A program made the translations under genes and the position numbers. A stretch of DNA of 64,000 nucleotides, taken from NCBI GenBank assembly GCA_963930775.1, contig OZ005689.1, positions 23,558,058 to 23,622,057 on the forward strand. Reading direction: 5' to 3'. The notes below the pieces were generated by a model. The model was not told the origin of the DNA. It worked only from the letters and a program-made list of their open reading frames with translations, and searched no databases. The stretch is from Cliona cf. orientalis. Taxonomy: Eukaryota > Porifera > Demospongiae > Clionaida > Clionaidae. Below are positions 1-64,000 of this stretch, in pieces; within the stretch, counting starts at the first letter, position 1, and every line of letters starts with the position of its first letter.

Positions 1-1954
1 CCCTCCAGAGCAGGTACTGTACCATGATGGCGTTCTTGTTCTGCCCACCACAGTTGTCGGCGTGCAGGTGTACTTTCTCTTCGCCCAGCCCGTGGTGTGC
101 AAAGAAGTGGTGGAGCATGCTGACGATGGCGTTGGAGCCCTTCCCCATGTCGACAGCTTCATCAATCAGGTAATTGATTTGTCGGGGAATGGCCTCACAG
201 CATACTCCAAATATTGCACACTTCCGAGGTATTAAAAAGTACATTGGGCCGGGCTGGAGAGGGTCGTTGGGGTAGAACACCTGCTGCGCCATGTCGAAAC
301 TGTAGTGGGCAGAGATGGGTGTCTTGTTGGGGGGTCACTTGCATGCTGGTGGTGGTGGGGAGAAGGTGCCATCCTGGGTGAAGTAGGGCACCACTGACAA
401 CTTGGCCTTCTCCAGCGCTCCTTGGTACACCGACCTCTCCGTCGTCACATCAAGGAGATGGAGCTCAGCTTGTCTGATGGTCTGCATGACATAAAACCAT
501 GCATTGTGTATACTTTAATTAATGCCCACCTTGTGATACATTGTTGCATTAGCATGCATTGTCTACTGTGCTTACTGTTGTCTTCTCGTCAGGCCGATTT
601 GCAGAACGCATGACGGCAGTGCTGTTCTGCTGGCATACCCAACACAGACCACTCATCGGCTTCATCACTATCACATTGGGGAGTAGCTGTCGCCAAAGAT
701 GAGTGAAGGTTGAGTATGCCACAGCCCTCATCAAGGTGGTTGCCGCTGCCTGGATGTACTGCTCCCAGATGGTGTGCTTGGTGGTACTGGAGGGGAGGAG
801 CTTGACATCCGAGTCTTTGTACCCAGGTACTCTTCCAGGCAAAAGCATCGCATTGGAGTCTGGTAAGTTATGAGATGGAGTAATAAAATGCAATTGTACG
901 CACACACACGAGTGTAGAAGTAATGCATTGTTGTGCAACTTTGCTCAGTTTCACACTTGCTCTCTCTCTTGCATGCACACACACACGCACGCACGCACGC
1001 ACACACACACACACATCTCTACAGCTGTATACATACCAGCATAGTTCATGACAAACTGAACGACGTCCTGGATTTGGTTCAGAGTCAGCCTATCCTTCCT
1101 TTTGCTCTTCCCCGTGTTGCCATGGACACGAGGTAGCACTCCATTTGCCACGAAGCTGGCCTTGATCGCTTTGAAGCGCCCGTAGCCCATGGTATGGAGG
1201 AAAAGGAAGGTCTTCTGACAGATCCTTGCACCATTATGATGGAAGATGGTGAAAGTCCTGTTTCCGGAACGTCGCCGACGAAAAGCAACCTGCCATCACT
1301 TGACCCATGACAACTAAATCCAACTTGTCATGCTCGCAAGTGATCCACGGTGATGGACGAAGAGCAAGAACTGCGGCTTGGACCAAGGTCACACTTGCAG
1401 CCATCTCGTACGAACTCCTGAATAAGCTGCTCTTCTGTCACATCCAGATCTCGCTGATCGATGGGGACAGTCGTCACATCCAGCTGGCCTTGAGCAACTC
1501 CAGCTTGCACGATCTCAGCTGCTGTTGGATCTGCATGCACTGGCTCTTCCTCCTCAGGATCGTCATCCAGCTGGCTGAGGCTGCTCTCCACCTCAAGATG
1601 ACCTGGGTTGTTGGCTACCTCTTGAGGAGCAGGGCTAGATGCTGCTACAGAGTCATCTAGGTCTACGTAGTAGTGTAGTGTAGTATAGTAGTATAGTATA
1701 GTATAGCATAGCATAGCATAACATAGCAATGTCATTCATTATTGTGATGGTATGCTACATAATTAACGGTTTGGGTTGAAGGGTGGGGCAATACCTCCAG
1801 AATCGTCCAGGTACTCGATGAGTTCCAGGAGAGCTTCGCCGTCGGCCGAATTGAAGAGATCTTGGTCAGCACCGAGAAGGTTGAGCGCTCGAGCTACCTT
1901 GTCAGCCATAGCTGCTTGCATGCACTGTGCGACTAAAAGCGCAGGTATCGTCAT
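1..1954 (-). pseudogene. HADNCGGQNKN-family element gene, copy 1 (3' part beyond window start)
   Basis: First of three related genes in the window. On the minus strand it starts near 1954 with an acidic leader (ADKVARALNLLGADQDL), continues in blocks at about 1190-1020, 860-590 and 480-340, and ends at the window edge in a block containing HADNCGGQNKN (about 31-64), preceded by KCAIFGVCCEAIPRQ. Block order matches the better copy at 23945-26686. The long Asp/Asn/Gln motif resembles the DUF7869-type, transposase-like domain of eukaryotes; that assignment is from memory and tentative. A stop follows the PACK motif near 335, so the copy is probably dead. A CA microsatellite lies in one intron (about 970-1015). 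Confidence 0.65.
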
Positions 1955-2219
1955 GGAGACTGCCCGCTGCTTGTAGATTTTTATTGATTGATAATCGCTG
2001 TAAGTCCGTGCACGTAGCTAGCTAAAACAGAGTCCCTTCTTTCTCCCGATCATTACACTAGTCAAACAACCTTGTATTTCAGTAAAAATTTATGAATGAA
2101 CAGAGAAAAGATCATACTTTCATAATATGACAAAAAAAAAAGAAAATGAAAAAAAAAGTTTCGGCGACTTCCGAACCCTGTCCTGCAAAATTTAGTTTTC
2201 TTGCAAATGGTCGATTTTA
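1955..2219. other. No gene seen; A-rich spacer
   Basis: No coding signal. It contains an A-rich tract (about 2130-2158) and ends in GCGGGTCACAAAT (2224-2236). The same string recurs at about 26979-26991, just upstream of the second HADNCGGQNKN gene, so it may mark the end of that element family. Confidence 0.4.
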
Positions 2220-2670
2220 TCATAGCGGGTCACAAATTATACTGTCTGGCCTTAGGAAAAGATACGATGAAGAGTAAACAGAACTTGATTTATCCACATG
2301 CTTGGAAAATTTAATGATCCGCCCAAATTTATCTTGCATTGAAGAAAACGGACAGTGTTGTACTTGGTTAGAGATCGGTATAAGTGAACTTGTATTCTCT
2401 GCTGTGGGTGATCCACATTCCGTTTCCTTTTGTTGAAGCCATACTGTAAACTGAGAAAATGACCTTTGATTCACAGACATCCTCATCTCTTTTTGATATT
2501 GAGCAATAAGCATGGAGGATACACTGTCTGGTTGGGTTAGTATAATATTTATACAGGTCCATAACCTGGTTTGAATTAAGAGACAAATGCTTCTCTTTCT
2601 CCAATGGTGAATCACCAACGTCATCCAAATCAATATCCTCTGTTACATCAACAGTAACCATTTTTGTTAA

Positions 2671-3384
2671 TTATAAGAACGACGAGAGTTCAAATAAACG
2701 ATAACTAGCCATAACAACTGATTCTGGAAATCTCATGTTAAGAACTCGTGAAATCCACGAGTTCAAACATTTCATTGGGTACATCCAATACCCATGGACT
2801 GGCCCAAACCGACGGACATACATTGGTAAATGGTGAAGATGAATAGTGATCACATTCAGTGATACTGGAAAATCTCTTTCAAGCAATGATAAGACATTAT
2901 GTAATCGGTACTCCGAGTCTATCATTTGCATGTCCACAGTTTCAGAGTTAAGACTAGATATCACATCACATAATTTAAACAATGTATGCCATTGTTTCTC
3001 TCCGAGAAAGCTTCTAATGCAAAACTTTAGAATTCCTGATACAAGAACATGTCTCCAATGAACGGACTTCATATGACTTGAAATTGATTTATTAAATAAT
3101 TTTTGACACTTCCAATCAGTTCCATGGGGTACCTTGATGGAGAGAAGTCTTCTATCTGCAATTATAACTTCATTAGCTTTGAGACGGAAAGGTGCATCAG
3201 GGAGATGTCTTTTCTCATTTCCAGTTGCTACCCAAGTATTTCGAAATCGACGTTCCTCTTCTTCTCTTCTAACTTTTAATGAATCTTTTATTCCATTCAG
3301 AGTATGCACAATACGTTCAGCAACATTTTTCAGTAGGTGCATAGGCTCTACAGGGGTACTAAGGTGCCTATCATGATGTGGCAA
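2671..3384 (-). pseudogene. EnSpm/CACTA transposase, C-terminal part
   Basis: Open stretch of 237 codons. It begins with PMHLLKNVAERIVHTLNG, which matches the segment around the last catalytic acidic residue of Tnp2-type transposases. It ends with HHLPMYVRRFGPVHGYWMYP followed by ESVVMASYRLFE, the hallmark of DUF4218, the domain following Transposase_21 in CACTA elements. The first Met is internal to a longer reading frame, since the same frame carries similarity upstream to about 3500. Fragments of a further C-terminal region are visible at 2661-2368. It is one exon or remnant of the element at 2220-5308. Confidence 0.7.
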
Positions 3385-3979
3385 TCGCCGTAGAGTATGG
3401 ACCCTTACAGCCAGTTTCTCTTGCTAATTTTGTTCGCTCCTTATTTGTTACTGCTGCAAAATATGAACCATTTGCCCAATCAATATAGATTTCTGTTTTA
3501 GACTTTGGTACAGGTGGAACATATTCATGCGGCTATGATCCATCTGAGTCATGACGAAGAAGATCCACGTCTGGTAGAAATGCACGATGATCAAGGTAAA
3601 TAATTTTTTTGAAGCTGCCGAGAATATTCACCAGTAGTACAGCAATAGGAGCAACCAGAGTAACCACCAGATCCTGGGGTTAAACGGTAAGGTGTGCATT
3701 AATTAGAGTTGATATCAATGGCAGAGCAGCAAAGCATTAGCACACAGTCTGAACTAGTATTTGGGCAGCTTTTGTTGATGACTACATCGTACCGAAAAAA
3801 TTCGATAATCGATTTGATTAGCCCCAGGGCCTAATTACCCCCTATAGTATGCGACCGTAAAATTATAATTAATCTATGGTACTAGCTGTGACATCATAGT
3901 ACATGCAGTGTGACATATACATATAATTATTTTAGTATACTCACCTACGCACTTCAGCACTCTGTTCTGACCAGGATAG

Positions 3980-4300
3980 TCAAATACTTGCATTTGCTTG
4001 CAGCTGAAACTCTTCATTATGATAACCATCATATACCTTCACATCCTTTAGACTTAAAACTTCATCCACAACAATCTTGATGTACGGATCAAAATCCTTT
4101 GGTTCACCAGGTCCAGGAACTATTCCAGTTAAGAGCATGGAATTTGGTTTCTTCCACATTTGGCTTGGAAGATTCAATACAAAGAGGAATATCGGCCACA
4201 TAGAATACAAGTTTTTCTCCGTTGCGAATCCGGGATTCAATCCATCAGCACTGAGACCAAGAGCTAGAGCCCTGTCATCACTTTAAAAGTGCCATCGTAC
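3980..4300 (-). pseudogene. EnSpm/CACTA transposase, Transposase_21 block
   Basis: The minus-strand reading contains LGLSADGLNPGF, then EKNLYSMWPIFLFVLNLP and LLTGIVPGPGEPKDFDPYI. These match the Transposase_21 signature, in which an Asp-Gly-Phe-Asn-Pro segment is followed by YSxWPV, NLP and a PGPxxPxxDxDxY motif. A stop interrupts the reading just upstream (near 4285). Upstream in the same element (about 4500-4390) a Cys-containing stretch may be a degraded zinc-binding segment. It belongs with the C-terminal block at 2671-3384. Confidence 0.7.
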
Positions 4301-5557
4301 CAATCACTCCATGCTTTTGATTGATGAATACTTGTAACTTTGTCCGTTTTAGGTTTGCGATGAGACTGAATAAGTTTAGATGTGGCACTGTTTGCAAATA
4401 ATCTTCTTAATCTCGTTATAGTCAACATTAGAGCATTTTCGAAAAATTAGACAGTCATTCACACTGCAGTGAAACTCCTTCAGTGGGCTAAGATAAGGCT
4501 TCAGCATTTCATTGCACTCGTATAGTTTGTGGGTAAAGTATTATCACTTGGGAGGATATAATTATGTAGGATAATTAAGTGATGGAATGATTGTTTGCTC
4601 ACTCCTGGAAAGGCACCAAACCATGAAAAAAAGAAGAGACACTGCATAGAGGTTTGATATTGGTGCACCAGGATAGAGTTTATCATCTTTAAAGGCACTA
4701 GAATCAGGAGGAAGACTATTATCTTCTTCAACATGGATATCTTCTAGCAATGGATAAACTGGTACTGTAAAATCTTCAAGTACATCAGCATGTACCCCAC
4801 TTCCATTACTGGTAGCACTTGTAGATGGACTGGTAAGTGGCTCAGTACTTTCATCTTCAGATTGGAACGGTGATTCCAACTTCACATCACTTGAGAATGA
4901 TAATGAGCCTTTTTCCACACCATCATATATACTGACCTACGGATACATGGGAAGGGAGGGGGTGAGTGTGCTGAAGCCAATTTATATTCTATACATGTAT
5001 TGGAATAATAAAAGTGTAACCAATTTGGAAGTAGGCCGCTCAGCAGTATACCGGCCAAATAGCTAATATCTATTTTGTCCTATTACTAGCTGATTATGAG
5101 TCTGCCTGTCACGCATACGTACGTATGTATCACAGCCATCATATATAGTATCATTCAGGCTATGCTGCCATGATGCCATGATGATCATACCAATTGTCTT
5201 CTTTTTTCTCAGTGGGGCATGACTTCCCAAATCTTTAAAGGGATCCTGCAATTGGAATCCTTGTAGGGATATCGATCTAGGTATTGAAACATCCTCAGTG
5301 AGATCCATAGCTAATCAACCCTTCACCTCGCACGCGTGGGTAATAATTTATGTAGTATACATCATATCCGTGCAACGTGCTGAATCAGCACTATTCAAAC
5401 CTGGCCATTCAATATACAAGCTGCGCTAGGATTGGTACGAGCCTTGCTAATCAAAGCAGGCTGTACTTGAGCCCATAGGATGGAAGTGTTAATTGATAGC
5501 ACATAGTTGTCTCACAGTGAAGTTCATTCTGCAAGGCAGTGCTGAGCCTGAAGCAAG

Positions 5558-7428
5558 ATGGATCAGAATCAGTTCATGGACACGTTGAAAGCTGCTATGG
5601 CGGACCCAATGACTCGCAGCATTATTGCGAATGCACTCAACGAGTCAGGCCCACCATCTGTAGTTGAAAGCGATGAAGAGAATGTTGATTCCGAACGTGA
5701 GTAATCATAAACTCAGTGTGATGTCCAGGGGGGAAAATGCTGCATGGACTATAATGAAGAGTCTATGGCCTTATAGATGTGTCCCCGATTGCTACCACAG
5801 TGAATCCACGATATTTGATAGATGATCCCTTAGCTTCAGAGGATGATGCTCATGCCAGTATAGGTGAAGATGATATTCCTTCGCCGAATGACCTTGATGA
5901 AAACATGGGCGATACTGCTGAGGTATGGAGCACTGAGCTACTGGTAGGATACTTTTAGTGTAATTTTGTATGAATGTAGGACACTACCCCAGATAAGCCT
6001 GAAGCAAATAAGACAGATTCAGTGGATCCGGAGTTCAGTGCCAGTGCAGATCTTGATCCTGATGAACTACTGGCAAAAAAAATCACCAGAAAACCCTACA
6101 AGCATTGATGTGGTTGCTGTGTTTCTGATTATTTTGCCAAAGGCCAAAATAATCCAGCCAAGACAAAATTTAGGGTAAATACACATGTATTTGTATTATA
6201 CTGGTAGCTGTACTCTGATTGTTGGGATGTATTATTATTGTGCACGCTTTACCATTTAGCATGTGATGCAAAAAGCAGCCTTGGAGGCAAGAGCATATGG
6301 AAAGCGTACGTACAGTCAGCTCAGACCAGCACAAAAGAAGCACATCATTGACAGAGTAAGTACATACATGTATGCATACACAAGTTACTTAGTATTCACG
6401 CATAGTGTAAGTGGTATTCCAATAGATTATCTCCCAATGTCCTGAGCTCAGCGGTCATGAAGAAAAGGTCCACAAGGAATTATGTAGGGCTCTTATACAA
6501 GCTAAATACTACAATTATTGCAAGCAAAGTTCGGTGAGAGGTTACTGTACATGTACATTTGATTTTGTATCATGCATGATGGACTTGTGTTTACCGTTAA
6601 ATTTTAGGCTTCCAAAATTTCAGAAAAGCAGGCTTCGGGGGCTACTGGGGGCCATGGAAAACATCCATCCAAAGACAGTGGTATACCAGGTAGTAACAAG
6701 AAAATGAAAGTGAGAAATACCACAGAAGCCGGTGCCAAGAAAAATAAAAGCAGAAACACCATAACTGAAAGCAAGAAATCAGGCAAAAGAGGCAATAAGA
6801 AGACCAAAGCCACCCCTGCAGGTGGTCCTGAAGCTAAGATTGCTGGTGGTGGCAGTTCGTATGACTTTCACAAAGGGTATGTTAGCTGTGTTTAGTACTC
6901 ACGAAATCCTGCACGTATTCATTTTTGAATTCAACTGATAGATTGTGTAATTCTTACAACTATGAAGAACTTGCTCCGAGCACCTTCATGAAAAGAATTG
7001 ATGGTTAGTAACACAAAATGTTATTAAACTTGCTCACCCGTGCATGTTATTACTAGTTGATCCTAGTTGAAGCACACCACACATATACACGCATTCTAAT
7101 TGAACCACTCCAGTAATATTATAGCTACACTAGTTGGATACATTTCTATGTCCTTTATAGAAATGTTTGCCGAGATACAGTTTGGAGAATATATGGTGGA
7201 TGACCCACTGTACGAGTTTGGCGAAGTTCCCTTACCTCGCCCTACCAGCACAGGAAAACTCCTCTTGCTTCAACTCGAGGTATAACATTAAATGTGTATG
7301 TACATGCACGTGCCTCAATACCCATAGTCTCTTTAGCCTGATGATACTTTTGCTTGGAAGCTTTCCAAATTAAAGAGAAATATAATTGAGTGGTGCAAAA
7401 AGCAGGCTTTGCCAACAAAGAAAGGAGG
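5558..7428 (+). CDS. Multi-exon gene of unknown function, one internal stop
   Basis: I do not recognise the family. The start is MDQNQFMDTLKAAMADPMTR at 5558. The exons visible are about 5558-5696, 5773-5921, 5979-6175, 6261-6357, 6431-6534, 6607-6877, 6944-7003, 7162-7278 and 7337-7428. Most have GT donors and AG acceptors and join in frame. The product would be acidic at the N terminus, then CGCCVSDYFAKGQNNPAK, then MQKAALEARAYGKRTYSQL, then a Lys-rich basic linker (exon 6607-6877). The only clear lesion is a TGA in exon 3, just before CGCC. It could be a host gene or a second ORF of the neighbouring EnSpm-like element. Confidence 0.5.
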
Positions 7429-7917
7429 TAGATCGCCTGATGTGCAAAACAATTAAATTTTAATTAAGTGGTTTAACTTTCTGCAGCTGATTTTGTTCTC
7501 AAATGATATCAATATGGATGATTTTGTATATAGTCACACCTATAGCTATTATGCCATGGCCAATGATTAATTGTTTTTGGTTAAAATTGAGTGGATTGTG
7601 CAACAAAGCTGAAATAGATTACAATTTTATTGTATCATAATCATAGTATACTCAATTTAAATAATTTTAAGACAAATATCCAACTTAAGTGAGATATTAC
7701 CTCAATTTTAAGGCAATTATCTAACTAAAGTGAGATAACACCTTGACACATTATGTTTGTGTCTTGTTTAGTCTAAAAATATGATGCATATTTAATATCA
7801 TGTAGTCATTATATTTAGACATTTTTATTACAAATAGAATCCACATTTTTAAGATTAGATTAATAACAATTTTTTTTAGATAATTTTTTTACATAGCATT
7901 CACGTAGTGTAGCATAT
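7429..7917. other. A/T-rich spacer, no gene seen
   Basis: Very A/T-rich sequence with no coding signal, including imperfect repeats of a motif like TTAAGACAAATATCCAACTTAAGTG (first at about 7668, second at about 7710). It lies between the last exon of the 5558-7428 gene and the minisatellites. Confidence 0.5.
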
Positions 7918-8305
7918 CCCTCAATACTAAGTATTCTGGGATTCCCGGGAACTCCCATCACATAAGGCTATATAGCAGATCCCTCAATACTAAGTATCCC
8001 GGGATTCCTGGGACACCCCCAGGAACTCCCATTGCATAGGGCTATAGTACTAAGTATCTAAGTATCCCGGGATTCCTGGGACATCCTTGGGAACACCCAT
8101 CACATAAGGCTATAATTATAGCAGATCCCTCAATACTAAGTATCCCGGGATTCCCCGGGAACTCCCATCGATCCCATAGGGCTATAGTAGAATCCCTCAA
8201 TACTAAGTATCCCAGGATTCCCAGGACATCCTTTGGATCTCCGATCACATAAGACTATATCCCTCAATACTAAAGTATCCTGGGATTCCCGGGACTAGAC
8301 CTCTG
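7918..8305. repeat. Minisatellite, units of about 63-81 bp
   Basis: Units begin with CCCTCAATACTAAGTATCCC or a close variant at 7918, 7981, about 8046, 8127, 8194 and 8261. Each continues into a small palindrome (CCCGGGATTCCCGGGA) and a CATAAGGCTATA segment. Unit length varies through small internal insertions. No coding potential is credible across it. Confidence 0.85.
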
Positions 8306-8517
8306 AATATTTATGTATCATAATAATATTATCCCTGGATTCTAAGGATATTTCGGGAACTGGACATTCACCAGGAAGTCCTATTCAGTCACAGATTTAG
8401 TTCACCTAGTTGCTGCATGATTACTGAGAGTTTTTATAATGGAATTAACAGTATCCATTTAAGATCCGGAATATTTTTTTTCCGGATTCTGTAAAAATTT
8501 ACACTTCAATGAACCGA

Positions 8518-8745
8518 GGGTAGCTTAGGATCTAAGCCAGTACCATCAGCTTAGGATCTAAGCCACTAGTATCTAAGCCAACCTCAGCTTAGGATCTAAG
8601 CCACTAGTATCTTGGCTTATAATCTAAGGCTACCTCGGCTTAGAATCTAAGCCAACCTCAGCTTAGGATCTAAACCACTAGTAATTAAGCCAACCTTGGC
8701 TTATAATCTAAGTCAACCTCAGCTTAGTATCTAAGCCACTGTCTG
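8518..8745. repeat. Minisatellite built on CAGCTTAGGATCTAAGCCA
   Basis: Short units of about 18-20 bp (AGCTTAGGATCTAAGCC and variants) alternate with ACTAGTATCTAAGCC, giving a compound period near 40 bp. Each unit is itself partly palindromic (CTTAGGATCTAAG). It abuts the long satellite array that follows. Confidence 0.8.
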
Positions 8746-8752
8746 CTTACTA

Positions 8753-10690
8753 CTTACTCTGTGTGTGTATTCTAAATTTCCATGTGCGTACATCTATAAG
8801 TAATCAGTATATTTTTCATAGCATTTTAGCTCTAAATTCTTTATACAACATCCCTGAAATTACAAATTTGATCAGTACCTTTGTCTTGATGTTCACAATC
8901 ATATTATATTTCTAAGTTTTGTCAACTGGCGATGTGGTTGAGGCATGTTCTGTACATGTGAGTATGAGAATTTCCTGTGCACATGCATTCACGGTAATCG
9001 GTATAATTTTCATAGCTTTTTAGTTCTAAATTCTTCACACAACCTCCTTAAAGTACCAAACTTGATCAGTACCATTAACATGATATTAACAATCATTTTT
9101 TTTTAGTTTCATCGACTGGTGATGTGGTTGAGGTATGTTCTGTACATGTGAGTATGAGAATATCCTGTGCACACGCATTCATGGTAATCGGTTCTGAATC
9201 AATTTTCATAGGTTTTTAGCTCTCAATTCCACATACAACATCTCTGGAGTACCAGACTTGACCAGATCTTTATTTTGATGTCTATATTCATAATCTAGAG
9301 TGGTGTAAACAGTGGACATGACATTGGTGACTTCTCTGTGTGTGAAGATGAGCATTCTATGTGTACTTTATATTAAAATTTAACGGTACTGTACACATCT
9401 TGTGGCTTCATTGGTCTCATTTGTACACCCCACACTTTCCAAGTATCAAAACCAGACCAATACCTTTATTTTGATGTCTATATTCATAATCTATAGTGGT
9501 ATAAACAGTGGACTGGTATTGGTGACTTCTGTGTGTTTGAGGATGAGCATTTTGTGTACTTCATATTCATTGGTGCAGTACATATGTACACATCTTGTAG
9601 CTTTTTTGGTCTCATTTGTACACCCCACACTTTCTGGGCACCAAAATCAGATCAGCACCTTTGCTATTGTGTCTTTAATCATAATCTATAGTGGTGTAAA
9701 CAGTAGGCATGGCATTGGTGATTTCTGTGTGTGTGAGGATGAGCATTCTGTGTGTACTTTAAATTATATCAATCGGTACTGTACACATCTTGAAGCTTTC
9801 TTGCTCTCATTTGTACACCCCACACTTTTCAAGTATCAAAACCAGACCAGTACCTTTATTTTGATATCTACATTCATAATCTATAGTGGTGTAAACAGTG
9901 GACTTGGTATTGGTGACTTACTCTGTGTGTGTATTCTAAATTTCCATGTGCGTACATCTATATAAGTAATCAGTATATTTTTCATAGCATTTTAGCTCTA
10001 AATTATTTACATAACATCCCTGAAATTACACATTTGATCAGTACCTTTGTCTTGATGTTCACAATCATGTTTTTGAGTTTCGTCAACTGGCGATGTGGTT
10101 GAGGTATGTTCTGCACATGTGGGTATGAGAATATCCTGTGCACATGCATTCACGGTAATCGGTATAATTTTCTTAGCTTTTTAGCTCTAAATTCTTCACA
10201 TAACATCTCTAAAGTTCCAAATTTGATCAGTACCTTTGTCTTGATGTTCACAATCATGTTTTTGAATTTCGTTGACTGGCAATGTGGTTGAGGCATGTTC
10301 TGTACATGTGAATATGAGAATATCCTGGGCACATGCATGCATTCACGGTAATTGGTTCAATATTCATAGCTTTTTAGCTCTCAATTCCACATGCAACATC
10401 TTTGGAGTACCAGATTTGATCAGTACCTTTGTTCTTGTGTCTATAACCATTATCTAGAGTGGTGTAAACAGTGAGCATGGCATTGGTGACTTTTGTGTGC
10501 GTGCATATGCTAAGAATTTTCCGACATTGTACAGTTATGCAATCACGGCGATCGGCTCAATTTTCATCGCTCAATTCTTCACACAACATCCCTGAAGTTC
10601 CATGACTAGCGACGAGGTTGAAGCATGTTCTGTACATGTGAGTATGAGAATCTCCTATGCACATGCATTCACAGCAATCGTACATATATC
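8753..10690. repeat. Satellite array, ~190-195-bp monomers with a 1164-bp higher-order unit
   Basis: About ten related monomers in two subtypes. One carries GTACATGTGAGTATGAGAAT (8952, 9142, variants at 10112, 10302 and 10632). The other carries CACATCTTG followed by GTACACCCCACACTTT (9394, 9589, 9784; exact 195-bp spacing). The segment starting CTTACTCTGTGTGTGTATTC occurs at 8753 and again at 9917, and the following sequence matches for over 150 bp, giving a higher-order period of 1164 bp, equal to six monomers of 194 bp. The 195-bp spacing is a multiple of three, so spurious long reading frames arise. Confidence 0.85.
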
Positions 10691-10780
10691 ACAGATAATC
10701 ACTTGGCACAATCTGATACTGGATAGGTTTTATAATAGAGCAACAGTTATTTGTGTAGTAATATGCAGTTAAGAGTTCAG

Positions 10781-11135
10781 CTATCGAAATTTCGCTTTCA
10801 AATCTCTATTTTCTTCCAGCTCCTGAATTCTTTTTCGTGCTAGACGTAGCTCCTTCCTGAAGTCTTCTTCTCCAGGTTCCTTAGTCTTTTCCATTTCTTC
10901 TCCATCCAAGAGTGCTGTATTGGGGATAAATAGAGATTATACTGTGTAAGGTACTTGCAATATCTTAGCAATGGGGTAGAATAGTAGCTTGACATCTTCG
11001 TTTGAATTCTTCACTGATGGCACGTTTCCTCGGAGTGACTTCTTTGTTGAGCTGCTCAATACTTTTTTGTGCGGTCAATACTTTGGGGAGTGCTTCTCTC
11101 GGCTGGTCATAAACCTCTTCCAGGGCCTGGAGAAC
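10781..11135 (-). pseudogene. ParB-like host gene, 3' exons (cut off by DIRS insertion)
   Basis: Two minus-strand exons join in frame: 11135-10994 (VLQALEEVYDQPREALPKVL and onward, after an ATACAG acceptor) and 10914-10781 (LLDGEEMEKTKEPGEEDF and onward, ending in a stop at 10781). The donor splits a Ser codon that the next exon completes. The product is highly charged and predicted coiled coil (KELRLARKRIQELEEN). I take these as the last exons of the gene whose 5' part lies at 20663-22050, because strand and order fit and only inserted elements lie between. That link is inferred, not proven. Confidence 0.5.
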
Positions 11136-11201
11136 CTGTATTGCATGATCAAGTACTTAGTGTATATTTTGTCAAAATTATGTAGATTGATCAATAATTG
11201 A

Positions 11202-11711
11202 CGATCTCACAAGCATCTGAAAGATGTGATGTGAGATCAGAATTCCACTAGTTATAAGGCAAATATATGACAGTGTATTTGGCCTCAAATACTCAATTAT
11301 TCACAGCAAGTTCAAAGTTTAAATTCTTTATTTGCCCTATAAATGCCCATCATCACGTGACAACACTGGTCTCATTTTTTGTGATACCAATATTATGAAA
11401 TTTGCTAAATTATAATCATTATAACATAATAACAGAATAATTATACTGTGCAGTGTTACACTAATAATATAATATACTAGTAAATTAATGTCATTTCAAA
11501 ATCTTTATAATCATGAATCCAGTTTAATAGTTAACTGTTTCTGAACATTACTTCTCATTTCATTTATTCCTGTATAAATACAATAGTTGGGATGGGTATG
11601 ATAATATCTCAACCAATGTTCTCAAGGGTGGGAAAATATACTCATATATTTGCCTTATAACTAGTGGAATTCTGATCTCACATCACATCTTTCAGATGCT
11701 TGTGAGATCGT
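11202..11711. mobile_element. DIRS-derived fold-back element with ~68-bp inverted arms
   Basis: The first ~68 bases (starting GACGATCTCACAAGCATCTG) are the reverse complement of the last ~68. Inside the outer arms lie DIRS-type termini (AATTCCACTAGTTATAAGGC) and about 130 bp matching the right end of the adjacent DIRS element (compare 11250-11360 with 20530-20620 reversed). No coding capacity. It looks like a short non-autonomous relative of the DIRS element, directly abutting it. Confidence 0.6.
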
Positions 11712-11755
11712 CAATTCCACTTCGTTATAAGGCTGCATATATGACAGTGTATCGT

Positions 11756-12760
11756 TCAACGCTTGTAATTATGACTCACTTGTTTCTCTTTAGTAGAGAA
11801 TAACGTCTGAATGTAGCCAGTGTTTTCAGTAGCCGGTGTTATTGTCTTGTAGAATCTATTAAAGGTAGATTCCTGAGACCAATTTCCGGCTTTCAAAATA
11901 TCTCCTACTGAAACTCCTTTCGACTTGGCTGCCGATGTTGATGCTGCTCTAGTGGAGTGGGCAGTGAAATTGTTTATTCCTGCCATTCGTAACATTTCCT
12001 TTAACCACCTGGAAATGGTACCTGTACTCACAGACGTGAGGTTTCTTTAGTGCAAGAAAGAGTTTATATTCCTTCTCAGCACGTTTGTCCTTTGTCTTCT
12101 CCACGTAAGTAAGAAGAAATTTTACTGGACAAAGCTTTGGGTTGTCTTCAAACTGTGAGTATTCAACTTCTCGTGGAGGTCCAGACCTTCTCGTCTTCGA
12201 TAGTGCTGCTACCGTGAACTTGACTTTATCGGATTGGGACTGCATGTACAATGTATCTGATATCCAAGACGTGGAGATCAGATGCCCTATCTGCATTGGC
12301 TAAAGCCATGAGCATAACAGTTTTTAAGGTAAGTTCTTTAACAGATAGATCTGCAGGATCTGCCATCAACTCCAAATATGAGAGGACTTCATCTATATCC
12401 CAGATTTCAGAATATTTGGGTTCCGACGGTCTCTCATTGAACATCCCTTGCATTAACCTGCAGATAATTGGATGTTTACCGACTGGATGGCCATCAATTT
12501 GTGGATGGGTGTTGGAAATTGCAGGGCGATAGGAATTTATAGTGGAGTGTTGCTTACCACTATTAAATTGGTGTGTCAAAAAATCAGCAATTTCTGCTAT
12601 AGAGGCTGAAAAAGAATTTTTACCCCGTTCTTCACACCAACTGCTCCACTTGTTCCATGCCGAAGTGTAAGATTTTTCTGTACTTTTCCTCCAGGATGAG
12701 CAAATGTCTGCTGCTTCTTGAGAAATTCCTTGTTTTTGTAAGGAATTCCGGACACTAGCC
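11756..12760 (-). pseudogene. DIRS tyrosine recombinase
   Basis: Integrates the element through a tyrosine recombinase instead of a DDE integrase. The N-terminal part contains KSYTSAWNKWSSWCEERG and a core-binding-like region. The catalytic part shows ADRASDLHVLDIRY (first Arg), then FTAHSTRAASTSAA (the H-x-x-R box), then WSQESTFNRFY (Trp and the nucleophilic Tyr). The reading frame shifts near 12290 and again near 12040, so the three parts lie in different frames. The stop is at 11756. All catalytic residues remain recognisable, suggesting fairly recent decay. Confidence 0.85.
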
Positions 12761-13503
12761 ACGCAGCTAAGTGCAGTCGGTTCTCCACCAGTAGTGGATG
12801 AGTTCTCTCCAGTGGGCTTTGGAGCAGGTTCTTGGACTGTGGGAGATAGATTGGCTGATCTATGATCATTTCCAATAACAACGGGAACCAAGGTTGTTTC
12901 GGCCATGCTGGAGCTAATACTACTGCCCTCTCTACTCATTCGCGTTGGATCTTCTGGAGAGCTCTTCCCACATGCAGAAATGGTGGGAAAGCATATGGGA
13001 GAAGACGACTCCAATCCTGTGAAAAAGCATCCACTGCCATTGCTCCTGGATCCGGCCGATAACTGTAGTACCTCTTTATCTGAAAAAGCATCCACTGCCA
13101 TTGCTCCTGGATCCGGCCGATAACTGTAGTACCTCTTTATCTGATGGTTGTGTCGTGCTGCAAATAGGTCTACATCCATCGTACCCCATTTCTCTTTGAT
13201 CTTGAGGTAAACTAGTCTCGAGAGCATCCAATCGCAGGGGTCCTGAAACACTCTGGATTCGAAGTCTGCTCGAGTGTTCTCCACTCCCGCAATGTGCTCG
13301 GCTTGTATTGTTATTCCTCTTTTGAGGCACCAGCTCCAGAGATTGCATGCTGTGTCCGAGAGTGGTTTTGAATGTGTTCCCCCCTTCTGATTGATATAAG
13401 CTATTGCTGTTCTGTTGTCCAGCCATAGTGACACGTGAATATTTGTCTTCATCGTTGTGAATGTCTGTAAGGCCAGAAACGCTGCTTTCAATTCAACATG
13501 TTT
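12761..13503 (-). pseudogene. DIRS RNase H, C-terminal part and linker
   Basis: Continuation of the RNase H domain after the insertion at 13508-16005. It starts with HVELKAAFLALQTF, the conserved segment around the RNase H Glu, followed by LWLDNRTAIAYINQKGG (Asp), AEHIAGVENTRAD (His/Asp) and WGTMDVDLFAARHN. A perfect 61-bp tandem duplication at about 13021-13142 repeats the DKEVLQLSAGSRSNGSGCFF segment. Because 61 is not a multiple of three, it shifts the frame before the conserved AVDAFSQDW-type segment resumes. The domain's N-terminal half is at 16006-16392. Confidence 0.75.
13021..13142. repeat. 61-bp perfect tandem duplication
   Basis: The segment starting GAAAAAGCATCCACTGCCAT at 13021 repeats at 13082 without visible mismatch. 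It lies inside the DIRS RNase H-to-recombinase linker and causes a frameshift. Absence of divergence suggests it arose late. Confidence 0.85.
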
Positions 13504-14615
13504 ATATGTGACTGGATCTGAGAAAACCCGGCATATTGTCCAAACGCGCATATGGCGCAATGCGCGTTTTTAGTATCAACAGTCAAAAAATATCAAAGTC
13601 CAGTTTTTGTCATGTTTATGTCAAAGAGCCCTTCTACTAACTGTTGCCACCGCCTACGGAGGGTAAATGTAAGTTACCTAGGCGAAATAAGCCTTCATTT
13701 TGACCTACCTAGTTAGTACAGCTGCCGTACACGGAGCCCGTTGCTATGGGCGGTAATTAGAATTCTCTACCTAGATACAGCTAGATTCATCGAACTACTG
13801 TATGTTCGCTCACCTTTTTAGCTTCTTGGGCATCTAAGAACAATCGGCTGTCGTTGTCAACAACGAAATTCAACTCTTGCTTGATCTTTACGTTCATTTC
13901 GAACGGCTCCGCCCAGGTCCATTTAATTGATTTCCGGGTCACACGTAGTATACGGAAACGCCATACGCGTGCATAGCAACGCGTTTAGACCGTAATTTCT
14001 CGATTATTGAGGGTGTGGCGCGATCGCAAACGAAGCGCTCTAGCTCCACAGCCAAGTGCGCGATGGGTCTCAGACTTGGAGGCAGGTTAGCCCATGTGTA
14101 CCTGGTTCGTCTACTTTTGTTTCATCTACTACTTGGTTCGTCTACTCTTTTTTTGTCTACTCTCATTTCGTCTACTCCTGTTATGTCTACTCCATTAATT
14201 TTCCTTAATAATATTATAATATATTTCACCATATAAAATAATAACAACATAATCAGTGTTCAAGAATGAAATGAATCAGAGTATAGTGTCCAAGTGTTTG
14301 ACAGTTTAAAATCCAACCCATCTGTACAAGGCACCAAGGTACTCCATCAGAGTATAGTCTCCTTCGTCAAACTTCTCCTGTATCTTTCTTATTCTTTCTT
14401 CTTTTCTCTTCCTGCTGACGCCTTTGCTTCTCAATGTTCCTCCTGAAGCGAGCTGCAGGATGCTGGCTTCCATGTTAGACTGTTCAGTCTTGAACAGTTC
14501 AACGATTTCGAAAATGTTCAGGTGGGTTTTCCAGCCAGAGTTTTAACTCTGCTGTGCCAACCTTCAAGGTTGTTATTTGTACGCGGTCCATCAATAAGGT
14601 GGACATTCCAATGAC

Positions 14616-15240
14616 TTAGGCTAAAGTTGCCATTAAGCCATGTCCCCTCATAATAATCAACAAAGTAATCATATGCTTGGCCACTAGGCATGTTAAACCA
14701 TCCCAGACCATTCTTACGTAACTAACAGGCACAAAAGGCAGTGAAATAACTTTTCTAAAAAACTTGTTATCCTCACTTTGTGAATGTCTACAGGCTGAAG
14801 CAAGGCCTAGATTCTGAACTTTACGCCAAATAGCTTGAGCAAAGTGATAGTAGCATCCCTTGAAATCACAACTAGGGAAGCTAATCTGGACTGACTGCAC
14901 TAGAGCAAGCTCATAGTCACATGCGGGCATTAGTGTGAAGCCATAGTTTTGGCTAACTTCCTTCAGTAGAAGGAAAGCATTGTTGTAAGTCTCCCTTGTT
15001 TTGTTTGGTAACAAAAAGTACACCATAGGGAACAATTTACCATGCATGGTATAACAGGCGTGGACATATGGAGAATGTGCCATCGCAACAGAACATTTCT
15101 GCTCTTGACAGGGTGTCGAGATTGTTCTCTGTTGTGAACAAGAAAACTCCGTCTCTGCACCCATGGTAGAAGGTCTCGTTCTTGTCAGTCACTGCCCACT
15201 CTCCACTGAAGTCGAGGTCATCAACTGACTCTGGCATTGG
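14616..15240 (-). pseudogene. MULE-type transposase core
   Basis: Would catalyse cut-and-paste movement of the 14102-15934 element. The main reading (15164-14616) contains YVHACYTMHGKLFPMVYFLL, TRETYNNAFLLLKEV, ACDYELALVQSV (an acidic residue at the expected second catalytic position) and SCDFKGCYYHFAQAIWRKV, the usual MULE arrangement with a conserved C/HxxFHxxQxxxR segment. The upstream part (DDLDFSGEWAVT, near 15237-15180) lies in another frame, so a frameshift separates it. No C-terminal SWIM finger is visible before 14616. Confidence 0.75.
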
Positions 15241-15379
15241 AGGGTATCTCTGTTCTTATCGAGTTAAAGGTAGGCAGGGTGGCTGTTACTTCTTCGTCTT
15301 CGCAAGCGGTCCTTATAGTCTGGGCATAGATCTTGGGAATCGATGTTGCTTCTGATCTTCATTTCCTGAACTACTTTCT

Positions 15380-15643
15380 TCACAGCCACCTCAACACAAT
15401 CTGGTTCGTGGTCGTGGAGGTTGTTGACTCATCTTCTTCACTGGTAACAGCTCTTCCTCTGCACAGTCTGTTGGTACACCTCCAGTAGGACTGCCCTTCT
15501 CTGCCTCGTCGGTTGAGAGTATACTGGTACCCATTGATGACAAGGGATCTTGCTCCTCGTTTGGTAGTGATAAACTCCACTTGTTGCTCCATGGTTGACT
15601 CAGTTAAATTGAGAATGTGAAATGCATGCTTGTGATTGCTCAC
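15380..15643 (-). CDS. FLYWCH zinc-finger region of the Mutator-like element
   Basis: The 87-codon reading contains TTKRGARSLVINGYQYTLNR followed by GQSYWRCTNRLCRGRAVT. This is the FLYWCH pattern: a conserved hydrophobic G-Y-x-Y/F, then YWRC and a second Cys, with the terminal His region diverged. FLYWCH fingers commonly precede MULE transposase domains in animals and probably bind the terminal repeats. The Met at 15643 is used as start; a better start cannot be chosen. It lies upstream of the transposase core on the same strand. Confidence 0.75.
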   Translation of the reverse strand: MSNHKHAFHILNLTESTMEQQVEFITTKRGARSLVINGYQYTLNRRGREGQSYWRCTNRLCRGRAVTSEEDESTTSTTTNQIVLRWL

Positions 15644-16005
15644 TTATATACAGAGCTAGTCTACTCAACACCCATCAATTGTGGGACATTTTAATTGATC
15701 AAAAGACCATTCAAATACCTGCTATTAACCTTTGAACTTTCATTCTTTGTACCACAATCTATGGATAGCAGTACCACACAGCTAATATTTTAATCTTTGA
15801 ACTGTCATTTGAACATACTAAAACACTTTTTAAGTACCAAATTGAAGTATTTATACAATTGTAGACATAACAGGAGTAGACGAAAAAAGAGTAGACGGAC
15901 CGAGTAGTAGACGAAACAAAAGTAGACGAACCAGCAATCCAAATATACAGCTAACTAAAATTTCATGGATTGATGAATATGGCGAGTTTTCTCAGATCCG
16001 ATCAC

Positions 16006-16392
16006 ATATGCTGAATTTTCTCTCCTCTCTGCCAGGGGCCTCCTGCTCTCATCCCCTGACAGTATGCACCCCAACCTTGGGTTGATGCATCCGATTCCAT
16101 CAATAATTCCACAGAAGGTGTGATCAATGATCTCCCGTTGTATTGTAGTAGGTGTGAGCTCCACTAGGTGAAATCTGTTTTGGATTCTTTGTCGATGATT
16201 CCCAAAGCAGAGTAGTCCTGCTTGCTTCTCCATAATACTCTGTTCTTCAATCGTTGGAGAGCTCTGTAATGAAGAGCTGCTGGGAGAACTGCGGGTATCG
16301 TCGCTGTCATTTTTCCAATAAGGTGAGCTAGATTGTGACCTGATACTGTCCTCAGTCGTAGAAACTTCCTGCATTGTTTCACTAAGTCTCAC
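16006..16392 (-). pseudogene. DIRS reverse transcriptase thumb/RNase H N-terminal part
   Basis: The reading on the minus strand contains HNLAHLIGKMTATIPAVLPA and LHYRALQRLKNRVLWRSKQD, the conserved DIRS/retrovirus-like connection region, then KTDFT followed by a TAG where Trp is usual, then MESDASTQGWGAYCQG, the first catalytic Asp region of RNase H. The domain is interrupted at 16005 by the inserted repeat and resumes at 13503. Excising the repeat leaves a probable one-base frameshift at the join. Two different lesion types (nonsense and indel) show loss of function. Confidence 0.8.
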
Positions 16393-16788
16393 TTAGGGGA
16401 GAAAAATCTTCATTGGACAGAATTCACCATAAACCCGAGAAATTCTATCATTTGTACGGGCTTGAAGATGCACTTTTTCTCGCTGAGAATGAAACCCAAA
16501 TCCTGTAGGCACTTTGCTACCTCTTGGTATGATCTCTTAGTTGACCAGGGGAACTGGCTATGACTAAAATGTCGTCCAGGTACTGAGCAAGCCGTATCCC
16601 CTTCTCCCATAGTTGCTTCACTGCTTCCTGCATCACCTTCGAGAAAACTCTGGGAGCTGTCGCTAGACCAAAAGGTAGGGCTCTGTACTAATACGAGATT
16701 CCCCTCCATCGAAATTTCAGGAATTTTTTGTGATTGGGGTGAATTTTTATGCTGAAATATGCATCTTTCAGATCAATTTTTCCCATAT

Positions 16789-18115
16789 GTGACCGGATCT
16801 GAGAAAACCCGCCATATTCATTAATCCATGAAAATTTAGTTAGCTGTATATTTGGATAGCTGTATCATAGGGCTAACCTGCCTCCAAGTCTGAGACACAT
16901 CGCGCGCTTGGCTGTGGAGCTAGAGCGCTTTGTTTGCGATCGCGCCACACCCTCAATATTCGAGAAATTACGGTTTAACCGATTATACGCGAGAAGCGCC
17001 TTAAGGCGCATGCGCATGCATGTCATTAAGCGCGAGAGACGCCTTAAGGCGCAAGCGCCATTATTGCTGTGGTATAGCCGCGCCCATCATTCCATAGTAG
17101 ATTAGTTTGGGCTTGGCATCCTGTCTGAGGTTAGTACAGGAAATACCTTACTCCAGTGTGGCTTCGAGGTCACTTGTTGACCTTCAGAAAGGAAGTACTA
17201 ACGAGATTACTTATCGAGATCGAGATGGCCACGATCGACCTAAGCGTTGAAGTAGCCTTGTTTTCTGCCACAGTACGTGCAGTACAGACATATCGCTGAG
17301 CATACAGTTAGACTAGGTCTATATCTACCTTACTGTGTAGACAAAGTGAGATGAAGAGTTCTACTAACCACGGATGGACTTGAGACAGCGACGGTTTGGA
17401 GGTAAGTAAGCTTTTAAGCTTTATGTTCAGAAATAGCGTACTATATGTACATACGAAGCTAAAATAACTAACTACGAAGGTTGTACAATAACTCCTTCGT
17501 GTGAATAAAGCGTCCATAGCTATGATAACCGTTCTAGGACGCTGTACAAAGACTAATAGCTAGTACACTATTTTTACATAAATTAATTTAGCGGTTACGG
17601 GTGATGTCATCTACATTCCGCGTATAATCGGTTAAAGGCGTTGCTATGCACACGTATGGCGTTTCCGTATACTAGTGTGAACCGGAAATCAATTAAATGG
17701 ACCTGGGCGGAGCCGTTCGAAATGAACGTAAAGATCGAGCAAGGGTCGGATTTCGACGTTGACAACGGTCGGCGATTGTTCTAAGATGCCAAGAAGCTAA
17801 AAAGGTGAGCGAACGTACAGTAGTTCGATGAATCTACCTGTATCTAGGTAGAGAATTCTAATTACCGCCCATAGCAACGGGCTCCGTGTACAGCAGCCGT
17901 ACTGACTAGGTAGGTCAAGATGAAGGCTTATTTCGCCTTGGTAACTTACATTTACCCTCCGTAGGCGGTGGCAACAATTAGTAGAAGGGTTCTTTGACAT
18001 AAATATGACAAAAACTGGACTTTGATATTATTTGACTGTTGATACTAAACTAAAAACGCGCATTGCGCCATATGCGTGTTTGACAAATATGCCAGGTTTT
18101 CTCAGATCCGGTCAC
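16789..18115. mobile_element. ~665-bp inverted-repeat element, copy B (interrupted)
   Basis: The ends are GTGACCGGATCTGAGAAAAC and its inverted partner; ATAT lies on both sides (16785-16788 and 18116-18119). Removal of the inner MITE (16979-17631 plus one TTAA) leaves about 670 bp. Relative to copy A it is in the opposite orientation. Its insertion point is within the DIRS reverse transcriptase, between the GDYM and IDLKDAY motifs. Confidence 0.8.
16979..17631. mobile_element. TTAA-flanked MITE, copy 1 (653 bp)
   Basis: Terminal repeats CCGATTATACGCG and reverse complement, with TTAA on both sides (16975-16978 and 17632-17635). The uninterrupted host repeat reads GGTCTAAAGGC at the corresponding place in copy C (about 49531-49541), supporting insertion at a TTTAA-like site. 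TTAA duplication is shared by piggyBac and Kolobok families; the end sequence does not match the Kolobok elements here. Tandem GCGCCTTAAGGCGC-type palindromes follow the left end. Confidence 0.75.
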
Positions 18116-18566
18116 ATATAGTCTCCCTGTTTCAAAATATCTCGGAGAGTGTAGATGCTCTCCATCTTGAAATGTTGGGTATTGAGGTACTGGTTTAAGG
18201 CCTTCAAATTTATGATTTGCCTCCATCCTCCGTCCTTTGGGACTATAAATATTGAGCTGAAGAAACCATCCAAATCTGAACATACTTCGATCACTTCCTT
18301 TTTCATCAGGTCGTGTACTTCCTGATCCATTACTACAGCCTGAACTTGAGAGAGGAAGGAACTCGGGCAATTCAATTTGGTGGGTGGAGTTCTGTTGAAT
18401 TCTAATCGGTAACCTTGCAAAATCACTTCCATTACCCATGCTCCTGCATCCACTTTCCTCCAGGCTGCTTGAAATTTGGAGAGTCGTCCCCCAATTGGTG
18501 GGAGAGTTACTGCTTGCTGCTTGATCCTGGCTTGTGAATGTACTTTTGTGCTCTGGGTGCTCCTTT

Positions 18567-20364
18567 CTAACCGTTTCCCTGTCTTTGGAAAACTTTTCCT
18601 TTGGATTGGTTTCTGTTGTACAGGTGCCAGTTGGATCGGCCCAGTCTGCCCCCGTACTTTGCGGCCAGACCTTTTCCCAAACAACGGCTCTCTTGTTCCT
18701 GCTTCTTTGGGTCCGCTTTACTTGCTGATTTTCTAAAGCTCTCAAGAGTGGTGATTCGTTTTGATACCTCATCCATGGCATTTTCGCCAAAGAGGTGTGT
18801 TCTTTCCCCTATTGAATCTCGTTTTGTTACCTGCTTTAGAATCTTTGCTAGATTTTCTCTAGACTTAGGTAAAGCTTTAATGATATTCTCTCTCCTCTGA
18901 ATGGAAATATAATTAGTTGCATTTCCAATGAGGGTTAGAGTAGCCTGGATAGATATCAACACAACATCATCTGCAGGAATTAATTCCGATTTTGCTCCTT
19001 TCATTTCCTGGGCATCAAGATGTTGGCTAATGGCGAGCATGACGCAATAACAGACGCCTGAATCTTTGATAACTGTTCATCTTGTTTCTTTGGAAATTCA
19101 TTTGCCATAAAATACACAAGGATTGAATCTGTTGTCGGGACTTGAGCAGAATCTACCGCTGGTCGAGGAAACTTCCGCAAAATCCTTGCGTGCCTTTCTT
19201 GGGAGACATTTTTTGAAAGCTACATCGATGAATTCAGACACACACTTAGCTGTGGTGTCCTGTGATGCTGTATTGTAGTAAGCATTGGGGTCAAAACGAC
19301 TTACGTCGTCATCGGAATCTGAATCCGATTCTTCTGGGTCAGTAAGACGGATACGTTTGGGTTGTGGTAAGAGTTGCTTGTCATCGGTATCCATTCTCTT
19401 CAGGCCCATATGAGTGGGCTGAGTGTTTGTGTAAATTTTTTGCATTAAATTGTAAAGAATACTCATACAGTAGTACAGTAGTACTACCTACTCAGTATTG
19501 TGGTTATCACTAAATATACTGAGACCACAATAAATGTGAATTGACACGAAATGTGTCCACTTAATAGAATTAAGTCAGACTGTGGATTTTAGTTCTGACT
19601 ATTAGGGTCAGTCACGGGCTCCCATGCTTCGATGAACATGACCTCATTAAGCCTGTGCTGGGAATTCATCATAGAAGTCAGTCATGGGCTCAAACGCTTC
19701 TATGATCCTGACCTCAATCCCCAAATTTGAGGCAAACTAGGCCTCGAAGTCAGTCACGGGCTCAGACGCTTCTATGAACCTGACTTCATTGTCGACACAA
19801 ATAATTGAGGATATCAGTGAAAAATTATCCTCGAGGTCAGTCATGGGCTCAAACGCTTCTATGAACTTGACCTCTGTCGACATGTGCACCAAGATGGAGA
19901 CACGGTAGGTCTCGAAGTCAGTCATGGGCTCAAACGCTTCTATGAACCTGACTTCATTGTCGACAAAGTTCACATGAGGATATGAGTGAGTTTATCCTCG
20001 AGGTCAGTCATGGGCTCAAACGCTTCTATGAACTTGACCTCTGTCGACATGTGCACATAGCCTGCATACGCAAGGCTGAAGAGCATAATAGCTCACAGTA
20101 GTTGAGTCCAATTATAATACGTTATTGGTACTCTACGATTTATATTAGAGTTGTATGTTTACCTGCCGGAGCCCCGTAGATACCAGCTGGGGGGTACGGC
20201 ATCATAGGTAGGGGCATCGGAAATTGCGGCGGGTACATCGGGAAGGGAAAACCCGGATATGCACTAGAGTTCATTCCTCTTCCAAGGAATGGTTGTTGAT
20301 TGGAACCGGAACCAGCCGTATTGACAGCAAAACCAGCAAAATCACTGCCGTCGGGAAAACTCAT
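18567..20364 (-). pseudogene. DIRS gag-like gene
   Basis: The first coding exon appears to start at 20364 (MSFPDGSDFAGFAVN, then a Pro/Met-rich PMYPPQFPMPLPMMPYPP stretch) with a GT donor after APAG near 20160. A second block (19466-19098) carries KRIRLTDPEESDSDSDDDVS. A third (19040-18567) contains GNATNYISIQRRENIIKAL and THLFGENAMDEVSKRITTL, resembling the DIRS gag segment with its LFG motif. It then overlaps the reverse transcriptase start at 18684 in another frame, as usual for DIRS elements. A minisatellite lies between the first and second blocks. At least one frame change occurs near 19090. Confidence 0.65.
19609..20062. repeat. Minisatellite inside the DIRS gag region
   Basis: Six units carrying GTCAGTCATGGGCTCAAACG or a variant followed by CTTCTATGAACCTGAC (near 19609, 19676, 19746, 19836, 19916 and 20001), spaced about 67-90 bp. 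Alternate units share TTGTCGACA or CTGTCGACATGTGCAC tails. Read on the minus strand (the coding strand of the element) the repeats keep an open frame encoding repeated EVRFIEAFEPMTDFE-like peptides at 19973-19737. Confidence 0.8.
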
Positions 20365-20662
20365 GACAGACTTGCCAGAACTTCTTATGGGTTATCCCGT
20401 CACTTCTTTCCAAGTTTCTCCGCTATTTCAGTCTATAAACAACTTGATTGGTTCACAACTAGAACGATTGTAAGCGGAGCAAATTTCACGGTTCTTAACT
20501 CAAAACGTTGAGCAAAAAATGAGGCTGATGTTGTCACGTAATGATGGGCATTTATAAGGCAAATAAAGAATTTAAACTTTGAACTTGCTGTGAATAATTG
20601 AGTATTTGAGGCCAAATACACTGTCATATATGCAGCCTTATAACGAAGTGGAATTACCCTTC

Positions 20663-22050
20663 CTTCCTGCTTTATTGCAGTTGCCTTTTCTGCTGCCTCT
20701 GGAAAGCTGATGGAACATGCTGAAAGATCGCACAAGAGAGAGAACTGCTGGTCCTCGTTTAAATTGTGTAGGAATTGCCAATAGCTCTTCTTGCAGTCAG
20801 GCAATCCTAGTTGACCAGCTCTTTCCTTTCTCTGACCCTTGATTTTCCCCTCTTCATAGAGCTTAAATATCTTCTCCACCATCTTCCAGCAGCGGCCAGA
20901 CATTCTAGCGATGAGTCTTGTAGTGCCCTGGGCATCTACTGCCTTCTTTCTTTCTTATCCATGGCCTACAGTCATTATATACCACAACATTAAACAAAGT
21001 ATCCACACCGTCAACTTGAAAATCTTTAAGAAAGCATCACGCATTTGGTCAGTATATGGAAGCAGTTCATCTTCCTTCGCCTCTGCCATCATTAAAAATA
21101 ATCTTCTCGTCATTTTTGCATCATCTTGGAATTTAGTGCACAAATGAGTTTCGCCAGCAAGATTGTGCATTTTTCCAATAGATAATGCTTGCTCGTCAGT
21201 TAGATTCTTGTAGATAATGGCTAGTCAGTGCTGAATTGATGCTTCTAGCTGCATCATTGGCTCTTCTATTAATTTTTGAAGCACAGTTCGAGAATGGTTG
21301 CCACCAATCATCTCAAATGTGTAGCAATCCGTTTTGTTTTCGTCAAACGCATCATCATCAGATAGCTGAATATTAGCCACCAAAGGTGCTACAATCGTTC
21401 GTGGAGCGTTACGTATTCTCTCCTCTAGCACCTTCAGGTAGGAGTCATCCAAGGTTCTAACGCCCCTGCCTTCAGACGGTCCAATCATACATTTTGTCGG
21501 TATCACAAACATACCATACCTAAAGTTATATTTAATGTAACATAATTATTATCCACAGTCAAATTGAATATTATCATTATTGCCGATGCGTTTCTTATTG
21601 ATCTCTTCTTCAAAGTGACAAATTGAGGTCAATAACATAGCACTCACACCACTTCCTCTTGTTGCCTGGTTGCCTGAGTCTTCGTCACTATCAGAATCTA
21701 GAATTACAATGCATTATGATAGTGTAGCAATATGATTATAATTTTTACATACCTTCCTCACTCCTCCCTTCTGTTCTCTTCTGGAACCACACATTGTAAA
21801 AATTCTCAGCATCACCACAGGAATTTCTCCCGCAATCAAAATCTTTGATGCTAACCAGCAGAGTAGCTCCAGCATCTTTAACTTTCACCTATTAATGGAA
21901 TAGCTAAATGGACTAATTAACTCTCAGTGGGGGCTACTTGATTAACTAACATCGATTTCCTTGTTTCCTTTAGGATTCACAAATACGTACTCAATTTCTC
22001 CTCTATCAAAGTCATCCAGACAAGTATGGAAAACCACTAATTGACCTATC
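20663..22050 (-). pseudogene. ParB-like host gene, 5' part
   Basis: Minus-strand exons: about 22050-21955 (GQLVVFHTCLDDFDRGEIEY), 21890-21753 (DAGATLLVSIKDFDCGRNS), about 21700-21650, 21520-20990 and 20955-20663. The main exon has FVIPTKCMIGPSEGRGVRTL, then YTFEMIGGNHSRTVLQKLI, then LTDEQALSIGKMHNLAGETH. The GGNHSR motif resembles the GxH-R box of ParB/sulfiredoxin-type nuclease folds; the assignment is tentative. A TGA stands between ASIQH and LAIIYKN where Arg (CGA) would fit. The reading is cut at 20660 by the DIRS element; the likely last exons are at 10781-11135. Confidence 0.5.
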
Positions 22051-22862
22051 TACGGATCCTGGAGCATCAATTTTCACCCTCAACTTTATCTGCCCCAACC
22101 CAAATTTCTATCGAACGAATTATCACCAAAACATATACACAGTATCGCTGTGATGTTATTACAAATCGTTTACGTTCTGTTTTCACTGCTAAACTTTGGA
22201 GAATAGGGAAGGCTCTCCAGTCTCTAGGTGGCACCAGGCGGTCTCCGCTCATTGAAAATTGGAAATGTACAAAATGAATGCTGTTTGGTGGGCAAAACTC
22301 AAGAAAAACGACAAGTAAGGCATAATATGACACAAATAGCTAGGTTGTTAGCTGTAGCTACTGTTTATATTGGCTTATGGACTCTTAAATATCTGCATTT
22401 TACAGTAGGGAGGGGGGGCTTATACGCAAGACAAACTACCTATGCAGGAATTTGAGCTAAAAATGCAGGGGGAGCTTATGTGCAAGGGGGGCGTAATTGC
22501 AGGATTCTACAGTATAACATTTCAAATAAGGTATACTATGAGTTGTCAATGGTGAACAAAGATATGCCACGGTCATGCACAATAATGGTTTGCCCCATCA
22601 ATGACTGTTGGACACCACATGCTTGTCCTGGAGTTAACTTGATTTGTGAGTGAGCATCAAGTTCTTTGGCACTTAAGCGGATAGAAATGCTCTACTTCAG
22701 AAAAATCCAGTGATGTGTGCTAATCCATATGTTTGAGTAAAAATTACTGGTGATGGGATTTGAATTAGTCGCAATATGCACACAGTTGTCATAGCATTTA
22801 CACTTACAGAAGGAAATTCAACACTCCAAGTGGAAGCCATTCAGTTGCCATCATGAATTTGA
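22051..22862. other. No gene seen; G-rich and T-rich fragments
   Basis: No convincing exons. A segment at about 22385-22510 (GGGAGGGGGGCTTATACGCA and related G-runs) resembles the end of an unplaced repeat element, but I cannot pair it with an inverted partner. Confidence 0.4.
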
Positions 22863-23890
22863 GCGAAGACTACGAAGAACTCCGAATCATTACAAGATAT
22901 CATTAAGGAGGTGAACTCTCATAGGTCGGTGTCGGTTGATGGTACAGATTTCAGCATTGAACTTGTTTTGGGTGCTGACCTGAAATTTTTGGCTACCATT
23001 GTGGGAATCCAAAGTGCAAATGCAACCTATTCTTGTGTATGGTGTAAGTGTCCAGCTGCCGAAAGGTACAATACAAGTGTACAGTGGTCTATCAGACACT
23101 AAGAAAGGTGCAAGGACAATTGACGAAATTAAGCAACTTTCTAGTCGGTCATCTAAGCGTGGAATTGAAACATGGTTGCATTAGAGAAGCAATCTTCAGT
23201 TCGATACCAACTGTACCCGATATACTTCATTTATTCTTGCGAATTAGTGATGTCCTCACGAACGTATTGATACTTGAATTAAGGAGATTAGATGGCATAG
23301 AAAAGCAAGTGAGGGCACTCAACAGAGACAAAGCGGCCAATATGACCCAGCATGAGCACTTTCTTAATCACCAGTGCAAAATCAGTTTTCAGTGGTACAT
23401 CAACAAGGAATCAAAGACGTTGCAATGGCGAGACCTTCAGGACCCGAGAAACATCAATTGTTCCAGCATATCAATATTCCAGACCTCTTTCCACGATTAT
23501 CAGAACCACAGAAATTGCAGAAACTGTGGGTTGATTTCATGTCGATCTACAATTTTTTTAAGAAAAATCGATGATCCAAATAATGAAGAGATTGATTTTG
23601 AACAAATGGTATGCATGTGGCTGGAGGAGCTCTTTTTGTCTCTATTTCAGACGAAGCATGTGACTTCATACATTCACATTCTAGTAAGCCATGTGCCAGA
23701 TTTTTCTTCCAAAGGATGGCAGTCTTGCTCCGTTTTCACAACAGGGTCTTGAGAAACTGAATGATGACCTCACCAAGTCGTTTTTAAGTGGAACTAACCA
23801 TCACGACCAGAATGCTTTGCAACAAATGCTTCAAAAACTTAGTCACAAACCAGGACACAACTCCCACACCTGCAAATCAACAGTCGTGTG
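22863..23890 (+). pseudogene. Unclassified transposon-like gene (ADLKFLA/CVWCKCP family)
   Basis: Fragments in shifting plus-strand frames read in order SVDGTDFSIELVLGADLKFL, IQSANATYSCVWCKCPAAER, KKGARTIDEIKQLSSRSSKR, TVPDILHLFLRISDVLTNVL, HINIPDLFPRLSEPQKLQKL and QQGLEKLNDDLTKSFLSGTN. I recall similar uncharacterised repetitive proteins in cnidarians, sponges and fishes, but cannot name the superfamily. The CxWCKCP segment may bind zinc and the repeated acidic positions could include catalytic residues; both are guesses. At least four frameshifts are needed, so it is dead. Confidence 0.55.
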
Positions 23891-23944
23891 AGTGCACCAA
23901 AATAGCAGAAAGTATGTGCAGGTGAGGGAGAGAGACTACACTTT

Positions 23945-26686
23945 CTACTCTTGAATCTTTGGACACTTCCGTGCATTGTGTCCTTCCTCCTCCCTACAGA
24001 TTCGGCAGAGCCGTGGCCGCTTAGCTCTCGTTTCACTGAGCTCTCCAGTGGTAGAGACAGTGGCAGAAACTACTGAAGTGGTTGTGGAAGTGGCTGTGGT
24101 AGGATCTGGAGTAGCGGCAGGACTTGGAAGGACGGTAGTGGCTGCAGCAGGAGTGACTTCTGGCTCAGTTGGCTCAGGACAGGTGGTGTCTTTGCACTCG
24201 TCAGGACAAAACTCACGAATCGTATTAAAAAGATACCACTGTCTGGTGAGAGAAAGCCCTGACGGCATGACTCGTTCTGGTAAATCTGTGGGGTCTGGAC
24301 TCCAGTCATCCTTTAGGAGCTTCATGTCAACTTCCAGGGAATCGGACTTGCGTCTAACGAAGACGTGACCCTTGTTATTCCCTGGAAATCTCAGATGGTG
24401 AAGTGACTTGATCCCCACACACTTGCCAATGTGCTCAGCAAGGAAGGAGGTCCAATCATACGTTGGGACGATAACTGTCCCATCCATGGTGCTAACAGCC
24501 TGATCAACGTTGACTGTTGCCCAACTGTTGACAACATTGGCAAGATCAGCTAGCCCCCCAATCTTCGTATGTCAATATCTGCATGTGGTATACATTGTAC
24601 ATGTATGTATGTGTCTATCACTTAGTTGTAGTACAGTATATGATTGTATTACCTCTTCTTCATTAGGCCAAAGCACCAATCAGGAGAGAACTTGGTATGG
24701 CCGGTGATCGATGTTTTGGTGGAGTCCGGTGAGCACGCGCCACAGCAGGTATCCTACCATGGCGTTGTTCTTATTTTGACCCCCACAGTTGTCAGCGTGG
24801 AGGTGGACGTCCTGCTCTCCAAGCCCATGTACTTCGAAGAAGTGATGGAGCATGCTGATGATGGTGTTTGCTCCCTTGCCAGTATCAACTGACTCGTCAA
24901 TAAGGTAATTGACTTGACGCGGGATAGCCTCACAGCATACTCCAAAGATGGCACACTTTCTTGGGGTAAGGAAGTACATGGGCCCTGGCTGTTGGGGGTC
25001 ATTCGGGTAGAATACCTGCTGGGCCATGTCGAAAGAGTAGTGAGCTGTGATGAGCCTTGAGCTGGGTTGTGACTTGCACGCAGGTTGGGGAGGACTAAAA
25101 TCACCGTCAGAAGAGAAGAACTACCGGATGGACTGTTTGGCAGTGTCAATGGCCATCTTATACAAGGAGCGCTCTTTGGTGACCTCTTCTAGGTGTTGCT
25201 CGGCTTGACGAATGGCCTGAAATGACGTAACGATCTCATGTAAATTATATTTCTCTCTTTCTGTCACACATCCCTTTTGCATACACAAAAGCATGTGGAA
25301 AGAGCATTTGCACACAAATGACATGTACATGTACATAATAGTTGCTACAATACATGTACATGTACATTCACACATCCATACGTACACACTCACACCCGCC
25401 ACACATACAAGCATTCATACAAGCATTCAGTATGCACACCATTGTTTTCTCTTCTATAGAGCTTTTGGAGCACTTCGCAAGAGCAGCACCATTTTGTTGA
25501 CAGAGCCAGCAGAGGTCGGTCATGGGCTTCATGACAACGATGTATGGCAAGAGTTGCCTCCACAACCCTGTAAAGGTGGAATAGCCCACAGGTCTCATGG
25601 AACTCTCTGTCGCAGACTCCTGGTAGAGCTCCCACACCTTCTGCTTGGTTGTGCTGCTGGGGAGAAGCTGGACGTCAGCACTCTTATACCCGGGAACTCG
25701 TCTGGGAAGTACCATTGCGTTTGCGTCTGTATGAGAGCAAGGTAAACTCTTGCAAAATGATTGCTATAGAGTTTGATACCTGTGTAGTTTAAGATGTATT
25801 GAACTACATCCTTGACCTCTTGCAGTGAGAGTGTCTTCTTGGGTTTCCTCCCCTTATTGCCATGCACTCTCGCTGCTGGTCCGTTGGACAAGTAGCTCAC
25901 CTTCATGTGCTTAAAGTGCTTGATTCCAATGGTGTGCAGAAAGAGAAACGTTGGCTGATACACATGGAGGCCTGCATGAAAGAACTTCATGGGTGTGTGC
26001 ACCTCTATCTTTTCTGCAGGACTAGCGCTGGGACTGGGGGCTAAGGGGGATGGGGAACAGTGAGCCATGATCTGCCCCATCACCATCAAGTCAAGCTCAT
26101 CTTTAGTCATCTCGCTGAGAGCTCCTCGGACAGCGAGGTAATGGTCTTCCGAGAACTGCTTGCAGCAAGGGGACTTGTGGGGACCAAACACGTACGTGCA
26201 GCCATGATCATGATCTGTGAACGTCTTCACCAGCTCCTCATCAGTATCGATGGATCGCATGGTTACTGATACATCGCAAACGTCCGTGAGGGAACCATTC
26301 TTAAGACTCGCGGAGACGATCTCTTTGGCTGACGGAGGATTACTCTCTTCCAGCTCATCTATCTCCTCGAGGGGGTCCTCCTCCACACCATCCATGCCCT
26401 CATCACTAGCCACTAATGTAGTGTAGTTATAATTATTGTTAAATCCTGATATTAGTGTATGATGATGATGTTGTGTAGTAGTAGTATGTATTATTCTTTG
26501 TTGTGGTAGTGGTGTAATAATGTACTTTTTAAGTGGGTACTTGGGTGGGGTTTTACCTGGAGGGTCGTCATCGTCGAGGTAATCGTCCAGCAAGTCGAGT
26601 AGGCCGTCCGTGTCGGCGGAGAGAAGGTCCGCGTCTTCACCTAAGCAGTTGAGTGCCCTGGCAATTCTATCCTCCATTGCATGCAA
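23945..26686 (-). CDS. HADNCGGQNKN-family element gene, copy 2 (most complete)
   Basis: Five minus-strand exons: 26686-about 26562 (MHAMEDRIARALNCLGEDAD), about 26412-25780 (acidic region, then KHFKHMKVSYLSNGPAARVH), about 25727-25460 (YSTFTGLWRQLLPYIVVMKP, CWLCQQNGAAL), 25220-24651 (FDMAQQVFYPNDPQQPGPMY, KCAIFGVCCEAIPRQVNYLI, VHLHADNCGGQNKNNAMVGY) and 24568-23945. The last exon ends in a CCHC-type knuckle, CRICREEEGHNARKCP. The acidic motif block resembles DUF7869-like transposase domains. One TAG follows SIR near 25130; otherwise frames join cleanly. It is probably the transposase of an unnamed element family. Confidence 0.65.
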
Positions 26687-26689
26687 TAC

Positions 26690-27224
26690 TGCTAATAGTA
26701 TACAGCCGCATCAAGATCGATAACTACTTTGGCGGGAATCGGCTTATCACTCGCCGATCTTATAATACAGTTGCCCGTATATTCATGCAAGTGAACTGTT
26801 CATCTTATTTTTATTTTTTTACATACAATTGCTTAGAAGACAAGCAAAGCATATCAAAATGAAGAGAAAAGAATGTAGATTCATATGGTGTAAAAAAAAT
26901 TATAAAACTACTTGATTTGGCCCTTCTCGGGCTCGTACTGCAATTTGATTTATTCTCGCGAACGGTCCCTTTTCCTGGAGCGGGTCACAAATGTACCTCA
27001 ATAGCTGCCAAATCCATTCAACTCTACTTGACCTACAGTTTGGTTTTTTATTGAGATAGCAGCCACGATCGGGGCGTGGCTTGACACAAAGTAGGCGTGG
27101 TCATAAAATTTTGCACGCGCTTTGCGCGCAATTGTGTCTTCAGCCCCCCAAATTTCAATATTTTCCTACACCTATGCATGTCATACATACAAGTGCCTCT
27201 CGCATACGCACATACATGTCATAC
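26690..27224. other. No gene seen; upstream flank of copy 2
   Basis: Non-coding. GCGGGTCACAAAT at about 26979-26991 matches 2224-2236 near copy 1 and may be an end of the HADNCGGQNKN element family. The rest is unremarkable, passing into CA-rich repeats near 27165. Confidence 0.4.
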
Positions 27225-27549
27225 CAAGAGTAGATTAGCCATAAGAGCGTTGAACTACTGCAGGGCCCGTGTAAACGCGAAACGTCTGAATGACGTCACG
27301 TTATCAGCCCTGGTATGCTTATCAACCACTTAACATCATGTCACTGTGTAAACAGATATGTACAGTCCTGCAGCCACGTGGCACAGCTGTGCATGCATGC
27401 ATGATATGGTGGTTTATGTGTTGACTCAACACCCGCTTAAAGTACATGCTATACAACCGCGCGCTTTCATTAACGTGACGTCATTCAGACGTTTCACGTT
27501 TACACGGGCCCTGCAGTAGTTCAACACTCTTATGGCTAATCTACTCTTG
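27225..27549. mobile_element. Fold-back MITE, 325 bp
   Basis: The first ~85 bases (CAAGAGTAGATTAGCCATAA and onward) are the near-perfect reverse complement of the last ~85 (ending TTATGGCTAATCTACTCTTG). GTCATAC flanks both sides (27218-27224 and 27550-27556), a likely 5-7-bp target duplication; one base of ambiguity exists because both ends carry a doubled C/G. It sits inside CA-type minisatellite sequence. No coding. Confidence 0.75.
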
Positions 27550-28110
27550 GTCATACATAAGAGTGCCATCTCACATACATACACATGTGCACACACACAT
27601 AGGTGCCATCTCATACACACATACACGTCATACATACGAGTGCCTTTCGCATACGCACATACATGTCATACATTCGAGTGCCATCTCACATACACATGTG
27701 CATACACACACAAGTGCCATCTCACATACGCACATACTCGTCATACATACAAGTGTGCACACACAGGAGTTGCATACCCACGCATGCACACACATAGTAG
27801 TTATCTGACAGTAATCGGGGTGCATGAGATGCATGAATCCCAATTACTGTCAGATAACTATTTTGTTGGTAGTTGACCTCTGTTCATCATTGGCCTACTT
27901 CATGATGACTCACCCCCTTCCCATAGCCGGCAAATAACCTATAAAAACTGTGGTTGCCAATAAATACACATACACACAAGTGTCATCTCACATAGTATCA
28001 CATGTGCACTCACACGATTGCCATCTCATGCACACATACCAGTTTCATTTCACTTGCACATGCACACCAACTCGCAAGTGCATGCATGTGTACACACTCC
28101 TGTAGACACC
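27550..28110. repeat. CATACACA-rich minisatellite with embedded hairpin
   Basis: Units such as AGTGCCATCTCACATACACA recur at irregular spacing from about 27560 to 27790 and again at about 27960-28060. They generate overlapping false reading frames rich in His, Thr and Cys. The gap between the two blocks holds the hairpin at 27798-27860. Confidence 0.75.
27798..27860. repeat. Near-perfect hairpin, 18-bp stem
   Basis: TAGTTATCTGACAGTAAT at 27798-27815 pairs with ATTACTGTCAGATAACTA at 27843-27860; the loop is partly self-complementary (GGGGTGCAT and ATGCATGAATCCC). TA lies at each outer edge. It could be a tiny MITE or a recombination footprint. Confidence 0.7.
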
Positions 28111-28132
28111 TGTATGCTGTAGGCAGTATGGA

Positions 28133-30474
28133 TTGAATGCAGCTGCCTATACCACCTTCACCTCCCTCTGGCGTCAGTTGGCACCCCACATAACTGTCAC
28201 AAAACCTATGTCAGATTTGTGCCGGGTGTGCCAACAGAATAGTGTTAAGATCATGAGAGCTGCTAACACCCCAGAATCAGCGAAGTCACAAGTAACCAGT
28301 GTACACTTCAACTGCAATTTTATCTGAGAAGCGGAAGAGGATGCATAGTAGTGGTTTACAGCACACCTGGCATTGTGAATATCATTATCTAGTGGGGTCA
28401 TGACTGTGTGGTTGACCAACACTCCGTGTTTGCGCCAACAAAGTCAGTAATCTATATAACACTAGGACCGTGCTACTGATTAGCAACTACCTAGGCTTCA
28501 TTTTTTGAGATTTTAGGGCCTTGGTTGTCCATACCTACTGTAGGTACTGATTCCATTCCAAGGCTTCTAAATGAGCTATATGGAAGGATTGTAAATCTCG
28601 AGTTTGAGAGTCTGGGGTTGTCTGTTACTGAAATGTACCACTTTTGAAGTTGACCTCAGACACAAGCAATTGAGATAGTGGCTGTACTGCGAAGGCCACA
28701 GAAGTTTTGTTACTAGAGCTGGAGTCTTTCGAGTTGGGTAGTAGCTAGCGCTATGGTAGAGCTTCTATTTGTCATTTACTAGACAAAATTACTACTTTCT
28801 GGACAAAAGTTACACGCTGTTGAATAGTGCGTATTATCATTGATGTTGATGTCTCTGTAACTCTGAAGATACTCGAACAGAATCATTCTCGATTGTTGTA
28901 CAAATAGTTCAAGGGTTCTTCTATGCCAGGTTAAAGCCGGTAAGCCTAAGCTTTGCTGTTACTAAAATGTACCACTTAAAACCATACCCATGTACAGTGA
29001 GAGGTGGCATGCCTCGGGCGCTGTTAGCTCGCTTGTTTGCCAGCTGATGGCCTTGAAATGTATAACATCGTTTAGTACTACCTTCGAGCTACATTTTGAG
29101 CTCAAGAACAGCCTTATTGGATGAACAGAAACGTTGGTAGAGTTACATAAAAGTTGACAATATAGTATGCGGGCACGGTTTGTGCATATTATCATTATCT
29201 CCCATACGTACTGTACAAACCATAAAATTCCGATAAACGTATGGACTTCCGGCAGTTGTAGCGTACACTGTAACTATGCAATACGTGTACTTACTTAACG
29301 TCAACACTGTCTGTGATTTGTAGGTGCTCAAGGATGCGGAGGAACATCCACAGCTGGCCACTCAAGAGAGGTCTTTCTATAGAAGTGCCATTGATGCTGC
29401 GAAAGAGGTACTAAAGACCACCTTTACTGTTGACGGCCACCTTCACGTCCCATCAATCAGCAGCTGCTTGCGACCTGCATGCCATAAGATAGAAATGCAC
29501 TTCAGCTTTGACATGGCCCAACAAGTACTGTGCACATAGTTAATCACTTACGTTTGATGCAACACATGTAGGTGCATTATCCTGGTGATCCTCAGCAGCC
29601 TGGGCCTACGTATTTTCTAACACCTCACAAATGTGCCATTTTTGGTGCTTGTTGTGAGGCTGTAAGACAGGTAGGATTAATACATTGTTCATGATTAGTA
29701 TGCTCTCATAGCATGTAAAATGTCACTTCCTTTAGGTCAACTACCTCATTGATGAGGCCGTAAACACAGGCAAAGGGGCAAATAATATCATCAGTATGCT
29801 ACACCATTTATTTCCTTGAGACCCACAATCTAGGGGCAGCACCTCCATGCAGACAACTGCAGCAGCCAGAACAAAAACCGGTTCGTCATGCAATACCTTG
29901 CCTGGTGAGTCCTGGTTGACCTTAATGACAGGATAACATTGTCGTTCCTCGTAGTAGGGCAAACCAAGTTTTCGCCCGATTGATGTTTAAAGCAGGCATA
30001 TCATCGGGCGAAGAATGGGTGCCTTGAAGACATCGTGAAGGTTGTTGAGAGTTCTGCAGTTGTAAATCATGCACTGCTAGTAGGAACACAAGATGGCCAA
30101 GTAGTGGTACCTACCTACCTACGATTGGGCACAGTTTTTTTGACACCTTCAAGCAGACAGCTCTGAAGGGCATTAAAGCCATGCACCACTTCTTAACATT
30201 CTCAGGTCATAAGCCAGGAGTTGTGATAGTGAAAGATTCTGTAACCAGTCCAGAGAGAGAACTGAATCTCCTACGACACAGTAACTGGAAACCTGCTGCA
30301 GCTGATCTTCCACCCATCATTCCTCCACCAGGTCTTTCACTAGAGCGCCGGCAGTATATCTACGACAGAATCAGAGAATTTTGTCCACCAGAGTGCCAGG
30401 ATCTCGTGTGTCCATGTCGGACGCAGGCCGAGCACACCACGCATCCACCGGCTAAAAGAGAGCACCATAACTGA
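28133..30474 (+). pseudogene. HADNCGGQNKN-family element gene, copy 3
   Basis: Plus-strand blocks in the same order as copy 2: 28133-28300 (AAYTTFTSLWRQLAPHITVT, CRVCQQNSVKIM), about 29323-29523 (HFSFDMAQQ), about 29571-29670 (DPQQPGPTYFLTPHKCAIFG), about 29736-29900 (VNYLIDEAVNTGKGANNIIS, then HLHADNCSSQNKNRF in another frame) and about 30060-30474 (VIVKDSVTSPERELNLLRHS, CPPECQDLVCP). GG in the signature is replaced by SS. The acidic N-terminal exons and the zinc knuckle are missing. Frameshifts near 29815 and 30110 make it dead. It ends next to the 3' end of the kinase gene. Confidence 0.65.
28301..29322. other. Intron or inserted sequence within copy 3; no gene seen
   Basis: About 1 kb between two coding blocks of copy 3. 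Two partly similar segments, GTTACTGAAATGTACCACTT near 28624 and GTTACTAAAATGTACCACTT near 28958, may be a diverged direct repeat. No exon or RNA gene is supported. Confidence 0.4.
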
Positions 30475-30619
30475 GCACCATTCATAGAATTATTTTTTTG
30501 TACATGTACACATTCTTTGACAAACAGTATGTTAGGTCGTTCATGCATGTGATATTCCATACACTTTTGTGATAGCTCTTGTAGTAATTTATGTTGAAGT
30601 GATGTAGCCGTATCATTAA
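30475..30619 (-). pseudogene. Protein kinase gene, C-terminal fragment
   Basis: On the minus strand, the sequence beyond the left end of the first Kolobok element reads SVINDTATSLQHKLLQELSQ, then KCMEYHMHERPNILFVKEC. This continues in frame from the kinase C-lobe at 36230-36750 once the element (30620-36225) and one TTAA are removed. The Cys and the RP pair fit the end of a kinase C-lobe, where helix H carries a conserved Arg. The natural stop is uncertain because the neighbouring element copy begins around 30475. Confidence 0.6.
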
Positions 30620-30929
30620 AGGGGGACTTTCATGAAAAAAAAATAAATTCAATTTATGATCTTAACTTATACTTTATATGGTGCAGATATCAGAAATGAC
30701 AGTCAAAAAAATCATAAAAATTCATAAGACCGCAAAACCAGCGTTCTTTTTATGCGCGAATTATTGTAAAACGAACATTGCACTATACTTCCTGTTTGGG
30801 CGGAGCGTTAACGTGACGTCACAAGGGGGGTACGCTGGGCATGGGATCGGGATGGCCAGTACATGCAGTACAGCGTACCGTGTATGATTGGCTACGAGAG
30901 GAGACGTTTTGACGTGCGTTAGCACTGAA

Positions 30930-32284
30930 ATGGAGTCCTCTAGTCGTTCTAGTAGTGAGTTAAGCCTTCGTTATTCATCCTCGCCGTTACCGTGAAGAGG
31001 AAGAGGAGTCTGCCAGTTCTTCCGATGATGAATCCAGGACTGATAGGCTCGATAACAATGACTGGTAAGCTATACATAGTGGAATGTTGCTTTTAACCGA
31101 TTATGGGCGATAGACGCCAATTGGCATCATATACGTAATGTAAGTTATAGGCGATTGACGCCAAATGGCGTCAAAGCCGTTTTCTTCGCGTTTTTCGTGC
31201 ATAGCGCTAGGCTACTACGCTCTACGTCAGGTTTGTGGTTAGCCGCTGACCGCCGCTACTAAGTTATGGCTTCAGGTCGCGCCGGTAGCAATTAAGTGGG
31301 TGTGACCGATACCGTTAACCAAGCCGCTCGATCGCCATTACGATCGACCCGGGCGAAAGTTCGAGGCTATTATCGTTGAACCAACAGAGCTACAGCCATG
31401 GCGCTTGGTCCATAGCTAGACGAGTGGATAGCGACTACCTACGAGTAGCCGCTTTGTGAAGCCAACCTTGAACGCGAGCGGCAGACTTAAAGACGGCGGC
31501 CATGATCGAGGTAAGAAGGCTTTTAAGCTTTTAGACGCTACTACAGCGTTTAGTTCGATAGTGTACGGCGGGACAGAAGAACGTGAGGCTTCTGGCAACT
31601 TATGTAGTTGTCAACAAAGCCTTTAGAGGTAGCTAAGGCCTGTTACTTAGCTACAATAAGCTTGTCTATAGGACGCTTTATTTTCATGTTAAATATTTCG
31701 GAGTTCAAAGTTCAATTGACCCGTACAACCCCGCCCATAATCGGTTAAGCATATGAAAATAATAATATAATACTGAAACAATGTAAATTATATCAATGAT
31801 CATCATGGTACATGTAGGTGTCAATGTGGAAATTGTGTACCGATGCCCACACCAGTCGAGTGTGTGTGCTGTAAGGAAATCACTGCTACGGCTAATAAGT
31901 GTGAAACAGCTAGTTCTGATGAACCAGTGATGTGCATTACCGAACACGAGGGCTTTGATGCCGTTTGCCTGAATGTTTGGGTTTTAAAGCTGGCTTTTTC
32001 AGTTACCGTTACCACTACGGCACTCGTGATGTTGGAGATACCCCTACACATGAGTAAGTTGCCTCGAAAGAGGATATGATCCTTAAGCTTGACTGTTATT
32101 AAACTCTACTTCATATAGGCAATACAGGTTTATTGCATATAGACAGTTTGTATGTTGGTGCTGGGGTTGGCTTGGACGGAACGTGTGTGTCACTTTACCC
32201 AGCTGTGCTGTGAACAGAATACGAACTAAGTTTCAGTCAGCTGACGGTCAATACACAGGATTCAAGTATCCACCACTCTCTTAA
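30930..32284 (+). pseudogene. P2X7-ballast-like gene of Kolobok element 1
   Basis: Three exons: 30930-31064, 31818-32053 and 32119-32284. Exon 1 encodes Ser and acidic residues (EEEEESASSSDDESRTDRLD) ending in NDW. Exon 2 encodes WCQCGNCVPMPTPVECVCC and CITEHEGFDAVCLNVWVL, and then, one frame over, YRYHYGTRDVGDTPTH. Exon 3 encodes QYRFIAYRQFV, WCWGWLGR, LPSCAV and GQYTGFKYP. The Cys pattern and the final YRxF...LPSCxV...GxYxGF run match the P2X7 C-terminal ballast, a zinc- and GDP-binding domain. There are no transmembrane segments, so it is not a channel. Frameshifts occur in exons 1 and 2. The 31097-31744 MITE sits in intron 1. Confidence 0.8.
31097..31744. mobile_element. TTAA-flanked MITE, copy 2 (648 bp)
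   Basis: The ends are CCGATTATGGGCG and reverse complement, with TTAA at 31093-31096 and 31745-31748. Size and first eight bases match the MITE at 16979-17631, as do the subterminal GACGCC/GGCG-type palindromes. It is inserted in intron 1 of the ballast-like gene. Confidence 0.75.
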
Positions 32285-32347
32285 TATTATTATTGTTAGA
32301 ATGATGTATAATGTGAAAGTATTATATAGTTTATCACAAGTTACAGA

Positions 32348-35300
32348 CTATAGATTAAATCTACTCTTGTGGCTCTTGATAGCAGATGACTTTTCGGGTC
32401 TTTCGTACTGGGTGCTTAGTGTGCCTGGTATATTATCGGAGGATAATTCTTCAATAATTCCACCCCTACATCTTCTCAGTGTCTCCGTCATGAGCATCTC
32501 AACATATTCTAATCAGACAATAGATATTCCTCACAGTGTTAAAATTAACAACATTGGCATTAAACTTACTGGGTTAACTGATCTTCCTCACAATATGACC
32601 TCCCTTCTTATACTTTGAAAAAGTATCTCAAATCGTTCCTCTCCACCGAATGTCACGGCTTGCTCTCTTGAGGAATTTTCATTGAAATGGAGGGCTGCCA
32701 AGGCCAACCTATTAGTATGGAGTGCATGAGAGGACGTACTATTTAGTATTATGATTGTGCATAGTACCATAGTATAGCCGAAAATTGTAACCACGTTTGG
32801 TTTGTGTTGGACTTATTTCTTTTGCTAAAGCAATTTTACCAATAAGAAGTGCAGAAAGTGGTAACAATTTTCTCAGTGAAATTACGGCTATACGGTAAAC
32901 AAAATTTGATTGAATTCTGATATACCTGCAATTCATCCCATGGTAGGAGAATGGTACATACTTCGGAGCAAAATGAATGATAACACTATGAAAGGCTTCC
33001 AGAGAGGATGTTTGGTGCACAGGGGATAGTCTGCGCACAGCTTTGCAAAGTTCAGTGTTAGTCAGAAGAGTAGAGAGTTTCTCACTCAGTTTTGAATCTA
33101 TAAAAGGCATAATAATTATTATCATACATTATTACTAATGAATACCATGCATGCTGAGAAGTTTACGCCTTCTAAACCATTTCTTTCTATTTTCATTGCC
33201 AGTCAATTCTTTGTGTACACACCTGGGAAACTTTTTGTCGCTGTGCGTATGGCTGTTGTGTACATGGTTGTCCAGGGACAACCACTTAGCCACCATAGTC
33301 TCCGGATCACCATCTTTCGTGGAAGCGACACACCAATAAAGGTGGTTTACGATGCTTTTCTGCCAAGTTCCTATTATCTGACATTCTTTCTGTTTGGCTG
33401 CTGCTTCTAATTTCTTACGAAACCCTGCATTGCAATAAACATAAGTACAGGGTTTATTTCAGGATTCTCTCAAGTGGGGGCAAACATAGCAGCAAACTTC
33501 AAGGGGGGGGGCAATCCCATAATATTATTAGATATAGGAAAAGCCAACTTCCAAGGTGGGGGGGCAGGGGCGGATCCAGGATTTATCAGAGGGGGTTCTT
33601 AGTTAACAGTATGCGCGCGAATTTTTAGGCCACGCCCACTTCGCTCGTTGACCACATCCATTTCTCGCTAGATTGCGTGTTCGAGGTCTTATGATGCGCT
33701 CCAAGACTTCAAATCAACCAAATATTCACTAAGAAACGTCCAAGTAGGTGAGCTAAAGACAGAGGCTTCAGTACTGTAGCTAGCTAAAGGCATGGGGGGT
33801 TCTATGAAGCCTAGACTTTACACTACTATACAGGCTAAGTATCAGACAGCTAGTCAGAAAGGGGGGTTCGTTCGAGCCCATCGAACCCCCTCTGGATCCG
33901 CCCCTGGGGGGGATCTACCCCACAATTGGCGGAAACTCCCCCGCTTTTCCCGAAATAAACCCACAACCAAATTCATCTCACCCTTAGCAACATGCCAGAC
34001 ATCATAGTAGTGGATAATGGATGGATAGCTCTCACGCAGCCACTTGTTAATTTGTTTGTGCCTGTCAGTCACCAAAACTTCTATAGTCAATTTCTCTTGC
34101 TGTAGGAACGTGAGTACCCTCTGAAGCCCTTCTTTTTCCATATGGTAGCTCCCACCCACTTCATTACTCTGTACATAAAGGTACTAAATTTGTTAACACC
34201 AGTGATTACAACATTAACACGTATACAGACACACCTGGACCAGTTTGTAGTCGAGCACCTTGTTGCATGACATCTCTATCACAGTGTAGGAACCATATTT
34301 TGCGCTATGCCCAGGACTATCGGCTCGACCATCCCCTGAGAGTGCCAATTTCTTCTGGTCCCTCAGGTTTGTTAACAAAGCTAACTGTTCAGATTTCCAT
34401 AGACTACAAATTGCCGGCTGAAGGTATTGCCGTTGGTGTCTGAAAAACGTACCAGGGGATATGCAGCAACAATTTATTATTTTAACAACTCTGAGTGTTT
34501 TGGTTGGTAGAGCACCAGCAAAAAGAATTGCAGCTGATAGAGAAACGTTTCCTTTCGGTATGTTGCCCACCATGGGTTGGCTATCCCATATCCAGTAACT
34601 GTGGCACCTTGAACATGTTTGAGTTACACGGAGAAGGGAGCCATGGATCATCTTCTTGATCTCAACACATTTGCTCAGGCAATTTCGGCATGTTGCAAAA
34701 AGGAGGAAAAGGGCAGACTCGAAAACAATGTAGCAAGACGAGGAATTGGCCGACAATTGAATGGAAGATGGTGTGGTTGAATCTTGCCTATTAAATGTTA
34801 TATTATTACAATTCTCATAATACATAGGTAAATTAATACACTTACGAAAACGAGTCGTCTAGAGTATAAGCTGATGTATCGTGGTCTGTTGTTTCTTGCT
34901 GATCAAACTCTGACTGAGAGCTATCGGATGGTATGGGGCTTGATGTTGGAAGGTACAGTGAAGCAATGGTTGGAGGTTCCACTATTGAACATTGAATTCC
35001 GATTTCTCGTATGGTAAGTGAGCATTGTACACCACAAGTACGGACACTGAACTGCACATTCACCTGTACACCTGTAATCACAAAAATTAATAGTAATACA
35101 GAGATAACATCACATTACTACGTGTACGATAGCTTCTCGGATACATATCAGATTATCAACAACATAACTGCAGGCCTTCGACGGCTGTACATGTACAATG
35201 CTATTACTATTATAGCTACTGTAACAACTACTGGATTGAAATGTTTGTTTGCTGATAATCTGCTACAAGAAGTTGATGTATTCGTAAAAATTACTTAACA

Positions 35301-35977
35301 CTACAGCACCTTCAACAGATACTAACCACAAGTTTTAGTCCTTTGAGTAGTCTGGACACGAGCATTTTTTCTCTCTGGAACAACTTGAGTCCCAGTGTCA
35401 TAGAGCAATGGCTTCTCACTCGGGGTACTTGGTTCTGAGGGCATGTCTGCATCTGGATCTGGCTCAGGAGCAGCCACAGATAGAAGTTCTGACACAATCT
35501 ATGTTATTGTAGCCGCGGTCATACACATGCATGTGATTCACTTACATTATTTTTAAACTGCTTACTCTAGATCTCTCTCTCTTCTCATAGGCTGTTCTAA
35601 TCTTCTTAGTAGTTGTATCAGCAAATGAGCTACCTGTAGAGCTCCTTTTTCGAGATACTCTGCTTGGACCAGGTTCAGGCTGAGCCAAACTTGGCAGCTG
35701 TATCGCAGGCTTATCAAACACAGTAGGCACAGCATCAGGTTTCAACCTTCTGCGCTTCTGAATGCCCATTTGTGCTGCCAACTCGGAGTCAACCTCGAAG
35801 CAGCTGCTCTCAAAATGCTGGCTGCACAAAACGCTGTGCTCACTTGGACAATCCCAGTTCGCTCTCGTTTTCTGAACATTTCTGATCCATTTTTGGCGTA
35901 GCGCACGGTCCTTGGGAAACTTGAACAGGCTTACACCGTGTATTGGAGCAATTAGCAGCAACACAGTTCTTCACCAT
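32348..35977 (-). pseudogene. THAP transposase of Kolobok element 1
   Basis: Starts at 35977 (MVKNCVAANCSNT), then shifts frame into GVSLFKFPKDRALRQKWIRN, EHSVLCSQHFESSCFEVD and DAVPTVF, a full C2CH THAP DNA-binding domain. Later exons: 34825-34214 (WDSQPMVGNIPKGN, SAAILFAGALPTKTLRVV, SGDGRADSPGHSAKYGSYTV), about 34159-33970 (GGSYHMEKEGLQRVLTFLQQ, VLVTDRHKQINKWLRE, YYDVWHVAKG), 33420-33140 (WCVASTKDGDPETMVAKWLS), 33125-32940 (TSSLEAFHSVIIHFAPKYVP) and down to SHKSRFNL and a stop at 32348. GDGRAD, TDRH and the DVWH/Glu-Ala-Phe-His regions are candidate catalytic acidic sites. It is broken by the frameshift in the THAP domain. Confidence 0.8.
33565..33906. mobile_element. MITE with CAGGGGCGGATCCAG ends, 342 bp
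   Basis: Terminal repeats CAGGGGCGGATCCAG and CTGGATCCGCCCCTG are perfect over 15 bp. The flanks are G-runs on both sides, so the target duplication cannot be measured. It lies in an intron of the Kolobok 1 transposase, right after the exon ending DVWHVAKG. The CAGGGGCGG start is typical of hAT-derived MITEs, which is only a suggestion. Confidence 0.75.
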
Positions 35978-36229
35978 GATAGTAGATCGATTATCTTTCT
36001 TTCAATGTGCAACTGCGTACGCGTTGCCACATTGTGACGTCACGTTATTGCTCCGCCCAAAACGGAAGAATGATCAAACGCAATATTTCCATGCTAAATT
36101 CTCTCGAGGATTTAGAGCTTCAAAAATTTTTCACAATTTTTTAAATATTTTTCCTAGAATCTACACCATTTAAAGTACAACTTTCAGTAATAATAAAAAA
36201 AAATTTTTTTCATGGAAGTCCCCCTTTAA

Positions 36230-36750
36230 TAACGCTACCTAAAGAAAACATATCAGACGAGGTGGACCTAGGACACTTTCCATCACGTAAATCAGGTGCA
36301 ATATGCGGGTGATTAACTTTATACCGCTCTCTCTGACGTTGAGATAGATTGTATACTCTACCCTTACTTATTTCACAAGCTTTGCCGAAGTCTATTATGA
36401 CAGGTCCTAATGAACCTGCTGGTGGTATGGATGTTAGAACGACGTTATCAGTTTTAAGGTCATTGTAAAGAAGTTTGTGTCTATTCTGCAAATACTCAAG
36501 GCCACAACTTATTTCACCCAGTACGTTGATCCAATCTATATTTGTGAGTTATTTCCTCACATCCTGAGACTGAGTAAAGAGTGCACGATGAATAGTAACA
36601 GAATGATCATTAATTTTAATCCGTGAAAACCAGTGACTATAGAAGGATGATCATCAATACGAACTCCAAACAAATATGGCAAACACCGGTGACAAAATTT
36701 CAAAAGTAGATTAGCCTCTTCCATCAATGCATCATTATTTGTGTGTTTAA
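36230..36750 (-). pseudogene. Protein kinase gene, central catalytic fragment
   Basis: On the minus strand from 36750: HTNNDALMEEANLLLKFCHR (helix C Glu), CLPYLFGVRIDDHPSIVTGF, then DWINVLGEISCGLEYLQNRH, KLLYNDLKTDNVVL (catalytic loop, with YND replacing HRD), GPVIIDFGKACE (DFG) and HIAPDLRDGKCPRSTSSDMF (APE region and helix F). Lesions are a one-base shift after GFHGLK near 36620 and a TAA in the VRK-LTN segment near 36555. The fragment lies exactly between the two Kolobok elements and joins both neighbouring kinase fragments in frame across single TTAA sites. The YNDLKTDN loop resembles Ser/Thr or dual-specificity kinases I associate with basal metazoans. Confidence 0.8.
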
Positions 36751-37001
36751 AGGGAGACTCTCACCAAAATATGAAAAATTATTTTATTGTATCAAACTGT
36801 TGTACGGGTTGATAAGGTAACACAGAATTTTTTTTTAATTTTTTGGTCGATGTTTAGTGAGTGAAACGCTGCTGCTTTTATCCGCCGACCTACCGCTTAC
36901 TTCTTTGGGGCGTGGTCAATGAAAACGTCATCGGTTGAACGGAAGTGCAGTGCTAGTGCACACACAATGAACACGCACTGCTAATGAGGATCTATATAGG
37001 A

Positions 37002-37769
37002 ATGGCCGAGTCAGGGGACGCTTCAAGCTCGGGTGAAAGTTCAAGAGATGGATCTTTGTCTGAGTCCTCAGCTACCGATGAATCGTACGCTTTTGAAGAA
37101 GAGGACGATTCAGCCTCTGATGGGGCCATCGAACCGTACATGTATGAACCTGTAGCCAGTGATTCAGATCATAGTGCCACTCGAGATGAGGAAGAAACTG
37201 GCAGCGCTGAGCGTCTGCTCAGCACTGACTGGTAAGTGCATCGTGATAATCTTACAATTATATCATGATTTAGCTTCACGGTAACACCGTTTGAGCTGTT
37301 ATAGCAGGCCATTTATATTTATTGTGTAGGTGTACATGTGGACAATGTGTTATAGTGTTGAATGTGTCTGTTGTCGCGAGGTGGATGAAGTCGTTCGTAA
37401 AATAGAAGAGAATGATACTGAGGTAGACTGCATAACTTCTCATGAAGGCTGTGTGCCTGAATCGATGGGTTCTTCAGGCAGCCTATTTTGCTTATCGTGA
37501 ACGTTATGGCAGTGATTCGGAAGATAGGCCAATCCATGAGAAAGTGATTTTATATAAGTAGCAAGTGGGTGGTATTTACCCTATGCTAATTTTTTTTGCC
37601 TCAGGCAATACAGATTCACAGCATACCGACAGCTTACAGGATGGTGCTGGGGTTGGTTGGGACGAAAGGTCCGAGTTGTACTACCAAGCTGCGCTGTTAA
37701 GAAAATCAGAGACACCTTCCTTCAGAATCATACATTGGCTTCAAGTATCCCACTACACGACTGTACTAA
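37002..37769 (+). pseudogene. P2X7-ballast-like gene of Kolobok element 2
   Basis: Three exons: 37002-37231 (MAESGDASSSGESSRDGSLS and further Ser/Asp/Glu, ending STDW), 37330-about 37538 and 37605-37769. Exon 2 reads WCTCGQC, ECVCCREVDEVV, CITSHEGCV and then RWVLQAAYFAYRERYG in shifted frames. Exon 3 reads QYRFTAYRQLTGWCWGWLGR, VRVVLPSCAVKKIRDTF and, one frame over, YIGFKYP. Exon boundaries fall at the same places as in element 1. Exon 2's donor (GAGAAAGT) has lost its GT. It would be a soluble acidic-leader plus ballast protein. Frameshifts in exons 2 and 3 make it inactive. Confidence 0.8.
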
Positions 37770-37818
37770 AGATAGCATTATAGTTCAAATGATACATAAC
37801 TCAATATAGCATGAAGGT

Positions 37819-40608
37819 TTAAGTAAATCTACTATTGTGTCTCTGTATAGCATCTTCTTTACTTGGTCTTTCAAACTCGCTACATAAAGGTTTGGGAACT
37901 GATGGTTGGGCTGGGGTGGTTGTTTTCAGCTGATCCCGTTTGATGTGTTGGTTGACACTCTCAGCAACAAGTTCATTTACATAATCTATAATAAAAATAA
38001 CTTATACAAGGATATCCTATGCACACATAAAGACTAGAGCTCACCGTATGTGGGGTCAACAGTAATGTTTCTGGTAATATACCCGCCTTTTTTGTATTTG
38101 GGAAAAACAATCTCGTACGATTCCTTGCCATCTTTTGTGACAGCCTGTTTGCGGCAACTATTCTCATTGAAGTGGAGGGTAGCAAGCTGCATCCTGTGAA
38201 AATCATAATTATGATACTGATACTGAAGTCGTGTATCTGCTTATAGCTACATACCTGGAAGTCATTCCTGGATAAGAAAGAGCTACTGACTTGGGTGCAA
38301 AGTATTATTACACTGTGAAATGATTCCAAATGAGATGTCTGGTACAGTGGAGAGAGCCTGGTCTAAATGTGTGCACTTACGTCTTTTGAACCATTTTCTT
38401 TGAACCGCTGAGTCCAGCATGTGCACACTTGGGAAACAATTTACTGTGGCCACTGTGAATGTTGTGTACGTGATTTTCTAACGACAGCCACTTAGCCTTG
38501 ACGACTTCACCATTGTCATTAGGAGTGGACGCAACACACCAGTACATGTGGTTTATTATACTCCTCTGCCATTCACCAATTAATTTGCAATCTTTTTGCT
38601 TGGCAAGGGCTTCAAGCTTCTTTCGAAAGCCTACACAATGTCATGGTAATTGTTAGGTTTAATCCATGGTCATATTATACAGTATTTCAAACATAGTCTG
38701 AACGGATAATATACCTTTAACAACATGCCATACATCATAGTAGTGTTTTGTACTGGGATGGGTTTCTCGGATCCATTTGTTTATCTGTCGATGTCGATCT
38801 GTCACTAAAACACCAATAGACATCTTCTTCTCACTCAAAAATGATATAGCTCTTGCCAATCCTTCCTTCTCCATATGGTAACTGCCTCCTACCTCGTTGC
38901 TCTATGACAACAAAGATGGCAATCAACACCTTTCTTCAATAATTATGTGAGTTAATTAGACAATTAATGTGACCATACAATTATTATGATTATGTACCTG
39001 CACAAGTTTGAAATCTACCACTTTGTTGCATGTCAATTCGATCAATGAGTAAGTGCCATACTTTGCTGAGTGTCCAGGGCTATCTATCTGCTCTCCCATC
39101 TCCTGCAACAATTAAGTTATCCTTTTTCTGGAGCTCAGCTAAAAGAGAGTTTTGATGTCGTTCATAAACCTGACGAACAGCTGGAAAAAGATAAGCACTT
39201 TGGTAACGAAAGAATGTAGCCTGGCTAATTGTTGCACAGTTCAAAGTGGAGAAAATCCGGAGGGATTTTGCGGGAAATGACCCAGCAAACAATATGGCAG
39301 CGGAAGTAAGCAAATTACCAGCAGGCAAATTTCCGATATATGGTTGACTTTCCCATACATAGACCTTCCCACATCTTGAACATGATCGAATAATCCGGAG
39401 GAGTGAGCCGCTCACATACTTTTTGATACTGGTACTGGCATGTCCACAGAACGTACACACTTGGAATAATAATAGAAGAGCTGACTCGAATACAAGGTAT
39501 ATTGTTTGTTTCTCAGGTGGAGTTGCAACGCTATCACCCAGGGTATCTGTATCAGACTCTGAATGTGAGCTAAACATATTCAAAAATAAAAGAATAATAA
39601 GATAACTTACAGTTCTGATAGAAGATAAAACTTACGAACTACTGGAGGGCATGTAGGTAGACGTGTTACTGATGTTGTGATCTTCAATGTCAGATAGCTC
39701 TGATTCCGAAGTAGCGTCATGTAATGGGGTCGAAAAGACTATCAGTAGATCACACTGGATACTGACGTCACAAACAGTTGGACAAACCTGGACACCTGCA
39801 ATGAAAACCCAGATATGTATATAGCTGCAAACCATTAATATCGTTCACCTCATCCCCAGTGTTACACAGAAAATGGGAGGTTACACACGCACACACACAG
39901 CATGCACATGCACGCACACACACACTTCATAATTTTATGTGACACGATATGTACGTGTACATACATTACCATTTGATTCGGTTGACGGGTAAGTTTGAAT
40001 GGAAACATCGTGCCTGGAAACAGTACGGTTATCACTTTCTGTACTCCCTTGCGTATGCTGTTCATCTGGTGTTTGTGTCTGCATGCCAGTAGCACTACTT
40101 GATGCGGATTGACTTGCAAGAAGTTCCTGGACTATCTGTATAATTTGTGATACTCGTATCAGTATTTTTATCTTACAACCAGGCCCTATTTAAAATTTAA
40201 GTACTATAGCTCAGTAATTATACATACCCTATAGTTTTCATGTTTCTCATACGCCATTCGCTTCTTTGAGCTGGACTCGCTACTATTTGAGCACGGTGAG
40301 ACTCTCTTTCCGAGGGTTCTACTCGTCGCCGAGGACCTGGTAAATATACTTGGGACAGCATCTGCTTTCAGCCTTTTTGTCCTTTTCATTCCAAACTCGG
40401 CAGCTAACTTCGATTCAACCTCGAAACATTCGTCGCTGAAATGTTCACTGCACAACACAGAGTACTCGGTACACGTCCACTCCGCTCGGAACCTGCTAAC
40501 TTGCTTGATCCAAAGAGCGTGAAGCTTCTCATCTTTTGGAAATTTAAATAAGCTTACACCATCAGCATTGGTGTTAGAACACCCAGCGGCTACGCAGCGC
40601 TTGACCAT
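37819..40608 (-). pseudogene. THAP transposase of Kolobok element 2
   Basis: Starts at 40608 with MVKRCVAAGCSNTNADGVSL, an intact THAP domain (C-x4-C, then VLCSEHF, ending AVPSIF). Exon 39583-39080 has SCSRCGKVYVWESQPYIGN, TSAAILFAGSFPAKSLRIF and VAGDGRAD, where a 4-base AGAT duplication shifts the frame before the expected SPGHSAKYGTY. Exon about 38895-38716 has GGSYHMEKEGLARAISFLSE, VLVTDRHRQINKWIRE and YYDVWHVVKG. Exon about 38635-38390 has NHMYWCVASTPNDNGEVVKA. Further exons follow to SKEDAIQRHNSRFT and a stop at 37819. A THAP plus RNase-H-like transposase is typical of Kolobok. Only a few small indels separate it from an intact gene. Confidence 0.82.
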
Positions 40609-40854
40609 TCTTGACTCCAGCTCCGTCTTTCGTTTCACACTCGAGGTACATGTACAATGCATGCTCATACTCACGTTCATGTGCACTTCCGTTCAACCGA
40701 TGACGTTTTCATTGACCACGCCCCAAAGAAGTAAGCGGTAGGACGACGGATAAAAGCAGCAGCGTTTCACTCACTAAACGTTGACCAAAAAATTTTTTTA
40801 AATTTCTGTGTTACCTTATCAACCCATATTTCATATTTTGGTGAGAGTCTCCCT

Positions 40855-41404
40855 TTAAGAACTTTCTCACACACACTGAAATGACCTAGTGTCCGTAAGT
40901 AATACACTCCAAACCGCCCTGATCCAAGACATCGTTTCACTGATGAGCCAAAATCTCCTTCACTGATAATCTTTACACACACAAAAAGTGAAGTGTGCGT
41001 AGCTTTATTGATGAAGTGACCACTGGTTCCAACTGTAGCAAGGCCAAGTTGACGTATCTGATTGCAACGACTATCGGGATCTCTTAGCACAATGTTTCCA
41101 AGCTCTGCTTTGTCGAGTTTCCTAAAATGAAATTCATAGATAGTAAATTATCACTAATCATAACTGATATCACGAAGAAACCGACTTACTTCTTCAACAG
41201 CTTATTGCTAGAGACAGTATTGGCTGCTAGCTTCTTCAAACTCATCGTATGCCTATTTAACCAGTTAACTTCTAAATCTCTGTTATCAAGAGCTTCTTTT
41301 AGTCGCTCTACTCTTCCTGGCCGCTGCTTCTTTAGTCGTTTTGTTTTATACAAAGCTTTCCTTTCCTTCTTTTTCTTGCTCTTTTCTTCATCCATGGCTA
41401 TCAC
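40855..41404 (-). pseudogene. Protein kinase gene, 5' exons and N-lobe
   Basis: Exon 1 (41404-41190) starts MDEEKSKKKKERKALYKTKR and continues as basic coiled coil. Its donor GTAAGT is followed by exon 2 at 41121, and the split Lys codon is restored. Exon 2 reads KLDKAELGNIVLRDPDSRCN, then GLATVGTSGHFINKATHTSL, then CLGSGRFGVYYL (glycine loop) and VCEKVLK (Lys of the N-lobe), where it stops at the Kolobok 2 right end. Removing that element and one TTAA continues directly into KHTNNDALMEEANLLL. The promoter is not identifiable. The gene is a host-like kinase inactivated by insertion and point lesions. Confidence 0.75.
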
Positions 41405-42149
41405 TTCTCAGGCACGGTCGCGGGAGAAGGGCACCGTATTTACAATCCCATTGGCCAAAGTCATGTGACCTCGCTTTGCATGAAAAAAGGCGGGTTTATC
41501 CTTGCATGCATGCATGATCATATGAAGAACAGCAGACGGTGCAGAGAAGTTGACTAGATTCCTCCATTTTGACGGTACGTACTGCCAACTTGATCGTAAG
41601 CAATTAGTCATGCAGTTTGGAAATAGTACTCCACATGCTCCACTGCACTTACGTCCTTGAAACCAGATCAACAGGTACATATTAAGAAATTTAATTTTTA
41701 ACCGCATGATTTATATGAGTGCTTAGCTATATAGCTCTCCCCTCCCCCCTCTCCCACTCTCTCCCTCACCCCCCCTCTCTCTCTCGTCCTCTTTTCCCCT
41801 ATCCAGTCCCTCAGTCTGAGTCAATCCCTCTCACCCCCTCTGTCTCAGTCCCTGAGTCCTACTGACAGCCTATATGTCATTCAGAGATACTTGTAAATAC
41901 CAACTGGGCTTAAAAGTTAAATTTAATATAGTTTCAATCTGATCACTGTGTGATGAGTAACTCTGCATATATTCATGTGGTTGATAATAGTCAACGTTGG
42001 TTTCTGATGACCACAGCCAGAAGATTGCAGCTGTGTATATGATAAAGGAGCTTCCCCTTCACACAATAATAATATGCACTTTATGTGTTATAGGTTATTA
42101 CAGGCTGATCAATTCTACGGTAGAGGTGATCTGTTACCACCCCCACCTA
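41405..42149. other. No gene supported; pyrimidine-rich low-complexity tract
   Basis: From about 41735 to 41870 the sequence is CT-rich (CTCCCCTCCCCCCTCTCCCA and similar). A 99-codon minus-strand reading at 41707-41408, just upstream of the kinase start, has no recognisable similarity, so I do not call it. Confidence 0.5.
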
Positions 42150-42189
42150 GTGATCAGTTTCGTTGAGATCACCAATCCCAAGATTGTCA

Positions 42190-43657
42190 TGAGCCAGATC
42201 AAATTCAACTTTTGCAATCCATCAGCATGACACTAAGTGACATGCAGAGGCAGCTGGCTAACGTTCAAGAGCAAAATGTACACCGTGATGACACTGTTCG
42301 TCGCCTGGAGAACGAGATTAAGGCATGCAAAAGACCAGATCAAGTTGAAGCCTTGGAGACTCCTACGTCCAAAAAAAGTCGTAAAACCCCACGTGGACTC
42401 AGTGTAAGAACACTCATTTTGGTAAAATTTCAATAAATTTAATATATATATACTTAACTTTAAATTAAGAGGCTTATGTACGTAGAATTCATGCTTCTTT
42501 TGATGAAGAAGACCAGTACCATGCAGATGAATGGTATGATTAGTAACAGATATTTGTAATAATAATTCTGTATTTCATTAATACTATTTTCTTTCTAGGG
42601 TGAACACTTCTCACAACCAAAGTGTCACGGATACCATTGTGAAAGAGATTGTACAAACTGCTGAGTATACTGATAAAGATGCCATTGCCTGTAAGATAAT
42701 CTGTTTTGAACATGCAACGACATTATTAATTTTCATTTCTTATTTTCTACTCTAGATGCTGCTAAGAAGCACCAGGAGTATCTGGTTAGGCAACATAAGC
42801 CACTCTCTGATGAGCAAAGGAAAAAAAAAACGGCGAAGAGTAGTAGACTTCTTCAAAGAAAGCAACGGGTATGTGGTTACCTATTACTGTAGTGTCCCCA
42901 TGTACCTCAGTTCAAGGGGTCAATGTAGCAGTTTCTACCATGTATGCAATGGTAAGCGTCCATGCAAGCTAAAATCATGAGCTATGTTTATAAGTCCCCC
43001 CCCCCCCCCCGAGACACTATATTATGATTTTGATTGCATTCTTGACTGATTGTGGGCGTAATTCCGATAGTCGACCCCCGTATTGTACAAGGCACTGGAT
43101 TTAACAAGATACTATTTTTGATCATAATATTATACAGCTCTATGAATGATGAATTAAACATGCCATCGGCCGGGAGATTGCAGTCATAAAGGGATTGAAT
43201 GAAAATTTCATGTTGGATGAAGAGACTGACTCAAAAGGTAGTGAAATTTTTATTAAACGCACCCCAAAATGGAGAAGCAACAAACTGAACAAACTTGTGG
43301 AAAAACTGGATGAGTGCTATGTACGTTTGAGGGAAAAGAAGGATAATTCTAAGCCTTGTAAAGCCAGGAAAATTGGACAACAATCAGAACGGCCAATACC
43401 AGTGTCTGCTCCCAAATGGGCCACAACCATTGAACTCACTCCATCAAATTCTCCCATCCCGTCCTCTGGTTCAAGTTCTGATCCCACTGACACTAGTAAT
43501 CCCTCAGGATCAAATATCGCGTCATAATGTGCAAGTCCAGAATAGATCTCTCGGAATCAGTCGCCACCACTATCTCCTCAATACTCAGTCGAAAGTGATG
43601 TAGAAGAAGATCCGGAGTTTGACTCCTGGCTTGCTGAAGCCACTGGAGTACACTGAG
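42190..43657 (+). pseudogene. Coiled-coil gene of unknown function
   Basis: Exons about 42190-42406, 42471-42533, 42600-42690, 42756-42869 and 43150-43657. Order of features: SMTLSDMQRQLANVQEQNVH (coiled coil), KKSRKTPRG (basic), YVRRIHASFDEEDQYHADEW, VTDTIVKEIVQTAEYTDKDA, QEYLVRQHKPLSDEQRKKK, then ENFMLDEETDSKGSEIFI, PKWRSNKLNKLVEKLDECYV and SERPIPVSAPKWA. I recall uncharacterised animal proteins with WRSxKL..LDxxY and RPIPxxAPxWA but cannot name a domain. Frameshifts near 43165 and 43520 (the acidic tail EEDPEFDSWLAEATGVH lies in another frame) suggest decay. Confidence 0.45.
42990..43012. repeat. Poly-C run in an intron
   Basis: A homopolymer of about 14 C at 42996-43010 between the fourth and fifth exons of the coiled-coil gene. 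Similar G or C runs occur at about 51029-51044 and 53432-53446. Confidence 0.8.
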
Positions 43658-44294
43658 ACATGCATATATGGATTCAACTGAATCTCCTATAGCTATTATA
43701 GCAGTAGCTACTCAGGTTGTCTAAGGACTGGGACACCCATCTCAGCCTCATGATTTTAGCTGTAACTTTTAGTAGTTTAGTGTCTAGAAGATACGATATG
43801 GACAAGAAAGTTGCACCATAATGTAGACCAACCATTTCTCTAACCGCAAACTAATTTGTAACCACGCCCGCTAATTAGTTGCCTCCTGGTGATGTCATGA
43901 GTAATGGCTATTCTGAAGACAAAATCGCCAAAGGCGGCGGTGAAGATCAGCCTAGACGACTGTTCCTCCAGGCCTTAAATAATATTCATATGCCTAACTA
44001 ATAAAATTAATATCACGGCGGCAAGTCGATCTATCGTACTACTAAGCTAGAATGCCACGAAGTGTGATAAATGTACCGATCATTCATGGTGGGGTATTTA
44101 CCTGAATATCTCACGTCCCGTTGAGCAGCTCTTCTTGCCCCTGGGTAGTGTGGCTTAAAATCGACGTTACTCGCTTTGTATAACAGATATCTTCGTATCT
44201 AAGCGTCTTCATCGCCGCCTCAGCGATCCTCAGCCTTTATACAGCTACTCTATGGCCATGATCGTGATCATGTGACTAAATGTATTGCTATGTA
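43658..44294. other. No gene seen
   Basis: Non-coding spacer. The segment AAAATCGCCAAAGGCGGCGG (about 43921) has weak inverted similarity to the CATCGCCGCCTCAGCGATC region near 44210, perhaps a worn inverted repeat. Confidence 0.35.
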
Positions 44295-44513
44295 CCGTAT
44301 AGCCGGAAAATTTGGCGGGGAATTAAATTTGGCAGTTTGGCGGTCTATTATTACAACCGCCAAATTAAAATCCGCCAAAATTTCCTACTCGCATATATAC
44401 GCATGGCGATCCCGTACCGAACCGCCAAAATTTAAATCCGCCAATATTCTTTCAATAGCGATTTTGGGCTCAACCGCCAAATTTAATGCCCGCCAATATT
44501 TCCGGCTATACGG
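44295..44513. mobile_element. TA-flanked MITE, 219 bp
   Basis: The ends are CCGTATAGCCGGAAAATTTG and its near reverse complement (CCAATATTTCCGGCTATACGG). TA lies on both sides (44293-44294 and 44514-44515). Internal repeats of CCGCCAAATTTAAA type make it a chain of inverted segments. The TA duplication suggests a Tc1/mariner-type source. Confidence 0.75.
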
Positions 44514-44810
44514 TATATCGCGCACGTGATCTCGCTTGCGCGTGCGCGTACCCAGTCCTTAGACTACCTGAGTAGTGCAGTATACTGCATATAAATGCTG
44601 AAATTTGTTGATAGTATTATGAACCTAGATTATGCCAATAATAGTAATATATACTGAAAATGTCTGGAGGATCATTCTGCAGTGCACGGCTAGTTTTCTG
44701 ATATTAGATAACATCCAGGTTATTTATGTGAACTTCCTCTGACATATTCGGGTGGTGTAACCCCAGAAAATGTAACTAGAATATTCCAGATTATTATCAG
44801 TATACTATAA

Positions 44811-47800
44811 CTATTCTGGTGTATTCTGACCAGTTAATGCAAGGTCTTTTGTAGTGTTTCGTCGCTTCGTTGTCACTTCATCAATCAGCAGATGCTGAAT
44901 TAATGTATATTTCTTCTCAACCATTACATTCTCAGTAATACTCCACCCAGATGCATTAAGTATGAAGGTATTAGTCGGAAGGTCCAGAAGATTATCAATT
45001 TGATCATCGGTTATAGCGTTGTCCAACTGCAAAGGATCAACACATAGATCATTGCAACTTAAAGTCAGAAATTAGCATTTCACAAATTTTCATAACATAT
45101 ATATGGAGTGATTTACAATCTCTACCAGAAAAATGTGCATTCTTCAAAATTGAAGTTGGTTTTTCTATTAGACGAAGTGGTTATCTTCCAAAAGTTGAAT
45201 AGGTGAGCACTAGTGTCAAACCCTAGGCCCGAGTGCACTGAGCAGTATTGCATATCCTAAATGGGGAATAGTGGCTCTTAATATAAAAATATTATGCTCT
45301 AAATCATCAATAATTACACACAAGTCAAAGGAGTGGCCATAATACGCACCGTAACCCTGACGTAAATTCGACATTACTCTATATTACCTGCTGAATGAAC
45401 TTCTTGAGGTCATAGGTAGCCAAATCGAGAGGAATATCATCAATCGTTGGGTAGCAAACGTCACCATTGCCACACATGTACTGGCACATACAGGGACTAA
45501 GGCATGGCAGCCCCAGAGCACCAAGTAAGATTGAATGTGCAATCATCATTCCCATTATTCCATACATAGGTTCCATACTCCAGTCTTTTTTCACAACTCG
45601 ACGGCGGTCATCACCTTCCAGTAGGCGAGAGCTTGCTTCTTTGAGCGTATCTTCGAAGAATTCTCGACACAGAGCTCCACCATCACTACCACATTCGTCA
45701 GTGGCCTCATATTGGATGCATAGATCTTTTCTCAAGAGTTCTGGCTTTGTCTTCGCTCTCTTATAAAAAGTGACAGCACCCATCCATAAGTGCTCAGGGG
45801 TAGAACGGTCAATTTTGAGGCAGTTATTGTGAGACCATATCCAATTCTTTGCGACCTTGCTTTATCAATAGCTCTTTCACTGATGCAAAATAATCTTCAA
45901 TGCTTAAATCATTATCAAGACTAGAGGAATAGGCTCCGGCTGAAGTGCTTGGATATCCACTGTTCTCGCCCTGCAGTATCAAAAAATACAACAGAACAAT
46001 ACCACAATTAACTAGAGCTCTCTAGAGCCCAAAATCCTCTGCGCATTGTATTGCACTTGTCTCACACTTAGGCAAGAATGCAATATAGGCGATGCATGCA
46101 AACCGCATTGACTTCCTAGGTTAGCATGAGTAGTTGCACATGCATTAATCTTCCTATTTTGATGAATGAGGGGTGTGGCAGCAATATATGGGCTGACTAA
46201 GGTACAAACTCCTTTAGTAAATATTTAGTCCTGTCCCAGGTTTGGGAATATGACTTGACTGTAGCTTGTGTAATCCATCTCTGAAAACTGCGAGCTTAAT
46301 GACACAGTGACATGCTCCACTAGGCGAACCATAGATGCTAAAAGTATGAGCGAGCGTAGCTATCTATAGGTCCCCAGACCCTGCCCTCGTAACCCTCGCG
46401 TGCGCATGCGTATAATGTTCTATTTATATGTAAAGTTGCTGGGCAGAAGGAAGTCAAGAAGCTTAGAATCAGCAAACGACGCCAAAACTGGCCAACAAAG
46501 CGTTTTCTAAGAAATCAACACAAATTATGCGTTTGGAATGCCATAAGGAATGTTATAACAACGCAGTTTGGACTCACAAACGAGGAATGTAACAGCTAAT
46601 GTGATAACAGAGAGAGACACAGAATGACTACAGTAACCCTCGCACATGCACCGAGGGTTAATTATTCTCTATATTCTCAAGCAAAACTACAGTAGAGCAG
46701 TACTAGTACTAGTAGTATTATACCCATGTTACGTAGTGTTCTCCCCATGAAACATGTATAAGGCATGTCGGCCCAACAAACCATTAGTACAGAATTTCCT
46801 TTGATGTGGGAGTAAGAATAGTTTTATTGTGGTCACAGACTCCACCCAAACTATGCCTCCTGGTTATACATTAAACATTGCTTGGGAAGAAGAACGCATT
46901 GATGGTCAGGAAGATCAGTTTGCTTGCAGTGGTCAGTGTGCCACGTCCCAAAAATTCGCTAATATACACACAATATATTGATACACTCGGTGAATGGTCT
47001 ACGGTCAGACCAGTGGTCCCAATAGCTACCTTCCTCAAAAGTAGTGTTCAGCCCCATCAATTTGTCAATATCGTTGAAGAACTGGGTTTATGTTTCAAAT
47101 CGTTTGGCAAGGTCTATAAGTGTCGCAAATACTGCATTTTGTTGGCCACGCCTAACAATACTCGTGCGCTTTCTGCTTATGTGCAAAACCTGGCACAATA
47201 CGTACGTAAAGGTTGTCACTAGACTGTAGGTAGCATGCATGGAGTTCAAGCTCTCTCACATTGATGCTGCAATGCGTGGGGTATGTGTTCTATAGAGCTC
47301 GTAGTCTAGTTCTCTACAAGTCGTGATTTGATGACATGAATAAAATTTAATTTCATTAAAATCGGTAGAGCTCAGCATGATTGTATACAACTCAGTAAAG
47401 CATACAGCAGCAAGCATACTCTGGTCCCATGATAACCACCATATGAGGTTTCACTGTACAAATGTGTGGGATTGCTATTACATTTGCATAAAATAAAACT
47501 CATGCATAAAAGGCTTTACAGTATTACATAATGGTTATACCATGCCCAAGAAGACAATAAATCCCAGTGGTATAACCTATATAATATTATTACGGCAATG
47601 TATCTCCATTACTATAGCATTGCATCCCGTACTGACGTCATCTGACCACAACCACAGCAAGTACAGCAGCTCCATGGTGACTGTAGGACATCATACCAGT
47701 TGAATGTATGCAACTCAGTGCTGTGTATGCACACTACTATGGCAAGCTTGTGGCGCAAGAGTAGCCGGGTAATATACTGGTATTGCCCTAACCACATCCT

Positions 47801-50800
47801 GGGTGATATAAATATTACTCTCGCCTTGGTCAGCTTTACGGCATATAGTGGAAGTGCGTGGTAGTTTGATCTGCACACTCAGGACGGTTAAGGCAGAAAC
47901 AGCCAGCTTAGTCTTATCAGCTTGTATCAGCCAATTACAACCAAATACATGGCCATGAATCTCATTGACCTCGAGCGACCTCCCATACTTTATATAGAAG
48001 CTGCCGTGTGCAATGGAGTGCAGACGCTATGATCGATCTTCCGGGTACAAAATTGGCACTAGACCAGGACCTTTCTTAAACATCTAAGCTCTACCATGAA
48101 TAGAGAACGCGGTGGAGAGTGGAAATGGTGTCCTTTATCAACCATGCGCCAACAGTATGTTCATAAATATGTAATTAGCTCGTTTTTGTAGCCTCAAAGT
48201 GCGCATTTCTTTGCCTAGTTCCAACGCGCTTTATTCTGTGCAGCGTTTCCAGGCAGTATTGAATTCTTTACACATCTAGGACATAGCTGATCCCACTTTT
48301 GATGCCATATTCGAGCACTTTTGTACCCGAATAACGAGAAAATTTATTTTAAGGAAGCCGAACTTTGACCCCCACCTATTTAGTTAATTAAACACCAATG
48401 CCATGGTAACGGATGTTTTTTATGAACTTTGTTCTTCATGCAAACGTGTAGATGTGTGTTTGTGTTGCTGTAACTTTGTACTTCTCTTCAGTTTTAACTT
48501 TTGTACCAGCATGTTTGGCCATTTTGGTGGTGTAGACACCATCTGATCCTGCCTTAACTGACCTGAGCACGCAGTAGGCTTTTAAATACATGTAACATTG
48601 TTATATAGCACGCACACACACAATACAACTACTGTTGCTTACTGCATTTGTATCACTCTCTGGAGAACTGTACAACAGAATATCTACCTACTGCAGTATC
48701 AAAACCGTGCTTCTTGTATACTGCTTCAATAAGATGTTCATCTGAGCTGCTAAACATCTCTTTTAGCCTTGCAATCTATAAAATTCAATGCAACACACTA
48801 GATATTAATTCCCTACCAATTTAAAAATCAAACTCTGGTTTGGTTAATCACTTATGCACCTTAGATACGTCTTCATCCCTGCTGGTACCTTGATAAATCA
48901 CCTCATCTGTAGCCTTACCACCACTGTGAAGAGTCACTTTCGCACTCCCTCTATCAACATCAGCACTTTCTCTGGGAAACGTGCTTCAGTGATGGAAGCT
49001 ACATAATTATTACAAAATACAGTCATGTCATGGGAAGGGCGCTCAATGCCAGTCACATCTACAATCAGCTAATAATTACAGATGAGCCCTAAATACATGA
49101 GAAACCAGAAGTGACGTACAAGCCAACAAAAAAAGTTTATCACATAGTACACCTAGATTGCATAGAAGAGTAGAACCATAAATGCAAGCAGGCAACAAAA
49201 TTGAGAATGTTTGGTAAAGGACCGTTAATGTATTGCATACCCAGCAGTTGATGGCTCCTATATAAGTTATCAAAGATCCTTAAGTTTTCCTTATAAGGTG
49301 CGAATAACGAAATGAAGTCCAAAATTTGAACCATTCTCCATGCCTATATGTGACCGGATTTGGGAAAACCCTCCGTATGGGATTTTTTCAGAAAATTGAG
49401 TTTGATGCATGGTTGATAAGCTCTAGCATAGAGCTAACCCGCGTTCAAGTCTTAGGCCGATCGCGCGCTTCGTTGTGGAGATACAGCGCTTTGTTTGTGA
49501 TCGCGCCACACCCCCAATAATCGAGAAATTACGGTCTAAAGGCATTGCAATGCACGCGTATGGCGTTTCCGCATACTACGCGTGACCCGGAAATCAATTA
49601 AATGGACCTGGGCGGAGCCGTTCGAAATGAACGTAAAGATCGAGCAAGAGTTGAATTTCGTTGTTGACAACGACAGCCGATTGTTCTTAGATGCCCAAGA
49701 AGCTAAAAAGGTGAGCGAACGTACAGTAGATCGATGAATCTAGCTGTATCTAGGTAGAGAATTCTAATTACCGCCCATAACAACGGGCTCCGTGTACGGT
49801 GGCTGTGCCGACTAGGTGGGTCAAAATGAAGGCTTATTTCGCCTTCGTATAGCACGACTAGCCTCCGTAGAAGACGGCAACAGTTAGAAGAAGGGTTGTT
49901 CGACATGTATATGACAAAATCTGGACTTTGACAAATTTGGACCTGAGCTACTAAAAACGCGCATTGCGCGAATTGCGCGCGGATCCCATACGGAGGGTTT
50001 TCCCAAATCCAGTCACATATGAGGATTACGGTCCCAACAACTTCTGGATTTTTAAGCGTAAGGGACATCATTCTTCGTTAATCCACTGGGTGTGTCAAGG
50101 AAGATGTATACATTAGAAACTCTAGTATGTCCACACATACTAGATTATGAAGACTATAATTAGATACAGATCCAAAGCAGATCATGACATATATTAATAC
50201 GTAATGCCGATTCTACGCCAACTGTCAATATACAGCTGCCTTACAGCCCCACGGCTGCCTACATGTAAGTTATACCATCTCAGTGAGCAGCATGCCTATC
50301 TGTATCACCTTCTTAGCCACTCCTCATGTTGTTGAGCTGACTATGATTGATAACAAGCTGTCTCGCTTTATCCTCCTTTGGAACCTTAATTCTCTCTGGT
50401 TTCCACTTGCTTTAGCTACCATTCATGCCATGGCAATGGCAATGGCATGGCATGGTATATGCATGTGGTTTCCACTTGCTTTAGCTACCATTCATGCCAT
50501 GGCAATGGCAATGGCATGGCATGGTATATGCATGTACTGTACTAAAGGCACAAATGTAAAGTTGTGATTCACTAAAATTAGTATAGTGTATATACAATCC
50601 GTAGTCCAGGCATGAAAATGTGTAATAAAATATTTCACGCTTATGTCCATAGAACCACATATTTAGCATAAACAACATACCATAATAAGGCATAATAATA
50701 AAATTTACACATAGCTGCATCATTTATGTGGGGTTCACTCAGGCTCATCCCAATAATCTAGAGTGTAATGTAGAGTGAGGTATCCTGGGACCCCCTGGCT

Positions 50801-51790
50801 CACCAGCACCCCCAAAACTAACCAAGTATTATACTACTACATATTGTAGAGCATAATAAAATGAGACGGGATTTGGAAAAATCCTCTGTAAGGGATCCGC
50901 GTGCGATTCACGCAATGCACGTTTTTAGTAGCTCGGGTTGAAATTTGTCAAAAGTCCAGATTTTGTCATAATATTATCCAACGCTTCTTCTAACTTTTCC
51001 CATCTGCAGAGGCTAGTCAGGGTTTCAATGGGGGGGGGGGGGGGTGGGAGGGGTCACTCGCCCCCGCCCCTTGGAAGCTGGCCCTCTGTTTCATTTTGAA
51101 TGGCCCCGCCCAGGGCCATGTAATTGATTTCAGGTCCATGCATAGTATGCAGAAATGCCATACACGTGCATAGCAATGCTTTTAGACAGTAATTTCTTGA
51201 TTATTGGGGATGTGGCACGATTGCAAATAAAGCACTGTATCTCCACAACTAAGTATGCAATTGGCCTAGAACTTGAACATGGGTTAGCTCTATGGTAGAG
51301 ATTATCAGAAACAAAATTCATTCAGATTAGATGCATCAAACTCGACTTTCACAAAAAAATCCCATATGGCGGGTTTTCCCATAGACGGTCACATAATATC
51401 ATGTTCGTAATTTTCACTTTTAGATAATATAGCCATTAGTCATTTCCTCTCACAGTGGTTGGCACAGGAACACCAGTAGGTGGGGAAGGTGGTGTAGGAC
51501 CACTTCCACTGGCTAAAGCATGGGAGGATGGAGCAGAGAAGCCAGCGTCTGTTGGGGCAACTGAGTCTGAAGTGCCTCCCCTCTTTGGTCTCATTCTCCT
51601 GCTTCCTTTGCGGCCTCTCTTAGGATACTCTGTTATGCAATCTCAGGTGAGTAAGTGTAGTTGAGAAAAGAGCCATGCAGTTTCACTTTTTAGTGGTCAT
51701 TGTTCACCCCCCTCCATCTTCTCTCCAGCTCCGGTAGAGCCCTGTCCCTCTCCATCACCTGTAGCTCCCGCTGGAACTTGTAAAAGAATA
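44811..51790 (-). CDS. Probable CUE-HECT ubiquitin ligase gene
   Basis: Minus-strand exons I can support: about 51787-51723 (Gly-rich VPAGATGDGEGQGSTGAG), about 51645-51455 (basic EYPKRGRKGSRRMRPKRGG, then Pro/Ser-rich), about 48990-48860, about 48778-48690 (IARLKEMFSSSDEHLIEAVY, a CUE-like ubiquitin-binding helix pair), 45970-45830, 45800-45379 and 45032-44811. The 45800-45379 exon has IQYEATDECGSDGGALCREF and GMMIAHSILLGALGLPCLSP, characteristic of the HECT N-lobe; the next has SGWSITENVMVEKKYTLIQH. A frameshift before EHLWMGAVTFYKR (near 45830) may reflect decay. The C-terminal catalytic Cys region is not seen before 44811. Linking the upstream exons to HECT is inference. Confidence 0.5.
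46000..48680. other. Long non-coding stretch within the HECT gene
   Basis: About 2.7 kb between CUE-like and HECT-type exons. A 114-codon plus-strand reading at 46878-47222 has no recognisable domain. I see no transposase fragment or RNA gene here. Confidence 0.4.
49350..50016. mobile_element. ~665-bp inverted-repeat element, copy C (uninterrupted)
   Basis: GTGACCGGATTTGGGAAAAC at the left pairs with the right end finishing CCAAATCCAGTCAC; ATAT flanks both sides (49346-49349 and 50017-50020). Length 667 bp. It is the cleanest reference for the family. The inner part contains AATTACGGTCTAAAGGC, the site where copy B received a TTAA MITE. It lies within an intron of the HECT-type gene. Confidence 0.8.
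50397..50534. repeat. 69-bp tandem duplication
   Basis: TGGTTTCCACTTGCTTTAGC starts at 50397 and again at 50466; the two 69-bp units appear identical and contain short CATGGCAATGGCAATGGCAT iterations. The plus-strand open frame over it is a by-product, since 69 is a multiple of three. Confidence 0.85.
50863..51392. mobile_element. ~665-bp inverted-repeat element, copy D (530 bp, worn)
   Basis: The left end GAGACGGGATTTGGAAAAAT and right end finishing CCATAGACGGTCAC match the family with many C-to-T type changes. About 135 bp of the core is missing, and a poly-G run (about 51029-51044) interrupts it. It is the most diverged of the five copies, probably the oldest. No clear target duplication remains. 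Confidence 0.7.
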
Positions 51791-51799
51791 ATCCGACAC

Positions 51800-52567
51800 C
51801 AATTAAATGTAATGCAGCCTGGTGCATGACAGCAGGACGTAGTCAACTTACTACTCAAGGATTCTCCTATTTCATTTGATTTTGATCACCACTCACTGAT
51901 TCTTCAGGATAGAGTATGTTTATATACTATCATGTATCTCACTTGCCTAAAAGATTTGTCCAGTTGCATCAGCTACTGGAATTTGTGTAATATTACACCA
52001 TTCTGTTTCATTCCTGTCTAAGATCCATGTGCGATGCTTCTGTATGGTGCATACACCTCTGCATAACAATTGATTATATCTTCACAGTGTTGTAATATTG
52101 GGGGCTTATTTTCAAATGGCGTGCTTTTAAGCTATTATCTGGCAAGTTTTAAATCTGGAACAGGAAACAAAAAGGAAATGAGAAACAAAATGAAGTGGGT
52201 AAAGTGTCAACACACTTTTTAACCATTTTCTGCGTTGGACAGATCACAGGCCCTCAAGAGTACATGAATCATATTAGGTGGATGATGTCACTAAGGCTAT
52301 ATGGTGTTTGTAGCTACTATAAATGCTAGGGTATGGTGATGGCTGGACAGCAATGTTGATCACCATCTTCTGTATTGAATATTGTATGAGGACAGATGAA
52401 TGGCTAGTCCACAGCCATTTCCCATCCACTCCAACCATGCCCTCAGTGCGGCATGAAAAAACTTCACTAGGTCACTACATTGTCCAATAGATCAGTCGGC
52501 CTAAGCCTAAGAGAGTAAGTCATATATACCGTTCTCTACTGATGCATATATTCGTAACTCGTGTATA
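51800..52567. other. No gene seen
   Basis: Spacer between the first visible exon of the HECT-type gene and the MITE at 52568. No transposase motif, RNA gene or tandem repeat is supported. Confidence 0.4.
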
Positions 52568-52778
52568 CCATATTTCTTCTAATTCGGCATGAAAATAATA
52601 GTATTGCTTTGGCTTCGCCAAATTTTTAGGTTAATATTCAACCTTCTGTCTGCATGCGCATTCTATTCCCGTTAATAGCATATACGCGTGACGACCTTTC
52701 TGAAAATTAGACTATTTTCAATCATTCGGCAAAGGGTGCCGAATAATTAGAAGGGCCGAATTTTTAGAATAAATATGG
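52568..52778. mobile_element. TA-flanked MITE, 211 bp
   Basis: The ends CCATATTTCTTCTAATTCGG and its partner CCGAATTTTTAGAATAAATATGG are inverted repeats, with TA on both sides (52566-52567 and 52779-52780). The interior is A/T-rich with a second inverted CATTCGGCA/TGCCGAAT-like pair. The structure is Tc1/mariner-like. The TTAA target of the adjacent piggyBac element lies 7 bp beyond it. Confidence 0.75.
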
Positions 52779-52984
52779 TAAATGTTAACACTTAGCGGAC
52801 GAATGTCACGAATTCGTGACGCGCGCGCGCTTGCGCGCAGACGATTGTCATGCATGCGTGACATGCGTATATGTATCATACGGACGATTGTCACGCATGC
52901 GTGACATCCAAGGTGACCGCCCCCTTCATGAATTTTGTTACTTAGACGCGCGGATTTCAACGTGATTTATACCTGCGATCGACG

Positions 52985-55900
52985 GTGATCTCACATACGA
53001 AGGCTTCGAAGACCATGGCAAGGCTGTTTGATGCTGACCAGGTAGCTGACTGTTTGTCAGACTTTGATACTGAAGCTGAAAGTGAAGATAGTATGTACAA
53101 TGAATCAGAGAGTGACAACAGCAATAGTAGTGAGGATGATGCTAGCCTAGATGACAGTGATGCTACAGCTAGTGATAGTGACTCCTCTTCAAGCCTTGGA
53201 GGAGCCTCTGGGGATGACAGGGATGGCTCCAGAGACAATGTGAGCACCAATGGGCGTGGCAGAGCGAGAGGGAGAGGACAGGGTAGGGGAAGACCATGAG
53301 TGAGAAGAGGGAGAGGGGGCAGAGGAGCAACTGGCAGACGAGGGAGGGCAGGTACAGGCTCCAGCAGCACCAACCTGTATGTTTGGACAACAGTTGGAGA
53401 AGGTATGTATAACAAGAAGGCATCAAACTAACCCCCCCCCCCCCCGACTAGTTGTACATACATGTAAAAGTAGACCACCACTCAACTTTACATACAATTG
53501 TGTATAATCTTTGCTCATTCTACTTGTACATGCTCATACAGTGCTACCGGGCAAGAGAGTAGATTTTTTTCTAACTTTGCATACAGACTTATTTTGACCT
53601 ACTATTAATAGAAATAGAGCTTTTAGCTGCAGTGTGAATGTGTGAAGCACGAAAGAAAGACCGCTCCGTAACAGAAGCTATGACGAACAATGACGTTGAA
53701 CTAACATCGCGTGCACCATACATAGCAATACAAGCGATCAAAAATCGCGAGATCGAAGGCTATAGATAAGATGAGGTAAGTTTCTGAGGGTGGAGAATCG
53801 CTCTCGTATGTCTAGTTCTAAACAATATTATCGTAGGTAGCTAATATGAGCGACCGTCAGACCGCCTAGTGAAGCGGTAACTGTCAACCCCACAAAAATA
53901 TTTCGGAGCTTTAAAAAGGCTTTTGGGCTGTCTATTGTTACTATCTTACCTCGCTTGGACGCCTTAGAAGCGAAGGGCTCCACGCGTTCAACGCTAAAAC
54001 TCTGTTTTCGCTACCTTCTCGTTCTTAGATCGCCAGTGGGTGTGGTCAATGAAAACATCACTATTGTGCACGTGCGTTTGGTACTACGTCATCAAGGCGG
54101 ACTTCGACCCGTCTGAAGCAACCGGCGGAAATATTTGCTTCCGGATTCGGCGCTCCCTGCAAAATATTCGCAGTTCCACAGATGCACTAGAATTATTAAT
54201 GCATTAGGATGCATAGAATACAATATTGACTCTTAACTATGATATTCATGCAAAATTCACAACCTAACGTAAATGTACCAAATTTTCACTAAAATTTGAC
54301 TATTATGGTTAATATCTCCAAGGCAGTTAGTAGTTAAGGCATCAAATTTGGTATAGAAGTACAACTCAATGGTACCTACCAACAGGCCAAATCAAGGTTC
54401 TTAACTACAAGTGAAACTCAAGAATCACAACCTACTAACCTAACCTAACCTAACCTAACATAAAAATGCACAATTTTCGGACATTTTCCTCTCTAGATCC
54501 CAGACGAAAGTTCACTATACTCCATAATTTGACATGTAGATAGTCCAATCATTGACCTAACTGTGTACAAAATTGAAACTGAATACATGCAAGATTCACA
54601 CATAAAATCTGCAGAAACCACACAGTGGTCAGAATCTACTCTCTTGCCTGGTAGCACTGTACATGTGCCTACAAACCCTTTCTTCATTTTGCCTGTGTAC
54701 GTACGCACTGATTTATTCCAAACGTGCATGTTTAGAATCACCAGAGCATAGAAAACAGGTTCACGTAGTATGTGTATGTACATGCAAAAGTAGAATGAAT
54801 AATCTCCAGATAAAAATCACCTAGACTTACATGCATGTACATGTACATGTACATGTATTATGTACATGTACATAAAATTGGCTAGCCATCAACTAACCTG
54901 TATGATTCTTTGTATGTAGATGACACTGCTCCAGCCGCCCAGCCATTCACAGAGCAACCAGGGCCCAAGGTACCACCATCCTGCCAGACTCCAGAGGACT
55001 GCTTCTCCCTCTTTTTTGACGACACCTTGCTCCAGTACCTAGTTGACACCACCAACACATACGCTACGAAGAAGCTCGCCACCATGACCATCTCAAGCCG
55101 GTCGCTATACAGGAACTGGAGACCTGTAACAGTGGAGGAGATGAAGGGCTTCGTTGCTGTTGTGCTCAACATGGGGATAGTGCAGCTGACTAACCTGAAT
55201 GATTATTGGAGCACAGACGACACTACCAACTTCCCCTTCTTCCGCTCTGTCTTCTCCAGAGATCGATTTTTCCAGATCTTTGGTATGCTGTACGTGGGAG
55301 ATCCAGATGGCACCACCAAGCGCAGCAAGATCCAGCCTCTGCTTGATCGTCTCTGTCCAGTGTTTGAGGCCACCTTCACACCCGACAGACAGATCGCAGT
55401 CGATGAGAGTGTCATCAATTTCAAAGGTAGAGTCTCCTTTCGCCAGTACCTGAAGAGAAAGCCACACCCCTGGGGTATCAAAGCATTCGTACTATCAGAT
55501 AGTAAGACGGGATACCTTCAGCGTGTGTGCGTGTACTATGGCAGGGAGACTCAGCTCATCGATAATGACAATCCTCACACTGTTCAGGTGGTGCAAACAC
55601 TGGTGGAGCCGTTCCACAACAAGGGATATGATCTCTATGTGGACCGGTTCTACACGAGTCCTCTCCTCGCCAGTGAGCTGACCAAGGTGGGCATCACAGT
55701 CACAGGTATGGTGCAGTCCAACAGAAGGGGCATGCCAAAGGATGTGACGGCCAAGATGAAGAGGGAACCCCGAGGCAACATCCGTGCTGCTCGATCCAGC
55801 AACATCCTTGCTCTGTCCTGGTTGGACAAAAGAAAGGTTCTTATGCTATCAACAAAGCATAATGCTTCACGAACACAGGTTCGGACAAGGTAAATTCAAA

Positions 55901-56478
55901 CAATGACTACTGGCTTGGTAAACATTACAATACATGATCTCACATACCTTATTCTTTTCTCTAGGCGTGGAGAAGTCCAAGAAAAGCCAACGGTTATCAC
56001 TGACTACAATCAGTTCATGTTGGGGGTGGATAAGTTAGATCAGCTGATGGCATACTACAGCTTCCTCCATAAGTCAGTGAAGTGGTGGCGAAAGATCTTC
56101 TTCTGGCTGTTGGAGGTGATGGTTATCAACGCCTATATTATTTATAAGGAGTTGGCCAGAAGAAGAGGAGAGAGACCCATCACTCACTTGGCTTTTCGGA
56201 GGAAGCTGATTGAGAGCCTGTCCGAGCCAATCCGCAGCAGTGCCTCCACCAGTGCTAGGCCAGGTCCAAGAGCATCACACCACCTCGAGCGCCTTCAGCC
56301 TGTACGTCATTACCCTCAGAAAGGAAGGAAGAGACGTGACTGTGTGGTCTGCAGTGACAGAGAGAATGGTCCTAGGCATTTAACTCACTATCAGTGTGCT
56401 ACATGTCCTGACAACCCCGTTCTGTGTCCAGATACTTGCTTCAAAGCCTACCACACACAAAGGAATTATCGCACATAA
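52985..56478 (+). CDS. piggyBac transposase, three exons, one premature stop
   Basis: Exon 1 (52985 to about 53402) begins MISHTKASKTMARLFDADQV; Met at 53015 is equally possible. It is acidic/Ser-rich, then RGRARGRGQGRGRP, where TGA (53297-53299) replaces an expected Arg codon before VRRGRGGRG. Exon 2 (54920-55889) carries the catalytic core: DRQIAVDESVINFKGR (first Asp) and GYDLYVDRFYTSPLLASEL (second Asp). Exon 3 (55965-56478) carries MLGVDKLDQLMAYY (third Asp) and a C-terminal Cys-rich finger (RRDCVVCSDRENG through YQCATCPDNPVLC). Both joins are in frame. All catalytic residues are present. Confidence 0.9.
53403..54919. other. Long first intron of the piggyBac gene
   Basis: About 1.5 kb without coding signal. 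It includes a poly-C run (about 53432-53446), a (CCTAA)n stretch near 54434-54460, and TGTACATGTACATGTACATG simple repeats near 54835-54870. Unusually long for a piggyBac intron, so an unrecognised insertion is possible. Confidence 0.5.
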
Positions 56479-57009
56479 CTTATCTCGCTGCTCCACCCAC
56501 CAACCATCGCTCGCCCCACCCCTCCAAACACTTATGACTACCTAGCTATAGCTACTTTTATATTAATTTTTGCTTCGCCCCACCCCTCAAAACACTTATG
56601 ACTATCTAGCTATAGCTACTTTATTTATTTTATTTTGCTTACCTTTCATGTCTGTATGCATGTCCCGTCCCAGAGTCGCCATCATGAGAGGCTTCTCGCT
56701 GGTTTACTCCAGCGTTTGGCCACTAAAAATTTGTCCACAATCAACGCCCAGTGAGTCGAACCTCAATGAAACGTGTCCAGCTTATCTAAAGCTTAACGGA
56801 CTCGTGAGGCTTTAGCGTTGCCATGGGTAGCTTCCCGATCTCATCGCTCAAGTCGCTAGCCTAAGGCAAGTTGATCTTTCCATCTCCTTCCATACCTTCA
56901 ATCTCCAAAGCACGCGGTTGAAGGAAGCCGTCTGGGGGAAATGATGTCACGTTCCGCGTGACGTCCGGGCGCGATATTTAAATATTTTTTCGCGTCCGCT
57001 AAGTGTTAA

Positions 57010-57519
57010 TACTGCAGACACTGCAGACAGAGAGGTTGAAGAATCTCTGTCAACCCTGAATGCATTGTAATATCAGGAAAGCCCTAGTAGCCAATTGCCA
57101 CTCTCTGATCTCACACTGGCTAAAGAAACTCCTGTACTGAATCAGGTGCCCAACTTGCATGCTCAGTATTGATGGCATGTGAGGGGGAGAACACTGATAG
57201 TTAGACTCAAAATCGCAACACAAATGACGAGTGACGAGTATACGCGTCATGGTGACTCTTTGCTCGCTACGCGCGAAGGCACTCGTACCCTGCAGCTGTT
57301 AAGGCTATCCTTGGCACCTGCAGTTTTACCCTCAAGTGTTTCCATTGTCAAGGGTGATTGCACAACTCTGATAGGCGTACCAGAGCGAACTATCACTGTC
57401 GTTTGATAGATACCGCCCACCCAATTGAACCTACAAACCCGCGAAGACAAACAGTAAGTATAGCGCTAGCGTCACATTATCATACATTGCGATAGTTATC
57501 ATAATGAAATAAATCAATA
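57010..57519. other. No gene seen
   Basis: Flank between two piggyBac-derived regions; no coding or repeat structure recognised. Confidence 0.35.
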
Positions 57520-59012
57520 GCTAGAATTGGTGAGGCTCCATCTAAGGTTCTATTTACTGGAGAACAAGTCCTGGATCTCTTAGACAGTGATACTGAAGAA
57601 GATTTTGATGATGGGATGGATGAAGTCTTCTTCCTGGGAAGTGATGATGAGCTGGGGTATGCAGAGGAAGAAATCGAGAATTAATCAAAATAATTTGTGC
57701 TAGAACAATAATTATTACATTACCTTTGCTGATGTGGTAGTGATGATGAGGGAAGTGGAGATGAATATGGTGATGACAGCAGCTCTGGGTACGGATAACA
57801 TAGACATGAGCATGTACATAATATTACCATGGTGTCAAGTTTTACACAGTAAAAGTGGGCCAGCTACCAATGGAGCAAGCGTCACCAGGTTTGTAGTGCT
57901 TTGTGTATCCCTAAAAATGATCATTCTGTACATGCAGCGCAAACATGCAGTGGTCATCAACACTACAATCCATCAGGATCTCAATTTTCACTGGGAGAGC
58001 TGGTCCTAACGTTCCTATCCCTCCATCCCTATTAGGTATCTTTTCCTGTTTTTCATATCTACTCTCTTGACTCTCATCGTTGAACAGAGCAATCAGTTTG
58101 CTCTTGACTGCATGGGAGCCAAAAGGTTCGCCACATGGACCCAGATCAATGTGGAAGAGCTTCAAGCCTACATGGGGTTCATGATCTCAGTGGGGCTTGT
58201 CAGGCTTCCGAGCATCTACGACTACTGGAAAAAGGATGATACATACCATTACTCACCCATTGCATCCAGGATCACCAGGGACAGATTCTTTGAACTGTAC
58301 TGATACTTTCACTTTGCTGATAACAGTACGCTCGTGCCTCCTGGTATCTCTGAGTAGGAGTAGAACAAGCTCGGCGAAGTTCAGCCAGTCATTGATAGCC
58401 TCTCTCAGTCCTTCCAGGAGGTCTACAGCCCCAGGAAGAATGTAAGTGCGGATGAGGCTATGATTCCGTTCAAGGGTCAGTCATCACTGAAACAGTACAT
58501 GCCCAAGAAGCCAGTGAGGACGGGGATAAAGGTGTGGGCACTGGCTGATTCCAAGAATGGATACATAGCGAACTTCCAGTTATACACTGGCAAGCGGGGG
58601 GCAGCACTGAAAAATGATTGGGAGCTAAGGTAGTCAAACATCTCACAGCACTTTACGTGGATAGCTATTTTGACAACTTTTTCACTGGTATCGATCTTCT
58701 TGATCTTGAGAAGTCTGTACAGGTGTGGGACTGTCATGACTAACCAGACGGGCTTTCCATCAGAGCTGAAACCTGTAGTGAAGAAAAGAATGGACAGGGG
58801 TGATAGCAAGACACTACAGTCTGAGCAGTGCAACAACCTTATCGTTTCCGTTTGGCAGGACGAGCCTGTGATAGTAGTAGCCACCAACATTATGGAAACA
58901 GCACGATGGATCCAGCACACTGTGAGTTGTCACTTGTGCTCGATAAATGGTAACATGGGAAGTGTGGACAACAATGATCAGTTGAGGTTACTACCATGTA
59001 CGACTTACGTGT
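57520..59012 (+). pseudogene. Second piggyBac transposase, decayed
   Basis: The N-terminal part at about 57580-57684 is acidic (DLLDSDTEEDFDDGMDEVFF). From about 58085: NQFALDCMGAKRFATWTQIN, VEELQAYMGFMISVGLVRLP, DYWKKDDTYHYSPIASRITR and DRFFELY, then a TGA where Arg fits, then YFHFADNSTLVPPG. The first catalytic Asp region is NVSADEAMIPFKGQSSLKQY (near 58440). The second, expected YVDSYFDNFFTG, lies in another frame near 58660. The third is GSVDNNDQLR near 58980. It ends abruptly before the inverted-repeat element at 59069. Several stops and frameshifts show that it is dead. Confidence 0.8.
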
Positions 59013-59068
59013 AGGAAATTTTAGTAGTATACATTTTGTTTTTATTTGATGTAGCCATAGTTTTATTT

Positions 59069-59730
59069 GTGATTATCTATGGGAAAACCCGCCATATGGG
59101 ATTTGTTGTGAAAGTTGAGTTCGATGCATCTATGATAAGCTCTAACATAGAGCTAACTCGCGTTCAAGTTCTAGACCAATCATACGCTTCGTTGTGGAGA
59201 TGCAGCTCTTTGTTTGCGATCGCACCACACCCTCAATGATCGAGAAATTACGGTCCAAAGGCGTTACCATGCACACGTATGGCGTTTTCGCATACTACGT
59301 ATGATCCAGAAATCAATTAAATGGACCTGGGCGGAGCCGTTTGAAATGAATGTAAAGATCGAGTGAGTTGAATTTCGTTGTTGACGACAGCCAATTGTTC
59401 TTATATCCCCAAGAAGCTAAAAAGGTGAGCGAACGTACAGTAGTTTGATGAATCTAGCTGTATCTAGGTAGAGAATTCTAATTAGCGCCCATAGCAACGG
59501 GCTCCATGTACGGCAGCTGTACACACTAGGTAGGTCAAAATGAAGGCTTATTTCGCCTTTGTAACTTACGGTTAGCCTCTGTAGACGACGGCAAAGGCTA
59601 GTAGAAAGGTTCTTTAGCATAAATATGTCAAAAACTCAACTGAGACATATTTTGCCTTTAGGTACTAAAAATGCGCATTGCACAAATAGCGCGTGGATCC
59701 CATATGCCGGGTTTTCCCGTAGACGGTCAC
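59069..59730. mobile_element. ~665-bp inverted-repeat element, copy E
   Basis: The left end GTGATTATCTATGGGAAAAC pairs with the right end finishing CCCGTAGACGGTCAC. ATTT lies on both sides (59065-59068 and 59731-59734), showing that the 4-bp duplication is A/T-rich but not restricted to ATAT. Length 662 bp. It cuts the 3' end of the decayed piggyBac gene. Confidence 0.75.
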
Positions 59731-60002
59731 ATTTTATGTGATCGTTTTACTTACCTTAGCATCAAAGGCCTGAAGACGTTTCGCACACAGCTAGCTAACA
59801 GTCTCATTGGGAATTACTGCTCTCAGAAGCATCCTGGTCGGCCATCACTAACAACACCACCACCCAAATGATTCTGTAGCTCCCGCTTTCCAATGCAAGG
59901 AGCGGACAAACGGCATCGGTGTCACCACTATAGCACCTACAAGAGGGACATGACGAGTTTTGGTACTGTGATGACTGCAAATTATTCAAGTTACTTCAAG
60001 TC

Positions 60003-60215
60003 TTGAATGTTTTATCATGTGTACATGCATATACATGGCATACACACTGATGCATGCACTACCCATTCCCACATGCACGTGACATCCATAGACCCTCTCA
60101 ACATGTACACTTGATGGGAGTGGATTTTGTTTAGGTATGTTACTTCGTCTCGAGTGTTTTAGCATGTGTACATGCATATACATGTCATACATACTAATGC
60201 ATGCACTACCCATTC
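60003..60215. repeat. Local ~155-bp tandem duplication, second unit split by the hAT element
   Basis: Unit 1 contains CATGTGTACATGCATATACA, GCATGCACTACCCATTCCCA and ACATCCATAGACCCTCTCAA (about 60016-60110). Unit 2 begins at about 60170 and runs into the hAT element at 60216; its remainder resumes at 63011 (CCATTCCCACATGCACATGA and onward). Unit 1 therefore shows the uninterrupted target. Confidence 0.8.
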
Positions 60216-63010
60216 CAGACCTGCCAAGTCTCCCGATTCTAGCGGGAGACTCCCGATTATAGCAAAAACATCCCGCTCTCCCGCTGACAACAGCGAATCT
60301 CCCGCTTTCACAGTTGAAGGAGCCTACAATAAGAGGGGAGGAGCGAAGTTTGCATGGGGGCGGGACCACGGACAACGCGCACATCCGTATACTATTGCGC
60401 ATATATTTATTATCGCGTTGTCACATGACTCAGCAAAGAGCCATCCATGTGCTCGCCGAGTTCGCGCGAACGACATCATGAAGAGAGTTTCTTCGTCTGC
60501 CTCGAGCTCTGTGCCAGGTGATGGTGCAAGTGGGAAGCGCACTAAGTACCTGTGCAAGTTTCAGCAAGACTGGACCAAAAAAGACCCGATGATTGTGCAA
60601 TCTAAGAAGAGTATCAACCACGCGTCCTGTTCGTTGTGTGGCACAGATTTTAGTGTAGGTGCTGGCGGATGGAATGATGTTACCAAGCACAGGAAGACAT
60701 TAAAACATGTGGAGTTGCTCAAGCAAAGCATTGGACAAAGTCAGGTGTCGAGTTACTTTGGAGAAAATACTAGGCTTGATGACAAAGTAATCAGAGCGGA
60801 GACCTTGTTTTCTCAATTTGTTGCAGAGCATAATTTGCCCTTCTCGGTAGCTGATCACTTCACTCCATTAGTTAAGAAAATGTTCCCAGATTCACGAGTA
60901 GCAGAGAAGTTTTCCTGTGCTCGCACGAAAACAACGTGTGTAATCAAAGGTGCACTAGCTCCTGCTGTGTGCCAGAAGGTAGTCATGCAATGCCAAACGC
61001 AGCCATTTACCATTCTAATTGACGAGAGCAATGATCGGGCATGTGATAAAGAGGTTGCAATCCTAGTCCGTGTGTGGGATCACGATATCAGGCATGTGGC
61101 TACAAGGTTCCTCGATATGCCAGTGTGCAATATACCTACAGCTGAAAACCTTTTTGCATCTGTGGAGGAGGCTTTGGTGTAAGTATACATGCGTACGTTT
61201 GTGTGTACATGTGTGCTATACCCTCTGGTTTTTTATGCAGTTCCAGGTCCATCCCATGGGCTAATGTTAAAGGATATGCTGCTGATAACTGCAATGTAAT
61301 GCTCGGCAAACACAATTCGGTCCTGAGTAGAGTTAGAGAAAAAACCAATGGCCAAGTGTTCGATCTAGGGTGTATCTGCCATATAGTAAATCTCTGTGTG
61401 GGAGCAGCAGTGAAGAATCTTGAACTGCCTGTTGATGACCTACTTATTGATATCTTCTACTTTTTCAATAGCAGGTATATATTCATTATGATGTCTACAT
61501 GGTTACTTAATGCAAATGTGATTACAGCTCAAAAAGGAAGGAGGAGTACAAAGAGTATCAACAATTCTGTGAGGTAGATTCTCTGAGTATCCTCAAACAC
61601 TGCCAAACTAGGTGGTTGAGTCTAGAGCGATGTGTGAATCGTACGCTGAACCAGTGGGAAGCACTAAAATCCTACTTTAACAGCCATGCGGGTTCAGAAG
61701 AGCGTGGCAGGGTGCGAAGAGTAGCGGAACGTTTACGAGATCCCAGTATGAAGCTCTGCTACTATTTTTTGGGCTATATTCTCAAGCAACTGAATGACTT
61801 CAATCGCTTCTTTCAGGTGAGTGCATATGATAACACATCAGATAACACATCAGATAACACATCAGATAACTTCTTTGTGTGCATATAATATTATAAAACA
61901 CTAATTTTTCCTACAGGCTGATGAAACAAAGATTGCTTTTTTTGGTTGACGAGGGTATACGTCTCCTAAAAAGTATCTTGGGTCACTTTGTACTTGCAGA
62001 TCCTATCCGTTCTGCATCTGATATCACCAAGCTCAATTTCAGAGATCCAGAATTACAAAAGCCAGATAGTGAGCTGTCTGTTGGGAGAGATGCCCGGCGA
62101 TACCTACAGCACTTACAGGAATTAGGAGAAGCAAGCCCTACCTCATTGGAAGACCTAGAGGAGGAATATGATCCTGGTGCGTGTGAGAATTTTTACAGGT
62201 ATATTATTATGATTATTTTAATATGTATATAGTAACCACCGTGCATATTATGCTCTAATACAGGAGAACAAGACAGTTCTATCATGCATTTGTTGACAAA
62301 ATGCTAAAAAAGTTTCCATTCAGTAACCAAACACTCAGAGATCTTCTCGTGCTCAATCCAGATAAGAAAGGATCTATCAGTATTTCTGCAGGTATGCATG
62401 CACATTGTGCTTACTATCAGTTTCTGCTTTAATGGACTTTACTTTTGCTGCAGTAATGAGGTTAGCTGAGAGGTTCGCTACTCCACCTGAAGATGAGCTA
62501 GATAATCTAGAGGCGGAATTAATGGATTATCAACTCTCAGATGATTTACCACCATATGAAAGGGGGGTAACACGGCTAGACAAGTGGTGGGCTGAAGTTG
62601 GAGCTTTGAAGACTGGTACTGGTGAAGCAAGATTCCCAAATTTGTTCACACTTATGCAGTGCTTGTTGATTCTGCCTCATAGCACTGCCCAGGTAGAGGG
62701 TGTTTTCAGCTTGGTGAGACGAATCAAGACTGAATTCAGAGCCAGCCTAGAAAATTCCTCATTGTGTGCTCTTTTGGCATGCAAGTTAAATACAGACTGC
62801 TCTTGTTTTGAACTCCCAACTACACCTGAACTACTTCATGCCGCCAAACAGTCAACAAATGTCTATAACACTCATCATCACAGTTAAAATGTATAATTGT
62901 ATGCCATTATGTTATTGTGTTGTTAATTTAAACTCCAGATTTGTTTGGTAATCTCCAGACTTTTTGAAAGATTACTCAAGAAATTATTGAGATAACACTT
63001 GGCAGGTCTG
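60216..63010 (+). mobile_element. hAT-like transposon, nearly intact (2795 bp)
   Basis: Terminal repeats CAGACCTGCCAAGT and ACTTGGCAGGTCTG are perfect over 14 bp. CCATTC flanks both sides (60210-60215 and 63011-63016), a 6-bp duplication by comparison with the empty site at about 60060. A subterminal inverted pair, TCCCGATTCTAGCGGGA, is near the left end. It carries one six-exon gene (60478-62887). The 6-bp duplication is unusual, as classical hAT elements make 8 bp. Confidence 0.85.
60478..62887 (+). CDS. hAT-like transposase, six exons, one frameshift
   Basis: Exons 60478-61178, 61241-61474, 61528-61816, 61917-62198, 62264-62391 and 62454-62887; all donors are GT, acceptors AG. It starts MKRVSSSASSSVPGDGASGK. 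A BED-like finger (CSLCGTDFSVGAGGWNDVTK, then HRKTLKH) precedes the catalytic region with TILIDESNDRACDKEVAILV (first Asp) and GYAADNCNVMLGKHNSVLSR (second Asp), followed by CQTRWLSLERCV. The C-terminal dimerisation region has AQVEGVFSLVRRIKTEFRAS. Exon joins keep frame. The only lesion I see is an extra T in a run of seven near 61937-61943 in exon 4, which could also be a sequence error. Confidence 0.85.
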
Positions 63011-63209
63011 CCATTCCCACATGCACATGACATCCATAGACCCTCTCAAGATGTACAATTGACAGCAGTTGAGTGGAATGCCTTCTGGGTATGTAATGTA
63101 GCATTCGCTGCACACATGGAACGTACACACATGCACGCTCACTGTATGCTTGCACACACGCCAATGCATTGATATACCTACTAACGTCACATGTATTATA
63201 CACACACTA

Positions 63210-63958
63210 TCACAGCACACACCTATTCTTGAGGGTGGGCTTCTTGAGCTGATCTGGAAAGCCTTTGCTGTCTTTCCTTGCGGTGCCACAGGAATAGATT
63301 TGGCCTTTCTCGAGATCTAGGAGCTGCAGGCTGATGAAAAAATTGTGAAAGTAGACATGATGGTATTTGCCTTTGAAGTCCGACGTGAGGGTTTTGACAA
63401 CTCTAGCTCCTAATCCATGTTCAGTGATATCCTTTTTACCAGTGTACACTTCGAATCGAGAAATTATTGCTGTCCGCAGCTACCCAGACCTTGATTCCTC
63501 GCTTGGTGGGTTTGAGTGGCATATATTGTTTCAGGGACGACCTACCCTGGAACTTTATCATGGCTTCATCCACTGCGATGTCACGATGAGGCTGGTAGAC
63601 TTCCGTAAACTTTGTAGAGAGGTGGTCTGACCTTTCCAAGACGATCATGGCCCTCTTCACAACATGGAACTAGAGTGTCGTTGTCGACAAAATGGAGGTA
63701 TCAGGACACTTCACGGAATCGATCTCGAGATATACGATCTGCCACTGGAGCATACCTGAGGCGGGGATCTCGAGACCAGTAATCGCTTAGGGATGGAAGA
63801 TTATTGATTCCAAAGAAGATAGTAAACCCAAGGAATGCCCTCAACTCTTCGACTGTTATCTTTTCCCATTTATTAAACTTTTCAGGACCCATCACTAATT
63901 TAGCGTATGCATTACTCTGCTTCATTATTTCCCACATTAGGTCTGGAGAGAAGTACAA
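63210..63958 (-). pseudogene. Third piggyBac transposase, decayed, runs off the right edge
   Basis: Minus-strand fragments: 63958-63715 (NAYAKLVMGPEKFNKWEKIT, FLGFTIFFGINNLPSLSDYW, APVADRISRDRFREVS, then TGA where Arg fits), 63660-63440 (HRDIAVDEAMIKFQGRSSLK, first Asp; GIKVWVAADSNN) and 63449-63210 (HHVYFHNFFISLQLLDLEKG, where the second catalytic Asp position reads His-Asn or is lost; SCGTARKDSKGFP). The 5' part lies beyond 64000. It is closer to the 57520-59012 copy than to the intact one, sharing the DEAMIxFxGxSSLKQYMPxKP segment. Confidence 0.75.
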
Positions 63959-64000
63959 GTCAAAAACATCTACGGGCAGTGAGGAGATATCTTGAACTGG

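Follow-up and report, generated by a model that had tools for sequence, protein, structure and literature searches.

KolX genes with a P2X7-type ballast in Kolobok transposons of the sponge Cliona cf. orientalis

Two Kolobok elements in the window

The window, meaning the whole stretch of 64,000 nucleotides analysed here (contig OZ005689.1 of assembly GCA_963930775.1, positions 23,558,058 to 23,622,057), contains two Kolobok elements, neither assigned to a strand as a whole. The first, E1, which defines the window type termed class A, spans 30616..36229 including its TTAA duplications (30616-30619 and 36226-36229) and measures 5606 bp between its ends, which read AGGGGGACTT(T/C)CATG; its outer inverted repeats agree at 17 of 18 bases. 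The second, E2, is of the same type and spans 36747..40858 with TTAA at 36747-36750 and 40855-40858. It measures 4104 bp, its outer inverted repeats match at all 18 bases, and C19:5716686-5721004 holds a further copy (98% across the first 500 bp). When E1 and one TTAA are removed from its host site, an open frame continues across the junction and encodes a protein kinase (PF00069, E 1.2e-9), the paralogues of which align without a break through the insertion site. The host site of E2, treated in the same way, also carries an open frame across the junction, and the rejoined piece has no Pfam match. No Rfam match was found within the window.

Each element encodes a plus-strand KolX gene with a predicted three-exon structure, for which a split Trp codon and the GT/AG sites were read by eye. 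In E1, exon 1 (30930..31064) is a Ser-rich acidic leader with an early stop in its frame as judged by eye, exon 2 (31818..32053) is the zinc-cysteine half of the ballast with an internal frameshift seen by eye, and exon 3 (32119..32284) is the C-terminal half, which runs to the stop codon. Exon 2 has the pattern WCQCGNC...ECVCC...CITEHEG...VCLN, which was set beside open relatives by eye; alone it has no Pfam match, and a profile built in this analysis matches it weakly (E 0.33). The pattern of exon 3 is YRFIAYRQ...WCWGWLGR...LPSCAV...GQYTGFKYP. In E2, the acidic Ser-rich leader lies at 37002..37231 (splice site by eye), the zinc-cysteine half at 37330..37540 (end approximate; comparable to L028 6192-6449) and the C-terminal half at 37605..37769, with frameshifts, also by eye, within exon 2 and close to the end of exon 3. 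From these interruptions both KolX copies look like pseudogenes. Relatives with intact frames include L028 and L018, in which exons 2 and 3 are open, and L010 and L014, which are open single-frame genes.

The transposase genes lie on the minus strand. The core pieces of E1 (32742..34858) contain the motifs GDGRAD, TDRH, DVWH and EAFHS and are accompanied by a THAP domain at 35545..35970 (PF05485, E 1.6e-17), and the core pieces of E2 (37976..39631) are accompanied by a THAP domain at 40207..40692 (PF05485, E 2.2e-17). A THAP domain, present in both window elements, is usual in Kolobok transposases (PMC6004289). Across the transposase pieces, the motifs GDGR, TDRH, DVWH and E(S/A)FHS were recognised by eye as candidate motifs of the Kolobok DDE core with its C/DxxH motif.

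Element ends were sought in 22 loci (20 fetched and the two in the window) and found in 12; besides these, L025 has one inverted pair and L026 has degraded ends. TTAA stands on both sides of 10 of the 12 elements. The left side of L028 reads CTAT, and L009, placed one base off in that count, reads TTAA beside AGGCATTG. Unlike piggyBac, these elements have 5'-RR...YY-3' termini, and 11 of the 12 carry AG at each end, L027 having TG at one. CRE-like and ETS-like sites are present in the ends, in counts that take in both inverted ends of each element as well as near-identical copies.

Relationship of KolX to the P2X7 ballast

Exon 3 of both elements passes the curated Pfam cut-off of 23.5 bits for P2RX7_C (PF20478), E1 with 46.7 bits (E 4.4e-12) and E2 with 28.9 bits (E 1.3e-6, 37606-37755). 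Searched against the PDB, E1 exon 3 matches P2X7 chains (best E 6.6e-5), and a profile of KolX from class B, the sister group of class A, also matches P2X7 chains, with a best E of 2.5e-23 (chain 9e3m, residues 465-593). On these sequence matches, KolX is predicted to have the ballast fold. The seven-cysteine pattern of the P2X7 ballast is retained in the window copies as judged by eye; KolX differs from P2X7 in having no P2X channel domain. In contrast to P2X7, KolX of the L014 type lacks the CIT-motif cysteine, and a His stands two columns beyond. Of the guanine-nucleotide contacts of P2X7 (R546, H547, R574, R578 and K583; PMC7016195), E1 keeps two of five, R546 and R578, so that a KolX ballast would be expected to bind zinc but guanine nucleotide weakly or not at all.

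Short, soluble proteins with a ballast at the C-terminus, as in KolX, are known as NANOR and 'ZCD' proteins from Rump (2020, PMC7016195), where a ZCD from a sponge and a 'TAHP'-domain protein from Ixodes are also listed. They are treated there as host genes, and the main text does not contain 'transpos'.

Association of KolX with the transposase

Among the PF20478 matches listed for the genome, 17 of 25 have a transposase locus within 5 kb, compared with 0.03 expected, and in all 17 pairs the two genes converge. The figure rises to 22 of 25 once transposase pieces that profiles built in this analysis found in the fetched loci are counted. Conversely, ballast sequence occurs at 23 of 24 transposase loci. 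These genome counts are lower bounds because the searches score best candidates only. Six transposase loci have no PF20478 match; one of these, L033, holds a ballast remnant (E 0.024) with 28 residues identical to exon 2 of L024.

The two genes also share a history. Distances between KolX sequences correlate with those between transposases (Mantel r = 0.82, 19 loci, p = 1e-4), as they do within 10 class A loci (r 0.65, p = 1e-4), in a sample that takes in nearly identical pairs, among them L010/L011 and E2/L028. In exon 3 of distant class A copies, pS is 0.65-1.0 versus a pN of 0.08-0.30; saturation of synonymous sites prevents a dN/dS estimate for most pairs. Among close pairs, some of which involve decaying copies, dN/dS is 0.16-0.63 in KolX and 0.27-0.75 in the transposase, a comparison that is lopsided because exon 3, of which 48-63 codons were compared, is short and is the best-conserved part of the gene. 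L010 and L011 differ at 2 replacement sites only. KolX is thus a regular, selected component of these Kolobok elements. When viral contigs were scanned with the KolX alignment, 36 pattern matches came up, none of them a relative.

The first-pass annotation had proposed two TTAA-flanked elements, each with a THAP transposase and a gene of the P2X7 ballast family, the latter travelling as 'a cargo or accessory gene' of Koloboks. The ends and the PF05485 and PF20478 matches confirm the elements; the Pfam search places exon 3 of both in P2RX7_C and not in an unrelated family; and the two genome-wide counts bear out carriage by Koloboks, other copies having retained the gene. Since KolX is a regular, selected part of the element, 'accessory gene' describes it well and 'cargo' is the weaker word.

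KolX as a putative transposase partner and probable source of the P2X7 ballast

Kojima and Bao (2022, PMC9587614) described KolX as the second protein of Kol0 Koloboks, with the ballast fold, and reported its capture by P2X7; Kol0 elements are reported there from sponges, cnidarians, annelids and vertebrates. As in the elements described here, Kol0 elements with KolX have TTAA duplications, RR...YY ends and a ballast second protein; their transposase is of the DDE type, to which the motifs seen by eye in the transposase pieces may correspond. The main idea, that of a Kolobok-borne P2X7 ballast, is therefore already published. The annotation's suggestion of a mobile source for a receptor domain holds; its author knew of no description of such an element, and that paper supplies one. 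The window is an independent case, with statistics that the gene belongs integrally to the element and is under selection. The receptor of which the P2X7 ballast forms a part acts in immunity and is a drug target.

E1 and E2 are probably decayed KolX-bearing Koloboks of the Kol0 type, in which KolX would be an accessory partner of the transposase, and the vertebrate P2X7 ballast would have come from such a KolX gene, as Kojima and Bao published. The transposase gene starts at one element end and KolX at the other, and the genes converge. KolX would act beside the transposase in the nucleus as an accessory protein, with its ballast serving as a zinc-held interaction domain. Its leader would be acidic and Ser-rich where the transposase has its own THAP DNA-binding domain, and, where a THAP domain is not found, it would consist of CXC-like units with nine cysteines, either one or two of them.

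This last distinction follows the two classes. A THAP domain was found at 17 of 20 class A transposase loci and at none of nine in class B. By tblastn, CXC-like sequence is present on KolX at all 12 class B loci and at none of 15 in class A, with four of the matched loci matching themselves because the queries were taken from L009, L010, L014, L017 and P0004. The pattern published for the CXC superfamily (CX[C/H]X2-13CX4-7CXCX5-60CX2-4CX1-2CX2-15CXN) occurs in 7 of the 12 class B KolX loci (twice in L014 and once each in L009, L013, L015, L017, L020 and L022), which share nine cysteines and a C-terminal Asn with MSL2 and tesmin/LIN54 (PMC3447885, available part). L010 and L011 have one spacing that is off by one residue, and the pattern has no match in L012, L016 or L021. 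In a shuffle control the nine-cysteine pattern arose once in 148,500, a figure for which all frames of the loci were used, most of them not cysteine-rich.

Class B KolX is nevertheless only CXC-like, either below the Pfam cut-off or unmatched, and the window's own elements lack the units. Against the PF18264 cut-off of 23.3, P0004 scores 18.1 bits and P0002 scores 11 bits, the leaders of L010 and P0006, the whole of L014 and P0034 have no match, and nine shuffles of the P0004 leader score at most 7.2 bits. A profile of six leaders has no match among solved structures up to E 10. The THAP/CXC contrast falls on one deep split in the transposase tree and so represents one event and not a repeated correlation. 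It was not found in print for such Kolobok elements: 'THAP' is absent from the main text of Kojima and Bao (2022, PMC9587614), a grouping of elements by DNA-binding domain was not found in the available part of that paper, and that paper is not one of the two that contain both 'Kolobok' and 'CXC'.

With no THAP found in class B, CXC-like sequence on its KolX, and none found on KolX of the window type, the contrast hints that KolX may be able to supply DNA recognition. A tentative extension is a transposition machine of two proteins with KolX as its DNA-targeting half, in which related Kolobok groups of one genome would have recognition either in THAP on the transposase or in CXC on KolX, and the ballast would be the constant part joining the two proteins. 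If so, the P2X7 ballast would descend from a protein-interaction module of a transposon. The contrast yields a testable idea of KolX function and hence of the function that P2X7 may have borrowed.

The second proteins of some plant transposons counter host silencing or repress the transposase. KolX may possibly be a regulator of this kind rather than a partner in transposition, a reading to which we give limited credence. CXC units occur in chromatin proteins such as MSL2 and tesmin/LIN54 (PMC3447885), the acidic leader could activate transcription, and the element ends contain CRE-like and ETS-like sites; the swap between THAP and CXC-like units, however, fits binding of the element's own DNA at least equally well.

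It is very unlikely that KolX is a passenger, a host ballast gene captured several times by Koloboks and without a role in the element, even though ballast proteins are reported as ordinary genes of many animals (Rump 2020, PMC7016195). Co-inheritance with the transposase and purifying selection led to the rejection of this explanation; KolX also keeps the same convergent position, and the only ballast loci with no transposase inside 5 kb, the three loci L020-L022, have broken frames.

The genome has at least 24 P2X receptor matches, all of those listed being on C10 and C2. No channel-ballast fusion of the P2X7 type was encountered: C10 has no ballast match, and the nearest on C2 is 456 kb away. 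That the P2X genes found in this genome have no ballast nearby is consistent with the published capture. The reverse direction, with the element's gene derived from a P2X7-like host receptor, is extremely unlikely, given these P2X genes without a ballast nearby, the occurrence of the ballast in very divergent Kolobok groups, and the restriction of P2X-joined ballast domains to vertebrates in the available part of Rump (2020, PMC7016195). What speaks for it is that the ballast tree has no fixed root. In that tree P2X7 sits on a long branch with no firm joining point, and the class A locus L032 carried the wrong group label, which added one false change. That a ballast gene came to lie next to a transposase by chance, through two unrelated insertions, is virtually impossible and is refuted by the 17 neighbouring pairs against 0.03 expected.

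KolX-bearing Kolobok elements in the window

The first-pass annotation proposed that the cytoplasmic ballast of P2X7 travels on Kolobok transposons. The observation is real and was well read, but the main point is already known. Kojima and Bao (2022; PMC9587614) describe KolX (the second Kolobok protein) of the Kol0 lineage as having the cytoplasmic ballast fold. They record the lineage from sponges, cnidarians, annelids and vertebrates, and their proposal for P2X7 is that it is the product of a P2X4-like gene and KolX. Because that paper describes the KolX ballast and proposes this origin of P2X7, the central inference here is already published; it was the only report of KolX, or of Kolobok with a ballast, found in a search that left out preprints and most subscription journals. 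What is added is a fresh case of KolX-bearing Kolobok and one lead, a contrast in THAP and CXC-like sequence.

The two elements, E1 (30620-36225) and E2 (36751-40854), have TTAA on both sides at the coordinates originally assigned, and their outer inverted repeats pair at 17 of 18 bases in E1 and 18 of 18 in E2. Each encodes the THAP transposase claimed for it (PF05485, E 1.6e-17 in E1 and 2.2e-17 in E2) and a ballast gene whose exon 3 passes P2RX7_C (46.7 bits in E1 and 28.9 bits in E2; cut-off 23.5 bits). As sole query against the PDB, E1 exon 3 matched P2X7 chains (E 6.6e-5). The proposed three-exon gene with the ballast cysteine pattern has Pfam support at exon 3; its exon borders were set by eye at GT/AG sites, and Pfam finds nothing in exon 2 of E1. 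The first intron splits the Trp of the WCxC motif in both copies. Both KolX reading frames are interrupted (by eye), so E1 and E2 look like decayed copies. Contig C19 holds a sister copy of E2 (98% identity across the first 500 bases) in which KolX exons 2 and 3 are open.

E1 is inserted at a TTAA inside a protein kinase coding frame, which it breaks: the flank at 36213-36548 matches PF00069 (E 1.2e-9), the frame is continuous over the junction once E1 and one TTAA are removed, and kinase paralogues (e.g., C2:11502363-11502782) align through the site uninterrupted. At E1 and E2 together, the interrupted host sequence takes in 36213-36548 and 40770-41147 (minus strand), with 30300-30619. An open frame at E2 is likewise continuous when the element is left out; it is perhaps the same kinase gene, which we can only infer since the host piece at E2 has no Pfam match. 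The kinase fragment has at least 29 genome matches, two being the window itself.

Several smaller features were noted. An E2 transposase piece containing TDRH and DVWH (38662-38901, minus strand) gives a weak, sub-cut-off match to the MULE transposase domain (PF10551, E 2.2e-4), in line with the DxxH motif common to both. Inside E1, 31093-31748 in KolX intron 1 has a perfect 17-bp inverted repeat (TTAACCGATTATGGGCG) and is perhaps a smaller nested TTAA-type non-autonomous element, while 33565-33906 in the transposase gene has a perfect 15-bp inverted repeat (CAGGGGCGGATCCAG) and is perhaps a second nested MITE-like insert. The outermost 320 bp on either side of E1, E2 and ten related elements (24 ends, the two ends of one element being non-independent) carry a CRE-like TGACGTCA at 7 ends vs 0.2 expected from shuffling and an ETS-like CGGAAGT at 11 vs 0.8. 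These sites may belong to the promoters of the two convergent genes.

Association and co-inheritance across the genome

The association of ballast and transposase extends through the genome (216.8 Mb searched). PF20478 gave at least 25 matches (E up to 0.001), and the E2 transposase piece at least 32, representing 24 loci. A transposase locus lies within 5 kb of 17 of the 25 ballast matches (0.03 expected), and all 17 pairs are tail-to-tail. Twenty ballast loci were examined in sequence, of which 17 contain transposase pieces by profiles built within this analysis; with E1, taken from the window, and four loci judged by their neighbours in the transposase search, the count is 22 of 25. The three lacking a transposase (L020, L021 and L022) have broken frames. 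PF20478 matches at 17 of the 24 transposase loci, and additionally at E2 by hmmscan. Within the approximately 3 kb examined at each of the remaining six, our own profile finds ballast remnants in five (the weakest is that of L033, at E 0.024, whose 28 residues are all identical to L024) and none at L034, bringing the total to 23 of 24.

KolX and the transposase are co-inherited, under selection and convergently arranged. Pairwise protein distances of the two parts correlate across 19 loci having both (r = 0.82; highest r in 9,999 permutations, 0.43), and also across 10 loci of class A, the window-type elements (r = 0.65; highest permuted, 0.61; p = 1e-4). Between distant class A copies, KolX exon 3 has pS of 0.65-1.0 and pN of 0.08-0.30 and the transposase core piece pN of 0.28-0.38; this part of the ballast is therefore at least as constrained as the core piece. 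In close pairs, dN/dS ranges from 0.16 to 0.63 in KolX and from 0.27 to 0.75 in the transposase. Of the earlier description "cargo or accessory gene", the distance correlation and constraint speak against cargo and for an integral gene. Two class B elements on separate contigs, L010 and L011, differ at 2 of 281 codons in KolX and at none of 142 in the transposase piece, probably through recent movement.

THAP and CXC-like sequence in two classes of element

The main groups of the transposase and ballast trees agree. In class A, which includes the window, KolX is split over several exons; in its sister group, class B (L009-L017 and L020-L022), KolX frames reach 347 codons and the leader is cysteine-rich. 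Nine leader cysteines followed by Asn fit the published CXC consensus (PMC3447885) twice in L014 and once each in L009, L013, L015, L017, L020 and L022. L010 and L011 have one spacing off by one residue, and the consensus scan found no full nine-cysteine unit in L012, L016 or L021. With CXC queries from four class B loci and from the protein P0004, tblastn found CXC-like sequence in 12 of 12 class B loci (just 18 residues in L021, and with a stop in L012) vs 0 of 15 ballast-containing class A loci, five of them covered in part; the sole class A hit lay on the ballast's own cysteines. The nine-cysteine pattern occurred in 1 of 148,500 shuffled frames, a mild control since cysteine-rich frames are a minority. 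Against preSET_CXC (Pfam; cut-off 23.3 bits), the leaders of P0004 (18.1 bits) and P0002 (11 bits) fall short, nine shuffled P0004 leaders reach at most 7.2 bits, and L010, P0006, whole L014 and P0034 have no match; nor did the leader match solved structures. P0034, a protein from a eukaryote collection, likewise joins a ballast to two loosely spaced nine-cysteine units.

A THAP domain is usual in Kolobok transposases (PMC6004289). The genome search (E up to 0.1) gave at least 104 THAP matches, the best 13 all within class A elements, and among transposase loci 17 of 20 in class A vs 0 of 9 in class B have a THAP, the mirror image of the CXC-like sequence. Class B transposases may have a divergent or split THAP. 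Since one branch separates the classes, the contrast is a single switch. No report of it was found among Kolobok and CXC papers judged by title and start of abstract, with preprint servers and most subscription journals outside the search.

Proposed role of KolX and the link to P2X7

We read KolX as an accessory transposition protein that would partner the transposase. Its ballast would be the constant interaction part, probably held by zinc, and its leader could supply DNA recognition. Nucleotide binding is unlikely as a general function of the KolX ballast, judging from the P2X7 guanine nucleotide contacts in E1, because H547, R574 and K583 are changed there (R546 and R578 are kept); Rump 2020 (PMC7016195) is in line with this.

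PF00864 (P2X) gave at least 24 matches in the genome, with one cluster on contig C10 and a second on C2. The PF20478 search placed no ballast on C10; on C2 its closest match is 456 kb from the P2X matches. Ballast matches in this genome are beside transposases or are broken pieces, and P2X has no ballast nearby, a pattern compatible with, but no proof of, the published direction of capture, from transposon to receptor. At C10:212595-227697 the clustered P2X matches cover the same profile parts several times over, perhaps as tandem gene copies.
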